The notes below the pieces were generated by a model. The model ran no database searches, had not been told where the DNA came from, and saw only the letters and a program-made list of their open reading frames with translations. From assembly GCA_030430155.1 (NCBI GenBank), contig JAUIFV010000009.1, positions 1 through 52,195 on the forward strand: a DNA stretch of 52,195 bases. The letters run 5' to 3'. Position numbers and translations under genes: made by a program. How positions within the stretch are numbered: position 1 is the first letter of the stretch; the number at the start of each line of letters is the position of its first letter. Shown here piece after piece: positions 1-52,195 of the stretch. The stretch comes from Gammaproteobacteria bacterium (GTDB taxonomy: Bacteria > Pseudomonadota > Gammaproteobacteria > Xanthomonadales > SZUA-5).

Positions 1-187
1 CCGCGCGGCTGCCGACCTGGCTCAGCAGCTGCAGCAGAAAGCTGGCAAAGCCATGCACCGCATGCGTGGCCCAGCCATCCCGATCCTGCCAGTCCGGCTG
101 CATCGAGTGGTAGGCACGGAAGACGTAGACGCTGGCGTCGACCAGGTATAGGCGCTGCGGAGCTTTTGTCGGAGGAATTTGATTCAC
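1..187 (-). CDS. 5'-3' exonuclease (DNA polymerase I N-domain / ExoIX type), partial
   Basis: Only the N-terminal 62 residues are in the window; the gene runs off the left edge. The frame reads YLVDASVYVFRAYHSM followed by GWATHAVHGFASFLLQLL. This matches the start of the 5'-3' exonuclease fold of DNA polymerase I and free-standing flap endonucleases, where the first Asp (in VDAS) is a metal ligand and the R-x-Y/W-H segment contacts DNA. The expected role is removal of 5' flaps or RNA primers in the cytoplasm. The likely start is GTG at 185-187; no clear ribosome-binding site precedes it. The polymerase domain may or may not follow, so pol I and a stand-alone exonuclease cannot be separated here. 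Confidence 0.75.
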   Translation of the reverse strand, partial: MNQIPPTKAPQRLYLVDASVYVFRAYHSMQPDWQDRDGWATHAVHGFASFLLQLLSQVGSRA

Positions 188-212
188 GTTGCAAGTGTGC
201 CCGACTGGAAAA

Positions 213-301
213 GGGCCCAGGGCATAGGGCCCAGGGCCCAGAACGGCGGCATACGGCCGCTCTTGATCTTCCTGGGCCCTGGGCCCTGAGCCCTGTGCCC
301 T
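213..301. repeat. Heptad-armed palindromic element (copy 1)
   Basis: Left arm 213-241 has four G-rich heptads, mostly GGGCCCA. Right arm 272-301 has four complementary heptads. The core between them is about 30 bp and holds a smaller GCGG/CCGC hairpin and, on the minus strand, GATCAAGAGCG. The innermost two units pair exactly and the outer two differ slightly. On the minus strand the stem starts just after the stop codon at 312 and ends in a short T-run, so it could terminate transcription from that gene. Confidence 0.8.
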
Positions 302-311
302 CGGCCTTCCG

Positions 312-1700
312 TCACTGCTTGGGCCGAGTAATCGCGGCCGGAGGTAAGGTATCCATGCCCATATTGGCCGGCACCTGATAGATCTGGCGCGGCTGCGGCT
401 GGGCGCCGCTGATCAGTTTGCCGTCGCGGCCGTAGAAATCACGCTGGGAGTTGGCGATGAAGTAGAAATTGTCGCCGACCAGGGTGCCGACGGTCGGTTC
501 GACCAGCTCCGGCTTGTTCGCCTCCAGCGGCATCACCCGGGTCACCGCGTTGCCTTCGGCGGTCAGCGTGTAGCGCGAGATGCGCTTGGGCTGATTGACG
601 TTCTGCACCGCGATCAAATGGTCCTGGTACCAGCTCAGATGCTCGATGCCGCCGAAGTTCTGCCCGTCCAGCTTGAGGTTGATCACCTCGTTCTTGTTCA
701 TGTCGGCGGCGAGCAGGCCCAGCTCATAGTCGGACAGGTACAAAAAGCGCTCGGCGGGATCGATGGCGATGCCGCGCAGATTGACCGACGCCGGCAGCGC
801 CACCAGCGGCTCGATGGCCGAGCCCTTGATCCTGTAGAGCTGGTTGGAGACCCCGTCGACCGCGTAAACGGTGCCGCTCTGCGGCGCCACGCTCAGCGCA
901 CCGACCAGGTGCGGCTTGCCGTCGCCGGGAATTTCATAGCGTTCCAGCATCTCGCCGCTGCTCAGCTTGAGCTTGACGATGACGCCGCGGCCCAGCTGCT
1001 CACGATCGTAGCCGGCGAAGTGCGGCAGCATGGTCGAGGCCAGCCACAGGGCATCGCGCTGGTCATCCACCGCCAGCGCCAGCACGCCCCACCAGTCGCC
1101 GGCGTTGGCCGGTTTGGCGCGCTCGGTCGCATTACCGTCGCTGTCAACGGCGAGTACCTGACCGCTGCGCGCCGAGCCCAGCAAGAAGCGTTTGGCCTTG
1201 CTGTCGTAGGCCAGCGACTCGAGCAGTTCCACATCGCTGTTGACCGTGGTCACCACCTTGCCCTGGCCCCAGGGCGAGGCGTTGGCCTGCAGCCCTTCGA
1301 CGATGTACTTGTAGGCATTGGTGGAGGCGATCGGCTCGAAGACCTCCGGCAGGGTGCTGGGATCGTAGGACAGCCCCTGCGCCTGCATCCGCAGCAGCAG
1401 ATCGTAGGCCGGGGTCTTCATATCGCGCTCGCCGTAGGCCTGGGCCAGCTTGAACATGAACGCGCCGTTGTAGGGGCGCAGTGCGACCAGCCTCTCCAGC
1501 GCATAGGTATAGCGGCGCAAATCGCCCTCGTCGTACCAGCCCTTTGCCTTGGCCATCAGTTCGACCACGTTGTCGATCCGCGACAGCTCCAGCTCGGTGT
1601 CGGTGGGCAGCGGCGGCGGCGCGCTGGGCAGCGCCTGCGCCCGCGCCTGCATCCCGCCCAGGGCCAGGCTCAGCGTCAGTGCGAAAATCATCCCTTTCAT
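312..1700 (-). CDS. Exported protein with N-terminal TPR-like segment and beta-propeller
   Basis: A 462-residue protein with a signal peptide (MKGMIFALTLSLALGG, then ARAQA). ATG at 1700 was chosen because GGAAG lies 7 bases upstream and the signal peptide starts there; an open frame continues further upstream. Residues about 45-130 form a TPR-like helical stretch (RYTYALERLVALRPYNGAFMFKLAQAY type). Residues about 150-440 show repeated strands typical of six-bladed NHL/SMP-30/YncE-like propellers, with 'LRGIAIDPAERFLYLSDYE' as one blade. It is probably a periplasmic binding or sensing protein. No catalytic residues can be assigned, so function is unknown. It is divergent from the Nudix gene, with a repeat in the shared upstream region. 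Confidence 0.75.
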   Translation of the reverse strand: MKGMIFALTLSLALGGMQARAQALPSAPPPLPTDTELELSRIDNVVELMAKAKGWYDEGDLRRYTYALERLVALRPYNGAFMFKLAQAYGERDMKTPAYDLLLRMQAQGLSYDPSTLPEVFEPIASTNAYKYIVEGLQANASPWGQGKVVTTVNSDVELLESLAYDSKAKRFLLGSARSGQVLAVDSDGNATERAKPANAGDWWGVLALAVDDQRDALWLASTMLPHFAGYDREQLGRGVIVKLKLSSGEMLERYEIPGDGKPHLVGALSVAPQSGTVYAVDGVSNQLYRIKGSAIEPLVALPASVNLRGIAIDPAERFLYLSDYELGLLAADMNKNEVINLKLDGQNFGGIEHLSWYQDHLIAVQNVNQPKRISRYTLTAEGNAVTRVMPLEANKPELVEPTVGTLVGDNFYFIANSQRDFYGRDGKLISGAQPQPRQIYQVPANMGMDTLPPAAITRPKQ

Positions 1701-1799
1701 GGGGCAGCTTCCGTGGGAAAAGGCGAGGGTAGACAAGGCTGGTTGCGTAGAGTTCCGCAAAGGTGCGGCATCGTTCTTAGCTGTTTGCTTTCAGCTGAA

Positions 1800-1910
1800 G
1801 GGCACAGGGCCCAGGGCACAGGGCCCAGGAGAGCAAGAGCGCGCGGGATCCTGCTCCTCTGGGCCCTAGGCCCTGGGCCCTGTGCCCTTTGGGTCAGCCC
1901 TCAGCCCTCC
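1800..1910. repeat. Heptad-armed palindromic element (copy 2) plus extra heptads
   Basis: Left arm 1800-1829 has four heptads alternating GGGCACA and GGGCCCA. The core is about 29 bp (GAGCAAGAGCGCGC). Right arm 1859-1888 is almost fully complementary and repeats the same unit order. Two more C-rich units (CAGCCCT) follow to about 1910. This copy lies between divergent genes (starts at 1700 and 1931), so it cannot be only a terminator. Confidence 0.8.
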
Positions 1911-1930
1911 AAACCGATACACTCCAGACC

Positions 1931-2470
1931 ATGAACAAAGACCCCATCGTCTACAGCGGCCGCTACCTGCGCATGCGCGATCAGGACGGCTGGGAATACG
2001 CCGAGCGCACCAATCCGCAGGGCGCGGTGATCGTGGTGGCGACCACGCCTGCAGATAAGGTGCTGATGGTCGAGCAGTATCGACTGCCGATACGCGCGAC
2101 CACGCTGGAGTTTCCCGCCGGGCTGATCGGTGACGATCCGGGCAGCGAAGCCGAGGCGGTCGAACGCGCCGCGCAGCGCGAGCTGATCGAGGAGACCGGC
2201 TGGTCGGCCGGGCGCATCGAGGCGCTGATGCACGGGCCCAGTTCGGCCGGGATGAGCAACGAGATCATGCATTTCGTGCGCGCCTTCGATCTGCACAAGG
2301 TCGGCAAGGGCGGCGGCATTGGCGACGAGCAGATCACCGTGCACGAGATTCCGGTCGACCAGATCGCCACCTATGTGGCCGAGCACGCCCAGCGCGGCTA
2401 CATGATCGACCCCAAGGTCTACGCCGGGATCTATTTTCTGGAGCGCGACGAGTGGGGACAGCCCTGGTAG
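1931..2470 (+). CDS. Nudix hydrolase, ADP-ribose pyrophosphatase-like
   Basis: A 179-residue cytosolic protein with a Nudix box around residues 75-100. The core RELIEETGW is intact, with Glu eight residues before it; the usual first Gly of the box is shifted by a two-residue insertion (GDDPGSE). The upstream EQYRLPIRATTLEFPAGLI segment is typical of the ADP-ribose/NDP-sugar pyrophosphatase branch, which cleaves ADP-ribose to AMP and ribose-5-phosphate. ATG at 1931 is preferred because the Nudix fold begins close to it and upstream codons lie in repeat DNA. It ends 61 bp before pepQ and may be co-transcribed. Substrate is inferred only. Confidence 0.85.
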   Translation: MNKDPIVYSGRYLRMRDQDGWEYAERTNPQGAVIVVATTPADKVLMVEQYRLPIRATTLEFPAGLIGDDPGSEAEAVERAAQRELIEETGWSAGRIEALMHGPSSAGMSNEIMHFVRAFDLHKVGKGGGIGDEQITVHEIPVDQIATYVAEHAQRGYMIDPKVYAGIYFLERDEWGQPW

Positions 2471-2531
2471 CGCAGCGCCTCGCGCAGCAGTTAGCATCAT
2501 CGTACTGATCTGATTCGAAGGACCCGCGTCC

Positions 2532-3851
2532 ATGGAAGGCAGCTCCCTCTACGCCGAGCATCTCAAGGAACAGCAACGGCGCGCCGATCGCGCCCTGGAG
2601 CTGGGCGGCTACGACAGCCTGCTGATCGCCAGCGGCAGCCTGCGCTACCACTTCCTCGACGACAACCCGTTCGCATTCAAGCCCAGTCCGCTGTTTCGCA
2701 GCTGGCTGCCGCAGGTCACCAGCAGCGACTGCTGGATCGCCTACCGGCCGGGCCAGGCACCGACCCTGATCTATCACCAGCCGGCCGACTATTGGCATCA
2801 GACCCCGCAAGATCCGCAGGGCGAATGGACCGACCACTTCCAGGTGGTGGTCTCACGGCGCCGCGAAGACGCGGCCAAGCTGCTGTCGGACAACCTTGGT
2901 CGCTGCGCCATTTTGGGCCCGGAGATTGCCGCGGTGGAGGGGCTGCACCCGGACAACCCGGAAGCGGTGCTTTCGGTGCTGCACTACCACCGGGCAAAAA
3001 AGACCGGCTTTGAGCTGGAGCAGATGCGCGGTGCCAACCGTCTGGCCGCGCGTGCCCACCGCGCCGCCGAGGCCGCCTTTCGCGCCGGCGAGTCGGAGTG
3101 GGGCATCCATCTGCGCTACATGGCCGCCGCCGGCCAGGGCGAGACCGAACTGCCCTACGGCAACATCATCGCCCTCAACGAACACGCCGCCGTGCTGCAC
3201 TACCAGGTGCAGGACCGCGCCGTACCGCCCGCGCATCGCTCCTTCCTGATCGATGCCGGCGCCGATCAGCTCGGCTATGCCGCCGACATCACCCGCAGCT
3301 ACGCCAGCGAGGACGGGCCCTATGCGGAACTGATCAGCGCGGTGGAGGAGGTGGAGCTGGCGCTGGTGGCGATGGCGACCGCCGATCAGGACTACGCGCA
3401 GATCCATCTGGCCGCGCACCAGCTGCTAGCCGAGAAGCTGCGCGAGTTGGAGATCATCCAAATCGATGCCGAAGAGGCGGTGGCCAGCGGGGTCAGTCGC
3501 ACCTTCTTTCCCCACGGCGTCGGACATCTGATCGGCCTGCAGGTGCACGATGTGGGCGGTTTCCAGGGCGATGAAAGCGGCAAACAGCCCATCGCCAAGC
3601 CCGATGGGCATCCCTACTTGCGGCTGACCCGACGACTGCAGCCGGACTACGTGGTGACCATCGAACCCGGCGTCTATTTCATTCCGATGCTGCTCGATGA
3701 GCTGCGCGCCGGTCCGCATGCCGGCGCAGTGAACTGGGAACGGGTGGAGTCACTGCTGCCCTACGGTGGCGTGCGTATCGAGGACGACGTCCGGGTCACC
3801 GATGCGGCACCGGAGAATTTGTCCCGCAACGCCTTTGCCGAGGTTGTGTAG
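2532..3851 (+). CDS. pepQ: Xaa-Pro dipeptidase PepQ
   Basis: A 439-residue protein, close to the usual 443. The C-terminal pita-bread metallopeptidase domain shows all five dinuclear metal ligands in order: Asp in FLIDAGAD, Asp in YAADITRSY, His in FFPHGVGHLIG, Glu in VTIEPGVYF and Glu in GVRIEDDVRV. The N-terminal creatinase-like domain contains 'RYHFLDDNPFAFKPSPLF', characteristic of bacterial prolidase PepQ. It hydrolyses X-Pro dipeptides in the cytosol; related enzymes also attack organophosphates. A GAAGGACC ribosome-binding site precedes ATG 2532. The following gene begins 20 bp after its stop. Confidence 0.95.
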   Translation: MEGSSLYAEHLKEQQRRADRALELGGYDSLLIASGSLRYHFLDDNPFAFKPSPLFRSWLPQVTSSDCWIAYRPGQAPTLIYHQPADYWHQTPQDPQGEWTDHFQVVVSRRREDAAKLLSDNLGRCAILGPEIAAVEGLHPDNPEAVLSVLHYHRAKKTGFELEQMRGANRLAARAHRAAEAAFRAGESEWGIHLRYMAAAGQGETELPYGNIIALNEHAAVLHYQVQDRAVPPAHRSFLIDAGADQLGYAADITRSYASEDGPYAELISAVEEVELALVAMATADQDYAQIHLAAHQLLAEKLRELEIIQIDAEEAVASGVSRTFFPHGVGHLIGLQVHDVGGFQGDESGKQPIAKPDGHPYLRLTRRLQPDYVVTIEPGVYFIPMLLDELRAGPHAGAVNWERVESLLPYGGVRIEDDVRVTDAAPENLSRNAFAEVV

Positions 3852-3871
3852 GTAGATGGACCGGAGCGGGG

Positions 3872-4546
3872 ATGAGCGCCGCGCTTGAGGCCGGCATTCA
3901 GACCACCATCGCGCTGCAGCGTGATCTGCAGCGTTTGTACGACCTGCCCCGATTTCCGCCCGTTTCGGACTTTCTGCTGTTTGATCGCGCGCTCGCCGAT
4001 CGATTGACCCCGCCGCATCAGCGCCGTGGCGACGAGCGGCTGCTGCTGCGCGAGGAGCACGGTGAACTGGCGCTGAGTCTGTTTCTGGATCCGCAGGTGC
4101 TGCGGGCCCTGGCCGAAAGCAGCGCAGGGGCGCTGCATGGGCGCCATCTGCAGCCGCTGCTGCACGCCATCGAAGGGGTCAGCCATTGGCTCGCCGTCTT
4201 TTGGCACGCACAGCGCGGCAGCTCGGTCAGCGCGCTGGAGCTGGAGCTGCAGGCCGAGATCGACAAGTACGCGCTGATTGCACAGCGGCTGCTGCTGCAG
4301 CGCGGCTCGGTGCCGCGTTCGCTGCACCCCACGCTGTACGACCCGGCCAGCGTGGACGGCACCCTGCACGGCGCCGAACGCGATCGCTATCTGACCGCCA
4401 ACCGGCTGGCCGCATCGCTATGGCGGCAGCTGCTGCAGCGCAACGGCGCCGACCCGCAGCATCCGCAAAGTCTGGCTACGCTGCGCCGCTTCTATCGCCT
4501 GGATCGCGAGGGCAAACGGCGGATGAGCTGCTCGAGACGGCTGTGA
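3872..4546 (+). CDS. Conserved-looking protein of unknown function downstream of pepQ
   Basis: A 224-residue, mostly alpha-helical soluble protein with no signal peptide and no membrane segment. I do not recognise its family. It is rich in Leu, Arg and His, and includes HAIEGVSHWLAVFWHAQ and a long amphipathic helix LELELQAEIDKYALIAQRLLL. The last residues (RFYRLDREGKRRMSCSRRL) are basic. GGAGCGGGG lies just upstream of ATG 3872, and only 20 bp separate it from pepQ, so co-transcription is likely. No catalytic motif is visible. Confidence 0.7.
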   Translation: MSAALEAGIQTTIALQRDLQRLYDLPRFPPVSDFLLFDRALADRLTPPHQRRGDERLLLREEHGELALSLFLDPQVLRALAESSAGALHGRHLQPLLHAIEGVSHWLAVFWHAQRGSSVSALELELQAEIDKYALIAQRLLLQRGSVPRSLHPTLYDPASVDGTLHGAERDRYLTANRLAASLWRQLLQRNGADPQHPQSLATLRRFYRLDREGKRRMSCSRRL

Positions 4547-4565
4547 CCGGCTCGAAAGTCGCTGG

Positions 4566-4586
4566 ATCCCGGCTCAGGGCCGGGAT
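4566..4586. repeat. Short palindrome between convergent genes (dispersed ATCCCGGC hairpin)
   Basis: An 8-bp perfect stem (ATCCCGGC / GCCGGGAT) with a 5-base loop sits between the stop codons of two convergent genes. A related hairpin occurs at 14905-14925 with paired changes (GTCCCGGC / GCCGGGAC), so this is a dispersed repeat as well as a possible weak bidirectional terminator. No T-run follows. Confidence 0.6.
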
Positions 4587-4606
4587 GACTGGAGCGGTGT
4601 TTCCAA

Positions 4607-7009
4607 TCAATCGGTGAGTATCGCCGCCAGCTGCTCCACGCTGAAGGGTTTGCCCAGTACGCCGTCCAGCGGCGCGGTTGGCGTTGGCGGCGGGTGGTCG
4701 CCAGTCATCAGGATCAGCTTCGGCTTGCCGCCGGGATGGATGCTGCGCACGCTGGCCAGCAGTTCCAATCCATCGGCCTGATCCAGATGCCGGTCGCAGA
4801 GCAGGGCGTCCGGGGCGAAGGCGCGGATTTCGGCAAACAGATCAGTTGGGCCCGGTAGCTCGCGCACCTTCATGCCGGCCGACTCGGCGATCAGCCGGGC
4901 GCCGCTGCGGACGAACTCGTCGTCGTCGATGACCAGCAGGCGCAGCCCGTGCAGGGAACGCGCCGGGCTGTGGGCTGCTTCGCCTTCGGTCGCTGGCGGA
5001 TCGACCAGCGGTAGTGTGAAGCCGAATACGGCGCCGCCTTCGGCGCCGTTGCGCACGGAGATCTGACCGTCGTGCGCTTCGACGATGCGCCGGGTCACGG
5101 TCAGTCCCAGTCCGCCACCGCTGCCGCGTGCAGCCGAGCCGCGAAAATAGGGGTCAAACACCCGTTCCAATTCGTCGTCGGCCAGACCTGGGCCGGCATC
5201 GCGCACCTCCACGCACCAGCGCCGCTGGGGCTGGCTCTCCACCCAACTGCGCACGCTCACGGTGCCGCCGTCGGAATAGCGGATGGCGTTGCTGAGCAAA
5301 TTCAGCAGCACCTGGGAGATGCGCTGTCGATCGAGCATGGTGCGCAGCGTCGCTTCGAATTCGACCTCGCTGCTCAGGCGCAGGCCCTTGTCCTCGGCTG
5401 CCGCGCGTTCCAGCTCTATTGCTTCCTCAAGCAGTTCGGCTGGACTGGCCGGCGCGCGCTCTACCGCCAATCGACCTTGCTCTATCAGCGACAGATCGAG
5501 TGTGTCGGTGGCCAAGCGGGTGATCAGACCGGCGGCCTGCGCGGCCGAGCGCAGCAGGCGTTCGCTGTCGGCGTCGGTGGCCTGCGAGCGCAGCGCCGCC
5601 AGCGCCGAGATCAGACCGTGGGCGGGATTGCGGATCTCGTGACTGGTCAGGGCCAACAGATCAATGCGCGCCTGCTGCGCCTCCTCCACCGCGCTCAGCC
5701 GTGCATCACGGGCCCGCACCCGGAACCAGAACCAGCCCGCCACCGCCATTGCCAGCAGCGCCAGGGCGGTCCAGCGCAGCCGGTCTCGCTGCTGCGTGGC
5801 GATCTCGCCCTGCAGGCGCTCGGCGGCCAGTTCGGCCTGCACCAACTGGCGCTGGCGCTGCTCGCTCTGGTAGGCCACGTTCAGCGACGCTGCGGCTTCG
5901 GTGCGGCGGCGCTCCACGGCCTCGCGTTCGCTGCCCTGCGCCAGGAGCAGCATCTCATAGGCAGGTTCAAAACGGCCCTGCTCGTGCAGGCAGGCCGCGC
6001 CCTCATTGAGTACGTTGGCGCGCTCGTCCGGCAGATCCAGGTTCTGGTAGAGCATGGCCGCCTGTTCAAATAGCGCGACTGCCTCGACGCTGGGCGCCCT
6101 GCGGCACTCCGCCCTTCCCTGCGCTGCCAGCGCGAATCCCTGCAGGTGCGGATTGCCGGCGGCCTTGGCCTGCTCGGCAAGGGCGCGGGCCTGATCCACC
6201 GCTGCGCCCGGATCCGGGCTGTGCATTGCCAGTTGGACCAACATCAGGGTCTGTTCCAATTCCAGATTGGTCGGCTCCACTTTGATCGCCAGCGCCTGCG
6301 GCAGTTCGCGCTCGGCGCGCTCCAGATCACCCTGCAGCCGGGCCACGTGCATGCTGTTGATCAGCAGCCGCACCTGCAGTTCAGCCAGGCCATGCTGATC
6401 GGCCAACGCCAGCCCGCGGTCGATCAGCTCGCGTGCGGTGTCCAGGTCGCCGCTGCGACCGGCGGCCGAGGACAGCGATAGCAGCGCACGGACCTGTACC
6501 CAGTGGTCTTCAACCTGCTCGGCGGCATTGAGGGTCTGCATCAGCCGCGCCTGCGCCGGCGCCAGCTCGCCGCGGCGCACCTGCAGTCCCGCCAGCATCA
6601 GCTGGGCGCGCATCTGCAGGCCGCGATCGCCGGCCCGGTCCGCCGCCCGCAGCGCCGCTTCGGCATGGTTCTGCTCCTGCTCCCACAGGGCGCGGGCGTT
6701 GAGGTGTCTGGCGATTGCCAGCTCAGCCCTGGACACCAGGCGGGAGTCACCAAGCTGCTCGGCGGCAGCCAGCGCGTCGCTGGCCGCGTGCAGATGATCC
6801 AGCGATTCAGCGGCAGGCTGATTGCTTTCCAGCGCGTCCAGAGTTCGTCCCAGCTGATGACGATCAGCAAGCGCCGGACCAACCGCCTGCATGCTCGCCA
6901 CGGCCGTCGTCCAGGCGCCGACCAGCCCCAACAGTAGTACGCAACACAGCAGTGTCTGCCCATTGCTGCGGCGGCGCAGTGCTACTGAGCGGGATCTGTG
7001 AGCTTCCAA
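4607..7009 (-). CDS. TPR-sensor hybrid histidine kinase with C-terminal receiver domain
   Basis: An 800-residue protein in this order: N-terminal membrane/signal segment (about 18-40), a TPR-rich helical region (about 45-400) probably periplasmic, a second membrane helix near 412-428 (LRWTALALLAMAVAGWFWF), HisKA with the phospho-accepting His in SHEIRNPAHG (about 456), HATPase_c with N box LLSNAIRYSDGG, G boxes DAGPGLADDE and GSGGGLGLT, and a receiver domain (about 680-800). The receiver has the acidic pocket VIDDDEF, phospho-acceptor Asp in LCDRHL (about 737) and Lys in LGKPF. It should sense a periplasmic cue and phosphorylate itself and possibly a partner. The start is TTG 7009, with AAGGA 8 bases upstream; no ATG fits. 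No output-domain regulator is adjacent. Confidence 0.85.
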   Translation of the reverse strand: MEAHRSRSVALRRRSNGQTLLCCVLLLGLVGAWTTAVASMQAVGPALADRHQLGRTLDALESNQPAAESLDHLHAASDALAAAEQLGDSRLVSRAELAIARHLNARALWEQEQNHAEAALRAADRAGDRGLQMRAQLMLAGLQVRRGELAPAQARLMQTLNAAEQVEDHWVQVRALLSLSSAAGRSGDLDTARELIDRGLALADQHGLAELQVRLLINSMHVARLQGDLERAERELPQALAIKVEPTNLELEQTLMLVQLAMHSPDPGAAVDQARALAEQAKAAGNPHLQGFALAAQGRAECRRAPSVEAVALFEQAAMLYQNLDLPDERANVLNEGAACLHEQGRFEPAYEMLLLAQGSEREAVERRRTEAAASLNVAYQSEQRQRQLVQAELAAERLQGEIATQQRDRLRWTALALLAMAVAGWFWFRVRARDARLSAVEEAQQARIDLLALTSHEIRNPAHGLISALAALRSQATDADSERLLRSAAQAAGLITRLATDTLDLSLIEQGRLAVERAPASPAELLEEAIELERAAAEDKGLRLSSEVEFEATLRTMLDRQRISQVLLNLLSNAIRYSDGGTVSVRSWVESQPQRRWCVEVRDAGPGLADDELERVFDPYFRGSAARGSGGGLGLTVTRRIVEAHDGQISVRNGAEGGAVFGFTLPLVDPPATEGEAAHSPARSLHGLRLLVIDDDEFVRSGARLIAESAGMKVRELPGPTDLFAEIRAFAPDALLCDRHLDQADGLELLASVRSIHPGGKPKLILMTGDHPPPTPTAPLDGVLGKPFSVEQLAAILTD

Positions 7010-7209
7010 TCCGCCAATCCTTGTTGATCGCGTGCTGCGCAGGCCTCACGGCGAACGGCTGCACAAGCATAGCAACAGGCGAGGTCCCTCCAGCGCCGCA
7101 CAGCAGCATCCCATTATCGGGGTTGCCGCTGGCCTGCTAACATCCGCGCCCCGCCCGCAAGCCGAATCCTGCATGATGCTGGCCAGGGCAGTGACACTAT
7201 GATGAAACA

Positions 7210-9288
7210 ATGGAAGAGATCCGAAGCCTGATCATCCAGGGCGATTTGAGTCAGGCCGACGCGCGCATCACCTCGCGGCTGCAGCTCAACCCCGCCGACG
7301 TGCAGCTGCAGTTCCTGGCCGGCGTGGTCAAACTGCGCCTCGCTGAGGGTGCGGCCGCGCAGGAGTGCTTCGAGTCCTGCCTGCTCAGCGAGCCGGACAA
7401 TGCCCTGGCCTTCATCGGGCTGGGACAGGCGCTGCGCCTGCAGGGTCAGCCGGTGGCCGCCCAGGCCGCTTTTGACAGCGCCGTGTACTTCCAACCGCTG
7501 CTGGCCGGGGCGCACGCGCTGGGCGGTGAGCTGGCGATGTTTGATGGCGATAGGCCCGCCGCCACCGAGCGGGCGATGGCCGCGCTGCATGGCGGCAGCG
7601 ACGATCCGCAGGCGCCGATGGTAAGCGCCGCACTGGCGCTGCAGGGCGGCGAAGCGAAAACGGCGTTGGAAGGTCTGGAAGGGCTGCTCGGCGGTGCACA
7701 GCTCTCCCCGCGAGTGGCGCAGATCGGCTGTGCCGCGCATCTGGTTATGCAGCAGGTCGATCAGGCCCTGGCCTTGATCCAGCGCGCTCACACCGGCACC
7801 GGGGCGATGCCGGCGGCACTGCGCTCGCTACAGATGCGCGCCCTGCTTGCCGGGCAGCGCCGAGCCGATGCCGAGCGCACCGTGCGCAGCTACGTCTCCG
7901 AGCACACCCAGTCGGCCGACGCCTGGAGTATGGCCGCCGAAACCGAACTGGCCCGCGGCCAGTTCATCCATGCCATTGAAGCCGCCGACCGCGCCCTGGC
8001 GATCCGGCCCGGCAGTTCGCACGCGCTGCGACTGAAGGCGATGGCCTATCTGCGCGCCGGCAAGCCGCAGGTCGCCGAGGGCGAGTTGGAGGCGCAGGTC
8101 AGCGCCTATCCGGGCGATACCAAGTCCTGGCGCATGCTGCTGGCGGCGATCATCGGTCCCGGCAATCACAACAAGGCCGTCGAAGCCGCGCAGCGCTGGG
8201 TGGAGCTGGTTCCCGAGGAGGCCGATGCGCATGGTGATCTGGCCGCGCTGATGGAATACACCAGTGATCTGGAAGGCGCCATGCTGTCGGCACGTGCGGC
8301 GCTGCGGGCGCGACCGGGCCACATCAACGCGATGCTGATCGCGGCCCGCGCCGAGCTGCGTATAGGCCGCCCCGGCCCGGTGCTGGCGCGGCTGGATCAG
8401 GTCAATCCCGAGGCGCTGGACGTACAGCAGCGACTGGCCCGGCTGGCGCTGCTGGCACGGGCTGCCGATGCCAGCGACGACCAGGCTCTGGCCGTGGCGC
8501 GCTGGCTGGAGAAGAACAACAGCGACCCCACACTGCTCAAACCGGGCACGCCCAAGGCGGTGGAACAGACCCCGGTCCCGGCGCACCAGTCGGTGCTGGC
8601 TGTCGATCACCCCGAACCGATCTGCTTCCTGGTCGGTCTGCCCGGCAGCGGTGTGCAGCATGTCGCCGCGGCGCTGGCCAAGGTGCCCGGCGTGGCCATG
8701 CTCGGCGACCGCTTCAGCCACATGGCCCGCAACGACGGTTTCGCTCGTCCGGAATGGGCAACCTTCGAGCAGGGCCTGAGCGAGACCCAGGCCCGCCTGC
8801 TGCGTCGACGCTGGCGCAAGGCGCTGCATCGCCTGCAGCTGCCGGCCAGTTACACCGTGCTGATCGACTGGCTGCCGCATCTGGATGCACGGATGTATGC
8901 CGCCATCGCGCGGGCGATTCCGGAGGCCAGGTTCCTTTGGGTGGACCGCGATCCGCATGATGGCCTGCTTGACTGGCTGGCCTTCTCCAGCCCGCACCGA
9001 CTGCAACTCCCGGATCTGAGCGAGGCCGGGCAGTGGTACGCCAACGCGCGCAGCCACCTGAATTTTGCCGCCGCCGATGAGCGCCTGCCGGTGCACACGT
9101 TGCACTATGAGAAGTTCGGCGAGCAGGGAACGCGCAGCGAACTGATGGCTTGGCTGGGTGTCGCCGAGCAAACGCTCAGCGCCGAAACCCCGAAGACCCT
9201 CGGCGGACTCAGCGCCGAGTTCGCGGCCGGCCACTGGCATGACTACGTGGACGAGTTGAGTGCGGCCTTTGCGGCTTTGAAGCGGTAA
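7210..9288 (+). CDS. TPR protein with C-terminal sulfotransferase-like domain
   Basis: A 692-residue soluble protein. Residues about 1-430 are tandem TPRs (for example AADRALAIRPGSSHALRLKAMAYLRAG, split here across two helices). The C-terminal domain, from about 470, begins FLVGLPGSGVQHVAAALAKV, which resembles the 5'-phosphosulfate-binding loop of sulfotransferases, and continues with LWVDRDPHDGLLDWLAF and LHYEKFGEQGTRSELMAWLGV, matching the 3'-phosphate and tail regions of the Sulfotransfer_3 group. The usual Lys/Arg of the loop is replaced, giving GSGVQH, so activity is uncertain. TPR-sulfotransferase fusions are common in Lysobacterales and Caulobacterales. ATG 7210 has only a weak ribosome-binding site. 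A heptad repeat arm starts directly after its stop. Confidence 0.8.
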   Translation: MEEIRSLIIQGDLSQADARITSRLQLNPADVQLQFLAGVVKLRLAEGAAAQECFESCLLSEPDNALAFIGLGQALRLQGQPVAAQAAFDSAVYFQPLLAGAHALGGELAMFDGDRPAATERAMAALHGGSDDPQAPMVSAALALQGGEAKTALEGLEGLLGGAQLSPRVAQIGCAAHLVMQQVDQALALIQRAHTGTGAMPAALRSLQMRALLAGQRRADAERTVRSYVSEHTQSADAWSMAAETELARGQFIHAIEAADRALAIRPGSSHALRLKAMAYLRAGKPQVAEGELEAQVSAYPGDTKSWRMLLAAIIGPGNHNKAVEAAQRWVELVPEEADAHGDLAALMEYTSDLEGAMLSARAALRARPGHINAMLIAARAELRIGRPGPVLARLDQVNPEALDVQQRLARLALLARAADASDDQALAVARWLEKNNSDPTLLKPGTPKAVEQTPVPAHQSVLAVDHPEPICFLVGLPGSGVQHVAAALAKVPGVAMLGDRFSHMARNDGFARPEWATFEQGLSETQARLLRRRWRKALHRLQLPASYTVLIDWLPHLDARMYAAIARAIPEARFLWVDRDPHDGLLDWLAFSSPHRLQLPDLSEAGQWYANARSHLNFAAADERLPVHTLHYEKFGEQGTRSELMAWLGVAEQTLSAETPKTLGGLSAEFAAGHWHDYVDELSAAFAALKR

Positions 9289-9343
9289 GGCTCAGGGCAC
9301 AGGGCTTAGGGCCCAGGGCCCAGTCGGCGGCGGCCGTGGCGCC
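9289..9343. repeat. Single heptad arm with core remnant
   Basis: Four G-rich heptads (GGGCACA, GGGCTTA, then GGGCCCA twice) start one base after the TAA of the TPR-sulfotransferase gene, followed by a GC-rich core-like stretch (GGCGGCGGCCGTGGCGCC). No matching C-rich arm with the same unit order follows, so it looks like half an element. Confidence 0.65.
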
Positions 9344-9384
9344 TTGACGGCCCTGCTGGCGATCGAGCCGTTGCGGGGATCAGG

Positions 9385-9410
9385 AGCATCGCTGGCAGGC
9401 AAGCTCCACA
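9385..9410 (-). repeat. REP-like sequence, diverged copy
   Basis: Reads GGCAGGCAAGCTCC, close to the left-pointing REP at 9638-9664 but with several changes. It lies 28 bp from the right-pointing copy at 9438. Confidence 0.55.
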
Positions 9411-9437
9411 AGAATGCCCGATCGGTTGTCGCTCTCC

Positions 9438-9463
9438 TGTAGGAGCCTGCCTGCAGGCGATCA
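9438..9463 (+). repeat. REP sequence, forward orientation
   Basis: Reads TGTAGGAGCCTGCCTGCAGG then CGATCA. This is the classic gammaproteobacterial REP type (GTAGGAGC, short hairpin, GCGATC) associated with RAYT transposases in Pseudomonas and Xanthomonas. Confidence 0.75.
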
Positions 9464-9637
9464 GACTTATCGGTTCGCACGGAACAATTCCGTTTGCCGA
9501 GACCTGGCGTATCGCCAGAACGATGCGGCGTCCGGCCACACGACCAATATCGCCGAGACCGGATTCGGCTCTAAGGAGCTTGCTCACACGCGACCGCGGC
9601 GCGGCGCCGTACTGCAGTTCCCGGGCATGCGCAACAT

Positions 9638-9664
9638 CTGATCGCTTGCAGGCAAGCTCCTACA
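9638..9664 (-). repeat. REP sequence, inverted orientation
   Basis: Reads GATCGCTTGCAGGCAAGCTC then CTACA, the inverted counterpart of the copy at 9438-9463. Together with 9385-9410 it makes a small REP cluster inside the 460-bp gene-free gap between the TPR-sulfotransferase and SEC-C genes. Confidence 0.75.
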
Positions 9665-9683
9665 ACAGCGACAAACTATCCTG

Positions 9684-9746
9684 CCTCAGCCCTCAGCCCT
9701 CAGCCCTCAGCCCTCAGCCCTCAGCCCTCAGCCCTCAGCCCTCAGC
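9684..9746. repeat. Nine perfect tandem heptads (CCTCAGC on +, GGGCTGA on -)
   Basis: Nine uninterrupted 7-bp units, 63 bp in all. The minus strand reads GGG every seven bases with CTGA spacers, which can form stacked G-quadruplexes. The array runs directly into the TAG stop of the SEC-C gene at 9747-9749, whose bases continue the repeat phase. It differs in unit sequence from the arm at 9289, so the two are probably not a pair. Confidence 0.9.
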
Positions 9747-11264
9747 CTATCCGGCGCCGCAGCACTTCTTGTACTTTTTGCCGCTGCCGCAGGGACAGGG
9801 ATCGTTGCGGCCGATCTTCTGGGTGCGTCGGCTGGGCGTATGGGCCACGGTCTGCATCTGCGCGGCGAGTTGCTGCAGCAGTTCGGGGATGGCGGCAACG
9901 GTGGATGGTCGATCCAGCGCGGTTTGCAGGAACTCCAGCTCTTCGGGCTGGTGGGATAGCCCGCTTAACGGCAGCACCAGCATCAGCAGCGTCTGGTCGG
10001 CGAGCAGGTTCTCGACGTTGGGGCAGAAATGGCCCAGTCCGGCGCGGAAGCCTTCGGACCAGCGAGTGCCCAGTTCCTCGCTGGGGCGGCTGCGGTCAAG
10101 CTGGGCGGGAATGCCCAACAGGGCGTCGTCGCTGCTGCCCTGGCCACGCGCGGCAATATGGGCGCTGAAGCGTCCCAGGTCGTCGACCAGAGGTTTGAGA
10201 TTGTCCCGGGTCAGGGTCGCAGCTTGCTGGTCCAACAGCGGCATCAGGACCCGGTCCGGAGTGAAACTCTGCGCGCCCGGCGACACATAGTAGGCGCTCA
10301 AAAAGCCATCGACGTACTCGAAGGGCAGGCCGCCGTTGGCTTCGATCTGCTCGGCCCAGCGTGCCTCAATACGCTCCAGCTCGGTCCGGTCCAGCTGATT
10401 GGCCGATTGCGGGTCGAAAAATCCCTCGGGCAGGATGTCGTCTTCGCCGCGCAGCCAGGCCAGACGCCAGCGGTTGGGCGCATCAGCGTCCGATGCGTCG
10501 TCTGCATCGATCTCGGCGTGCAGTTCATCAACGGCCAGATGGATCGCCGGCAGCAGTCGATTCAGCTCGTCGTCCTGCAGCACCGGATCGTTGTGGTGGA
10601 ACAAGGGCAACAGCTCCGGGACCAGGGAGACCGCCTGCTCTACGCCACTACTGAGCACGTAGGCTTCGCTCATCGCCAGATCGACCAGTTCGTCCGCGTC
10701 CAAATCGTCGACGCTATCGGGCTCGATGGGGCTGCCGTCAAAATCGACGTCGCCATCGGCGTCGTCCTCATCCTGATCGAACGCCGCCTGCGTCCGCAGC
10801 GCGGCGGTATGGATCATCGAATAGCCCATCTGCAGGCGCTCGTCGACGAAGGACGCCGGCTCCTCCAGCGACTCCAAACCAGCAAGCCAACCCAGCAGCC
10901 ACAGCTGCGGATCGAAGTTGGCCTGCCAATCCTCCAGATCCAGGTCCAGATCCAGACGCAGCGCCGGCATTGCCGCATCGGCGCTGTCGGCATAGCGCTG
11001 CGACACCCATTCGGCGTGAACTCGCAGCAGGCCGTGCAATTCCCGTCGCTGGTCCTGGTCGCCCTGGTCGAAATAGCGCTTGGCCAGGGCATCGACGTCC
11101 AGATTGCCGCACATCCAGGCATGGGTCAGGAAACCATCGATCTCGCTGCTTTCGCCAAAGCGGCTGGTTTCGAGGATCAGGTTCTCGTAGACCAGCCACT
11201 CCGGTTCGCGCATCTGCGCCACGGAAAGCAACTCACCCTTGATGGATTCGCTCACGGAGTACAC
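9747..11264 (-). CDS. UPF0149/YecA-like protein with C-terminal SEC-C zinc motif
   Basis: A 505-residue acidic cytosolic protein. The last 22 residues, ending [17 protein letters not shown], form a SEC-C motif, the zinc-binding module also found at the SecA C-terminus. Two preceding regions (about 20-200 and 260-460) contain UPF0149/YecA-like segments such as '[13 protein letters not shown]' and '[14 protein letters not shown]', so the protein looks like an internally duplicated UPF0149 protein. Asp-rich linkers ([15 protein letters not shown]) separate them. Function is unknown; SEC-C proteins often bind ribosomes or SecB-like partners. The start is GTG 11264 or GTG 11255; neither has a good ribosome-binding site. 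The stop codon lies at the edge of the heptad array. Confidence 0.8.
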
Positions 11265-11324
11265 CCAAGTATGAAAAATGGCGGCCGCATTGCGCGGCCG
11301 CCAGTAACCAGCCCATGGACCGAA

Positions 11325-12677
<1,353 letters not shown>

Positions 12678-12832
12678 AGAAAGCCTCCCTGATGCGATCG
12701 AGTGAGAGTCATACTGGCCGCTGATTGTGGCAGAAAAGCGTCGATACCGCGTTGATGGATCGATCCCGGGTCGTTGGCATCGCGTCGGCATGGCCCTACC
12801 ATCGACGCCCGCTTTCCACCACGGTTGCCGCC

Positions 12833-13678
12833 ATGCCCAGCTTTGCCGAACGACTGACCGCCCGCATCGAGCACTACGGGCCGCTGTGCATCGGCATCGA
12901 CCCTTCGACCAAGCTGCTCGCAACCTGTGGTTTGCCTGACAGCGCCGCGGGCGCGCTGGATTTTGGTCGTCGGGTGATCGACTCGGTCGATGCCGAACTG
13001 CCAATCATCAAGCCGCAGGTGGCCTACTTCGAACGCTACGGCAGCGCCGGCTGGCGGGCGCTGGAACAGCTCAGCGCACACGCACGCAGCGCCGGTCTGA
13101 TGGTGCTGGTGGACGGCAAGCGCGGCGACATCGACGCCACCGCCGATGCCTACGGTGACGCCTATTTCGGCGCACAGAGCCTGCTCCCAGCCGACGCCAT
13201 CACCGTGCATGCCTACCTGGGCTTTGCAGCGCTGGCTGGGCTGGTCGCCCGGGCCCGGGCGGCTGACGGCGGCGTCTTCGTGGTGGTGCGCTCGTCCAAT
13301 CCCCAAGGTCAGTCGCTGCAGCACGCCCGCGACAGCGACGGCCGCAGCGTGGCCGAGAGTTTGGCCGCAGAAATCAGCGCCGACAACGCCGCCCACGGCG
13401 ACGGACTGGGCGCGGTCGGCGCGGTGGTGGGCGCGACCTGCGACGACGCCGCCGATACCGTCGCCGCCCTGCCCCAGTCGTTCATCCTGGCCCCCGGCGT
13501 CGGCGCCCAGGGCGCAACCCTGGCCGATGTCGCCGAGCGCATGCCGGCGGCAGCAGGGCGAGTCCTGCCCAGCGTGTCCCGGGCGATCCTGGCCGGCGGC
13601 AGCGAGCCAGCGCAGTTGCGGCGGACGATTTTGGCGTTAAGGGAAGAGGCTAAGCGAGGGCTGAGGGCTGAGGGCTGA
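12833..13678 (+). CDS. pyrF: Orotidine 5'-phosphate decarboxylase (PyrF, class II)
   Basis: A 281-residue enzyme that catalyses the last step of UMP synthesis, OMP to UMP plus CO2. The N-terminus [12 protein letters not shown], the catalytic [15 protein letters not shown] segment (Lys/Asp/Lys-Asp network), [20 protein letters not shown] and [10 protein letters not shown] place it in the longer class II (PyrF type 2) family of actinobacteria, myxobacteria and some gammaproteobacteria. ATG 12833 was chosen by alignment with the fold start. The C-terminal residues RGLRAEG and the TGA stop are encoded by GGGCTGA heptads, so a repeat forms the 3' end of the gene. Confidence 0.93.
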
Positions 13679-13853
13679 GGGCAGAGGAAAGCGTCGCGGG
13701 TCGGAGCGCTGGGCTCCGAACGACGCTGCCTTGTATTCGCGGACGACTGGAGGCGGGCACGCTGCGCTTTGCCCACCCTACGACTGACGGCAACTCTCCA
13801 CGCCAACTCGCCTACGGCCCCAGCCCCGCTCTTCTCAGCCCTCAGCCCTCGCT
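13653..13853. repeat. Inverted repeat unit with GGGCTGA-type arms
   Basis: A perfect 20-bp inverted repeat (AGCGAGGGCTGAGGGCTGAG at 13653-13672 and its complement at 13834-13853) frames a 161-bp interior. The left arm overlaps the pyrF 3' end. The interior holds a short hairpin (GTCGGAGCGC...GCTCCGAAC) and the known-looking repeat at 13752-13782. The same left G-rich/right C-rich order is seen in the heptad-armed palindromes. Confidence 0.8.
13752..13782. repeat. Dispersed hairpin repeat (GGGCACGCTGCGCTTTGCCC type)
   Basis: Matches a palindromic intergenic sequence that I recall as widespread in proteobacteria: a GGGCACGC / GCTTTGCCC stem followed by ACCCTACG. It lies inside the 13653-13853 unit. 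Function is unknown. Confidence 0.6.
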
Positions 13854-13951
13854 CTTCACATTTGTCACTACACCCAACTCACTGCGGTTTAACGCTACTT
13901 CGGCGCACAATGGGCGCATAACGAAGCAATGTGTCACCAAGGACCGCCGAG

Positions 13952-14722
13952 ATGATCCGAATCAGCGCCGTTGTCGCCCTGCTGGTTGCCCTGCCTGCTC
14001 AGGCGCAGCTGGTGACCTACAAGGGAATCGCCTACGACCCGGATGAGGGTGATGTGCTGTACAGCGAGAATCACTATCTGCTGCTCGATCCGGCTGGCGA
14101 GCCGGCCGAGCGGGTGGTCCTTTATCGCTGCCCGCGCGGCGAGGCTTTCGCGCGCAAGGTGATGCAGATCGAGGGCGATCCGCTACGACCCAGCTTCGAG
14201 ATGACCGACGCGCGGTTGAACTACGTCGAGGGCCTGGACCGGCGCGAATCCGATGCCCTGGTCTACGTGCAGCGCGAAGGTGAGCGCGAGACCGAGCTGC
14301 TGCAGCTGGGCCAGCAGGCGGTGGCCGATGCCGGCTTCGACGCCTTCGTGCGCAAGAACTGGTCGGCACTGCAGGCCGGCGAGCGGGTGCGCTTTGAGTT
14401 CTTGGTCCCCAGTCGGCTGTCGGTGATGAGCTTCAAGGTCTACAAGCTGCGCGACGAAGTGATCGACGGCGCCGCCGCGAGCACCTTCAGCCTCAATCTC
14501 AGTGGCGTGCTCGGGTGGTTCTTGTCCGGCCTGGAGGTCAGCTACCGTGATACCGACCAGGCCCTGTTGCGCTTTGAGGGACTATCCAACGTGCGCGACC
14601 CGCAGGGCGACAATTATGTCGCCCGGATCGAGTTCAAGGATGCTGATCGGCAGGAGAACGCCGACCCCGAGCTGCTCAGCGCCGCCCGCGCCGAGCCGCT
14701 GGTCAGCCAGTGCGCGCCTTGA
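13952..14722 (+). CDS. Exported protein of unknown function
   Basis: A 256-residue protein with a clear signal peptide (MIRISAVVALLVALPAQAQ), so probably periplasmic. AAGGA lies 8 bases before ATG 13952, which fixes the start. The mature part is acidic and beta-rich, with charged repeats such as VQREGERETELLQLGQQAV and a conserved-looking FVRKNWSALQAGERVRFEFLVPSRL block. I do not recognise the family. No catalytic motif or membrane helix is visible in the mature part. It stands alone between pyrF and a repeat-bearing gap. Confidence 0.75.
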   Translation: MIRISAVVALLVALPAQAQLVTYKGIAYDPDEGDVLYSENHYLLLDPAGEPAERVVLYRCPRGEAFARKVMQIEGDPLRPSFEMTDARLNYVEGLDRRESDALVYVQREGERETELLQLGQQAVADAGFDAFVRKNWSALQAGERVRFEFLVPSRLSVMSFKVYKLRDEVIDGAAASTFSLNLSGVLGWFLSGLEVSYRDTDQALLRFEGLSNVRDPQGDNYVARIEFKDADRQENADPELLSAARAEPLVSQCAP

Positions 14723-14904
14723 ACCGCCTACGTCGATCACCTACTCCGCGATCCCCCTGTGAGACTACGAACGATCGTGAGTAATCTAGCTGTGACCTTT
14801 CAGTAGGTTGTTCATCAGAGCGGCGGGCAGGTCGATGCGGCGTTGCCGTCGCTGCGCCGCACGGCGGTGTTCAGCGGCTGCGTGCCGTGCTGGCAAGGCG
14901 CTGG

Positions 14905-14969
14905 GTCCCGGCTCGAGGCCGGGACGACGAGATGTGATCGGCTAGCAGTCTCCCCGGCGAACGCCGGGG
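14905..14969. repeat. Two dispersed hairpins in a 296-bp gene-free gap
   Basis: Hairpin 14905-14925 (GTCCCGGC / GCCGGGAC) is a relative of 4566-4586 and keeps pairing despite base changes. Hairpin 14952-14969 is CCCCGGCG / CGCCGGGG. The rest of 14723-15018 holds no gene I can support. Its right end (14988-15018) faintly resembles one end of the 180-bp elements near sufU. Confidence 0.6.
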
Positions 14970-15018
14970 TCCAGTGGCTTGTGACGCGCTCGCGACGAAC
15001 ACCTCATGAGTTTCCAGA

Positions 15019-15942
15019 CTATCCCGTAGAACTGACCGGCACGGCGGCAAGATCGATTAGCGCCTGTGCCAGCTCGGCCGCCACATCCTCCTGCAGGAAA
15101 TGACCGCCGCCGGCGAGGGTGCGATGGGCTTGGCCATTGGCGCCGGGTATCAGTTTCTGCAGCAGCGCGTCGGCACCGCGGGTAATCGGATCCTCATCGC
15201 TGAAAGCGGTCATGAAGGGTTTCTCCCAGGCCATCAGCGCCTTCCAGGCGCGGCGGTTGGGTTCGGCGGCCGGGTTGTCGGGCGAGTCTGGTACCAATAG
15301 CGGAAAGGCCCGTGCCCCGGCCTTGTAGCTCTCATCGGGGAAGGGGGCATCGTAGGCGGCTTTTTCGGCGTCGCTCATCGGCTTGGCGCTGCCGCGGGCG
15401 ACGATGTCCCCTACCGGCAGCACCGGCACGCTGCGCGCAAACTCCTTCCATTGGGCGAAAGCCTCGCCCAGATTCTGGTCCCCGGTGGGCAGGAAGGTGT
15501 TGGCTGCAAGCACCCGATCGAAGCGGTCGCCGTGCTCGGCGACCAGGCGCAGCCCGATCAGTCCGCCCCAGTCCTGGCAGCACAGGGTGATCTGCTCCAG
15601 ATCCAGCACCTGCAGGAAGGCGCTCATCCAGTCGACGTGGCGCTGGTAGCTGTAGTCTTCGATGGCACTGGGCTTGTCTGAGCGGCCGAAGCCGACCAGA
15701 TCCGGTGCCACCACCCGATGCCCGGCCGCTACCAACGGCGGAATCATCTTTCGGTACAGATAGCACCAGGAGGGTTCGCCGTGCATCAGCAGCAGCGGGG
15801 GCGCATCGGCCGGACCCTCGTCCAAATAGTGCAGGCGCAAACTGACCCCGCTATCGCGATCTACCAGGTTCAAGTAGTTGGGTTGGAAAGGGAAGCCGGG
15901 TAGATCGGCAAAGCGTTCCTCTGCCGTGCGCAGCAGCTGCAT
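15019..15942 (-). CDS. dhmA: Haloalkane dehalogenase (alpha/beta hydrolase)
   Basis: A 307-residue alpha/beta hydrolase of the haloalkane dehalogenase I subfamily (DhlA/DhmA-like). The oxyanion HGEPSW motif, nucleophile Asp in CCQDWGGLIG with its adjacent halide-binding Trp, acid Asp in FSDEDPIT and catalytic His in GGGHFLQED are all present, giving the complete pentad except that the second halide ligand cannot be confirmed by eye. The expected reaction is hydrolysis of a carbon-halogen bond to an alcohol; natural substrates are often unknown. ATG 15942 has GGAG 6 bases upstream. It stands alone, with no haloacid dehalogenase or transporter nearby. Confidence 0.88.
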   Translation of the reverse strand: MQLLRTAEERFADLPGFPFQPNYLNLVDRDSGVSLRLHYLDEGPADAPPLLLMHGEPSWCYLYRKMIPPLVAAGHRVVAPDLVGFGRSDKPSAIEDYSYQRHVDWMSAFLQVLDLEQITLCCQDWGGLIGLRLVAEHGDRFDRVLAANTFLPTGDQNLGEAFAQWKEFARSVPVLPVGDIVARGSAKPMSDAEKAAYDAPFPDESYKAGARAFPLLVPDSPDNPAAEPNRRAWKALMAWEKPFMTAFSDEDPITRGADALLQKLIPGANGQAHRTLAGGGHFLQEDVAAELAQALIDLAAVPVSSTG

Positions 15943-16083
15943 GGGGTACTCCGTCGCGGAAAACCTGAACGGTAACAGAGCGCGGGCTGCACACGCGTGC
16001 ATCGGGGGGTTGCGTGATCGCTAAAGGCCACTCACGATTGGCCTGCGCGCAATCTTGTACAGCTCCGCGGAGTTTTAACTCAG

Positions 16084-16113
16084 GCCACGAACCGTCGCAC
16101 GGCGGTTCGTGGC
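16084..16113. terminator. Strong 11-bp palindrome downstream of the kinase gene
   Basis: A perfect GCCACGAACCG / CGGTTCGTGGC stem with an 8-base loop lies in the 283-bp gap after the Ser/Thr kinase stop (16226) and before the dehalogenase start (15942), both on the minus strand. There is no T-run, so it may be a repeat or RNA processing site rather than an intrinsic terminator. The rest of the gap shows nothing else. Confidence 0.45.
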
Positions 16114-16225
16114 TATGCCATGGCTCATCCAGGCATGCAGTTGGCGGGCTGGTGCGGTATTTCATCGCTATGTAGGGCTGCTTCTCGGCCTTTTTCTTCG
16201 ATCCGGCCGTGCTCCGCGCAGACTC

Positions 16226-19200
16226 CTAGCGCGCAAGGCTGCGCGCGATCGCCTGGGTTCTGGGGGGTATACCGCTGACCAGCGTCGTCTGGGCCGCGAT
16301 CTTCCGGGCTTCAGCCTGGCGGTCGCTGGCCATCAGCAGCTGAGCAAAATCCAGCTCCACCTCGATACGCGCTGAATCCCTTGGCGACAAAGCGTCGGTC
16401 CAGCGTCGAACTTCGCCGTAAAGCGCGGCGGCCTGTTCGAGCTCGCCGGCCTCAACCGCAAGCCGCGCGCTCGCCCACAGCAGCATCCAGTGCACTTTCT
16501 CGCCGCGCGCGGTGCTGGTGTCCACAGGCGTGGCGATCCGCTCTTGTGCTGCTCGCGCCAGCTCGGTCTGGCCCATGTCGATCAGCACGTGAATCGCTCT
16601 GGTCTGTGCGCTGAGGGTGTCCGGGTGATCGGCGCCGAGCACCGTCTCAAATATGCTTGCGGCCTGCTGATAGCTCGCCAAGGCGGCTTCGTTGTCACCA
16701 CCGAGCAGTTGTAAACGCGCCAGCCCCAGCAGCGAGAATCCATAGTCGTAGCTGTTTTCACCGGTGACCGAGCGGCGAAAGCTGAGCGCCTGCTGCATCA
16801 GCGCCAGGGATTCGTCAAGTCTGCCGCGTTCGCGCAGTACGTTGGCCAGGTTGTTCATGACGGTGGCCACTTCGGCATTGGGGTCGGGGCCAAAGTTGCT
16901 CCTGTAGATCCGCAGCACTTCGCGCAGGCGGGATTCGGCCAAGTTCAGGTCGCGCTGGCGAAAGGCGATTCCGGCCAGTGAGTTGAGGGCAAAGGCGCGG
17001 CTGAGGTGACTATCGCCATAGCGCTTCTCGGCGTCCGCGATGACACTCTCCAGCATGGATTGGGAGCCTTCCAGGTCGCCCAACTCTTCCAGGGCGTCTG
17101 CGCGCAGTCTGCGCATCCCCAGGGTCACCAGATGGTCCGATCCGACCAATTCGGTGGACATCGCAATGGCCCGTTGCAGACTCTTTGCAGCCGCTTCCGG
17201 ATCGCCCTTGCGGCGCTGTACGTTGGCCAGTCGAGCCAGCATCTGCGCGGCACGCAGGTGGCGCGGACCATAGTGCTGTTCAATAACCTGCAGCGCCTGC
17301 AACGCACTGCTTTCGGCGCTGTCCAGGTCGTCGCCCAGGTCGGCGGTCTTGGCCAGCACAGCCAGGCTTTCCGCGCGCTCCAGCTGATGCGCGCGCGGCA
17401 GCTGTTGCCACAGCGCCAGCGCCTCTCGGGCCGACTCCTGTGCTTGCAGATAGCGACCGGTTTCCGCCTGCAGATCGGCGAGCGTCGATAGCAGACGCGC
17501 TCGTTGTGCCTGCGCTGTACGGGTGTTCTCGATACTTTCAGTCAGGAAGGACTCGGCTTCATCAAAGCGCTGGTTGGCGGTCAGCGCGCGCGCATAATCG
17601 ACCTCCAGCTGCCCTTGGGCCTCCGCCGCGAGGGTTTCAGTCTCACGCGCTTTCTGCAGCCGCTCCAGCGCGCGCTGGGGATCGCCAGTGGCCAGAAACA
17701 GTCGCCCTACCACCGCATTCAACGAACCCTGCAGTGCCGGGTCTGCGTGCAGTTCGTGATCAATGCGGGCGGCGCCCGTATCCAGCAAATCGCGTGCTCC
17801 GAGGGCACCCAGATCGCCCAGCTCCGGGTCGATGGTTTCGAAAAGTCCGACCAGGAAGGTGTCCACTGCAGCAGCGCGTTGCGCCGCTTCCTCGGCGCGC
17901 TGGGTTTGCGTAAGCGAAACGATCAGCGCCAATAGCAGGCCGAGAAAGCTCAATGACACCAGCGCCACACCGGCGCGATGCCGGGAGATGAATTTGCCGA
18001 CCCTGTAGCCCACCGTGTCCGGACGCGCGCTGATCGGCCGTCCGTCCAGGTAGTGCTCCAGATCCTTGGCGAAGGCTTCCACTGACGGATAGCGCTCGGC
18101 AGGGTGCTTCTTCAGCGCCTTGAGCACCACGGTTTCCAGGTCGCCGGCAATGGCCTGTCGAAGTTGCGGGATATGTGCGCCACGCAGGGCCGCCAGCGAC
18201 TCGCAGTCGGACTCGGCCGGATCGGTCAGCGATAGCGACGGCCGTCGCGGCTCGCTGTCCAGGATGGCCTGTTCCAGCGCATGGCCGGCGCTGCTGCGGA
18301 TGTTGTAGGGCATGCGTCCGGTGAGCAGCTCGTACAGCAACACGCCCATGGCGTAAATGTCGGTGGCGGTGGTGATGGTCTCGTTGCGGATCTGCTCCGG
18401 AGCGGCGTAGCGCGGTGTCATCGCCTGATCCTCGGGGCGGGTCAAATCGCTCAAACCCATCAGGTCCGGGTGCAACAGCTTGGCGATGCCGAAGTCGAGC
18501 AGCTGCACCATCCGCTCGGCTGTGACCAGGATGTTGGATGGCTTCAGATCGCGGTGCACGACGAGCCGCTGGTGGGCGTGCTGCACGGCACGGCAGACCT
18601 GCAAAAACAACCGCAGCCGCTCCACTACGGTGAAGTGGCGCTCGTCGCAATAACTGGTGATCGGCTCGCCGTCGACATACTCCATGACGAAGTAGGGCCG
18701 TCCATCAGAGGCCACGCCACCGTCGAGCAGCTTGGCGATGTTGGGATGCGAGAGCGAGGCGAGGATCTGCCGCTCGCGCAGAAAGCGGGCCTGAATTGCT
18801 TCGCTTTCCTGCCCGGCACTGATCAGTTTCAGCGCCACGGTACGCTGGAACTGACCATCGGCACGCTGCGCCAGCCACACCGTGCCCATGCCGCCCTTGC
18901 CCAGCTGGCGGACCAGGCTATAGCGGCCCAGCTGAGCGCCAGGGCGATCGTAGAAGGGACTCTGAGGCTGGGCCAAGGCCTTGATCGGGTCGATGGGGCG
19001 CACCGTGAAATCGCGTAGCGAGATATCCGAATCCAGCAGCGCCAACAGTTCGTCCGCCAGTTTCGGTTGATCGCCGCACTGCGCGGTGACGAAGGCCGAG
19101 CGCTGCTCTGGATCCAACTCGCAGGCGCGTTCGAACAAATCCTGCAGTCGAGTCAGCTCGGCCGGCGATAGCCGGGCTGAGAGTGCTGCTACAGACTGCG

Positions 19201-19444
19201 CTGGTTCTTCCCAAGCCGCGACTCGGGTGGTGTTGGGCCCATCATTGCCGCGCTGTCCAGGGGTCGCGCCGCCTTGCTCCAGATCGACCGGCAGGGTGAC
19301 CTCTTCCAGCTCGCGTAGCTTGACCAGGGCCAGCGCGCGCGCCTCCAGATCCTCACCCAACTGCTCGGCGAGGAAGGCCGGGCGCTGTTCCGGAGGCAGA
19401 CTAAGGGCCTGCCGCACCACCGAATCGAGACGTTCCTCAGCCAT
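16226..19444 (-). CDS. Transmembrane Ser/Thr protein kinase with C-terminal TPRs
   Basis: A 1072-residue Hanks-type kinase. Two short N-terminal helical repeats (RLDSVVRQALSLPPEQRPAF; LQDLFERACELDPEQRSAF) precede the kinase domain (about 170-450). The domain has the glycine loop LGKGGMGTVW near 180, VALKLISAG, HRDLKPSN near 296 and DFGIAKLL. A membrane helix near 490-510 is followed by a large TPR region (about 530-1050), probably periplasmic. This architecture is typical of Lysobacterales kinases. ATG 19444 is preferred; GTG 19474 in frame is an alternative, and neither has a clear ribosome-binding site. It is divergent from a GspE-type ATPase gene. Substrates are unknown. Confidence 0.88.
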   Translation of the reverse strand: MAEERLDSVVRQALSLPPEQRPAFLAEQLGEDLEARALALVKLRELEEVTLPVDLEQGGATPGQRGNDGPNTTRVAAWEEPAQSVAALSARLSPAELTRLQDLFERACELDPEQRSAFVTAQCGDQPKLADELLALLDSDISLRDFTVRPIDPIKALAQPQSPFYDRPGAQLGRYSLVRQLGKGGMGTVWLAQRADGQFQRTVALKLISAGQESEAIQARFLRERQILASLSHPNIAKLLDGGVASDGRPYFVMEYVDGEPITSYCDERHFTVVERLRLFLQVCRAVQHAHQRLVVHRDLKPSNILVTAERMVQLLDFGIAKLLHPDLMGLSDLTRPEDQAMTPRYAAPEQIRNETITTATDIYAMGVLLYELLTGRMPYNIRSSAGHALEQAILDSEPRRPSLSLTDPAESDCESLAALRGAHIPQLRQAIAGDLETVVLKALKKHPAERYPSVEAFAKDLEHYLDGRPISARPDTVGYRVGKFISRHRAGVALVSLSFLGLLLALIVSLTQTQRAEEAAQRAAAVDTFLVGLFETIDPELGDLGALGARDLLDTGAARIDHELHADPALQGSLNAVVGRLFLATGDPQRALERLQKARETETLAAEAQGQLEVDYARALTANQRFDEAESFLTESIENTRTAQAQRARLLSTLADLQAETGRYLQAQESAREALALWQQLPRAHQLERAESLAVLAKTADLGDDLDSAESSALQALQVIEQHYGPRHLRAAQMLARLANVQRRKGDPEAAAKSLQRAIAMSTELVGSDHLVTLGMRRLRADALEELGDLEGSQSMLESVIADAEKRYGDSHLSRAFALNSLAGIAFRQRDLNLAESRLREVLRIYRSNFGPDPNAEVATVMNNLANVLRERGRLDESLALMQQALSFRRSVTGENSYDYGFSLLGLARLQLLGGDNEAALASYQQAASIFETVLGADHPDTLSAQTRAIHVLIDMGQTELARAAQERIATPVDTSTARGEKVHWMLLWASARLAVEAGELEQAAALYGEVRRWTDALSPRDSARIEVELDFAQLLMASDRQAEARKIAAQTTLVSGIPPRTQAIARSLAR

Positions 19445-19555
19445 AGACCACGCCGCTTGAGGGATACTGGTCACTCGGCGTACAGGTTAGCAGGACGCGC
19501 AGCCAGTGCGGTCAACCACTATCATGCGGTAGGACCAGGGAGTCCCCAGCCAGCC

Positions 19556-21382
19556 ATGACCGCCATCAGCAAAGCCAAAACCGCTCGTCCCGCCGCTGCG
19601 CCGCCGCGCTTTCTGCCTGACGAGAAACTGGACATCAGCCGGGTGATCGCCGCGCTGGTCGAGGACCAGATGCTCAGTGCTGACGGCGCCAATCAGGTGC
19701 GCAGTGCCGGCAGCGGCGGCAAGGTGGATCTGAACCCGCTGGTGATCATCGCCAATCTGAAGCTGCCGCACGCGGCCGAGCCGGATAAGAAGCTGACCCT
19801 GGAACTACTCAGCGAATGGTTGGCCAAGCAGGCCGAGCTGCCCTACATCAAGCTCGACCCGATGAAAATCGACATGAGCAAGGTCACCGATGTGATCGGC
19901 CATGCCTATGCGCAGCGCTACAAGATCCTGCCCATCGAGGTCAACGAATACGAGGTGGTATTCGCCACCAGCGAGCCCTTCGTAACCTCCTGGGTGCCCG
20001 ATCTGCAGCACCTGCTGCGGCGGGAGATTCGCCGGGTGGTGGCAAATCCGCTGGACGTGCACCGCTTCCTGATGGATTTCTACGGCGTAACCCGCTCAGT
20101 GCGCAAGGCCAAGGATGCGCAGGATCAAAGCGGCGACAAGAGCTCGGGCAAGATCATCAACTTTGAACAGCTCCTGGAGCTGGGCAAGAGCGGCAACGTT
20201 GGCGCCGATGATCAGCACGTGGTGCACATCGTCGACTGGCTGCTGCAGTTCGCCTTCGAGCAACGCGCCAGCGACATCCATCTGGAGCCGCGCCGCGACA
20301 TCAGCCCGGTGCGCTTTCGCATCGACGGGGTGATGCACAAGGTCTTCGAGCTGCCGACCCCGGTGATGGTCGCGGTGACCTCGCGTATCAAGATCCTCGG
20401 GCGCATGGATCTGGCCGAAAAGCGCCGACCCCAGGACGGCCGCATCAAGACCTTGAGCCCCACCGGGCGTGAGGTGGAAATGCGTCTGTCGACCATGCCC
20501 ACCGCCTTCGGCGAAAAAGTGGTGATGCGCATCTTCGACCCGGATATCGTGGTCAAGGATTTCCAGACCCTGGGCTTCTCCGAGCGCGAAGCCAAGGCCT
20601 GGCGGGAGCTGATCTATCGTCCTCACGGCATCGTGCTGGTTACCGGACCCACCGGCTCAGGCAAGACCACCACGCTGTACTCGACGCTGAAGCTGCTGGC
20701 CAAGCCCGAGCTCAATGTGTGCACGGTGGAAGACCCGATCGAGATGGTCACTCCGGAGTTCAATCAGATGCAGGTGCAGCCGCAGCTGGATCTGGGCTTC
20801 GCCGAGGGCGTGCGCACCCTGCTGCGGCAGGACCCGGACATCATCATGGTCGGCGAGATCCGCGACCTGAGCACCGCGCAGATGGCCATTCAGGCCTCGC
20901 TGACCGGACATCTGGTGCTCTCCACCCTGCACACCAATGATTCACCCAGCGCCATCTCGCGCCTGTTGGACCTGGGCGTGCCGCACTATCTGCTGCACAG
21001 CACGCTAACCGGGATCATGGCCCAGCGTCTACTGCGCACCCTATGCGCGCACTGCAAGACCAAGTCGGCGCAGATCGACAAGGACCAGTGGCAGCTGTTG
21101 ACCCGGCCCTGGGTGGCTGAGCTGCCCGAGCACGCCTGTGCTCCGAACGGCTGTCAGGAATGCCGACGCACCGGCTTTCTGGGCCGCACCGGGATCTACG
21201 AGATGTTCAAGATCACGCCGGAAATCCGCGGGGTGATACAGGCCGAGACCGACCTGGCCAAGCTGACGGAAGCGGCGACCCGCGAAGGCATGCGCCCGCT
21301 GCGGATCAGTGCGGCGCAGCAGATCGCCCGCGGCCTGACCACCATCGACGAAGCCTGGAAGGTATTGCCCGCGCCTGATTAG
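19556..21382 (+). CDS. GspE/PilB-family secretion or pilus ATPase
   Basis: A 608-residue hexameric motor ATPase. An N-terminal MshEN-like domain (about 20-160) precedes the core: Asp box ASDIHLEP, Walker A GPTGSGKT near 364, Asp/Walker B DPDIIMVGEIRD and His box HLVLSTLHTND. It also has the tetracysteine zinc motif (CAHC near 498, then CAPNGCQEC) of GspE/PilB enzymes. It would power type II secretion or type IV pilus assembly at the inner membrane. No gspF/pilC, pseudopilin or secretin gene lies within 10 kb, so it is a solitary copy. ATG 19556 was chosen; the preceding GGGAG is weak. A small unknown gene follows. Confidence 0.92.
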   Translation: MTAISKAKTARPAAAPPRFLPDEKLDISRVIAALVEDQMLSADGANQVRSAGSGGKVDLNPLVIIANLKLPHAAEPDKKLTLELLSEWLAKQAELPYIKLDPMKIDMSKVTDVIGHAYAQRYKILPIEVNEYEVVFATSEPFVTSWVPDLQHLLRREIRRVVANPLDVHRFLMDFYGVTRSVRKAKDAQDQSGDKSSGKIINFEQLLELGKSGNVGADDQHVVHIVDWLLQFAFEQRASDIHLEPRRDISPVRFRIDGVMHKVFELPTPVMVAVTSRIKILGRMDLAEKRRPQDGRIKTLSPTGREVEMRLSTMPTAFGEKVVMRIFDPDIVVKDFQTLGFSEREAKAWRELIYRPHGIVLVTGPTGSGKTTTLYSTLKLLAKPELNVCTVEDPIEMVTPEFNQMQVQPQLDLGFAEGVRTLLRQDPDIIMVGEIRDLSTAQMAIQASLTGHLVLSTLHTNDSPSAISRLLDLGVPHYLLHSTLTGIMAQRLLRTLCAHCKTKSAQIDKDQWQLLTRPWVAELPEHACAPNGCQECRRTGFLGRTGIYEMFKITPEIRGVIQAETDLAKLTEAATREGMRPLRISAAQQIARGLTTIDEAWKVLPAPD

Positions 21383-21492
21383 CGCGTTGCACAAAGCCGC
21401 TGCGTTGGCTCAGGGAGTACGCGTTGGGAGCCGCTTTGGCCCTGATCGACCATCGTTCTCGTAAACTATTGCAACTCCAACGAGGGGCGGCG

Positions 21493-21885
21493 ATGGCGGC
21501 GACAGCTTTGAGTGAGGATCTCTCCAGCGACCAGCTTTATGGCGACGATGCGACTCACCCCATTCCCAGCGTCACTACGCTGGATACCCACGAACTGTTC
21601 GACAACGGCAGTTCGGAGCTGTCCATCATCGTTCGCGGACCGCTGGGCGGCGACAAGCGCTCGCAATCGCGGTTGATCCAGAAGATCGACAACTATCTGG
21701 CTTTGATCGAAAGCGAGGATTTTGCCGAGAACTGCGGCCCGCCCTCGCCTGAACGCACCCGCATCCTGGTCAACATCCCCTACAACTCCGATGAAGTGGT
21801 GTTTGTGCTGCTGGACCGCTGTCAGGACTGGGTGCGCTCGGCGGGTGCTTCTTTGGTGGTGGAGCGGATAATGTGGCGAGGGTAA
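21493..21885 (+). CDS. Small unknown protein (possibly DUF6572-like)
   Basis: A 130-residue acidic soluble protein. ATG 21493 has GAGGGG about 6 bases upstream; an in-frame start at 21424 is less supported. The segment 'LSIIVRGPLGGDKRSQSRLI' then QKIDNYLALIESEDF, followed by ILVNIPYNSDEVVFVLLDRC, resembles from memory the small DUF6572-type proteins; I am not certain. No catalytic residues are evident. A heptad arm begins 8 bp after its stop, and a YjbR/MmcQ gene follows. Confidence 0.65.
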   Translation: MAATALSEDLSSDQLYGDDATHPIPSVTTLDTHELFDNGSSELSIIVRGPLGGDKRSQSRLIQKIDNYLALIESEDFAENCGPPSPERTRILVNIPYNSDEVVFVLLDRCQDWVRSAGASLVVERIMWRG

Positions 21886-21892
21886 GGGGGGC

Positions 21893-21921
21893 GAGGGCCC
21901 AGGGCTCAGGGCCCAGCTGGG
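21893..21921. repeat. Single heptad arm (G-rich)
   Basis: Three heptads (GGGCCCA, GGGCTCA, GGGCCCA) followed by GCTGGG. The unit order and the GCT tail recur, inverted, in the array at 39318-39389, but the distance makes pairing unlikely. Confidence 0.6.
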
Positions 21922-21999
21922 TCGGCTGAGGAAAGCTGGGGCGGCGCGCCGTGATCTACCGCAGGCGACCCTCGTCGCAAAAGCAGAGGGTGTAACTCG

Positions 22000-22407
22000 A
22001 TGGCTCTGACCGAAACTCAACTCAAGCCAGCCGCGCAGCGGTTGGAGCGGCTCAATGATCTGGTGCGCTCGCTGCCCGAAGCGAGCATTGAGGACTATGG
22101 TCGGCAGGGCGAACACCGTACCTACAGGATCGGCAAGAAGACCTTTGCCCACTACGTTTGCGATCACCACAACGATGGCCGTATCGCGCTGTGGTGCAAG
22201 TCCACCAGCGCCGAGCAATTCCACCGCGTCGACGAGGAGCCCGAGCACTACTTTGTGCCGCCCTATTTGGGCAAGTCCGGCTGGCTGGGACTGCGCCTGG
22301 ATCAGCCTGGCGAGGTGCCGTGGGACGCCGTGGAGTATCTGCTGCAGCAGGCCTTTTTGGCGCAGGCGCCAAAGCGGCTGCAGCGACAGCTGAGCGGGGA
22401 GACGTGA
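22000..22407 (+). CDS. YjbR/MmcQ-family protein
   Basis: A 135-residue protein with the YjbR (MmcQ) fold: YRIGKKTFAHYVCDHHNDG, then LWCKSTSAEQF, FVPPYLGKSGWLGLRL and a C-terminal helix WDAVEYLLQQAFL. These small proteins have a DNA-binding-like CyaY fold; their function is unproven. ATG 22000 has GAGGGTG upstream. Its stop is one base from the stop of the convergent histidine kinase gene, so no separate terminator fits between them. Confidence 0.8.
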   Translation: MALTETQLKPAAQRLERLNDLVRSLPEASIEDYGRQGEHRTYRIGKKTFAHYVCDHHNDGRIALWCKSTSAEQFHRVDEEPEHYFVPPYLGKSGWLGLRLDQPGEVPWDAVEYLLQQAFLAQAPKRLQRQLSGET

Positions 22408-22408
22408 G

Positions 22409-23698
22409 TCAGATCACTCGATTGAAGCAGATTCGGGTGATTGTGCCTCGGCCATGTTCAGAATCGAATTCCAGCTTCCAAGCCAAGTGTTCGCATACTC
22501 TGGCGATCAGGTCTATGCCGATACCATCGCCATGCCTGTCTACTCCGCCTCGAGACAGCCTGGCGTAGAGTTGCGCGATTTCGGCGGCCGACATCCCGTG
22601 CCCGGGATCAATGATGGTCACCGTGCCGTTTGCATCCAAGTTGACCTGAATCTCGCCCCGATCGCTGTTCTCGATGGCGTTTCGCAACAAATTGCCAAGC
22701 GCCGACTGGACGATCTGATGTGGCGCCGTGATTCGGCAGATTTCTACGCTGGCTAAATTAATCTCCAGTTCCTTGCCGCTGGCCAGGTAGCGGTGATCCT
22801 CGACGACCTCGGGCAACAACTCATGCAAGGCGACAATGTCGTGGCTGTCGGCGAGCTTGCTGGGGTCTCTGGCCAAGGTCAGTAACAACGCAATCAGGCT
22901 CTCCAGTCCCCGGCTGGTACGCTGGATGCGTTCCAACTGGTTGCGAACACTGGGCGACAAGTCCTTTGTCTGCAGGGCCACGCTGCTGGCGCCGTCGATC
23001 ACCGCGATGGGCGTACGTAGCTCGTGACTGGCGCTGTCGACGAAGCGTCGTTCGCGCTGAATGAAGCGTTGATTGCGATCTATATAGCCATTGATCGCCT
23101 GGGCGATGACGGCCAGTTCCTGGCTGTTGGGCTGCACGCCGACCAACCGCGTCTCAGGTCGGTCAGGCTGCAGCGCGCTGATCTGGTCGGCCAGCGCGCT
23201 GAGCGGACGAATCAAGCGATCCACGCTCAGCATGACCACGCCGCCGAGCAGGACCAGCATCGCCAAGGTGCCGCCCGCGATGACCAACTGCAGGGTCCAT
23301 TCGGTGCGCTCGAACTCGGTGATATCGAGGACCAGGACGACGCGTTGGCCGTCGATCTGGTCGACCTTGACCACGGTTTCCCGAGTGCCCAACGACACCT
23401 CATCGTGGACGCCGGGACCGAGTGCGCTCAGCGCGGGAAGCTGAGTCGATTCTTCGCCGCGCAGGACCAGCAAGCGCCCGTCGGTGGCGGTGGAAAAGCC
23501 CGGGTCCTCGGCGATCCGTTGCCGAATCCGGTCCAACTCCAGATCCAGCAGCGCCTCCCAGGTCAGCTGCTCGGCGGACTCGAGAATGAACACGCCATGT
23601 GCGAAGACGACAGCAGTCAACAGCAACACATAGGCGGCCATGCCCAGAACCATTCTTCGCCGCAAGCTGCCTCTATTCATCACGGGCTGCTCCGGCAT
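22409..23698 (-). CDS. Two-component sensor histidine kinase
   Basis: A 429-residue kinase. It has two membrane helices (about 15-38 and 135-160), a short periplasmic loop, HAMP, then HisKA with SHELRTPIAVIDG, HATPase_c with N box LLRNAIENSDRG and G box DPGHGMS, and a short G2 (GDGIGID). It overlaps the end of the response regulator gene, so the two are translationally coupled. ATG 23698 gives a 26-base overlap; ATG 23680 (GGAG 9 bases upstream) is an equally good start. The cue is unknown. Confidence 0.9.
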   Translation of the reverse strand: MPEQPVMNRGSLRRRMVLGMAAYVLLLTAVVFAHGVFILESAEQLTWEALLDLELDRIRQRIAEDPGFSTATDGRLLVLRGEESTQLPALSALGPGVHDEVSLGTRETVVKVDQIDGQRVVLVLDITEFERTEWTLQLVIAGGTLAMLVLLGGVVMLSVDRLIRPLSALADQISALQPDRPETRLVGVQPNSQELAVIAQAINGYIDRNQRFIQRERRFVDSASHELRTPIAVIDGASSVALQTKDLSPSVRNQLERIQRTSRGLESLIALLLTLARDPSKLADSHDIVALHELLPEVVEDHRYLASGKELEINLASVEICRITAPHQIVQSALGNLLRNAIENSDRGEIQVNLDANGTVTIIDPGHGMSAAEIAQLYARLSRGGVDRHGDGIGIDLIARVCEHLAWKLEFDSEHGRGTITRICFNRVI

Positions 23699-24404
23699 CG
23701 TCCTCGGCCGATTCGGCTAGTCGGTAGCCGATGCGCGGCAGGGTGTGCAGAAGCTTGGTCGGCCAACCGCCGTCGATGCTGCGGCGCAGCTCGTAAATGT
23801 GGGAACGCAGCATGTCGCCATCTGGTGGATCGTCTCCCCACAGCGCCCGTTCCAGCCGCTCCCGGGTCACTGCGGCCGGACTGGCCTGCATCAGGACTTC
23901 GAGCAGCCGGCGACCTGCCGGATAGAGCTGGAGCAGTTTGCCTTGCCTGGTGACGTCCATCGTTGCCAGGTCGTATTTCAGCTCACCGACCTTGAGCACC
24001 AGGGCGCGCGCCTGTCCAGCGGCCCGCATTGACAACGCTCTGAGTCGAAGCTCCAACTCGGTCAGATTGAAAGGCTTGGTCAGATAGTCGTCTGCGCCGG
24101 CGCCAAATCCGATCACCTTGTCGGGAATGGCATCCTTGGCAGTGAGCATCAGCACCGGAGTGGTGCAGCCGCTCTCGCGCAGTCGTCTCAACACCTCTGG
24201 TCCGGTCAGGCGCGGCAGCATCCAGTCCAGAATGATCACGTCATATGCGCCGGTGTTCGCCAGTTGCAGGCCGGTCAGTCCATCCGGTGCGGCATCCAGA
24301 GCGTGGCCCAGCGGCTCCAGGTAGTCGAACAGCAGCGCCACCAACTCGCGGTTGTCATCAACGATCAGCACGCGCAGGGCGTCAGTGCGGGGCGTGGTCG
24401 ACAT
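23673..24404 (-). CDS. OmpR/PhoB-family response regulator
   Basis: A 243-residue regulator with a receiver domain (VLIVDDNREL acidic pocket, phospho-acceptor Asp in IILDWMLPRL, Thr in MLTAKD, Lys in YLTKPF) and a winged-helix DNA-binding domain (about 140-230: RRLLEVLMQASPAAVTRERL, HIYELRRSID, RIGYRLAE). It pairs with the overlapping downstream kinase. Targets are unknown; the divergent glycosyltransferase gene 190 bp away is a candidate. Confidence 0.93.
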   Translation of the reverse strand: MSTTPRTDALRVLIVDDNRELVALLFDYLEPLGHALDAAPDGLTGLQLANTGAYDVIILDWMLPRLTGPEVLRRLRESGCTTPVLMLTAKDAIPDKVIGFGAGADDYLTKPFNLTELELRLRALSMRAAGQARALVLKVGELKYDLATMDVTRQGKLLQLYPAGRRLLEVLMQASPAAVTRERLERALWGDDPPDGDMLRSHIYELRRSIDGGWPTKLLHTLPRIGYRLAESAEDDAGAARDE

Positions 24405-24596
24405 CCGTTGCGGCTCGCTGACGATGATGGTGGCAGACGATAACGCGATTGGGACGCCGCCGCCGAGACCCGTAGCGTCCCCGGTTCAGTGCTTTACCGC
24501 GTTCCGACGTTCTTCCGACATGGCCGCGCCGACCATGGCTGAGCGGACTTGGCTAGCCGGGCTCCGCCTATCCCTGCCTGCAGTCGGTGAACGCCG

Positions 24597-26366
24597 TTGC
24601 TGTTGTCCAATCCCTTCCCCGTCAAACTGGCGCAGCAAGTCAGCGGCGAGCGCCGCGATTACTGGCTGCTTGCGCTGCTGGCCTTGCTGGTGCTCGGCTC
24701 TGGCTTCGGCCTGCGCGATCCCTGGCCAGCAGACGAGCCTCGTTTTGCCCTGGTTGCCAAACAGATGTGGGAATCGGGCCAATGGCTGATTCCATATCGC
24801 GCCGACAATCCCTACCCGGACAAGCCGCCGCTGTTCATGTGGCTGCAGTTGCTCTGCTATGGATTGTTCGGGTCCTGGCGGGTCGCCTTCCTGCTGCCAT
24901 CCCTGCTGGCGTCGCTGGGTACCTTGGCGCTGGTCTACGATCTGGGGCGGCGCCTGTACTCGCCCCGAGCAGCCTGGTGGGGAACCCTGCTGCTGCTGTT
25001 CTGCGTCCATTTCACCTATCAGGCCAAGCGCGCACAGATCGACCCGACGCTGGTGTTCATGGTTACCCTGTCGATGTACGGCTTCCTGCGCCACCTGTTG
25101 TTGGGCCCGGCCTGGCGATGGTACTGGTTGGGGGGCTTGATGGCCGGCGTCGGCGTGATCACCAAGGGCGTGGGCGTGATGTCGGTGCTGGTGCTGCTGC
25201 CCTACGCCTGGGCGCGCTGGCGCGGCTGGTCCGGGCTCACCGTGGTCAAGGGCCATTGGTGGCGTTGGTGGCTGCTGCTGCCGGTGACGCTGTTGCCGAT
25301 CGCGCTCTGGCTGCTGCCCATGCTCAGCCACACCTACGGCAGCGGCGATCCGCAGCTGGTGGCCTACGCCGACAACATCCTGTTCCGGCAAACCATCAGG
25401 CGCGCTGCCGACCCATGGCACCACTTTCATCCGCCCTGGTACTTCCTGCAGGTGATGCTCACCTGGGTGCCGCTGAATCTGATTTGGCCCTGGGTGATCC
25501 CGGCTTGGATACGACAGTTCCGCAACCAGGCCGACGCGCGCATCCTGCTGCCACTGAGCTGGGCGCTACTGATCGTTGCGCTGTTCTCCCTTTCGCCGGC
25601 GAAGCGGGATGTCTACATCCTGCCCACGCTGCCGATGTTTGCGCTGGCCACAATGCCCTTCCTGCCGACCCTGGTCCGCCGCCACGGTCCGAATCGGCTG
25701 GGCTTCGGACTGGCCCTGATTTTCGGTCTGCTACTGCTCGCCACTGGCTCGTTGGCGATTGTCGGTGAACCGCGCTACGAGGTCGTGCAGGAGCGCCTGC
25801 GCTGGCTGAATCCGGACAGCGATGCAGTGTGGTGGATGCTCGCCTGTACCGGCGCCTGGATGCTCTTGGCCGCGATCCGGTTGCGCATCCGCCGCGGGCT
25901 GCTCGGCCTGTGTGCGGGCTTGGCAGGGCTGTGGATCGTGGTCTTCGGCTGGTGGGGTTACCCGCTGCTCAATGATGCCCAAGCGGCAACCGCGATCATG
26001 CAGCGCGCACGGGAAGTCGCTGGCGCCGAGACCACCATCGGTCTGCTGGGCTGGCGCGAGCAGATGCTGCTGCAGTCGGTCGGTCCAACACTGCCGCTGG
26101 GCTTTCGATCCACCAAGCCGTACCAGATCGGACCCGAACTGCGCTGGTTGCAGGAACGGCCGAGCGATCGAGCCTTGTTCATCAGTGAAGCTCTGGCCAG
26201 CCGCTGCGTTGACCTGGGCGGTGCGACCCGGCTAGGCCCATCGAGTCGGGTGACCTGGTATCTCGCCCGCGCCGCCGATATTCGCGCCGACTGTCCATTG
26301 GCCGGGGCCGCCGCGTCAGTGCACCAACCGGCAACAGACTACTACCGCGCTGCTCCGCTTCCATAG
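24597..26366 (+). CDS. ArnT/PMT-like membrane glycosyltransferase
   Basis: A 589-residue integral membrane GT-C enzyme with about 12 predicted helices. The first extracytoplasmic loop carries DPWPADEPRFALVAKQMWES, with the DE pair typical of PMT/ArnT catalysis, and YPDKPPLFMWLQ, another ArnT hallmark. Such enzymes use polyprenyl-phosphate sugars to modify lipid A, proteins or glycans at the periplasmic face. The acceptor is not evident. TTG 24597 is the only start, since a stop lies three codons upstream; the ribosome-binding site is poor. The response regulator is divergent. Confidence 0.88.
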   Translation: MLLSNPFPVKLAQQVSGERRDYWLLALLALLVLGSGFGLRDPWPADEPRFALVAKQMWESGQWLIPYRADNPYPDKPPLFMWLQLLCYGLFGSWRVAFLLPSLLASLGTLALVYDLGRRLYSPRAAWWGTLLLLFCVHFTYQAKRAQIDPTLVFMVTLSMYGFLRHLLLGPAWRWYWLGGLMAGVGVITKGVGVMSVLVLLPYAWARWRGWSGLTVVKGHWWRWWLLLPVTLLPIALWLLPMLSHTYGSGDPQLVAYADNILFRQTIRRAADPWHHFHPPWYFLQVMLTWVPLNLIWPWVIPAWIRQFRNQADARILLPLSWALLIVALFSLSPAKRDVYILPTLPMFALATMPFLPTLVRRHGPNRLGFGLALIFGLLLLATGSLAIVGEPRYEVVQERLRWLNPDSDAVWWMLACTGAWMLLAAIRLRIRRGLLGLCAGLAGLWIVVFGWWGYPLLNDAQAATAIMQRAREVAGAETTIGLLGWREQMLLQSVGPTLPLGFRSTKPYQIGPELRWLQERPSDRALFISEALASRCVDLGGATRLGPSSRVTWYLARAADIRADCPLAGAAASVHQPATDYYRAAPLP

Positions 26367-26508
26367 TCTTTGATTTCTGGGGGCCTCCCAGGTCACATCC
26401 GGGTCTCCGTTCTGCCGGTCCGCAGCGGTTCAGTTCGTCAGGCCGCTTGGGGGCTGTCAACCGAATCGGGCGCCGTGCGTTGGCACACGGAGGCAATGGA
26501 GGGCCGTG

Positions 26509-27630
26509 ATGGCGTCAATCAACTTCTCTGGCTGGTGCAGATGGCTACTGGCCGCGGCCTTTTTAGCACTGCTGTCGCAGAGCGCCGTTGGTGCACCGAA
26601 ACCCTTTCCCCAAGGGGTCTACGACAGCGCCGGCGGTATCCGCTTGCCGGGTGATGACATCGTCGCGCGCTCACCGCGCATTTCCGGCCAGGACGGGATC
26701 CTGGTCCGTGCCGGTTGGAACCTGTGCGGTGACGACATGGATTGCCTGCTCGACACCATCGAGCTCAATCTGGACAGTGCGGCACAGCTGGGGCTGAAGG
26801 TGGCTCTGGCCATTGGCGATGGCGATCACGCCCCGGCGGCAACCAAGTCGCGCTGCGTGTTGTTCGATTTTCTGTTTCGCGGCGAGCCAGCGAGCATGTG
26901 CCTGCCCTGGGATGCCGCCTACCTGGCCGACAAACAGGTGCTGATTGCGGCACTCGGCGAGCGCTTCGACGATCACCCGGCTTTGGCCCACATCTATTTC
27001 ACCGCAGCCTGTTCCTCCAACGGCTATGAGGGCCACTGCCGCATCGACGAGGTGGCCTACCAGGCCGCGGGCTACACGCCGGCGCTGTTCAATGCGGCCT
27101 ACAGCGACATCCTGATGAGCTATCTGGCGGCCTTTGCTCGCACCCCGGTGACCATTGAGCTGCACGCCATCTTCGAGCGGGTCGATATGTGGGAGACGCT
27201 CTGGCAGATCGGCCAAGGCAGCGGTCGGGTTGGTCTGGCCGCGTGGTGGTGTGCCGAGCGGCACAGCGTGCGGGGCTTCGATACCCTGCCGGTATGGCCA
27301 CTGATCCAAGAGGCGGCTGCCGCGACCTACACGGTGTGCCAAACCGTCGGCAATTTCAGTCTACAGCCGTATCGATTCACCGACCTGCAGCTGACCTTGC
27401 CGTTGGATTACGGCAGCGAAAGCGACTGGAACGCATTGGATGTGGAGAAGGCCTTTGTTGAAAGCGCCGATTGGATCAGCGGTGTTGCCGTTCACGCCGG
27501 CCAATCGACCCTGCCGCTGCCCTTTGCCGCGATCGAAGTTTGGACCGAGGACCTGCGCAATCCCTCGTTTCAGGAGCGGCTACGCGGCCTGTTGGATGCC
27601 GACCAGCTGTTCCTGGATGGCTTCGAGTGA
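26509..27630 (+). CDS. Secreted protein with C-terminal FxxGFE tail, family unknown
   Basis: A 373-residue protein. GGAGG sits 6 bases before ATG 26509; GTG at 26506 is less likely. It has a signal peptide (WLLAAAFLALLSQSAVGA). The mature protein looks like a TIM-barrel glycosidase-type fold (ILVRAGWNLCGDD, HIYFTAACSSNGYEGH, TIELHAIFERVDMW, GLAAWWCAERHSVRG) with several cysteines, but catalytic acids cannot be assigned. The protein ends LFLDGFE, as does LFANGFE in the BNR protein at 48477, so both may share an export or anchoring signal. It ends 19 bp from the convergent fbpC gene. Confidence 0.75.
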   Translation: MASINFSGWCRWLLAAAFLALLSQSAVGAPKPFPQGVYDSAGGIRLPGDDIVARSPRISGQDGILVRAGWNLCGDDMDCLLDTIELNLDSAAQLGLKVALAIGDGDHAPAATKSRCVLFDFLFRGEPASMCLPWDAAYLADKQVLIAALGERFDDHPALAHIYFTAACSSNGYEGHCRIDEVAYQAAGYTPALFNAAYSDILMSYLAAFARTPVTIELHAIFERVDMWETLWQIGQGSGRVGLAAWWCAERHSVRGFDTLPVWPLIQEAAAATYTVCQTVGNFSLQPYRFTDLQLTLPLDYGSESDWNALDVEKAFVESADWISGVAVHAGQSTLPLPFAAIEVWTEDLRNPSFQERLRGLLDADQLFLDGFE

Positions 27631-27649
27631 CTCCATGCGCTCATGGTGT

Positions 27650-28747
27650 TCAGGCTTTGCCCGGGTCGGGTGGCTGCAGTGCGGGAAAGCAGATCGCATG
27701 GTGCAGATCCAGGGTAATGCCGATGGATTCGCCGATGGCGTGATCGTGGTGGCTGGGCACCAGCGCGAGCACGCTGCGGCCGGATTCCAGCTGCAATTCG
27801 TAGAGGAACTCGGCGCCGCGAAAATGCCGCCGCAGCACCTTCGCGCGCAGCGCTGAGACGTCGACGTGGACCACGTCGTCCGGGCGCAGCAGCAGGTCCA
27901 AGGGGCCGTCGGGTGGTTCTGGCGATCCGGCGGGCAGGGGCAGCTGGCCAAATTCGGTGTGCAGTTGACCCGGACCGTCAGCGACCGGCGTGTAGCGGGC
28001 CGGGATGAAGCAACCTTCGCCCACAAAATCGGCGACAAAGCGGGTCGCCGGTCGGTGATAAAGGCGATAGGCGCTGTCGCACTGTTCGATACGGCCGTCG
28101 CGCATCACCGCAATGCGATCACCCATGGCAAAGGCTTCGCGCTGATCGTGGGTGACCAGCATGGCGGTCATCTGCAGGCTTTTGAGCAGCGCGCGCAGCT
28201 CCAGCGACAGCGACTCGCGTAGTTCGGCGTCGAGGCTGGAAAAGGGCTCGTCCAACAGCAGCAGTCGCGGCCGCGGCGCCAGCGCTCTGGCCAGCGCCAC
28301 GCGCTGCTGCTGGCCGCCGGAAAGCTCGTGCGGATAGCGTTCGGCGTAGCCCTGCAGGTAGACCAGATTGAGCGCCTCGGCGACCCGCGCGGCGCGCTCC
28401 GCGGGTGCCAGCTGGGCCGGTCCGCGACGCAGTCCGAAGGCCACGTTGTCGGCAACGCTCAGGTGCGGAAACAGGGCGAAATCCTGGAACACCATGCCGA
28501 TGCGGCGCAGCTCCGGCGGCTGCTGGCGGGCGGCGTCGGCGATGGTCTCGCCGGCCAGTTCGATGCGCCCGGCGTCCGGGGCGAGAAAGCCGGCTACGGC
28601 GCGCAGCACGGTGGTCTTGCCGCAGCCGGAGGCGCCGAGCAGGCAGGCGATCTCACCGCTAGCCAGCGCCAGCGAGAACCCTTCCACCGTCGCTTCGGCG
28701 CTGCCGGAATAATGCACGCGGATGTCGCTCAAGCTCAGCGTGGCCAC
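27650..28747 (-). CDS. fbpC: Iron(III) ABC transporter ATP-binding protein
   Basis: A 365-residue ATPase. Walker A GASGCGKTT, Q loop VFQDFALFPH, signature LSGGQQQR, Walker B RLLLLDEPFSSLD and switch His in VTHDQREA are all present; a TOBE-like C-terminal domain begins near 260. It powers uptake through the permease encoded upstream. GTG 28747 with GGAGAG upstream is the start; it overlaps the permease gene by 13 bases, indicating translational coupling. Confidence 0.92.
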   Translation of the reverse strand: MATLSLSDIRVHYSGSAEATVEGFSLALASGEIACLLGASGCGKTTVLRAVAGFLAPDAGRIELAGETIADAARQQPPELRRIGMVFQDFALFPHLSVADNVAFGLRRGPAQLAPAERAARVAEALNLVYLQGYAERYPHELSGGQQQRVALARALAPRPRLLLLDEPFSSLDAELRESLSLELRALLKSLQMTAMLVTHDQREAFAMGDRIAVMRDGRIEQCDSAYRLYHRPATRFVADFVGEGCFIPARYTPVADGPGQLHTEFGQLPLPAGSPEPPDGPLDLLLRPDDVVHVDVSALRAKVLRRHFRGAEFLYELQLESGRSVLALVPSHHDHAIGESIGITLDLHHAICFPALQPPDPGKA

Positions 28748-30387
28748 GCTTTCTCTCCGTTCGAGGCGCCAATCGCGCTGCGGTTGAGCAGCTGGTTGAG
28801 TCCCAGCACCGGCAGCAGACCGACCAACACGATGGCGATGGAGGGCAATGCGGCCTCGGCCAGGCGCTCGTCGGCTGCCAGCTGCTGGGCGATCACCGCG
28901 AGGGTGTCGAAATTGAAAGGTCGCAGCATCAGCGTCGCCGGTAGTTCCTTCAGTACGTCTATCAGCACCAGCAGCCAGGCCACCGCCAGCGGTCGCCACA
29001 GCTGCGGCAGATGCACCCGCCAGAATACCCCCAGCCGGCTCGCGCCCAGCGAGCGCGCAGCGGCGTCCAGGCTGTCCGGCATGCGCCCCATCGCCGCCTC
29101 GATACCGCCCCAGGCGACGGCGAAAAAGCGCAGCACATAGGCGTAGATCAGCGCGCCGATGCTGCCCACCAGCAGCGTTTGCTGCCAGTCGAAGCGGTCT
29201 GCCAGCCAGTTGTCGGCTCGCGCCACCGGCCACAGGATGGCCAGCGCTATCACGGTTCCCGGGATGGCGTAGCCGAAGCTCAGCGCTGCGCCAGTACGGC
29301 GCAGCCAGCGCCTCGGGGCACCAGCCGAGAATCGCTGCGCGTAGGCGAAACCCAAGGCCAGTGCCACGGTCGCGCTGGCGCCGAGCAGGCCGAGGATCAG
29401 ACTGTGCTTGCTCCAGTCGTAGAAGCGCTCCAGCTGGGTGCTGAGGATGGGCTCGCGCAGCAGCAGCCAGAGCAGATTGGCCAGCGGGATGATGAAGCCC
29501 AGCAGCACCGGGATCAGCAGTATCGTCACCAGCACGCCGGACTGCAGGGGCGTGCAGCGCTGCCGTGGCCAGGGTCGATGCGTATGACTGCCGCTGTGCC
29601 GGGCCCGACCGCGGGCGCGTCTTTCGATCAGGTGTATCGCCGCCACCGCCAGCAGCAGCACCACTGCCAACAGCAGCGCCGCCTCGCGCTGGCCCAGCGC
29701 AAACCAGGTTCTATAGATGGTCGCCGAGAAGGTGGCCAGTCCGAAGTAGTGGGTGGCGCCCACATCGGCCAGGGTCTCCATCAGCACCAGCATCCCACCG
29801 GCCACCAGCGCTGGGGCGATCAGCGGCAGAACCAGGCGCGTCTGCAGCGTCGACCCGCTGGCGCCGAGCAGCCGTCCGGCCTCGATCAGCGATAGCGAGA
29901 TCTGCGCCAGAGCAGTGCGCGCCAACAGGTAGACGTAGGGGTAGAGCACCAGCGCGAACAGCGCGATGGCGCCGCTCAGCGAGCGAATCTCCGGCAGCCG
30001 TCCTTCCCAGCCGTAGCCGCGCAAGGTGCGCTGCAGCGGGCCTGAAAACTGCAGCAGATCGGTGTACGCATAGGCGATTACATAGGTCGGCATGGCCAGC
30101 GGCAGTACCAGCAGCCAGGCCAGCCAGCGCCGTCCAGCAAACTCGAAGCGCTCCACGCACCAGGCCGCGCTGGTGCCGATCAGCAGCGCGCCACCGAGGC
30201 TGCCGGCAGCAAGCAGCAGCGACGTCCAGGCGCTGTCGGCCAGCACCGTCCGGGCCAGACGCAGCAGGGTTTCCGCCTCGAAGCCCAGCAGTGCGGTGAC
30301 CACCAGGGCGGCCAGCGGCAGTAGCAGAATGCCGCCGACCAGCAGACACAGCGCCACCGCGCGAGTGCTGCCCGGGCCCCTGCTCAA
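28735..30387 (-). CDS. fbpB: Iron(III) ABC transporter permease (FbpB/SfuB type)
   Basis: A 550-residue inner-membrane protein with about 12 helices. It is the double-length permease of the ferric iron family, with two BPD_transp_1 halves. Each has an EAA-type loop, seen as IEAGRLLGASGSTLQTRLVL and DAAARSLGASRLGVFWRVHL. Family members move periplasmic Fe(III) to the cytosol with FbpA and FbpC. The likely start is TTG 30387; a GTG ten codons in is possible. It follows fbpA after a 100-bp gap with a hairpin. Confidence 0.9.
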   Translation of the reverse strand: MSRGPGSTRAVALCLLVGGILLLPLAALVVTALLGFEAETLLRLARTVLADSAWTSLLLAAGSLGGALLIGTSAAWCVERFEFAGRRWLAWLLVLPLAMPTYVIAYAYTDLLQFSGPLQRTLRGYGWEGRLPEIRSLSGAIALFALVLYPYVYLLARTALAQISLSLIEAGRLLGASGSTLQTRLVLPLIAPALVAGGMLVLMETLADVGATHYFGLATFSATIYRTWFALGQREAALLLAVVLLLAVAAIHLIERRARGRARHSGSHTHRPWPRQRCTPLQSGVLVTILLIPVLLGFIIPLANLLWLLLREPILSTQLERFYDWSKHSLILGLLGASATVALALGFAYAQRFSAGAPRRWLRRTGAALSFGYAIPGTVIALAILWPVARADNWLADRFDWQQTLLVGSIGALIYAYVLRFFAVAWGGIEAAMGRMPDSLDAAARSLGASRLGVFWRVHLPQLWRPLAVAWLLVLIDVLKELPATLMLRPFNFDTLAVIAQQLAADERLAEAALPSIAIVLVGLLPVLGLNQLLNRSAIGASNGEKAWPR

Positions 30388-30449
30388 GCCTGTCCCGGTG
30401 GTGTAGCTATAGGCGTCAGCGCATGCATGGCGCCGATCATAGCCGAAGC

Positions 30450-30474
30450 GACCGGGCGATCGTCCCGCCCGGTC
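30450..30474 (-). terminator. Intercistronic hairpin between fbpA and fbpB
   Basis: A 9-bp GACCGGGCG / CGCCCGGTC stem with a 7-base loop lies between the fbpA stop and the fbpB start. In binding-protein ABC operons such hairpins often reduce read-through or protect the first message, giving excess binding protein. No T-run is present, so this role is inferred. Confidence 0.55.
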
Positions 30475-30487
30475 GGGGGATCAGCAA

Positions 30488-31495
30488 TCAGCGGTAGCCG
30501 ACCTCGTCAAGCAGCTGCTGCGCCTGCGGCGAACGGCTGGCGATCTTGGCCAGCGGCAGCGGATCGACCTTGTGCTCGCCCAGCGCGGTCAGTGCCGGAT
30601 TGCCGTGATCGACGCCGTCCACCACCGGCCACTCGTTGTTGCCGGCGGTGAAATAGCGCTGCGCCTGATCGCTGGCCAGATACTCCAAAAAGCGCACCGC
30701 CGATTCGCGGTTCGGCGCATTGGCGGCGACCGCACCGCCGGAAAGATTGACGTGCACGCCGTGGCCGTCCTGGTCCGGCCACAGCATGGCGACTTTGGAG
30801 ACCACCTCGCGATCCTCGGGCTTGTCCGACAGATTCAGGCGCACCCAGTAGTAGCTGTTGCTGATCGCCACCTGACACTCGCCGCTTGCCACCGCGCGGA
30901 TCTGGTCGGTATCACCGCCCACCGGCGCCCGCGCCATGTTCTTCACCATCCCGCTCAGCCAGGCCTTGGTGCGCTCAGCGCCGAGGCGCTCCAGCACGCT
31001 GGCAAACAGCGACAGATTGTAGGGATGGCTGCCGGAGCGCGTGCACAAACGGCCTTCGTTGACCGGATCGGCCAGCTTCAGATAGGTGTCAACCTGCTCC
31101 CGTTTGACCTTGGCCGGATCGTAGATGATGACCCTGGCCCGGGTGGAAAAGCCGTACCAGCTGCCGTCGTCGGCGCGCATGGTCGCCGGAATGCGTTCGC
31201 GCAGCGTGGCCGAATCAACGGGTGAGAACAGACCCTCCTGCTGCGCCCGCCATAGCCGGGTGGCATCGACCAGCAGAACGGCGTCGGCTGGACTGCGTTT
31301 GCCCTCGGCGCGCAGCCGCTCCAGTAGCGCATCGTCGCCCAACTCCAGCCGGTTGATCTTGATCCCGGTGGTCTTGGTGAAGTCGGCGTAGAGCGCTTCA
31401 TCGCTCTGGTAGTGGCGCGCCGAATACAGATTCAGAGTCTGCGCCGGGAGCAGGGTGGGGAGCGTAAACAGCAGTGCGAGCAGGATTCTGGACAT
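30488..31495 (-). CDS. fbpA: Periplasmic Fe(III)-binding protein
   Basis: A 335-residue class II substrate-binding protein with signal peptide MSRILLALLFTLPTLLPAQ. The SARHYQSDEALYADFTKTTG start and the SNSYYWVRL block, with the adjacent Tyr pair that ligands Fe(III), mark it as FbpA/FutA. It feeds ferric iron to FbpBC. No good ribosome-binding site precedes ATG 31495, but an upstream ATG at 31570 would start inside the Fur box and give no signal peptide. A Fur box lies 60 bp upstream. Confidence 0.92.
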   Translation of the reverse strand: MSRILLALLFTLPTLLPAQTLNLYSARHYQSDEALYADFTKTTGIKINRLELGDDALLERLRAEGKRSPADAVLLVDATRLWRAQQEGLFSPVDSATLRERIPATMRADDGSWYGFSTRARVIIYDPAKVKREQVDTYLKLADPVNEGRLCTRSGSHPYNLSLFASVLERLGAERTKAWLSGMVKNMARAPVGGDTDQIRAVASGECQVAISNSYYWVRLNLSDKPEDREVVSKVAMLWPDQDGHGVHVNLSGGAVAANAPNRESAVRFLEYLASDQAQRYFTAGNNEWPVVDGVDHGNPALTALGEHKVDPLPLAKIASRSPQAQQLLDEVGYR

Positions 31496-31524
31496 GGCGT
31501 GTAGGGCGTTGAGTGAGGCACGCG

Positions 31525-31553
31525 AGATTAGCTCAATCGAGAAGAATTCGCAA
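31525..31553 (-). promoter_or_regulatory. Candidate sigma-70 promoter for fbpABC
   Basis: On the minus strand, TTGCGA (31553-31548) is followed after 17 bases by TAATCT (31530-31525), about 30 bp upstream of the fbpA start. The adjoining Fur box supports its position. Confidence 0.5.
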
Positions 31554-31554
31554 T

Positions 31555-31569
31555 TGAGAATGATTCTCA
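31555..31569. promoter_or_regulatory. Fur box upstream of fbpA
   Basis: TGAGAATGATTCTCA is a perfect 7-1-7 inverted repeat, the form of the Fur consensus (TGATAATnATTATCA). It abuts the candidate -35, so iron-loaded Fur would block the promoter. It lies in the region shared with the divergent SPFH gene, though much closer to fbpA. Confidence 0.85.
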
Positions 31570-31771
31570 TAAGTTGACCATAGTAGGCACGAGCGTGCGG
31601 CAATGCACTCGCCCATCGTCGGGCGGGTCTGTGCCCGCAGTTTGCCCTGATTGGTCAGCGCTTGCGCCGATTGCGGACCCAAGCGTGACGTTGCTGAGCG
31701 GCCCAATGGAGTTGCGCCCAGTGGCCGACCTCAATCGCGCTGACTTGCACCACCAACCAGGGAACCGAGCA

Positions 31772-33307
31772 ATGGCTAGACAGATATCCCCAGACTCCCG
31801 TATCGGCCGAATCTTCAGCAGGCGCAACATCGTTGTTGCCGCTTTGCTGGGCTTGGGCTACGCGCTGTACGCCCATCCGCCGGTGCAAACCGTGGGCGGT
31901 GAGGAAATGGCTGTGCGCCGCAATCAGCTCACCGGCACCGGCCATGTGGTCGAAGGCGAGGCGGAGGTGTGGGTGTGGCCAGTGCTGCACACGCTGCGAC
32001 GCTATCCTGTGCAGGAGCAGGAGTATCGGCCGTTCTCGTCGGCTGACGCCGACGCCGGCGCGCCGCTGCAGTCCGCCGACGGGCTTTCCGTGTACGCCGA
32101 GCTGAGTCTGCGCTACGCCGCTGACGCCGAGCGCGTGACCCAGATCGCCTCGCTGCCGAACGACCTGGGCAAGAACGCGGTCGAGCCGGCGACACGATCC
32201 CTGCTGCGCAAGCACTTCGCCCGCTACAGCATGGCGGAGATCTTCCAGTCCAAGCGTCATCAGCTGCAGGAGGAAGTCCGTACCGAGCTCAGCGCCCTGC
32301 TTGCCGAACAGGGCGTGTCCCTGCGCGCCTTTGCCCTTGGCGATGTGGCTTTGCTGCACGGCGGGCAGCGACTGACCCTGCAGGATCGGATCTACCGCCC
32401 CGAGCGCAGCGCCTCGGCGCGCGGCGAGGCGCCACTGCAAACTGTCGAGGGTTTGTCGATCGGTGTGGAGCTATCCATACGCTATGCGCTTGACGCCGAG
32501 CAGCTGAGCAAGACGGTGCTGAGCCTGCCGGACGATATCGACGGCCAGCGTGTGGAGCCGCTGGTGCAGGGAGTGATCTATCCGGTGCTGTCGCGCTACA
32601 GCGTGCGCGAGATCTTCTCCACCAAGCGTCCCGAGGTGCAGCAATCCATCACCGATGAGCTGGAACCGCTGATGCAGGCCGATGGGCTGCTGTTGCGTTC
32701 GGTAATGCTGGGCAATATCGATCTGCCGGCCGACTACCGCGCCGGCATGGACCGGATGCTGGCTGCCGAACTGCAGAACGAGCAAATGAAGTTCACCCTG
32801 CAGCTGAAGGAGAAGGAGGTCAAGCAGTCCGAGCTGCAGGCCGAAGCCGACAAGGTGCGCCGTGAGAAGCAGGCCGAAGCGTCCGCGCGCGAACAAGTCA
32901 TCGCGGCCAGGGCGCAGGAGGAAGCGATGCGCCACGTGCTGCCCTTCAAGCAGCAGCAGATCGAACAGCGCAAGCTGGAGGCCGAAGCCGACAAGCTGGC
33001 GCGAGTAAAGAAGGCCGAAGCCCTGGCAACGGCGCGCAAGATCGAAGCCGCCGGCGAGGCCGAATCGCGTCAGCTGTTGGCCGATGCCGAAGCCTACCGG
33101 TTGGAGCAGCTGGGCAGGGTGGCCAGCGCCCAGCTGGAGCGCGACGGCGCCCTGATTGATCGCTACCCGCTGATGATCCAGAAGACCCTGGCCGACAAGC
33201 TGTCCGACAAGGTGCAGGTGATCATCGCGCCACCGCCGGCCGACGGCGGCTTCATCGGCAACACGCTGCTCAGCGCCGACGCCCGGCAACCAGGTGGACG
33301 GCCATGA
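31772..33307 (+). CDS. Membrane protein with two tandem SPFH/prohibitin-like domains
   Basis: A 511-residue protein. A single membrane helix (NIVVAALLGLGYALYA) is followed by two similar domains, about 95-205 and 218-330, each starting APLQ then a G-L-S core and containing ELSxRYAxDAE and YSxxEIFxxKR. A long charged coiled coil (about 335-470) rich in EAEADKxxRxKxAEA follows. Single-copy relatives form membrane-bound rings (HflK/C, prohibitin, flotillin); a fused pair is unusual. ATG 31772 is chosen because the helix starts there. The next gene overlaps by four bases (ATGA). Function unknown. Confidence 0.82.
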   Translation: MARQISPDSRIGRIFSRRNIVVAALLGLGYALYAHPPVQTVGGEEMAVRRNQLTGTGHVVEGEAEVWVWPVLHTLRRYPVQEQEYRPFSSADADAGAPLQSADGLSVYAELSLRYAADAERVTQIASLPNDLGKNAVEPATRSLLRKHFARYSMAEIFQSKRHQLQEEVRTELSALLAEQGVSLRAFALGDVALLHGGQRLTLQDRIYRPERSASARGEAPLQTVEGLSIGVELSIRYALDAEQLSKTVLSLPDDIDGQRVEPLVQGVIYPVLSRYSVREIFSTKRPEVQQSITDELEPLMQADGLLLRSVMLGNIDLPADYRAGMDRMLAAELQNEQMKFTLQLKEKEVKQSELQAEADKVRREKQAEASAREQVIAARAQEEAMRHVLPFKQQQIEQRKLEAEADKLARVKKAEALATARKIEAAGEAESRQLLADAEAYRLEQLGRVASAQLERDGALIDRYPLMIQKTLADKLSDKVQVIIAPPPADGGFIGNTLLSADARQPGGRP

Positions 33308-34794
33308 GTGCGAAGCGTCCAGGATTGCTGAGCGCGCTGCTGTTTGCGCTGGGCGTTTGCGCCCAGGCCGCTGCGGCGGAGAGCGCAGCGCAAGTCCTGC
33401 CCACCGCCGTCGTGGTGGAGGATCGTGTCGCGTTGCGCGCTGAGCCGCGCGACTCGGCGCGCGCGCACGCGCTGCTGTGGCAGGGCGACAGCGTTGAGCT
33501 GCGCGGCCGCCGGTTGGATTTCTGGCAAGTCTACGACCATCGTCGCGAGCGTGGCGGCTATGTGCGTGACAGTCAGCTGCGGCTGCTCGATCTGCGCCCT
33601 GAAGCCGCGGCCGATCTGCTCGCTGTGGTGCGCTTCTTGGAGTTCAGCCCCGGAAGCGAAGCCTTGGGTATCGCCTACACCGCCGCCTACCTGCGCGCGG
33701 CGCCGGCCGAGGCCATCGGCGCTGAGGCCTTCGGCGCATTGGGACGCTTTGCCGACCGTCTGGCGCAGCGGGTTTCCACCGCTCGCCGCGCCGACAATCA
33801 GACCATGGCGGCGCATCTGGAGGTGGTGGCCCATTACGGCGTGCGCATCCGCAGCTTCGAGCGGGCCGGTCGGATGCAGCTGTGCTACGACGGCGAGGCC
33901 TACAGGCGCGTGCTGGCGCTGCGTGCCAACGCCGAACTGCAGCTGGATGCCGCCCTGTCGCTGACCCGGCCCGAATGCGTGGACCCGGATCTGACCGTCA
34001 CTCAGCGCCATCAGCACGACGCCTGGCGCACCGAGGTGCTGGAACGGGTGGCGGAACTGGCGCTGCCCGAACATCAGCGCAATCGATTGCGCATACGTCG
34101 CGCCGCGGTCTGGGCCAGCGTGGCCTTTCAGCGCAGCCGGCGCGGCGAATCCACCGATGCCGCCGCCGCCACGGCACGACAGTCCTTGGCTGCGGTGGAC
34201 CCTCGCCATCTTGCCGATGAGGATCTAAGTGCTTTCGAGGAGGCCGCGGTGCGGGTGGGCGCCTCGCGTTGGGGTGGCGATCAGGGCCTGGCTGCCCAGT
34301 CGGGTCCGCAGATCGCGCTGGTTCCGGGCACGGAGCCCGGCCAGACCTGCGTCCACCTGCTCGCGGCAAAGGAGCGCTCCAGGGGGTCGCCGCCACTGCT
34401 CGCCGAGCGCTGTACCTATGCCACGGTGTGGCCGGAGTCGGCACGTTTGAGTCCGTCCGGTGACGTGCTGGCCCTGGCGGTGCAGCCCATCGACGGCTGG
34501 CGTGAGCTGTGGCTGTTCCAGCAGGACGGGAAGGGCTGGCGGATCGACGTGCTGCCGCCGCAGGCCGATACGCCCGAGGTGGGCTATATCGAATTTGCCG
34601 GCTGGGTGCCCAGCCGCCGCCAGCTGCTCACCGCCCGCGAGTTCAAGCAGTCCGGTCGCTGGCTGCGCAAATATGAGCTGCGGAGCCTGGACAGCCTGCA
34701 GGTGCTCAAGCACGCCGATCAGCCTTCGCACCTGAGCGTGTTCTACCGCAATCAGGACAGCGTTTGGCGTAGGCAGAGTTTGGCGTTGCGGTGA
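33304..34794 (+). CDS. Exported SH3-domain protein
   Basis: A 496-residue protein with signal peptide (GLLSALLFALGVCAQAAAAE). The N-terminal region (about 30-95: VALRAEPRDSARAHALLWQG, WQVYDHRRERGGYVRDSQL) is a bacterial SH3-like (SH3b) domain, which often binds cell-wall peptides. The rest is helical, then a beta-rich C-terminus that may be half a propeller. It overlaps the SPFH gene start-to-stop by four bases, so the two form a coupled operon. No enzyme motif is visible. Confidence 0.75.
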   Translation: MSAKRPGLLSALLFALGVCAQAAAAESAAQVLPTAVVVEDRVALRAEPRDSARAHALLWQGDSVELRGRRLDFWQVYDHRRERGGYVRDSQLRLLDLRPEAAADLLAVVRFLEFSPGSEALGIAYTAAYLRAAPAEAIGAEAFGALGRFADRLAQRVSTARRADNQTMAAHLEVVAHYGVRIRSFERAGRMQLCYDGEAYRRVLALRANAELQLDAALSLTRPECVDPDLTVTQRHQHDAWRTEVLERVAELALPEHQRNRLRIRRAAVWASVAFQRSRRGESTDAAAATARQSLAAVDPRHLADEDLSAFEEAAVRVGASRWGGDQGLAAQSGPQIALVPGTEPGQTCVHLLAAKERSRGSPPLLAERCTYATVWPESARLSPSGDVLALAVQPIDGWRELWLFQQDGKGWRIDVLPPQADTPEVGYIEFAGWVPSRRQLLTAREFKQSGRWLRKYELRSLDSLQVLKHADQPSHLSVFYRNQDSVWRRQSLALR

Positions 34795-34835
34795 GGTGGG
34801 GTGCTTCGCCGGTGGTTGGGGCTGAGGGCCGGGCA

Positions 34836-34936
34836 AGGGCCCAGGGCTTAGGGCCCAGGGCCCAGGAGATCAAGAGCGCACGGCGGCTTGTTGTTGCTCT
34901 TCTTTTCTGGGCCCTGGGCCCTAAGCCCTGGGCCCT
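34836..34936. repeat. Heptad-armed palindromic element (copy 3), perfect 30-bp arms
   Basis: Left arm 34836-34865 and right arm 34907-34936 are exact reverse complements over 30 bp, including the variant unit GGGCTTA in the same place. The 41-bp core contains GATCAAGAGCGC and an inner AAGAGC/GCTCTT pair. It lies between convergent genes, and the right arm runs into the TAG of the VOC gene, so it may serve as a bidirectional terminator. Confidence 0.9.
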
Positions 34937-35359
34937 CTACCCGCACCGCCCACGCAGCGGATGATCCTCATTCAGCTGCAGCAAGTCCCAGCGATTGCCG
35001 TACAGATCCTCAAACACCGCCACCTGACCGTACTCCTGCTTCGCCGGTTCACGAACGAAGCGAACGCCCTCAGCGCGCATGCGCTGATAGTCAGCCTCAA
35101 AATCATCGGTGTGCAAAAACAGAAACACCCGGCCGCCGGTCTGGTTGCCGACAAAGGGCTGCTGCTGGGCGTTGGAGGCTCGCGCCAGCAGCACGGTCGT
35201 GCCGCTGCCGCCGGGCGGGGCGACTACCACCCAGCGTTTGTCCTGCTCGGGCTGGTAGGTGTCCTCAAGCAATTCGAAGCCGAGCTTGCCGACATAAAAG
35301 GCGATCGCCTCGTCATAGTCCCGCACTACCACCGCAACGTGGATGATGGCCTGCGCCAT
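34937..35359 (-). CDS. VOC (glyoxalase/bleomycin resistance) superfamily protein
   Basis: A 140-residue protein with paired beta-alpha-beta-beta-beta modules: IIHVAVVVRDYDEAIAFYVG, LGFELLEDT, RVFLFLHTDDFEADYQRM, FVREPAKQEYGQVAVFEDLY, GNRWDLLQ. Metal-site positions His (AIIHVAV) and Glu/Asp (VFEDLYGN) are plausible. The reaction cannot be predicted. Its ATG overlaps the TGA of the bestrophin-like gene (TGATG), so the two are coupled. Confidence 0.88.
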   Translation of the reverse strand: MAQAIIHVAVVVRDYDEAIAFYVGKLGFELLEDTYQPEQDKRWVVVAPPGGSGTTVLLARASNAQQQPFVGNQTGGRVFLFLHTDDFEADYQRMRAEGVRFVREPAKQEYGQVAVFEDLYGNRWDLLQLNEDHPLRGRCG

Positions 35360-36126
35360 CAGCCATCCATCCGTGCGCCGAACTCCTCGACGTTGATGGT
35401 GACGTCGTCTTCGCCAATGCCGTCGAAGGGGTTCTCGAGGTGATTCTGGATGTTGTACAGACTCACGAGTACCAGCGAGAACAGCGCCGGCATCACGTAG
35501 GTGACCTCGGTGGCGTAGTCCACCGCCTCGGAGGCGAAATAGGGGCCGTAGAGGATCGGCACGACGAAGATGAACACCGTGCTGAACGAGCGCAGGGTGC
35601 GCGGGGTGCGGTATTGGTAGATGTGCTTGGTGTTCTCGAATGCCACCATCATCTTGCTCAGGTACTGATTGCAGCGCGAGACCTCGTTGGCGACCATGCC
35701 GTTGCCGCGCAGCTGCTCACGGATGTACACCGAGATCTCCGAGAAGGTGGCGTAGACCGCATCCTCGCGCTGGCGCAGCTGGCTGACCTCGGCCGAGAAC
35801 AGCTCGCGAGTGCGTGCCAGCAGCTGGATCTGCAGCTCGCGACAACGACTGATCACGGCGGCCGAGGGCTCCGGCAGCCAGTCGCGACTGGCGTAGTACA
35901 AGGCCAGACCGTGCGACTTCAGCGTGCCGTAGTTGCCCAGCGCGGTCTCGCGTCGCTTGTAGGCGCCGCTGATCGAGAACACGATGGGGAAGATCACCGC
36001 GGTGGCGACCAAAGTGAGCGGAAAATCAGCCTTGATATCCCAGCGCAGGCAAACGTAGGTGGAGATGATCGATAGCACCATCACCACCAGCGACTTGAGA
36101 TTGAAGATCTGCAGAAAACGATCCAT
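35359..36126 (-). CDS. Bestrophin-like membrane channel protein
   Basis: A 255-residue integral membrane protein with helices near 14-30, 36-52, 180-200 and 205-225. The pattern FSISGAYKRRETALGNYGTL and the C-terminal NHLENPFDGIGEDDV resemble bacterial bestrophin-family (YneE/UPF0187) channels, where the ENPF segment precedes an acidic tail. It probably forms an ion channel. The assignment is by pattern only and moderately sure. It is the first gene of a coupled pair with the VOC gene. Confidence 0.65.
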   Translation of the reverse strand: MDRFLQIFNLKSLVVMVLSIISTYVCLRWDIKADFPLTLVATAVIFPIVFSISGAYKRRETALGNYGTLKSHGLALYYASRDWLPEPSAAVISRCRELQIQLLARTRELFSAEVSQLRQREDAVYATFSEISVYIREQLRGNGMVANEVSRCNQYLSKMMVAFENTKHIYQYRTPRTLRSFSTVFIFVVPILYGPYFASEAVDYATEVTYVMPALFSLVLVSLYNIQNHLENPFDGIGEDDVTINVEEFGARMDG

Positions 36127-36201
36127 GGCGTGTCCCGAGATAAGCTGAACTGCAGTGTACGCGGTCCAGCGCGGCGGATCCGCGCCGCTTCGAGTCCTTG
36201 C

Positions 36202-38049
36202 TCAGCGGCGTTTCTTCGCCAGGCCCGCGTTGAGCGCCTTGTCCATCCAAGGCCCGAGTCTTTCGATCAGATCGCTCAAGCCGGCGGTTTTGCCAGTGGC
36301 GTCGCGAAACCAGTCCGGCAACTCATCGCTATGGCCCACCTCACTGAGCTTGGCGCGCAGCTGTGCGGCCATCGCCGGGCATTCCTCCAACGCATAGGCG
36401 TAGCCGATCATCCACTCCAGCTCGCCCTCGCGCTGTCCCCAGGGGTCGAACTGGCGCAGGTGCTCGCGCAGGCCTTCGACCTGATCGAGCAGAGCGCGGC
36501 CGGCCGCGGTAGGCGATTTCAGCCAGTGATAGAAGCCGATCAGGGCGGCCAGCGCGCCGACGATGATCGCCAGCCCGGCCAGCCCGGTGGTGGCGGCAAA
36601 GACCATCAGGCCGAAGATCTCGCCGGCCACAAAAGGAATCGCGAAGAAGGTCAGAAACAGCGCGCCGGCGCCATCGCCCAGGCCTGCGGCGCTGCGCCAC
36701 ATGGTCAGCACCTGGCTGACCAGGATGTACACGCCAAAGCTCCAGCCGCTCAGCCACACCGTCATGAACGCGCCGATGGCGCTCTTCTCCAGGCTGTCCT
36801 GGAACAGGATCAGCACCGCGAAGGTGGCCACGGCGATCGCCAGGCCCGGCCACCAATAGCCGAAGTTGCTGCGGAAATGGGTGCGCTCGTGCACCGCCAG
36901 CAGGGCCTGTCGGTGGCGTTTCAGCGCGTGGTTGAGGCGGCTGTAGTTGGAGCGGGATATACGCAGGGTATCGCTGCGATCAAACAGCGCAGCCTTGAGC
37001 TTGGCCAAGGCGACCAGCTGCGGCGCCTGATCGCCGGCACGGTGCAGGGTCAGTCCGGCCGCGTCACGCTCGATGCGCAGCTGGCCGCAGGTGGCCAGGG
37101 CTATGATGTCGGCGGCCAGGGACTGGCGTTCGTAGCGCAAGCGCTCGATCAGCCGCGCGCCGCCGGGCGAGACCCCGGCCGGGGCGGCGAAGGTCATCGC
37201 TCTGGGCCCCGGCGACGGGTCGCGGCCCACCTGCAGCCAGATCCACAGGAAATAGCCCCACAGCGCCAGCAGACCGAGGAAGGCCCAGCGATGGCCACGC
37301 GGCAGGCTATGCCAGCGCTGCAGCCAATGGCCATCGCCCTGCGCCGGTTGAAACTGCAGCTCAAAGCTGAGGTTCTCGCCCGGCCACAAGCGACGATCCA
37401 TGGCCACCCACAGCGGTCCGTCGGCGAGTACCTCGACCTTGGCACCGTCGCTGGCGCTCAGCCTGACCGATTCCCGATCCACATTGGGCGGCAGGTGAAT
37501 GCTGATCTGGGTCTTGTCCACCGGCACCTGCCAGTCACCGTCCAGCAGCCAGTCCAGGCTGCTGCCCAGTGCGGTTTGTACCCGTTGCGGAATCTCATAG
37601 TGCAGCTCGAAATCGTGCTGTCCCGGTCCCAGCGCGGTCGAGCCCTCGCCGATATGGACCCGCGTGCCTTCGCTGACGTCATCGACGCGAAAGTTCGCGG
37701 GGACGCCGTTGATGGAGGCGGAAAGGATGTTGATCTCGGCCAGCTGCATGCCGCTGTACAAGTCGAAGTAGTCGCCGCCCAGGTCGCGATAGATGCCGTT
37801 TTGAAACTGTCCGCGCTGCGCCCACACGGTGATTTTCTCGGTAACCCGAACGGTGCCGTCGGCGAGTATCTGCAGATCCACGTCCCAGTAGCGGACCCGC
37901 TCACGATGCGGCTCGTCCACCTGTGCCGCCGCACCGGGCGGCAGTTCCAGCTGATCGGGCGTTGATTGCTGCGCCTGCAGCGGCGCGGCGGCCAGCAGCA
38001 GCCACGCGGCTGCGAGTGCGGGGAGCAGATTGCGCCACCGCCGCTTTAC
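36202..38049 (-). CDS. DUF2207 membrane protein with unresolved start
   Basis: About 615 residues. It has a signal peptide (NLLPALAAAWLLLAAAPLQAQ), an N-terminal extracytoplasmic DUF2207 beta domain (RYWDVDLQILADGTVRVTEK, FQNGIYRDLGGDYFD), a membrane helix, and a C-terminal region with several more helices. The family is common and its role unknown. No ATG, GTG or TTG lies between the signal peptide and the 180-bp element upstream; the frame stays open through that element to GTG 38217 or 38277. Either an unusual start codon is used or the element has replaced the original start. The first coordinate is the codon (GTA) where the plausible leader begins. Confidence 0.72.
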   Translation of the reverse strand, partial: VKRRWRNLLPALAAAWLLLAAAPLQAQQSTPDQLELPPGAAAQVDEPHRERVRYWDVDLQILADGTVRVTEKITVWAQRGQFQNGIYRDLGGDYFDLYSGMQLAEINILSASINGVPANFRVDDVSEGTRVHIGEGSTALGPGQHDFELHYEIPQRVQTALGSSLDWLLDGDWQVPVDKTQISIHLPPNVDRESVRLSASDGAKVEVLADGPLWVAMDRRLWPGENLSFELQFQPAQGDGHWLQRWHSLPRGHRWAFLGLLALWGYFLWIWLQVGRDPSPGPRAMTFAAPAGVSPGGARLIERLRYERQSLAADIIALATCGQLRIERDAAGLTLHRAGDQAPQLVALAKLKAALFDRSDTLRISRSNYSRLNHALKRHRQALLAVHERTHFRSNFGYWWPGLAIAVATFAVLILFQDSLEKSAIGAFMTVWLSGWSFGVYILVSQVLTMWRSAAGLGDGAGALFLTFFAIPFVAGEIFGLMVFAATTGLAGLAIIVGALAALIGFYHWLKSPTAAGRALLDQVEGLREHLRQFDPWGQREGELEWMIGYAYALEECPAMAAQLRAKLSEVGHSDELPDWFRDATGKTAGLSDLIERLGPWMDKALNAGLAKKRR

Positions 38050-38088
38050 GGCGGCCGCAGTAGGAGAGGTATGAGAAATGTGGGCTAG
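38048..38088 (+). repeat. Partial copy of the 180-bp element (3' end only)
   Basis: Matches 38228-38268 over 41 bp with two mismatches, one of them at the outer edge. It abuts the full element B directly and shares its CTAG end, and overlaps the 5' end of the DUF2207 frame. Confidence 0.85.
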
Positions 38089-38268
38089 CCCGCCTTTCCC
38101 ATACCTGTCCGTAGCGAGGGCGCCGAGAACGTGGTGTGGTGCGGTGCGCGGACTGGAAGACCGCGTAGGCGTAGTCGAAACTACGTCAAGCGGGCTGGAG
38201 GGAGCACGCCGCGCCACGCCGCGGAGATCGGCGGCCGCAGTAGGAGAGGTATGAGAAATGCGGGCTAG
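38085..38268 (+). mobile_element. 180-bp element with terminal inverted repeats, copy B
   Basis: A 184-bp unit with 21-bp terminal inverted repeats, CTAG outermost, that match at 19 positions. It carries an internal hairpin at 38170-38185 (CGTAGT / ACTACG around CGAA). About 100 internal bases align with element A at 39116-39292. It has no coding capacity for a transposase, so it resembles a MITE. Its right end contains the TAG stop of the Rieske gene. Confidence 0.8.
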
Positions 38269-38588
38269 TCGTCCCACCGATGGTCTCGCGTGTAGATGCC
38301 GTCATCACGCACCTGCACCGGGAACACCCTGGTGTCGGTCAACGCTGGCGGGCCGAGCACCTTGCCGCTGCGCAGATCGAAGCGTGAAGCATGCCGCGGG
38401 CATTCCAGCTGGTAACCGCACAGCTCACCGCCAGCCAGCTCGCCGCCGTCATGGGTACAGACGTCCTCGATGGCGAAATACTCATCGCCCACCCGATAAA
38501 CCGCGACCAGGGTGTCGTCGAACTCGACGATGGCGAACTCGCCGTCAGCCAATTCATCCGGTCCGCAGGCGCGCAGCCAGTCAGTCAT
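38265..38588 (-). CDS. Rieske [2Fe-2S] ferredoxin-like protein of the suf operon
   Basis: A 107-residue small Rieske protein. The cluster ligands are CTH (DVCTHDGG) and CPRH (LECPRHASRF), giving the two-Cys, two-His set. It is of the non-heme oxygenase ferredoxin type and is often the last gene of suf operons in Xanthomonadales, where it may be an electron donor. Its stop codon TAG lies inside the terminal repeat of element B. Confidence 0.9.
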   Translation of the reverse strand: MTDWLRACGPDELADGEFAIVEFDDTLVAVYRVGDEYFAIEDVCTHDGGELAGGELCGYQLECPRHASRFDLRSGKVLGPPALTDTRVFPVQVRDDGIYTRDHRWDD

Positions 38589-38659
38589 AGTCGGTCCGCA
38601 GTGCAGGGACAGGGGTGAAGGATAGCGGGATTGATCAACCGCGGGGCAACAACATTCCG

Positions 38660-39130
38660 CTAAGCAGTTTCGGTGGTGGTCGCCTTCTCGCCGGCCAACG
38701 CTGCCTGCAGCGCGGCAATCGGCAGAGTCACCGCACGCCGCCGCGAGGGATAGGCACGCACCCCAGCCAGCGCCGCCAGCTCGCCCAGATCCGGATCCAG
38801 CGGCTGGTCGGGCTCGGCCTCCAGGCTGGCCCGGGCGCGAGCCGCGTAGTCACGCGCGGCATCCAGCGCCATTCCGCGCACCATCTCGGTCAACATCGAC
38901 GCCGCCGCAATGGTCAGCGCGCCGGCCTCGGCCTCAAAGCGTGCGTCGAGGATCTGCTCATCGGCAATCCGCAGGCGCATATCGATGCGATCCCCACAAA
39001 GCACGTTGTGCCCCAGCGCCTGATGCGTGGCGCCATCCAGCGGCCCCCGATTACGCGGCTGCCGATGATGCCCCAGCACCACATTGCGATAGGTTTCCGC
39101 CCAGGAAGGATCCCCAGCCTGCATTTTCAT
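38660..39130 (-). CDS. SufU/NifU-like scaffold protein lacking two conserved cysteines
   Basis: A 156-residue protein with the IscU fold: ETYRNVVLGHHRQPRNRG, NVLCGDRIDM, LTIAAASMLTEMVRG, VRAYPSRRRAVTL. In SufU, three Cys bind zinc or cluster; only the first (CGDR) is kept here. The second is Ala (EAGALTI where GEGCSIS is usual) and the third is Ala (RRRAVTL where IKCATL is usual). It is unlikely to bind a cluster in the normal way. The first codons, MKMQA, are encoded by the terminal repeat of element A, and no ribosome-binding site is clear. Confidence 0.8.
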   Translation of the reverse strand: MKMQAGDPSWAETYRNVVLGHHRQPRNRGPLDGATHQALGHNVLCGDRIDMRLRIADEQILDARFEAEAGALTIAAASMLTEMVRGMALDAARDYAARARASLEAEPDQPLDPDLGELAALAGVRAYPSRRRAVTLPIAALQAALAGEKATTTETA

Positions 39131-39292
39131 GAGGTTTCTACTGCGCCCGCCGGAGAGCCGCGGTGGCGCGGCCTGCTCCCTACGATCGACTCGACGTACT
39201 GCCGAGTACGCCTTCGCCGATCTTCAGTCCGCGGTCCGCACCACAGCGCCTCTCCGACGGGCTCGCTACGAAAACTCATGAAAATGCAGGCT
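39116..39292 (-). mobile_element. 180-bp element with terminal inverted repeats, copy A
   Basis: A 177-bp unit bounded by an 18-bp perfect inverted repeat (AGCCTGCATTTTCATGAG at 39116-39133 and its complement at 39275-39292). It is in opposite orientation to copy B. The internal hairpin at 39195-39210 has CGTACT / AGTACG, so one base pair is swapped relative to copy B while pairing is kept. It lies between sufS and sufU and supplies the sufU start codon. Confidence 0.82.
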
Positions 39293-39317
39293 TGGTCATG
39301 CCGCGATTCTACTCTCT

Positions 39318-39389
39318 GCTCAGCCCTCAGCCCTCAGCCCTCAGCCCTCAGCCCTAGCTGGGCCCTGAGCCCTCTCCCCTGGGCCCTTT
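39318..39389. repeat. Compound heptad array downstream of sufS
   Basis: Four perfect CCTCAGC units (39325-39352) with partial flanking units are followed by GGGCCCT-type heptads to 39389. It starts 14 bp after the sufS stop, within the suf transcript. Confidence 0.85.
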
Positions 39390-39402
39390 CTCCGCGCCTG
39401 AG

Positions 39403-40638
39403 CTACGCCAGCATCCCCCGCGCCCGCTCCAACCCGGCAACGAGCAGATCAATCTCCGCGCGCGTGTTGTAGACCCCCAGTGAAGCACGCAGGGTGGCCG
39501 AGACGCCGAAGCGCTGCATCAGCGGGTGGGCGCAATGATGGCCGGAGCGCACCGCGATGCCCTCCTGGTCGAGGATCATCGCCAGATCGTGGGCGTGGGC
39601 GCCGTCGATGACAAAGGAAAACACCGGCACCTTGCCGGCTGCGCTGCCGATCATCCGCAAACCGGGAACGGCCTGCAGGGCGGCTGCAGCGTAGGCGCCC
39701 AACTCCGCCTCATGGGTGCGCAGCTGAGCCACGCCCAGCTGCTGCAGCCAGTCGATGGCCGCGCCCAGGCCGATCATGCCGGTGATGTTCGGCGTGCCGG
39801 CTTCAAAGCGATGCGGCGGGGCAGCGAAGGTGGTGCCGTCGAAGCTGACCCGGTCGATCATCTCGCCGCCACCCATGAACGGCGGCATCTGCGCCAGCAG
39901 CTCGGCTCGCCCCCACAGCGCGCCGGTGGCGGTGGGTCCGTACAGCTTGTGACCGGTGAAGCAATAGAAATCGCAGCCCAGGGCCTGCACGTCTACGGCC
40001 AGATGCGGTACCGCCTGCGACCCGTCCACCAGCACCGGCACGCCGGCGCCGCGGGCCAGAGCGCTGATCTGTTCGATGGGGTTGACCGTGCCCAGCACAT
40101 TGGAAACGTGGACCACGCCGATCAGCCGGGTGCGCTCGTTGATCATCTCGCCCAGTCGGGCCAGATCCAGACTGCCGTCATCGAGCACTGGCGCCGCCAC
40201 CACCTTGGCGCCCACCTCGGCGGCAATCAGCTGCCAGGGTACGATGTTGGCGTGATGCTCCATCTCGGTAACCAGGATCTCGTCACCCTCGCGCAGGCGC
40301 GGGCGCAGATAGCTGCGCGCAACCAGATTGATGGCCTCGGTGGTGCCGCGGGTATAGACGATCTGCTGCGCATCGGGCGCATTGATCAGCCCGGCGATCT
40401 TGCCGCGCACCGCCTCATAGGCCGCGGTGGATTCCTCGCCCAGGGTGTGTACGGCGCGAGCCACGTTGGCATTGTGCAGCCGATAGTGTTCGCTGACCGC
40501 ATCGATTACCGCCTGCGGCTTCTGCGCCGTGTTGGCGCTGTCCAGATAGACCAGCGGCTTGCCGTGGATCTGCCGCTGCAGGATCGGAAACTGGCCGCGC
40601 AGATCGACCACCTCGGCGTCTTTGGTCGGGGCGTTCAT
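39403..40638 (-). CDS. sufS: Cysteine desulfurase SufS
   Basis: A 411-residue group II cysteine desulfurase. PLP lysine is in FTGHKLYGPT, the upstream EMEHHANIVPW block binds PLP, and the persulfide-forming Cys is in RSGHHCAHP near 366. It takes sulfur from cysteine for the SufBCD scaffold. ATG 40638 with AAGGAGAG upstream overlaps the sufD stop (ATGA), so it is coupled. Confidence 0.96.
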   Translation of the reverse strand: MNAPTKDAEVVDLRGQFPILQRQIHGKPLVYLDSANTAQKPQAVIDAVSEHYRLHNANVARAVHTLGEESTAAYEAVRGKIAGLINAPDAQQIVYTRGTTEAINLVARSYLRPRLREGDEILVTEMEHHANIVPWQLIAAEVGAKVVAAPVLDDGSLDLARLGEMINERTRLIGVVHVSNVLGTVNPIEQISALARGAGVPVLVDGSQAVPHLAVDVQALGCDFYCFTGHKLYGPTATGALWGRAELLAQMPPFMGGGEMIDRVSFDGTTFAAPPHRFEAGTPNITGMIGLGAAIDWLQQLGVAQLRTHEAELGAYAAAALQAVPGLRMIGSAAGKVPVFSFVIDGAHAHDLAMILDQEGIAVRSGHHCAHPLMQRFGVSATLRASLGVYNTRAEIDLLVAGLERARGMLA

Positions 40639-41806
40639 GGCTGCTCTCCTTGATCGAGTTTGGCGATGGCGCTGTCCACCCTGGCCTCGACCACGGCCAA
40701 CAGCTCCGGCTGCAGATCCTCCAGCGCGTGGCGACAAAAGGAGGCCATCAGCAGGGCCCGCGCCTGCGCCTTGGGCAGACCGCGTGAGCGCATGTAGAAC
40801 AGCGCCTGCGGATCGAGCTGTCCGATCGCCGCGCCGTGCGCCGCCTTGACGGCGTCGGCGTAGATTTCCAGCTCCGGTTTGGCGTCGATCTCGGCGTGCG
40901 GTGAGAGCAGCAGGCTGGCCGTGTTCAGCGCCGCATCGCTGCCGTCGGCGCCGGCCTCGATGAGGATGCGGCCGTTGAAGATGGCCCGCGCGCGCTGCGC
41001 CGCCACCCCGCGCCAGCGCATCTGCGAGCGGCTGTCGCCGACCGCGTGGATCACTTCCAGCTGGGTGTCGGCGTGGCGCTTGCCGGTCAGCGGCAGCAGG
41101 CCATGGGAGACCAGTTCGGCGTCCTTGCCGGCCAGGCGCACGCGCAGATCATGCCGACTCCAGCCGCCGCTGAGCTCCAGGCTGTGGTGGACCAGCCGCG
41201 CGCCGGCGGCCAGATCGAATTCACTGCGCACGATCAAATGGTCCGGCTCGCTCGCCTCGACCAGACGCAGCCAGTGCACCTTGGCGCCTTCGCCGATCGC
41301 TATCTGCTGCAGCAGATTGGTCAGATGGCCGTCATTCTCGCCGCGATAGTGCTCGATGACGGTGAGCTCCGCGCCGGCCGGGATGCGGATCTGCTGATGG
41401 CGATGCGGCAGTTCGGCCGACAGGGTGGACTGTGGCTGCAGATACAGCGGCTGTGCGTCGCCCTGATCCAGCACCAGGCGATGGCAGCCGGCGGCGCGGG
41501 CCAGCCAGGCAAAGCTTTGCGCGGCGTCGCGGCGCTCATCGTCGACCACCGCGGGCAGTCGCTGCCAGTCGGGCGTTCCGGCTTCCCCCGGTTGCCGCAC
41601 GGACAGGTCCAGCACATCGGCCGCCTGCGCCGCCTCGCCGGCGCGCAGGGCGCGCTGCAGCATGCGCAGCGAGGAATAGCGCCAGCTCTCGGTACGCGCC
41701 ACCGGCAGGCCGGCTAGGGAAGCGATTTCCAGCGCCTGCGCCGCGCCCGGGTCGTCGCCCGCGCGGGCGCGCAGCGGCGCCTGCAGCTGATCGAGCAGGG
41801 CCGTAC

Positions 41807-41810
<4 letters not shown>
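40635..41810 (-). CDS. sufD: Fe-S cluster assembly protein SufD
   Basis: A 391-residue beta-helical SufBD-family protein with AHGAAIGQLDPQALFYMRSR and GADGSDAALNTASLLLS, the conserved C-terminal core. It forms the SufBC2D scaffold with SufB and SufC. Its ATG overlaps the sufC stop by four bases. The conserved C-terminal His of AHGA is present. Confidence 0.95.
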
Positions 41811-42571
<761 letters not shown>

Positions 42572-42615
42572 GTTCAAACTCGTCTTGTCTTGATGGGATC
42601 GACCAGCGGCTAGTG

Positions 42616-43110
42616 CTAGTCGGTCTTGTTTCTGCCTCGCGTTGCGGCGGCGGCAGCTTCCGCGGCGTCAACTTTCTCGCCGAGACGTTCCAGATCCGCC
42701 AAGTCGCCGAGGCGGCCAGTTGCTCGCTTGTTGGTTTTGAAGTCCTCCAAGCCCAGAAAGCTCAGTCTCAACCCCTCGAACTCCGCTTCAATCCGGTTGG
42801 ACCACGCCGATTCAAATTCCAGGCCTGTCGCGAAATTCAGCAGATCAACACGATTGGGCTCACGCCCCAGTTGCAGCATTGCGCGACCGTGCTCGAGCGA
42901 CATCAGGTCCTCGCCAACCGCGCCGAAACCGAATGCCTCTATCGCATTGCGAGCTTTCTCCAAATTGGCTCGATCATTGGCGAGCCAGATGTCCAAGTCC
43001 TTGGTGTAGCGCGGATGTCCATGCACAGCCAACGCGTGGCCGCCGGAAATCAAGAAACGCACTTCATGGGAAAGCAACAATGCGAGCAACTCTTTCAAGT
43101 CGGGGCTCAT
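42616..43110 (-). CDS. Nucleotidyltransferase-fold protein inserted in the suf operon
   Basis: A 164-residue protein of the MNT/AbiEii-like nucleotidyltransferase fold: RFLISGGHALAVHGHPRYTKDLDIWLA, given here in two parts as GGHALAVHG and KDLDIWLA, has the GG loop and the D-x-D metal site, and a third acid in NRVDLLNF is plausible. Such small NTases occur in toxin-antitoxin or abortive-infection modules and act by nucleotidylating RNA or protein. It overlaps the preceding small gene by 47 bases and sits between sufB and sufC, which are normally adjacent. Toxicity is not proven. Confidence 0.82.
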   Translation of the reverse strand: MSPDLKELLALLLSHEVRFLISGGHALAVHGHPRYTKDLDIWLANDRANLEKARNAIEAFGFGAVGEDLMSLEHGRAMLQLGREPNRVDLLNFATGLEFESAWSNRIEAEFEGLRLSFLGLEDFKTNKRATGRLGDLADLERLGEKVDAAEAAAAATRGRNKTD

Positions 43111-43275
43111 GGTCGCGTCTCCATGCGTGGAACTCAGATCGAATTTGTTCGACGGCGGCCAAACGCTCGCTCACCGGAACGCTCAACCAATAGCGCAAAC
43201 TTGCGTTATCGGCATCAATCTCCGAGTCGCGGAGCAAGCGCACCGTGGAGATCAACTCACTCTTGGGGTCTGCGC

Positions 43276-43279
<4 letters not shown>
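43064..43279 (-). CDS. Small helical partner of the nucleotidyltransferase
   Basis: A 71-residue, all-helical, charged protein ([20 protein letters not shown] core). From memory, small proteins with a YWLS-x-x-PEER-x-x-A-V-E motif are often encoded just upstream of nucleotidyltransferases like the next gene, as a paired module. Its ATG 43279 overlaps the sufB stop (ATGA), so it is translationally coupled to sufB, and its 3' end overlaps the nucleotidyltransferase gene. It could be an antitoxin. Function unknown. Confidence 0.72.
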
Positions 43280-44741
<1,462 letters not shown>

Positions 44742-44745
<4 letters not shown>

Positions 44746-45218
44746 GCGTTTGTCTCCATGACCACGCGCGGCATGGGCTGCGCGCGTTCAACGGTTACCT
44801 TGGGGGTCCAGCCTTGCGCCGGCGCGACCATGTCGGTCAGGGTCACCGCGCGCAGCGCGGTTTCGATGGCGTAGCCGATCTTGCGCCAGTTGCCGCGCAC
44901 CTGGCAGTGGCTCTCGTGGCTGCACTGTCCGGGGTGCATACTGCACTCGGTCATCGCGAAAGGGCCGTCAATCGCGACCAGGATGTCGGCCACGCTGATT
45001 TCATCTGGCTCACGCGCCAATCGATAGCCGCCGTGGGCACCGCGTACCGATTCCAGCAAGCCGGCCCGGGCCAGCATCTTCAGCAGCTTGGCCACCGTCG
45101 GCGGCTCCAGGCGCGCACGCTCGGCGATTTCGGGGGCCCCGCACAGCCGTTGCGGCTCGCTGGCCAGCAGCGTCATCACCACGGTGGCGTAGTCGGTGAG
45201 CTTGTTGAGTCGGAACAC
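44742..45218 (-). CDS. Rrf2-family Fe-S regulator of the suf operon
   Basis: A 158-residue winged-helix repressor: [13 protein letters not shown] recognition region, [24 protein letters not shown] wing, and cluster-binding cysteines in [16 protein letters not shown]. Such SUF regulators sense [Fe-S] status and control their own operon. The start is GTG 45218. Coupled to sufB. A short palindrome upstream may be its operator. Confidence 0.92.
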
Positions 45219-45235
45219 GAAGCAAGATCCGCGCT

Positions 45236-45250
45236 AAATAGGACCTAAAT
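45236..45250. promoter_or_regulatory. Candidate suf operon operator
   Basis: AAATAGGACCTAAAT contains the palindrome TAGGACCTA, about 20 bp upstream of the regulator start, in the only gap before the operon. Position fits autoregulation by the Rrf2 protein; the sequence does not clearly match a known IscR site. Confidence 0.35.
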
Positions 45251-45308
45251 GGTACCTTTTGGCGCGAGCCTCATCAAGCTGGGGCGCTCGCTGTGCGCTG
45301 CGCAGCGT

Positions 45309-46877
45309 TCAGTCCTTGCCGTCGTACTCCAGGCTGTCGGAGTCTGCTTCGCCGTCGTCCTTGCTGTCCCCGTCGTCGTCGGCGATCTTGAAACTGGCGC
45401 GGCCGAGCGACCGCTCCGGCTCCTTGATCTTGAACTTGGGCTCGGTGCTGGGCAGCGGATCAGGCTCGCGCGCCGAAAACACCGCGCGCCCGCTGATCGG
45501 GGCACCGCTGGCCGGCTCGTCAGAGCTGGCCTCCAGCTGATACTTGGCGATCTTCTCCGCCCACTCGTCGGCCGGCGCCGCTGCCGCGTCAGATTCGGCT
45601 CCGGCCTTGTCCTTCGCGGCCGCTTGCTCGCTGCCGGCCGGTTTCGGGTCGTCGCCGACCTGAAAGCTGGCACGGCCCGTAATCACCGGCGCGGCGCTGG
45701 CCTCCATGTCTTCCAGACTCAAGCCGCTCTGCTCGGCAGGCGGCGGCTGCGGCGGCGCTTTCGGTGCTGCCGGCTCAGGCGGCGTCGCGGGCGGATCCTC
45801 GGCGAGGCTGAAACTGGCTCGCCCGGCGCCGGTGCCGCCGGGAGCGGTGGTTTGCGCGGGCTTGGGCGGCACTTCCGCGGCCGGCTTGGGCTCTGCGGGT
45901 TGATCTGCTGCGGGTTGATCTGCAAGGGTGAAACTGGCCCGCCCGCCACCGGCATCGCTAATTACGGGGCTGATCTGTGCCGGTTTGGTCGGCTCACTCG
46001 CTGCCCCTGGCGGCGGCGAGCCGGCCGCGGGCTGCGCTGGTTCGGGCTCATCCGGCACGGCGAAGCTGGCTCGGCCGCTGTAGGCCGGCGTTGGCGGCTT
46101 GGCCTCAGCTGGCGGAGCCGGTTCGGGCGCGGAGTGATCGGCCTCGTCGATGGCAAAGCTGGCTCGACCGCTCGCTGCCGGAGGCGCGGCCGGAGCGGGT
46201 TCCTCGACGCCGAAACTGGCCCGGCCCTGCGGCGGCGGTGGCGGCGCTGCCGGCGTTGGCTGCTCGACCGCGAAGCTGGCGCGGCCTTGTTCTGGCGCGG
46301 CGGGTGTGGGCTGCGCCGCTGCGTCGGTCTGATCGGCATCGGCCAGCGCGGCGATGTCCGCCGCGGCGCCGGCGTCCAAGTCGGCGCCGGTTTCGGCGAA
46401 CAGCTTGGAGATGGTGCGCTCCGGCGGTGGTTCCTGCTTGGCCAGAGTAATCTCGGCGGCCTTGGCAAACAGCGACTTGATGGAGTTGATCCAGCGCTTG
46501 GCGGCAGGCGGCGGCTGCGGCGGCCCCTCCACCGGGCCGGCGGTGGGGCGTCGGCCTTGGCCGTGTGCCCGAGCGACCTTGACCGCCTCAATGGCCAATC
46601 GATCCCAGCGCAGGAAGTGGGTGTCGGGCACGATCACCCAGTCCATGCTCGGCCCGTCTCGGCCCAGCGGGTCCCAAAAACGCGCGCCGGGCAGCGCCAG
46701 CGCCTGCAGGCGCACCCGCCCTTTGAGCAGAAAGGCGGCCCAATCCTGATGCAGATACAGGAAGGCGTGACCGTTGAGCAGCGCGCAAGGCTTGCCGTAC
46801 AGCGTTCCGCTGGTAGCGCTGTGCGAGCGCACCATGTACTCGCGAATCGTGTCGAAGCGCGTACGCGCATTGGCCAT
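45309..46877 (-). CDS. TfoX-like N-domain protein with nine GRASF motifs
   Basis: A 522-residue protein. Residues about 1-110 resemble the N-terminal TfoX/Sxy (YjbR-like) fold (LYGKPCALLNGHAFLYLHQD, FWDPLGRDGPSMDWVIVP). The rest is disordered and rich in Pro, Ala, Glu and Asp, with nine short repeats of GRASF followed by a hydrophobic and an acidic residue (variants GRASFAVE, GRASFAID, GRASFTLAD, GRASFSLAED, GRASFKIAD; one GRAVF), spaced by 13-65 residues. The codons vary between repeats, so the motif is kept at protein level. It may be a scaffold for several copies of one partner. ATG 46877. Cytosolic. Function unknown. Confidence 0.8.
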   Translation of the reverse strand: MANARTRFDTIREYMVRSHSATSGTLYGKPCALLNGHAFLYLHQDWAAFLLKGRVRLQALALPGARFWDPLGRDGPSMDWVIVPDTHFLRWDRLAIEAVKVARAHGQGRRPTAGPVEGPPQPPPAAKRWINSIKSLFAKAAEITLAKQEPPPERTISKLFAETGADLDAGAAADIAALADADQTDAAAQPTPAAPEQGRASFAVEQPTPAAPPPPPQGRASFGVEEPAPAAPPAASGRASFAIDEADHSAPEPAPPAEAKPPTPAYSGRASFAVPDEPEPAQPAAGSPPPGAASEPTKPAQISPVISDAGGGRASFTLADQPAADQPAEPKPAAEVPPKPAQTTAPGGTGAGRASFSLAEDPPATPPEPAAPKAPPQPPPAEQSGLSLEDMEASAAPVITGRASFQVGDDPKPAGSEQAAAKDKAGAESDAAAAPADEWAEKIAKYQLEASSDEPASGAPISGRAVFSAREPDPLPSTEPKFKIKEPERSLGRASFKIADDDGDSKDDGEADSDSLEYDGKD

Positions 46878-47000
46878 CGCCTACCCCTGGAGCGACAACT
46901 GGCGAGCCTCAATCCTAGACCTTGCGCGGTTCGCGGCCAAGCGCAGGGCGGTCAATCGCGGCTGAATCCACAAACGGGTCACACCGGAAGGGCCAGAGCG

Positions 47001-47030
47001 AGGGCCCAGGATCCAGGGCCCAGGGCCCAG
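47001..47030. repeat. Heptad arm left of yedI-like gene
   Basis: Four G-rich heptads with the variant GGATCCA in second place. The inverted arm at 48433-48462 has the same layout (GGATTCA variant), so the two frame 1.4 kb containing the YedI-family gene. Confidence 0.8.
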
Positions 47031-47107
47031 TTGACTCAAACCCGCTGGGCGCCGAAGCCGTTCGTCGCTAAGCTCTAGGCCTTATCAAATCTCCGGAACA
47101 GCCACGC

Positions 47108-48058
47108 ATGGCCGGCAGCAGCTTCTTCATGTTGATCGACGACATCGCCACCATCCTTGATGACGTGGCGGTATTGAGCAAGGTCGCCGCAAAAAAGACC
47201 GCGGGCGTGCTTGGCGATGATCTGGCCCTCAACGCCGAGCAGGTCACCGGGGTACGCGCCGAGCGCGAGCTGCCGGTAGTCTGGGCGGTATTCAAGGGAT
47301 CGATGAAGAACAAGGCCATTCTGGTCCCCGCGGCACTGGCGATCAGCGCCTTTTTGCCCTGGCTGATCCTGCCGCTGCTGATGATCGGCGGCGGCTTCCT
47401 GTGCTACGAGGGATTTGAGAAGGTCGCCCACAAGCTGCTGCACAGCAAGGAGGAGGACGAGGCCCATCACCGCGAGCACCTGGCCAACATCGCCAACCCG
47501 CAAATTGACATGGTGGCAATGGAGAAGGACAAGATCCGCGGCGCCATCCGCACCGACTTCATCCTTTCGGCTGAGATCCTGGTGATCACCCTAGGCACCG
47601 TGGCAGCGGCAAGTTTCGGTATGCAGGTGGCGGTGATGGTGACCATCGCAGTGGCGATGACCATTGGCGTTTACGGTCTGGTCGCCGGCATCGTCAAGCT
47701 CGACGACGTGGGCCTGCACCTCGCCGCCAAACCCGGCGAAAGCGCCCTGGCCGGCGCCCGGCGCGCTCTCGGCCGCGGCATCGTCATCGGTGCTCCCTAC
47801 TTCCTCAAGTTCCTCTCCATCGCCGGTACCGCGGCGATGTTCCTGGTCGGCGGCGGCATCCTCATCCACGGCATCCCCTTCCTGCACCACCTGGTCGAAG
47901 CCTCCGGCACCAGCGCTGGCGAGGTTCCGAACGTCGGCTGGCTGCTCAAGGGCTTGACCGGGATCGGTTTGAACGCGCTGGTTGGGATTGTGGCCGGCGG
48001 GATACTGGTAGGGTTGATGACGGTTTGGACCAAGCTGCGGGGGGCCAAAGCGGCCTGA
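47108..48058 (+). CDS. DUF808/YedI-family inner membrane protein
   Basis: A 316-residue protein. It starts GSSFFMLIDDIATILDDVAV, typical of YedI, and has several membrane helices (LVPAALAISAFLPWLILPLL, ILVITLGTVAAASFGMQVAV, GLNALVGIVAGGILVGLMTV). The role in the family is unknown. It is divergent from the GRASF gene and framed by inverted heptad arms. Confidence 0.9.
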   Translation: MAGSSFFMLIDDIATILDDVAVLSKVAAKKTAGVLGDDLALNAEQVTGVRAERELPVVWAVFKGSMKNKAILVPAALAISAFLPWLILPLLMIGGGFLCYEGFEKVAHKLLHSKEEDEAHHREHLANIANPQIDMVAMEKDKIRGAIRTDFILSAEILVITLGTVAAASFGMQVAVMVTIAVAMTIGVYGLVAGIVKLDDVGLHLAAKPGESALAGARRALGRGIVIGAPYFLKFLSIAGTAAMFLVGGGILIHGIPFLHHLVEASGTSAGEVPNVGWLLKGLTGIGLNALVGIVAGGILVGLMTVWTKLRGAKAA

Positions 48059-48082
48059 TTGGTCAGTGTTTCGGGCACCCGA

Positions 48083-48229
48083 TCAAGACCTTCGCCGCAA
48101 CCCGTACTCGACGATCAGAACAGCGACGACGACGTAGATCAGATACATCCATTGCCAATGGCTCAGCGCATCGGCCCATGAGTTGTCAGCGCTCTTGAAG
48201 GCGACGGCATGGAGCGCCACGCACAGCAA
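48083..48229 (-). CDS. Short membrane-protein frame, possibly truncated
   Basis: Reads HAVAFKSADNSWADALSHWQ then WMYLIYVVVAVLIVEYG, a membrane helix with an RRR tail. A TTG at 48229 is the only start and a stop lies just upstream, so it may be the C-terminal half of a lost small membrane protein (about 48 residues remain). Hydrophobic pattern is the only evidence. Confidence 0.4.
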   Translation of the reverse strand: MLCVALHAVAFKSADNSWADALSHWQWMYLIYVVVAVLIVEYGLRRRS

Positions 48230-48316
48230 GTAGATGCAAGAATGTCAGCTGCTGGGCAATCTCTGAACTTCTCCTGGCGTGGCATCGGAACTGACGGCTT
48301 GCCGACGGGTGTCACC

Positions 48317-48348
48317 GATGCGGTTCACTTCGTTCACCACATCCTACG
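48317..48348. repeat. Dispersed hairpin repeat (GATGCGG...CACATCCTACG)
   Basis: An imperfect palindrome of the kind widespread in proteobacterial intergenic DNA (GATGCGGTTC / GTTCACCACATCCTACG). The rest of the 418-bp gap 48059-48476 holds the short frame at 48083 and the arm at 48433. Confidence 0.55.
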
Positions 48349-48432
48349 CAAGCTACGCAGGCTTCGATCATCTCATCCGCGTAGCGAAGCGCATCAACGA
48401 CGAAAGCCCAGAAGCACCGCATCGAAGCACTC

Positions 48433-48462
48433 CTGGGCCCTGGGCCCTGAATCCTGGGCCCT
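48433..48462. repeat. Heptad arm right of yedI-like gene
   Basis: Complement of the arm at 47001-47030 over 30 bp with one mismatch, inside the variant unit. It lies 14 bp downstream of the BNR-protein stop (minus strand). Confidence 0.8.
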
Positions 48463-48476
48463 TCGCTTAAACCAAG

Positions 48477-51077
48477 CTACTCAAACCCATTCGCAAACAG
48501 TTCCGACTGCGGCAGCGGCCACACCCAGGCGCCGCGAGAGCGGGTCCACACGGCCAGGGTGGTGAAGCCACGGTCGATGGTCATGTCCCAGATCATCACG
48601 TTGGGCAGACCCAGGTGCTTCTGCCAGACCACCGGGTTGGCCTCCACGTCGTCGGTGAAGTACAGCCCCCAGTCGGAGCCGGCGAAGACCTGGCGCGGGT
48701 TGTTGGGATTGACCATCACGCTGTTGACCGGAATGTTCGGCAGGTTGCCGGAGACGTTGCGCCAGGTGAAGGTGGCGCAGTTGGCGGTGCAGCGGACCTG
48801 GAACACGTGGCCGGGGGTGGCCGGGGTGTTCTGGTCGAAGCCGCCGGTCACCGCATAGCCAACCAGCGGGTCGACCGGGTCGGTGACCACGTCGAGGATG
48901 AAGCGATTGGGCAGCACGGTGTTGTTGTCGGTGACGTTGACCCAGGTCGCCGAGTTGGTCACGTCCTGACCCATGTCGAAACCGAACCAGACGTTGCCGT
49001 CATTGGTGCCGGCGATGGCGACATCGGGCGTGCTGACCGCGTAGCTGAGCTGGTTGATCACCGAGCGGTCATTCAGCGTGCCCTTGGTCAGATCCGGGCT
49101 GTTGATCTTCCAGCCGGTGGTCGGGGTGCCGCCGGTGACCGACTCCCAGACCCGGAAACTGCCGGCGATGATCCGCCCGCAGCCGGTTGCGGCGGGGCAG
49201 CCTGTGGTCTCGCCGCCGTACTGGTAGAGGTTGAAGTTGGTGATGAAGGGCTTGCGGTCGCCGGCCCAGCCGCTGGGGGTAGCGCTGACCGTGGAGTTGC
49301 TGCCCAGACCGCCGGAGGCGCTGTTGGTCACCCGGATGTTGCCGTTCTGGCTGGTGTAGTACCAGCGTTGCTGGTTGATCGGCTCGATCGCGCTCCAGAA
49401 GCCGTCGCCGCCGTTGCGGACGAACCAGCGCTGGGCATCGAAATTGCCACCGGCCCAGGTCGATACCATGCATGAGTTGTCCTGGGCGCCACCCACCGCG
49501 CTGGCGTTCGGCGCGGTGTTGAAGTTGGGCGAAATGCCGCCGGAGTAGAACTCGATGGTGTTCAGGGTCTCGTTCAGTGACACCCAGGTGGGCGAGCCGG
49601 ACTGCGCATTGCCGGTGTAGTAGACGCCTCCATCGGTGCCGATCAGCAGTCGATTGGAGTCGCCGTTGACGAAGGCTCGACCATGATGATCGACGTGCGG
49701 TGCCGAACCCATGCTGGCAAAACTGGTGCCGCCGTTAGTGGTGCGATAGGTCCGCAGCGTGCTCATGATCACTGTGTCCGGATCCACCGGGTCGACAGTG
49801 ACGCCCGCGTTGTACCAGGCCTGGGTGCCGTAGGCGGAGTTGTTCGCTGACATCTGCGACCAACTGGTGCCGCCGTCGGTGGAACGCCATACCCCCAGCA
49901 TCACCGGTCCTTCGGCCGATCCCACCTGCGCGTAGATGACGCTGCTGTTGGATGGTGCGACGGCCAGATCGATACGACCGACGCTGTTGGTCGGCACCGG
50001 CACGCCGCCGCCGGTACCTGAAGGCCAACCGTTGTCGCCACGCGAAACCAGGGCCCAGTCGGTGGGACAGCCGCTGGACGGGACGGTGGCGGTGTAGACA
50101 CCGTTGGCGCCATTCTGATTCAGGTCCGGCTGCACCGCGGTTTCAAATCCGCGGGTGCCCACGGCGGCCAGTATGCGGGTCACTCCAGCGCCCATGTCGT
50201 TGACGATCAGGCCGGTGGTGTCCTGTCGCTGCGCGGTAAAGCCGTTGCTCAGGCAGGGACCGGTCCAGGTGTCGCCGGCATCGTAGGACAGGAACACGCC
50301 GGTCTTGGCGCCGACCAGGACGATGTTGGAGTTGTTCGGATCCACCACCACCTTGCCGATGGCCTGGTACTGCGGGACGCCATTGGCGCTGGGCGGGTAG
50401 AAGGGATTGAACACGTCGGCGCCCTTGACCTCCCAGCTGTCGCCGCCGTCGACCGACTTGAGGATGCCGTTGGAGCCGAAGGAGTAGGAGCCGTAGCGCA
50501 AGTCACCGGTTCCGGCGTAGAGCACGTCCGGGTTGTTCGGGTCCAAGGTCAGGTCGCCAATCGCGCTGTTCTGGATCGGCTCCATGGTCGCCGAGTTGTC
50601 GGTGGTGTTGACCCACGTGGTATTGGCATCGCAGCAGTTGGTGGTCTTCCACACGCCGCCGCCGTCAGATCCCATCCAGGCGACGTTGGGCATGGTCGGA
50701 TGGGACACCACCACGTTGGAGCGCCCAGCGACGCCGCCGCCGTTGCCCAACGGGCGGGGGCCCAGCGCGGTAAACATGGCCGGGTTCAGCGCCTCACCAG
50801 CACTGCGCTGCAGCGCAACGCCCTCAGGTATGGACTGCGGCACCTGCGCCGCTTCCAGCGCCGCCTCGCGCAGCCAGTTGGGGCTGAAGTGCCCGGTGGG
50901 GTAGCTGGCGCGGTCGGCCCAGAACGGGCCGTCATAGGCTTCTTCAGCCAGCTTGCCGGCCAGGCGTTCGCCCTCGTCGGCAGAGCCGGCGACCAGCAGC
51001 TTGCCGCTGGGTTGGGTGGCACAGCCGGCCAGAGCGCAGGCAATGGCGAGCAGGAGCGGGCGAGTAAAGCGGTTCAT
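48477..51077 (-). CDS. Secreted lipoprotein with BNR/VPS10-like propeller and FxxGFE tail
   Basis: An 866-residue protein with a lipobox signal (LLLAIACALAGC), so lipid-anchored after cleavage. The body is a large propeller with BNR-type Asp-box repeats (SVDGGDSWEV, SYDAGDTWTG, STDGGTSWSQ, TTNGGTSFAS) and Asn-Pro hinge motifs such as VDPNNSNIV, typical of VPS10/sortilin-like and sialidase-like propellers. No sialidase catalytic set is visible. It ends SELFANGFE, like the protein at 26509. ATG 51077 was chosen for the signal. It probably acts at the cell surface. A fragment of a related gene lies upstream at 51434. Confidence 0.85.
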   Translation of the reverse strand: MNRFTRPLLLAIACALAGCATQPSGKLLVAGSADEGERLAGKLAEEAYDGPFWADRASYPTGHFSPNWLREAALEAAQVPQSIPEGVALQRSAGEALNPAMFTALGPRPLGNGGGVAGRSNVVVSHPTMPNVAWMGSDGGGVWKTTNCCDANTTWVNTTDNSATMEPIQNSAIGDLTLDPNNPDVLYAGTGDLRYGSYSFGSNGILKSVDGGDSWEVKGADVFNPFYPPSANGVPQYQAIGKVVVDPNNSNIVLVGAKTGVFLSYDAGDTWTGPCLSNGFTAQRQDTTGLIVNDMGAGVTRILAAVGTRGFETAVQPDLNQNGANGVYTATVPSSGCPTDWALVSRGDNGWPSGTGGGVPVPTNSVGRIDLAVAPSNSSVIYAQVGSAEGPVMLGVWRSTDGGTSWSQMSANNSAYGTQAWYNAGVTVDPVDPDTVIMSTLRTYRTTNGGTSFASMGSAPHVDHHGRAFVNGDSNRLLIGTDGGVYYTGNAQSGSPTWVSLNETLNTIEFYSGGISPNFNTAPNASAVGGAQDNSCMVSTWAGGNFDAQRWFVRNGGDGFWSAIEPINQQRWYYTSQNGNIRVTNSASGGLGSNSTVSATPSGWAGDRKPFITNFNLYQYGGETTGCPAATGCGRIIAGSFRVWESVTGGTPTTGWKINSPDLTKGTLNDRSVINQLSYAVSTPDVAIAGTNDGNVWFGFDMGQDVTNSATWVNVTDNNTVLPNRFILDVVTDPVDPLVGYAVTGGFDQNTPATPGHVFQVRCTANCATFTWRNVSGNLPNIPVNSVMVNPNNPRQVFAGSDWGLYFTDDVEANPVVWQKHLGLPNVMIWDMTIDRGFTTLAVWTRSRGAWVWPLPQSELFANGFE

Positions 51078-51433
51078 CGGCGTTTCCGGCGGCGCGAAGG
51101 GTTCGCGGATCATCCGCGCGCGAGGGACAAATCGCAAGGAAACAAGTCAAGGTGTGGAACAACGACGGGACAGGCTCCATCGGTCGCGCTGCGGCGAGTC
51201 GATCGCATTCGACCGCTACTGCATTGCTCACTTCATGTAGAGAATCCTGGTGCGATTGCGACGAAAGCGAGAGGAGCGGGCCTATCGATGGCGCCATATC
51301 GGCACGGTTGGCGACGATTTAGCCAAAATTGCGCGGGCCATGAGCAGATTGACTCGTGACCCGCGCCGATTCCCTCATCGAAAAGCCTAGAAACGCATGG
51401 TGATGACCGGAGGCTTCTCCTGTTGCGGGTCCC
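51078..51433. other. 356-bp gene-free gap
   Basis: No gene, repeat or strong hairpin is supported here. Confidence 0.6.
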
Positions 51434-51952
51434 TCACCCCCTGTCGCAAATATCACCGCCGGCCGGATACACCACCTCAGCGGACCAATGGCCACATTCT
51501 GAGTTCGAGCAGGCCCTCACTCTAAGATGTACGTCGAATATGTCACCAGGTCCCGGAGGAGGATCGCTAATCAGGGTCGGTAGAAAACTAGTTGCATTTA
51601 TCGGCCCCGACGTCGACTCACCAGTAAAAACAACCGATGGAGTCCGCCGCTCTTCAACCAGAAAGTGAGTCGCTCCTTCCACCTTATTCCAGAGAATCCC
51701 CCCGTCTCCGGCGCCCGTGCAAGTATAGGATGCAACTCTCAGTCCGCTAGGCACACCGATAGTTGTAGTTCCATAGTCCAAGTCAAGCACGAACGCGCCC
51801 CTTCCATGAGTTCCAATGAGCAGCCGCTTATTCGAAATCCATTCCAGAGACCGAACAGGGGTAGACCTAGGGCCAATCTCCAACGCTTGCCAAAATAAAT
51901 CTGACATCCAGGAAAGAAAATACACCATAAAGGATTTCTTTGCGCCATGCAA
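51434..51952 (-). pseudogene. Remnant of a BNR-propeller protein with FN3-like tail
   Basis: Reads RLLIGTHGRGAFVLDLDYG, the end of a propeller blade, then a fibronectin-like domain (WNKVEGATHFLVEE, VHLRVRACSNSECGHWSAEV). No signal peptide or other blades are found upstream, and the DNA is visibly more AT-rich than the rest of the window. It looks like the 3' fragment of a gene related to the 48477 gene. It lacks the GFE tail. Confidence 0.6.
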
Positions 51953-52195
51953 TTTGGGCTCACACCGGCCGATCGCGGCAGTGACGCGGTCCAGGACTCA
52001 ACCTGACCGCGCTTCTAGGCGAGGCCCGGCCCTTACCAGACATTCGGTTCTGCTCAATTCCGACCTGCGCATTCCTGAAAGCTGCCATTCGTACATCTTG
52101 CAGTCTTTCAAGGCCAATTGAAATTCATGTTTTAACTGCCTGACATAAACGATACGGCTAAGGTGTACTCACCGTTCGAAAGTTTCACGTTTGTT
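51953..52195. other. AT-richer non-coding edge
   Basis: No gene, repeat or terminator is supported. Base composition is lower in GC than the rest of the window. Confidence 0.5.

Follow-up and report, generated by a model that had tools for sequence, protein, structure and literature searches.

Heptad-Armed Palindromes in the Window

The palindrome at positions 34836–34936 raises the question of what kind of element carries arms built from tandem 7-bp units. The window, i.e., the whole 52,195-nucleotide stretch analyzed here, is a contig (C191) from the genome of an uncultured member of the Lysobacterales (Xanthomonadales), hereafter G000 (5.06-Mb draft, 287 contigs, 96.6% complete). We favor, at a probability of about 0.45, the reading that such palindromes are REPIN-like dispersed elements acting as RNA hairpins at 3′ ends. 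An earlier sequence-only reading had described three complete copies of a heptad-armed palindrome with a common core, and these were confirmed at 212–301, 1799–1888, and 34836–34936. In the copy at 34836–34936, two 30-nt AGGGCNN heptad arms separated by 41 nt are 100% reverse-complementary. The left arm (34836–34865, plus strand) consists of the four heptads AGGGCCC, AGGGCTT, AGGGCCC, and AGGGCCC followed by AG, and the right arm (34907–34936, minus strand) is its reverse complement at 30/30 positions, a match that extends to the variant unit GGGCTTA/TAAGCCC, as claimed earlier. The core (34866–34906, plus strand), GAGATCAAGAGCGC ... GCTCTTCTTTT, also written GGAGATCAAGAGCGC...GCTCTTCTTTTCT, comprises the motif at the inner boundary, a loop, and a partial inverse of the motif. 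The right arm ends at 34936, directly beside the stop codon of a glyoxalase-like ORF (34937–35359, minus strand).

The second compact copy (212–301) has arms at 212–241 and 272–301 that are 90% complementary, and the stop codon of the ORF 312–1760 (minus strand) is about 11 bp away. The third (1799–1888) contains a 46-nt palindrome with 85% complementarity and lies in the divergent gap between the same ORF and a NUDIX gene; a short GGGCTGA pair comes next, at 1898–1908. The core GGAGATCAAGAGCG / GGAGAGCAAGAGCG was found in the compact copies, on the minus strand in the copy at 212. With one mismatch allowed, AGGGCNNAGGGC matched the window 51 times, compared with 9.0 ± 3.1 matches in shuffled sequences, and no Rfam family matched above its gathering score anywhere in the window.

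The list of three complete copies was incomplete, as further members and single arms are present in the window. A composite at 9287–9742, located in a convergent gap with a stop codon on each side, contains a GGGCNNA arm (9287–9321), several GTAGGAGC-type REP-like palindromes, and a GGGCTGA arm (9687–9742), with the heptad matches at 9294–9318 paired with those at 9690–9742. A pair of the GGGCTGA class (13657–13849) encloses a GTAGGGTGGGCAAAGCGCAGCGTGCCC REP-like palindrome. Lone arms occur at 21894–21914 (plus strand), at 47001–47028 (plus strand, degenerate, match at 47015), and at 48435–48462 (minus strand), the last adjoining the stop codon of the ORF 48477–51137 (minus strand). At 39321–39387 (matches at 39324–39387), a GGGCTGA and a GGGCNNA arm lie in tandem on the minus strand.

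Abundance and Arm Architecture

A pattern of three and a half heptads, AGGGCNNAGGGCNNAGGGCNNAGG, had 1073 exact matches in the genome (480 forward and 593 reverse), whereas the same pattern reversed as a control had none. A sample of 1.12 Mb of G000, in which early batches of contigs were picked for heptads and later ones were not, contained 265 arms, of which 53 had two units, 47 had three, 116 had four, and 31 had five, with a tail up to 17. The shortest arms thus have 2 units and the longest 17, and four is the most common number. Neighboring arms no more than 200 bp apart were convergent in 68 cases and divergent in 7. Extrapolation from the contigs not picked for heptads gives an estimate of approximately 940 arms in approximately 530 clusters for the whole of G000.

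The inner sequences of 44 compact pairs are recognizably alike, in either orientation, and read roughly AGRAGRTCAAGAGCGCGGGAANCCGGCTCTTCT. Pairwise identity of the cores averaged 0.56 (0.46 when shuffled), with the best pair at 0.86 (0.66 when shuffled). No near-identical recent copies were found among the cores, and a recent burst is not indicated because no two copies are near-identical.

The sequence-only reading had also proposed that variant units match between the two arms of an element and that arms are copied or corrected together. Variant units do match in the copy at 34836 and at L033:3249, only partly in the copy at 1799, and not in the copy at 212 or in most of 29 pairs compared. 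Across 106 aligned unit positions in these 29 pairs, 46 were identical, compared with 41.6 expected when arms were reshuffled among elements (p = 0.13), while variant units were present in both arms at 9 positions, compared with 4.4 ± 1.8 (p = 0.015). The perfectly matched copy at 34836 is an exception among the pairs. Concerted evolution of both arms, which this reshuffling supports weakly, was not retained as an explanation. What the two arms do have in common is their heptad class, which was the same in 77/77 paired convergent arms in G000 and in 18/20 in G008, a genome of the same family and another genus.

Interchangeable Heptad Classes and a Directional Inner Motif

Heptad classes were counted with Tandem Repeats Finder from arrays of at least three copies in samples partly picked for heptads. 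In the G000 sample, 174/237 tandem arrays have a period of 7, with the units GGGCCCA (109), GGGCTGA (28), GTAAAAC (equivalent to CGTTTTA; 12), and others. In G008, where loci were picked for heptads, 86/113 arrays have this period, and the units are GGGACCC (23), GGGAAAA/GGAAAAA (16), GGGGCAC (15), GGTTGTC (9), and GGGACTC (8). Three 21-kb stretches from unrelated bacteria had no period-7 arrays. Of 121 genomes from the order, 12 have arrays of the xanthomonad-type unit GGGAATC; in G000, the GGGAATC pattern had no match.

On the unit strand, an A-rich motif of the AAGAGC/AAAGC/AAGGCT type tends to occur 3′ of the array, no more than 22 nt away, and rarely on the other side. Its occurrence on the 3′ versus the other side was 76 versus 10 of 155 for GGGCCCA, 9 versus 1 of 32 for GGGCTGA, 14 versus 1 of 14 for CGTTTTA, 15 versus 0 of 32 for GGGACCC, 12 versus 0 of 21 for GGGGCAC, 6 versus 1 of 17 for GGAAAAA, 5 versus 0 of 11 for GGGACTC, and 8 versus 1 of 27 for GGGAATC (in other genomes), against a background rate of approximately 4%. 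This wider motif was chosen after inspection of most of the same data, so it is the asymmetry between sides, not the absolute frequency, that bears the argument. Strict AAGAGC occurs at lower rates (28/127 for GGGCCCA) and exceeds random expectation mainly for GGGCCCA, CGTTTTA, GGAAAAA/GGGAAAA, and GGGACCC; it is not exclusive to heptads because 8/85 arrays of other periods in G008 have it as well. The inner motif is weak or absent in the genome G031 and at many GGGAATC loci.

One class has AT-rich arms. CGTTTTA/CGTAAAA palindromes with an AAAGAGC-type core are located at L063:6625–6719, L163:2955–3076, L153:4421–4510, L161:6162–6265, and L157:568–690. The first of these has arms of about four heptads, a core of AAAGAGCAACAGCGG...GCTCTGGCTTTTT, and a predicted hairpin of −58.7 kcal/mol, and each unit contains one G and no G-tract. 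The heptad word is swappable for unrelated ones, with the period of 7 constant, the arrays mostly short, and the layout and short inner motif mostly retained. A wider reading, which we regard as doubtful, is that these palindromes form a superfamily across the Lysobacterales, in which a dedicated activity would maintain the 7-bp period, an arm length near four units, and the A-rich inner boundary of the AAGAGC type, while whole sets of heptads would be swapped from lineage to lineage and even from element to element within a genome. If so, the four-unit preference would reflect arm length or the counting of units by a protein and not G-quadruplex folding.

A link has been drawn between the preference of heptad repeats for four units and the four G-tracts per quadruplex, and an alternative is that the elements are G-quadruplex (G4) repeats as proposed for Xanthomonas, with four G3 tracts and 4-nt loops forming a G4 on either strand that regulates transcription or replication, the inversion being incidental. 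The four-unit mode and the fit of (AGGGCNN)4 to G3N4 are consistent with this, as is the in vitro G4 formation of GGGAATC (Rehm 2015, PMC4692102). Moreover, A, G, G, and G of the GGGCNNA units vary at only 0–1% compared with 38–59% for the two loop bases, where detection allowed at most one mismatch in AGGGC, and at 0–5% in a less biased count. The G-tract bases are thus among the least variable, which leaves room for a G4 role in the GGGCNNA class, although the A, which lies outside the G-tract, is conserved as much as the Gs. However, the CGTTTTA elements at L063:6625–6719 and L163:2955–3076 match the others in arms, pairing, and inner motif but lack a G-tract, so G4 formation cannot explain the architecture; this class is a natural G-tract-free control that makes the quadruplex explanation directly testable. 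GGAAAAA and GGTTGTC arrays pair too, and neither the strong orientation rule nor the common core is required by a G4. Since 3–5 units predominate in CGTTTTA and GGAAAAA arrays, two-unit remnants aside, the four-unit preference need not stem from four G-tracts. As an account of the family, G4 formation appears unlikely.

Position Relative to Genes and Predicted Hairpins

With genes assigned by a crude caller, elements occupy 28% of convergent, 13% of tandem, and 12% of divergent gaps, in agreement with the earlier statement that all three kinds of gap are used. Under the same caller, among 112 stop-facing sides, the element overlaps the ORF end at 21 and lies 0–9 bp away at 36 (57/112 together), and the distance to the stop codon peaks at 5–9 bp (25 observed, 10 expected under uniform placement), whereas start codons show no corresponding peak. 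Approximately one-tenth of the clusters lie inside ORFs called in this crude manner. As single strands, the elements fold in silico into one long hairpin, with z-scores of −6.4 to −11.4.

Placement just past stop codons and enrichment in convergent gaps are also what would be expected of intrinsic transcription terminators, often bidirectional, whose stems are repetitive by happenstance. The AAAGAGC...GCTCTTT core of the CGTTTTA class resembles a terminator, and the copy at 34836 contains one weak terminator-like call. However, the called site has a stem of only 6 pairs, and the long stem of this copy is followed by CTACCC in place of a U-tract (the other copies were judged by eye). Single arms, composite copies, and copies in divergent gaps also exist, and the heptads at L053:10774 lie behind a distinct terminator-like hairpin in both G000 and its congener G001. 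This hairpin and the missing U-tract uphold the earlier view that the palindromes are not just terminators, and we consider the terminator explanation quite improbable.

Comparison With Relatives and Mobility

Approximately nine G000 loci could be anchored on both flanks in G001, which belongs to the same genus. About six lack heptads there (9287/9687, counted as one locus, 13657, L053:9547, L053:16740, L053:17450, and L057:9622), and three have them (48435, found at L122, L053:10774, and L053:14499). The positions are therefore not generally conserved in relatives. The syntenic gaps of the copies at 1799 and 13657 in a further congener, G002, also had no heptads. No clean empty site was found in G001 or G002, whose intergenic DNA is too diverged for exact insertion points. 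One candidate, L053:16740 (377 bp compared with 22 bp in G001), was rejected as a whole island of different repeats is missing and not one element. Joining the flanks within the sample was likewise unproductive, the sole match across loci being the ortholog pair at 48435. Among the diverged copies, no consistent target-site duplication or flank preference was seen; no preferred tetranucleotide, including the GTAG/CGTC tag, was found outside the arms; and plasmid and phage records had no matches to the elements. The heptad-free loci in G001 indicate turnover between relatives, and the palindromes may be mobile repeats, as described earlier, although no clean empty sites, target duplications, or near-identical copies were found.

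Local simple-sequence repeats, arising by slippage at chance seeds and inverted via template switching without dispersal of a unit, could account for unit numbers spanning 2 to 17 and for unit classes that differ between related genomes. The gap at L053:14499 fits this explanation, as it has heptads in three congeners, with a GGGCCCA arm in G000 and GGGCTGA pairs in G001 and G002. On the other hand, unlinked loci have in common a non-heptad core and a directional inner motif, orientation is almost exclusively convergent, and the period of 7 is constant across unrelated sequences, which makes a purely local origin rather improbable.

The sequence-only reading had suggested looking for a dedicated transposase, and none was found. 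The draft genome contains one ORF with PF01797 (Y1 tyrosine transposase domain), at L076 (contig C187 of G000, approximately 1110–1780), and it adjoins paired GTAG-type REPs (GTAGGAGCC), not heptads; it is probably a RAYT with its own REPs. Across 41 genomes, Y1 counts showed no evident correlation with heptad content. A transposase link via PF01797 was therefore rejected, as the lone gene is tied to other REPs and the number of its copies across relatives showed no relation to heptad content. For these two reasons the elements are not classed as REPINs, and movement of true REPINs by a RAYT is very improbable despite the high-copy, intergenic, hairpin-forming inverted doublets, the single RAYT-like gene, and the GTAG-type REPs nested in or beside heptad clusters, given also that the heptad arms lack the GTAG/CGTC tag.

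Proposed Interpretation and Relation to Known Repeats

The reading favored here, of REPIN-like dispersed palindromes acting as 3′-end RNA hairpins, envisages an element of approximately 80–110 bp with the order [7-bp unit]×~4, A-rich AAGAGC-type motif, short loop, inverse motif, and inverted [7-bp unit]×~4. Each palindrome is one unit in that its two arms are of the same heptad class. Given their position just past stop codons, most elements are probably transcribed as 3′-UTR hairpins that, as proposed for classical REP elements, would block 3′-to-5′ RNA decay and impede read-through or antisense transcripts. The number of units and the two variable bases would drift through slippage and point mutation, a step suggested because arm length varies and the arms do not match each other. 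Spread, as whole palindromes, and upkeep may be REPIN-like and depend on a putative trans-acting factor for which the inner motif or the hairpin, not the heptad, would be the recognition feature. Against this reading, transposition was not seen in any form (near-identical copies, target duplications, and clean empty sites were all absent), the PF01797 ORF adjoins other REPs, some clusters lie inside called ORFs, and the variable bases, which lack compensatory matching, argue against strong selection for perfect pairing. The data point to a palindrome whose layout is fixed and whose sequence is exchangeable, which parallels REP/REPIN systems minus the partner protein, and the directional AAGAGC-type boundary together with the 7-bp period provides a motif for finding such elements with any unit sequence.

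The family had been called unrecognized, and its general kind is in fact already published. The available parts of Rehm 2015 (PMC4692102) describe G-rich GGGNATC heptads of Xanthomonas, which is in the same order, with a four-unit mode, convergent pairs, and proximity to stop codons, as well as GGGGA(T/C)T repeats of Nostoc. Those heptads resemble the present ones in the 7-bp period, the G3N4 units of the main class, the four-unit preference, the intergenic location near stop codons and more rarely between divergent genes, and the convergent inverted pairing (70 pairs in Xcc and 75 in Xac). They differ in that the main unit here is GGGCNNA, not GGGNATC or GGGGA(T/C)T, that several unit classes, one of them G-tract-free, are present per genome with a common core and a directional inner motif, and that approximately 940 arms are estimated here compared with 183–186 repeats per Xanthomonas genome. 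Positional conservation is also below the 83% given for Xcc/Xac, possibly because this comparison spans more distant genomes. In the same parts of that report, the present unit, its core, and the interchangeability of units are not described, and what is added here is that heptads are interchangeable while the inner boundary is conserved, and that a class without G-tracts serves as a natural control.

Like REPINs and GTAG REPs (Bertels & Rainey 2011, PMC3116915; Di Nocera 2013, PMC3733652), the elements are high-copy inverted doublets with short spacers that form hairpins, lie downstream of genes, also occur as singlets, and vary in sequence type by species. Unlike them, the arms are tandem heptads and not one short palindrome, the GTAG/CGTC tag is absent, and no RAYT is linked in this 96.6% complete draft. 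Geobacter metallireducens has GGGACCG ×4 elements at 49 sites, also within genes (PMC2700814), which share a G-rich heptad, four units, and many sites; this genus belongs to a distant phylum, and the available portion of that paper reports no inverted pairing. Bacterial MITEs are similarly small, non-coding, and intergenic with inverted repeats, whereas here no target duplication was seen and no parent insertion sequence was identified.

Other Repeats Near the Heptads

Heptad-flanked clusters of the window enclose two GTAG-headed REP-like families, GTAGGAGC... and GTAGGGTGGGC... (9340–9680 and 13760–13790). Of the GTAG-type REP copies sampled, 56% lie no farther than 300 bp from a heptad cluster, and such zones make up 8.5% of the sample. 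At L057:9622–9961, a unit of approximately 85 bp is tandemly duplicated, each copy containing half a core and a single heptad arm, so heptad arms can also multiply inside longer direct repeats. In another family of the Lysobacterales, approximately 98 GGGAATC-type heptads are arranged in tandem at L255 (G037:C1, from 326876 onward).

A MITE-like repeat of approximately 180 bp with 26-bp terminal inverted repeats occurs in the window at 38085–38268 and 39113–39295. Its relatives were found at dozens of sites in G001 and also at L053:5975–6153 and L053:16520–16701. Another tandem repeat of approximately 13 bp, TTCCAGTAGCCAG, adjoins such a MITE and heptads at L053:16410–16480, and GCCAGTN arrays like this one are present in G002 at L229 and L119.

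Follow-up and report, generated by a model that had tools for sequence, protein, structure and literature searches.

Nine GRA[S/V]F motifs on a predicted disordered tail: a candidate docking array confined to one bacterial genus

A gene on the reverse strand of the 52,195-nucleotide stretch of gammaproteobacterial DNA that we analysed (the window) is an intact open reading frame (45309-46877, 522 aa) that carries eight GRASF words and one GRAVF word, all nine in a single frame, on a long tail behind a small folded domain (Table 1). The reading that we favour, with moderate confidence, is that of a genus-specific multivalent docking tail on a small, order-wide double-wing/TfoX-N-like domain. 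We put forward more tentatively the fuller proposal of a new multivalent scaffold, in which a protein of double-wing fold would recruit a partner via an expandable GRASF-x-[VIL]-x-[DE] array that arose from a short-tailed ancestor within one genus. Disordered tails with repeated short linear motifs are a known kind of arrangement, and the GRASF motif and the protein appear to be undescribed in the open-access literature that was searched.

Table 1. Features of the motif gene in the window (for the motifs, the residue given is the first of the word)
Feature	Residues	Position	Strand	Basis or remark
Whole gene: folded N-domain and long motif-bearing tail		45309..46877	(-)	522 aa; orthologue comparison
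N-terminal folded domain (MANARTRFDTI...), YjbR/DUF419- and TfoX-N-like fold	1-107	46557..46877	(-)	AlphaFold2, VIA, homologues
Predicted helix (AAKRWINSIKSLFAKAAE)	125-142	46452..46505	(-)	Conserved in short homologues
Predicted disordered Pro/Ala-rich acidic tail	165-522	45312..46385	(-)	pLDDT mostly 40-60, no strands; composition
Motif 1, GRASF	198	46272..46286	(-)	
Motif 2, GRASF	218	46212..46226	(-)	
Motif 3, GRASF (GRASFAIDEADH)	237	46155..46169	(-)	12 aa identical to copy 3 of G008
Motif 4, GRASF	268	46062..46076	(-)	
Motif 5, GRASF	312	45930..45944	(-)	
Motif 6, GRASF	352	45810..45824	(-)	
Motif 7, GRASF	401	45663..45677	(-)	
Short tail helix (EWAEKIAK)	438-445	45543..45566	(-)	WA[ED]KIA[KQ][YF] in 3/3 genomes
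Motif 8, GRAVF	463	45477..45491	(-)	GRATF in G008, GRAVF in G007
IKEPE between the last two motifs		45414..45428	(-)	Conserved in 3/3 genomes
Motif 9, GRASF	492	45390..45404	(-)	Exactly 29 residues past motif 8 in 3/3 genomes

The motif copies and the tail

The original prediction, made from the letters of the window, had described nine motifs written in varied codons, each followed by hydrophobic and acidic residues and separated by disordered Pro/Ala-rich linkers, and the analysis bore out each of these points. Across the 52 kb of the window, none of the remaining frames contains a GRA[S/V]F word. In each copy, the phenylalanine is followed by x-[VIL] (an alanine in the GRAVF copy) and then by an acidic residue, which gives the consensus [x]GRASF-x-[VIL]-x-[DE]; the sequence of the motif peptide is SGRASFAIDEADH. 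Four arginine codons (CGC, CGG, CGA and CGT) and three glycine codons (GGC, GGG and GGT) are used across the copies, together with AGC and AGT for serine and TTC and TTT for phenylalanine. Because 20,000 shuffled tails averaged 0.0008 matches, with a maximum of 1, the nine motifs are not a product of chance, and their repetition is real and far above what chance would yield.

The tail is 357 residues long, with 40% proline plus alanine, and is acidic (60 D/E vs 27 K/R); the motifs hold nine of its ten phenylalanines and nine of its 11 arginines. In the full-length AlphaFold2 model, it lies mostly below a pLDDT of 60 and contains no strands, and it is therefore predicted to be disordered.

Selection and origin of the copies

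Between genomes, the aligned motif codons gave a pS of 0.62-0.75 and a pN of 0-0.07, in a comparison in which the tail alignment is uncertain and the low motif pN is partly circular because the motifs were chosen by their spelling; the high pS and the many retained copies are not circular. The pN of the rest of the tail was 0.38-0.45, and the synonymous divergence of the motifs was about equal to or slightly higher than that of the N-terminal domain (pS 0.54-0.61). Copies within one protein differed from each other to a similar pattern, with a pS of 0.62-0.83 and a pN of 0.03-0.09. Serine was kept in 17 of the 20 motif copies over three genomes, and all 17 of these serines are encoded by AGC or AGT, compared with 45 AGY codons among the 87 other serines of the same genes (p = 7e-5, a nominal value given that the motif copies are related). 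Converting an AGY serine codon into a TCN one takes two steps, and the uniform use of AGY therefore suggests that the copies descend from one AGY ancestor and that the serine was kept throughout. Tandem Repeats Finder revealed no motif-sized tandem DNA array, and the copies are therefore not fresh DNA duplications. Taken from the sequences, the motif copies probably share one ancestor and have been under purifying selection.

The original prediction had held that it would fail if both the number and the spelling of the motif were random among close homologues. The number does vary, and the spelling is conserved: it is kept in the two orthologues of the same genus, G008 and G007, while the codons and linkers diverge. 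A string of docking motifs is expected to keep its spelling and to leave codons and linkers free, and thus the pattern within the genus supports the docking reading.

Distribution among relatives

In whole-genome searches, the full-length form was found in two genomes of the same Lysobacterales genus, G008 and G007, whose orthologues are 65-75% identical to the window protein over the N-terminal ~265-280 residues. The motif counts are 9 in the window, 7 in G008 and at least 4 in G007, the last being a lower bound because this orthologue runs into the end of its contig. Homologues in other genera and families of the order are short (most 145-160 aa) and motif-free, from which it follows, at the level of sequence comparison, that the motif tail was added within one genus to a small protein of older origin. 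Of the 398 sampled genomes of the order, 31 contained a match with an E value of 1e-3 or lower, one of the 31 being a weak tail-only match, and the domain is rare beyond the order, with two weak matches in 369 genomes of the class. By this sampling, the folded domain is order-wide.

Some short f4 homologues end in PEKxxGRFG or AEKPRSRFDF and resemble the last repeat (PERSLGRASF). These ends may represent the precursor of that repeat; the words are very short. An origin of the motif from the C-terminal PSFSLSKLW of sister genera was dropped, since the alignment places PSFSLSKLW on the conserved helix. A model of family 2 encapsulin cargo weakly matched one relative (E 0.01), a hit that was set aside as probably reflecting a Pro-rich stretch.

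The original prediction had also proposed a search for further proteins with several GRASF motifs. With a 12-residue motif profile, no further open reading frame carrying at least two motifs was detected in the genus, in 398 sampled genomes of the order or in 398 sampled genomes of the phylum, apart from this gene and its same-genus orthologues. Other GRASF-bearing clients were rejected on the same search, as other open reading frames gave only single weak matches.

The N-terminal domain

AlphaFold2 folds the N-terminal domain with confidence, the block mean pLDDT being ~90 or higher for residues 11-70 and for residues 81-100. According to VIA, the solved folds closest to the model are DUF419/YjbR double-wing proteins, namely 2a1v (Z 10.4, rmsd 3.4 over 105 residues), 3h9x (Z 10.0, rmsd 2.4 over 94 residues) and E. 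coli YjbR 2fki (Z 8.5), and the next closest are YdhG-like proteins. T4 MotA matched with a Z of 6.6, as did 2od0 (VP1028), which we take to be a TfoX-N-like structure (rmsd 4.2 over 97 residues), at a value under the Z that separates relatives from a common arrangement. Foldseek E values for the fold matches were weak (0.03-0.15). The model thus has the double-wing fold (MmcQ/YjbR, PF04237), as a moderate match of a predicted structure. The domain is like MmcQ/YjbR (PF04237, DUF419) in this predicted fold, with a Z of ~10 to DUF419 structures, but differs in showing 6-12% identity and no Pfam match, neither the window protein nor its relatives reaching the PF04237 gathering score. YjbR is not known to carry a motif tail.

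The earlier description of this domain as TfoX-like holds only approximately, because the window protein has no Pfam match of any kind, TfoX_N (PF04993) hits, seen in 3 of the 18 relatives, were sub-threshold at best (E 0.008) and the fold is closer to DUF419/YjbR. Weak sequence similarity in these few relatives and the 2od0 match link it to the TfoX/Sxy N-domain; it differs in that the family cut-off is not reached and that the gene here lacks a TfoX C-terminal domain and a competence context. In its fold, the N-domain resembles the double-wing DNA-binding domains of YjbR and the T4 MotA C terminus, and DNA binding is suspected for YjbR-like domains (PMC7641849).

A docking tail and its alternatives

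Under the docking reading, each motif would weakly dock the same folded partner, with the phenylalanine and the +2 aliphatic residue as putative hydrophobic anchors and the arginine and the acidic end conferring specificity. In this way, a number of partner molecules or a single oligomeric partner would be brought together by the tail at the ligand of the N-domain. With their fixed spacing and the IKEPE between them, the last two motifs look like a core two-site unit, and the copies upstream of them look like an expandable array. As in known scaffolds of this type, a short motif recurs in several conserved copies within a region predicted to be disordered. EPYC1 of the pyrenoid is a disordered multi-motif scaffold with variable linkers. 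CsoS2 of the alpha-carboxysome also combines a disordered region, several copies of one short motif and variable linkers, and each of its motifs binds Rubisco (PMC10614612). Both differ from the present protein in their motif; the GRASF tail is attached to a folded domain of double-wing/TfoX-like type, and no carboxysome context was seen. The multivalent scaffold of the original prediction is therefore sustained in part: predicted disorder, kept spelling and diverging codons and linkers argue for it, whereas AlphaFold2 places no motif on the protein's own domain and no gene neighbour is conserved outside the genus. Against the docking reading also stand the single motif-repeat gene in the genome, so that no client family shares the address, and a copy number that is not fixed.

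The main rival, which we consider unlikely, is that the motifs are multisite phosphorylation sites at which a Hanks-type kinase would modify the tail's charge or its binding. The R-A-S-hydrophobic core resembles kemptide-like substrates of basophilic kinases, the genome itself encodes 39-40 Hanks-type kinase domains (PF00069) and 19 FHA matches, one kinase-TPR gene lies within the window at 16226-19474 (-), and the serine is retained in most copies. However, the penultimate copy has valine in two genomes and threonine in G008, indicating that the hydroxyl is dispensable in some copies, and the phenylalanine, the glycine and the +2 aliphatic residue are also conserved, which is more than a kinase site requires. 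In addition, FHA domains prefer phospho-Thr, and near-complete genomes of other, motif-free genera of the family are equally kinase-rich, with 29-54 kinases.

A low probability is likewise assigned to self-association, in which the motifs of one protein molecule would bind the N-domain of another. Since the motif repeats are confined to this gene, the N-domain is the sole certain co-occurring partner. Type III secretion chaperones bind extended peptides, and some of them match the N-domain model at a low Z of 3.5-4.6. Nevertheless, the N-domain is conserved across the order in motif-free proteins, and the motifs have low pLDDT and form no strands in the full-length model. Judged by confidence and secondary structure, that model predicts no docking of the motifs onto their own N-domain, and docking in cis was rejected on this basis, as a weak negative because only three long-tailed sequences served as input.

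Quite improbable, too, is an entropic spacer of low complexity, in which the motifs would be passive by-products of past duplication. The varying copy number and the Pro/Ala-rich linkers would fit a spacer, but the synonymous sites of the motifs have diverged as elsewhere and the protein word survives where the linkers do not; this selection pattern disfavours the spacer reading. Finally, a nucleic-acid-binding extension with AT-hook-like GR words would suit the DNA-binding relatives of the N-domain, but is very improbable for an acidic tail whose word is GRA, not the GRP of the AT-hook core, and whose copies run into hydrophobic and acidic residues.

Few bacterial systems of disordered proteins with repeated docking motifs are known. 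Here, short-tailed relatives coexist with 7-copy and 9-copy orthologues, so that one can trace how a motif array arises and expands, and a single peptide suffices to test so short a motif. A partner, if found, would give a first function to an uncharacterised order-wide domain.

Genomic neighbourhood

Within the genus, the gene adjoins an Rrf2 regulator and the suf operon, and a DUF808 gene is also a neighbour in the window and in G008. In the rest of the order, the gene has different surroundings, and no conserved gene neighbour was found outside the genus; examination of the neighbours, which the original prediction had recommended, thus pointed to no partner. At 45219-47108 of the window, the motif gene has the opposite orientation to its orthologues in G007 and G008, although its neighbours are the same (Rrf2, and DUF808 in G008). 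Long inverted repeats flanking the gene were not found, and a phase-variable inversion was rejected for that reason. The 886-residue protein encoded at 48477-51137 (-) has a lipoprotein-like start and a sub-threshold Sortilin-Vps10 match only, and it is kept beside the motif locus in G008.
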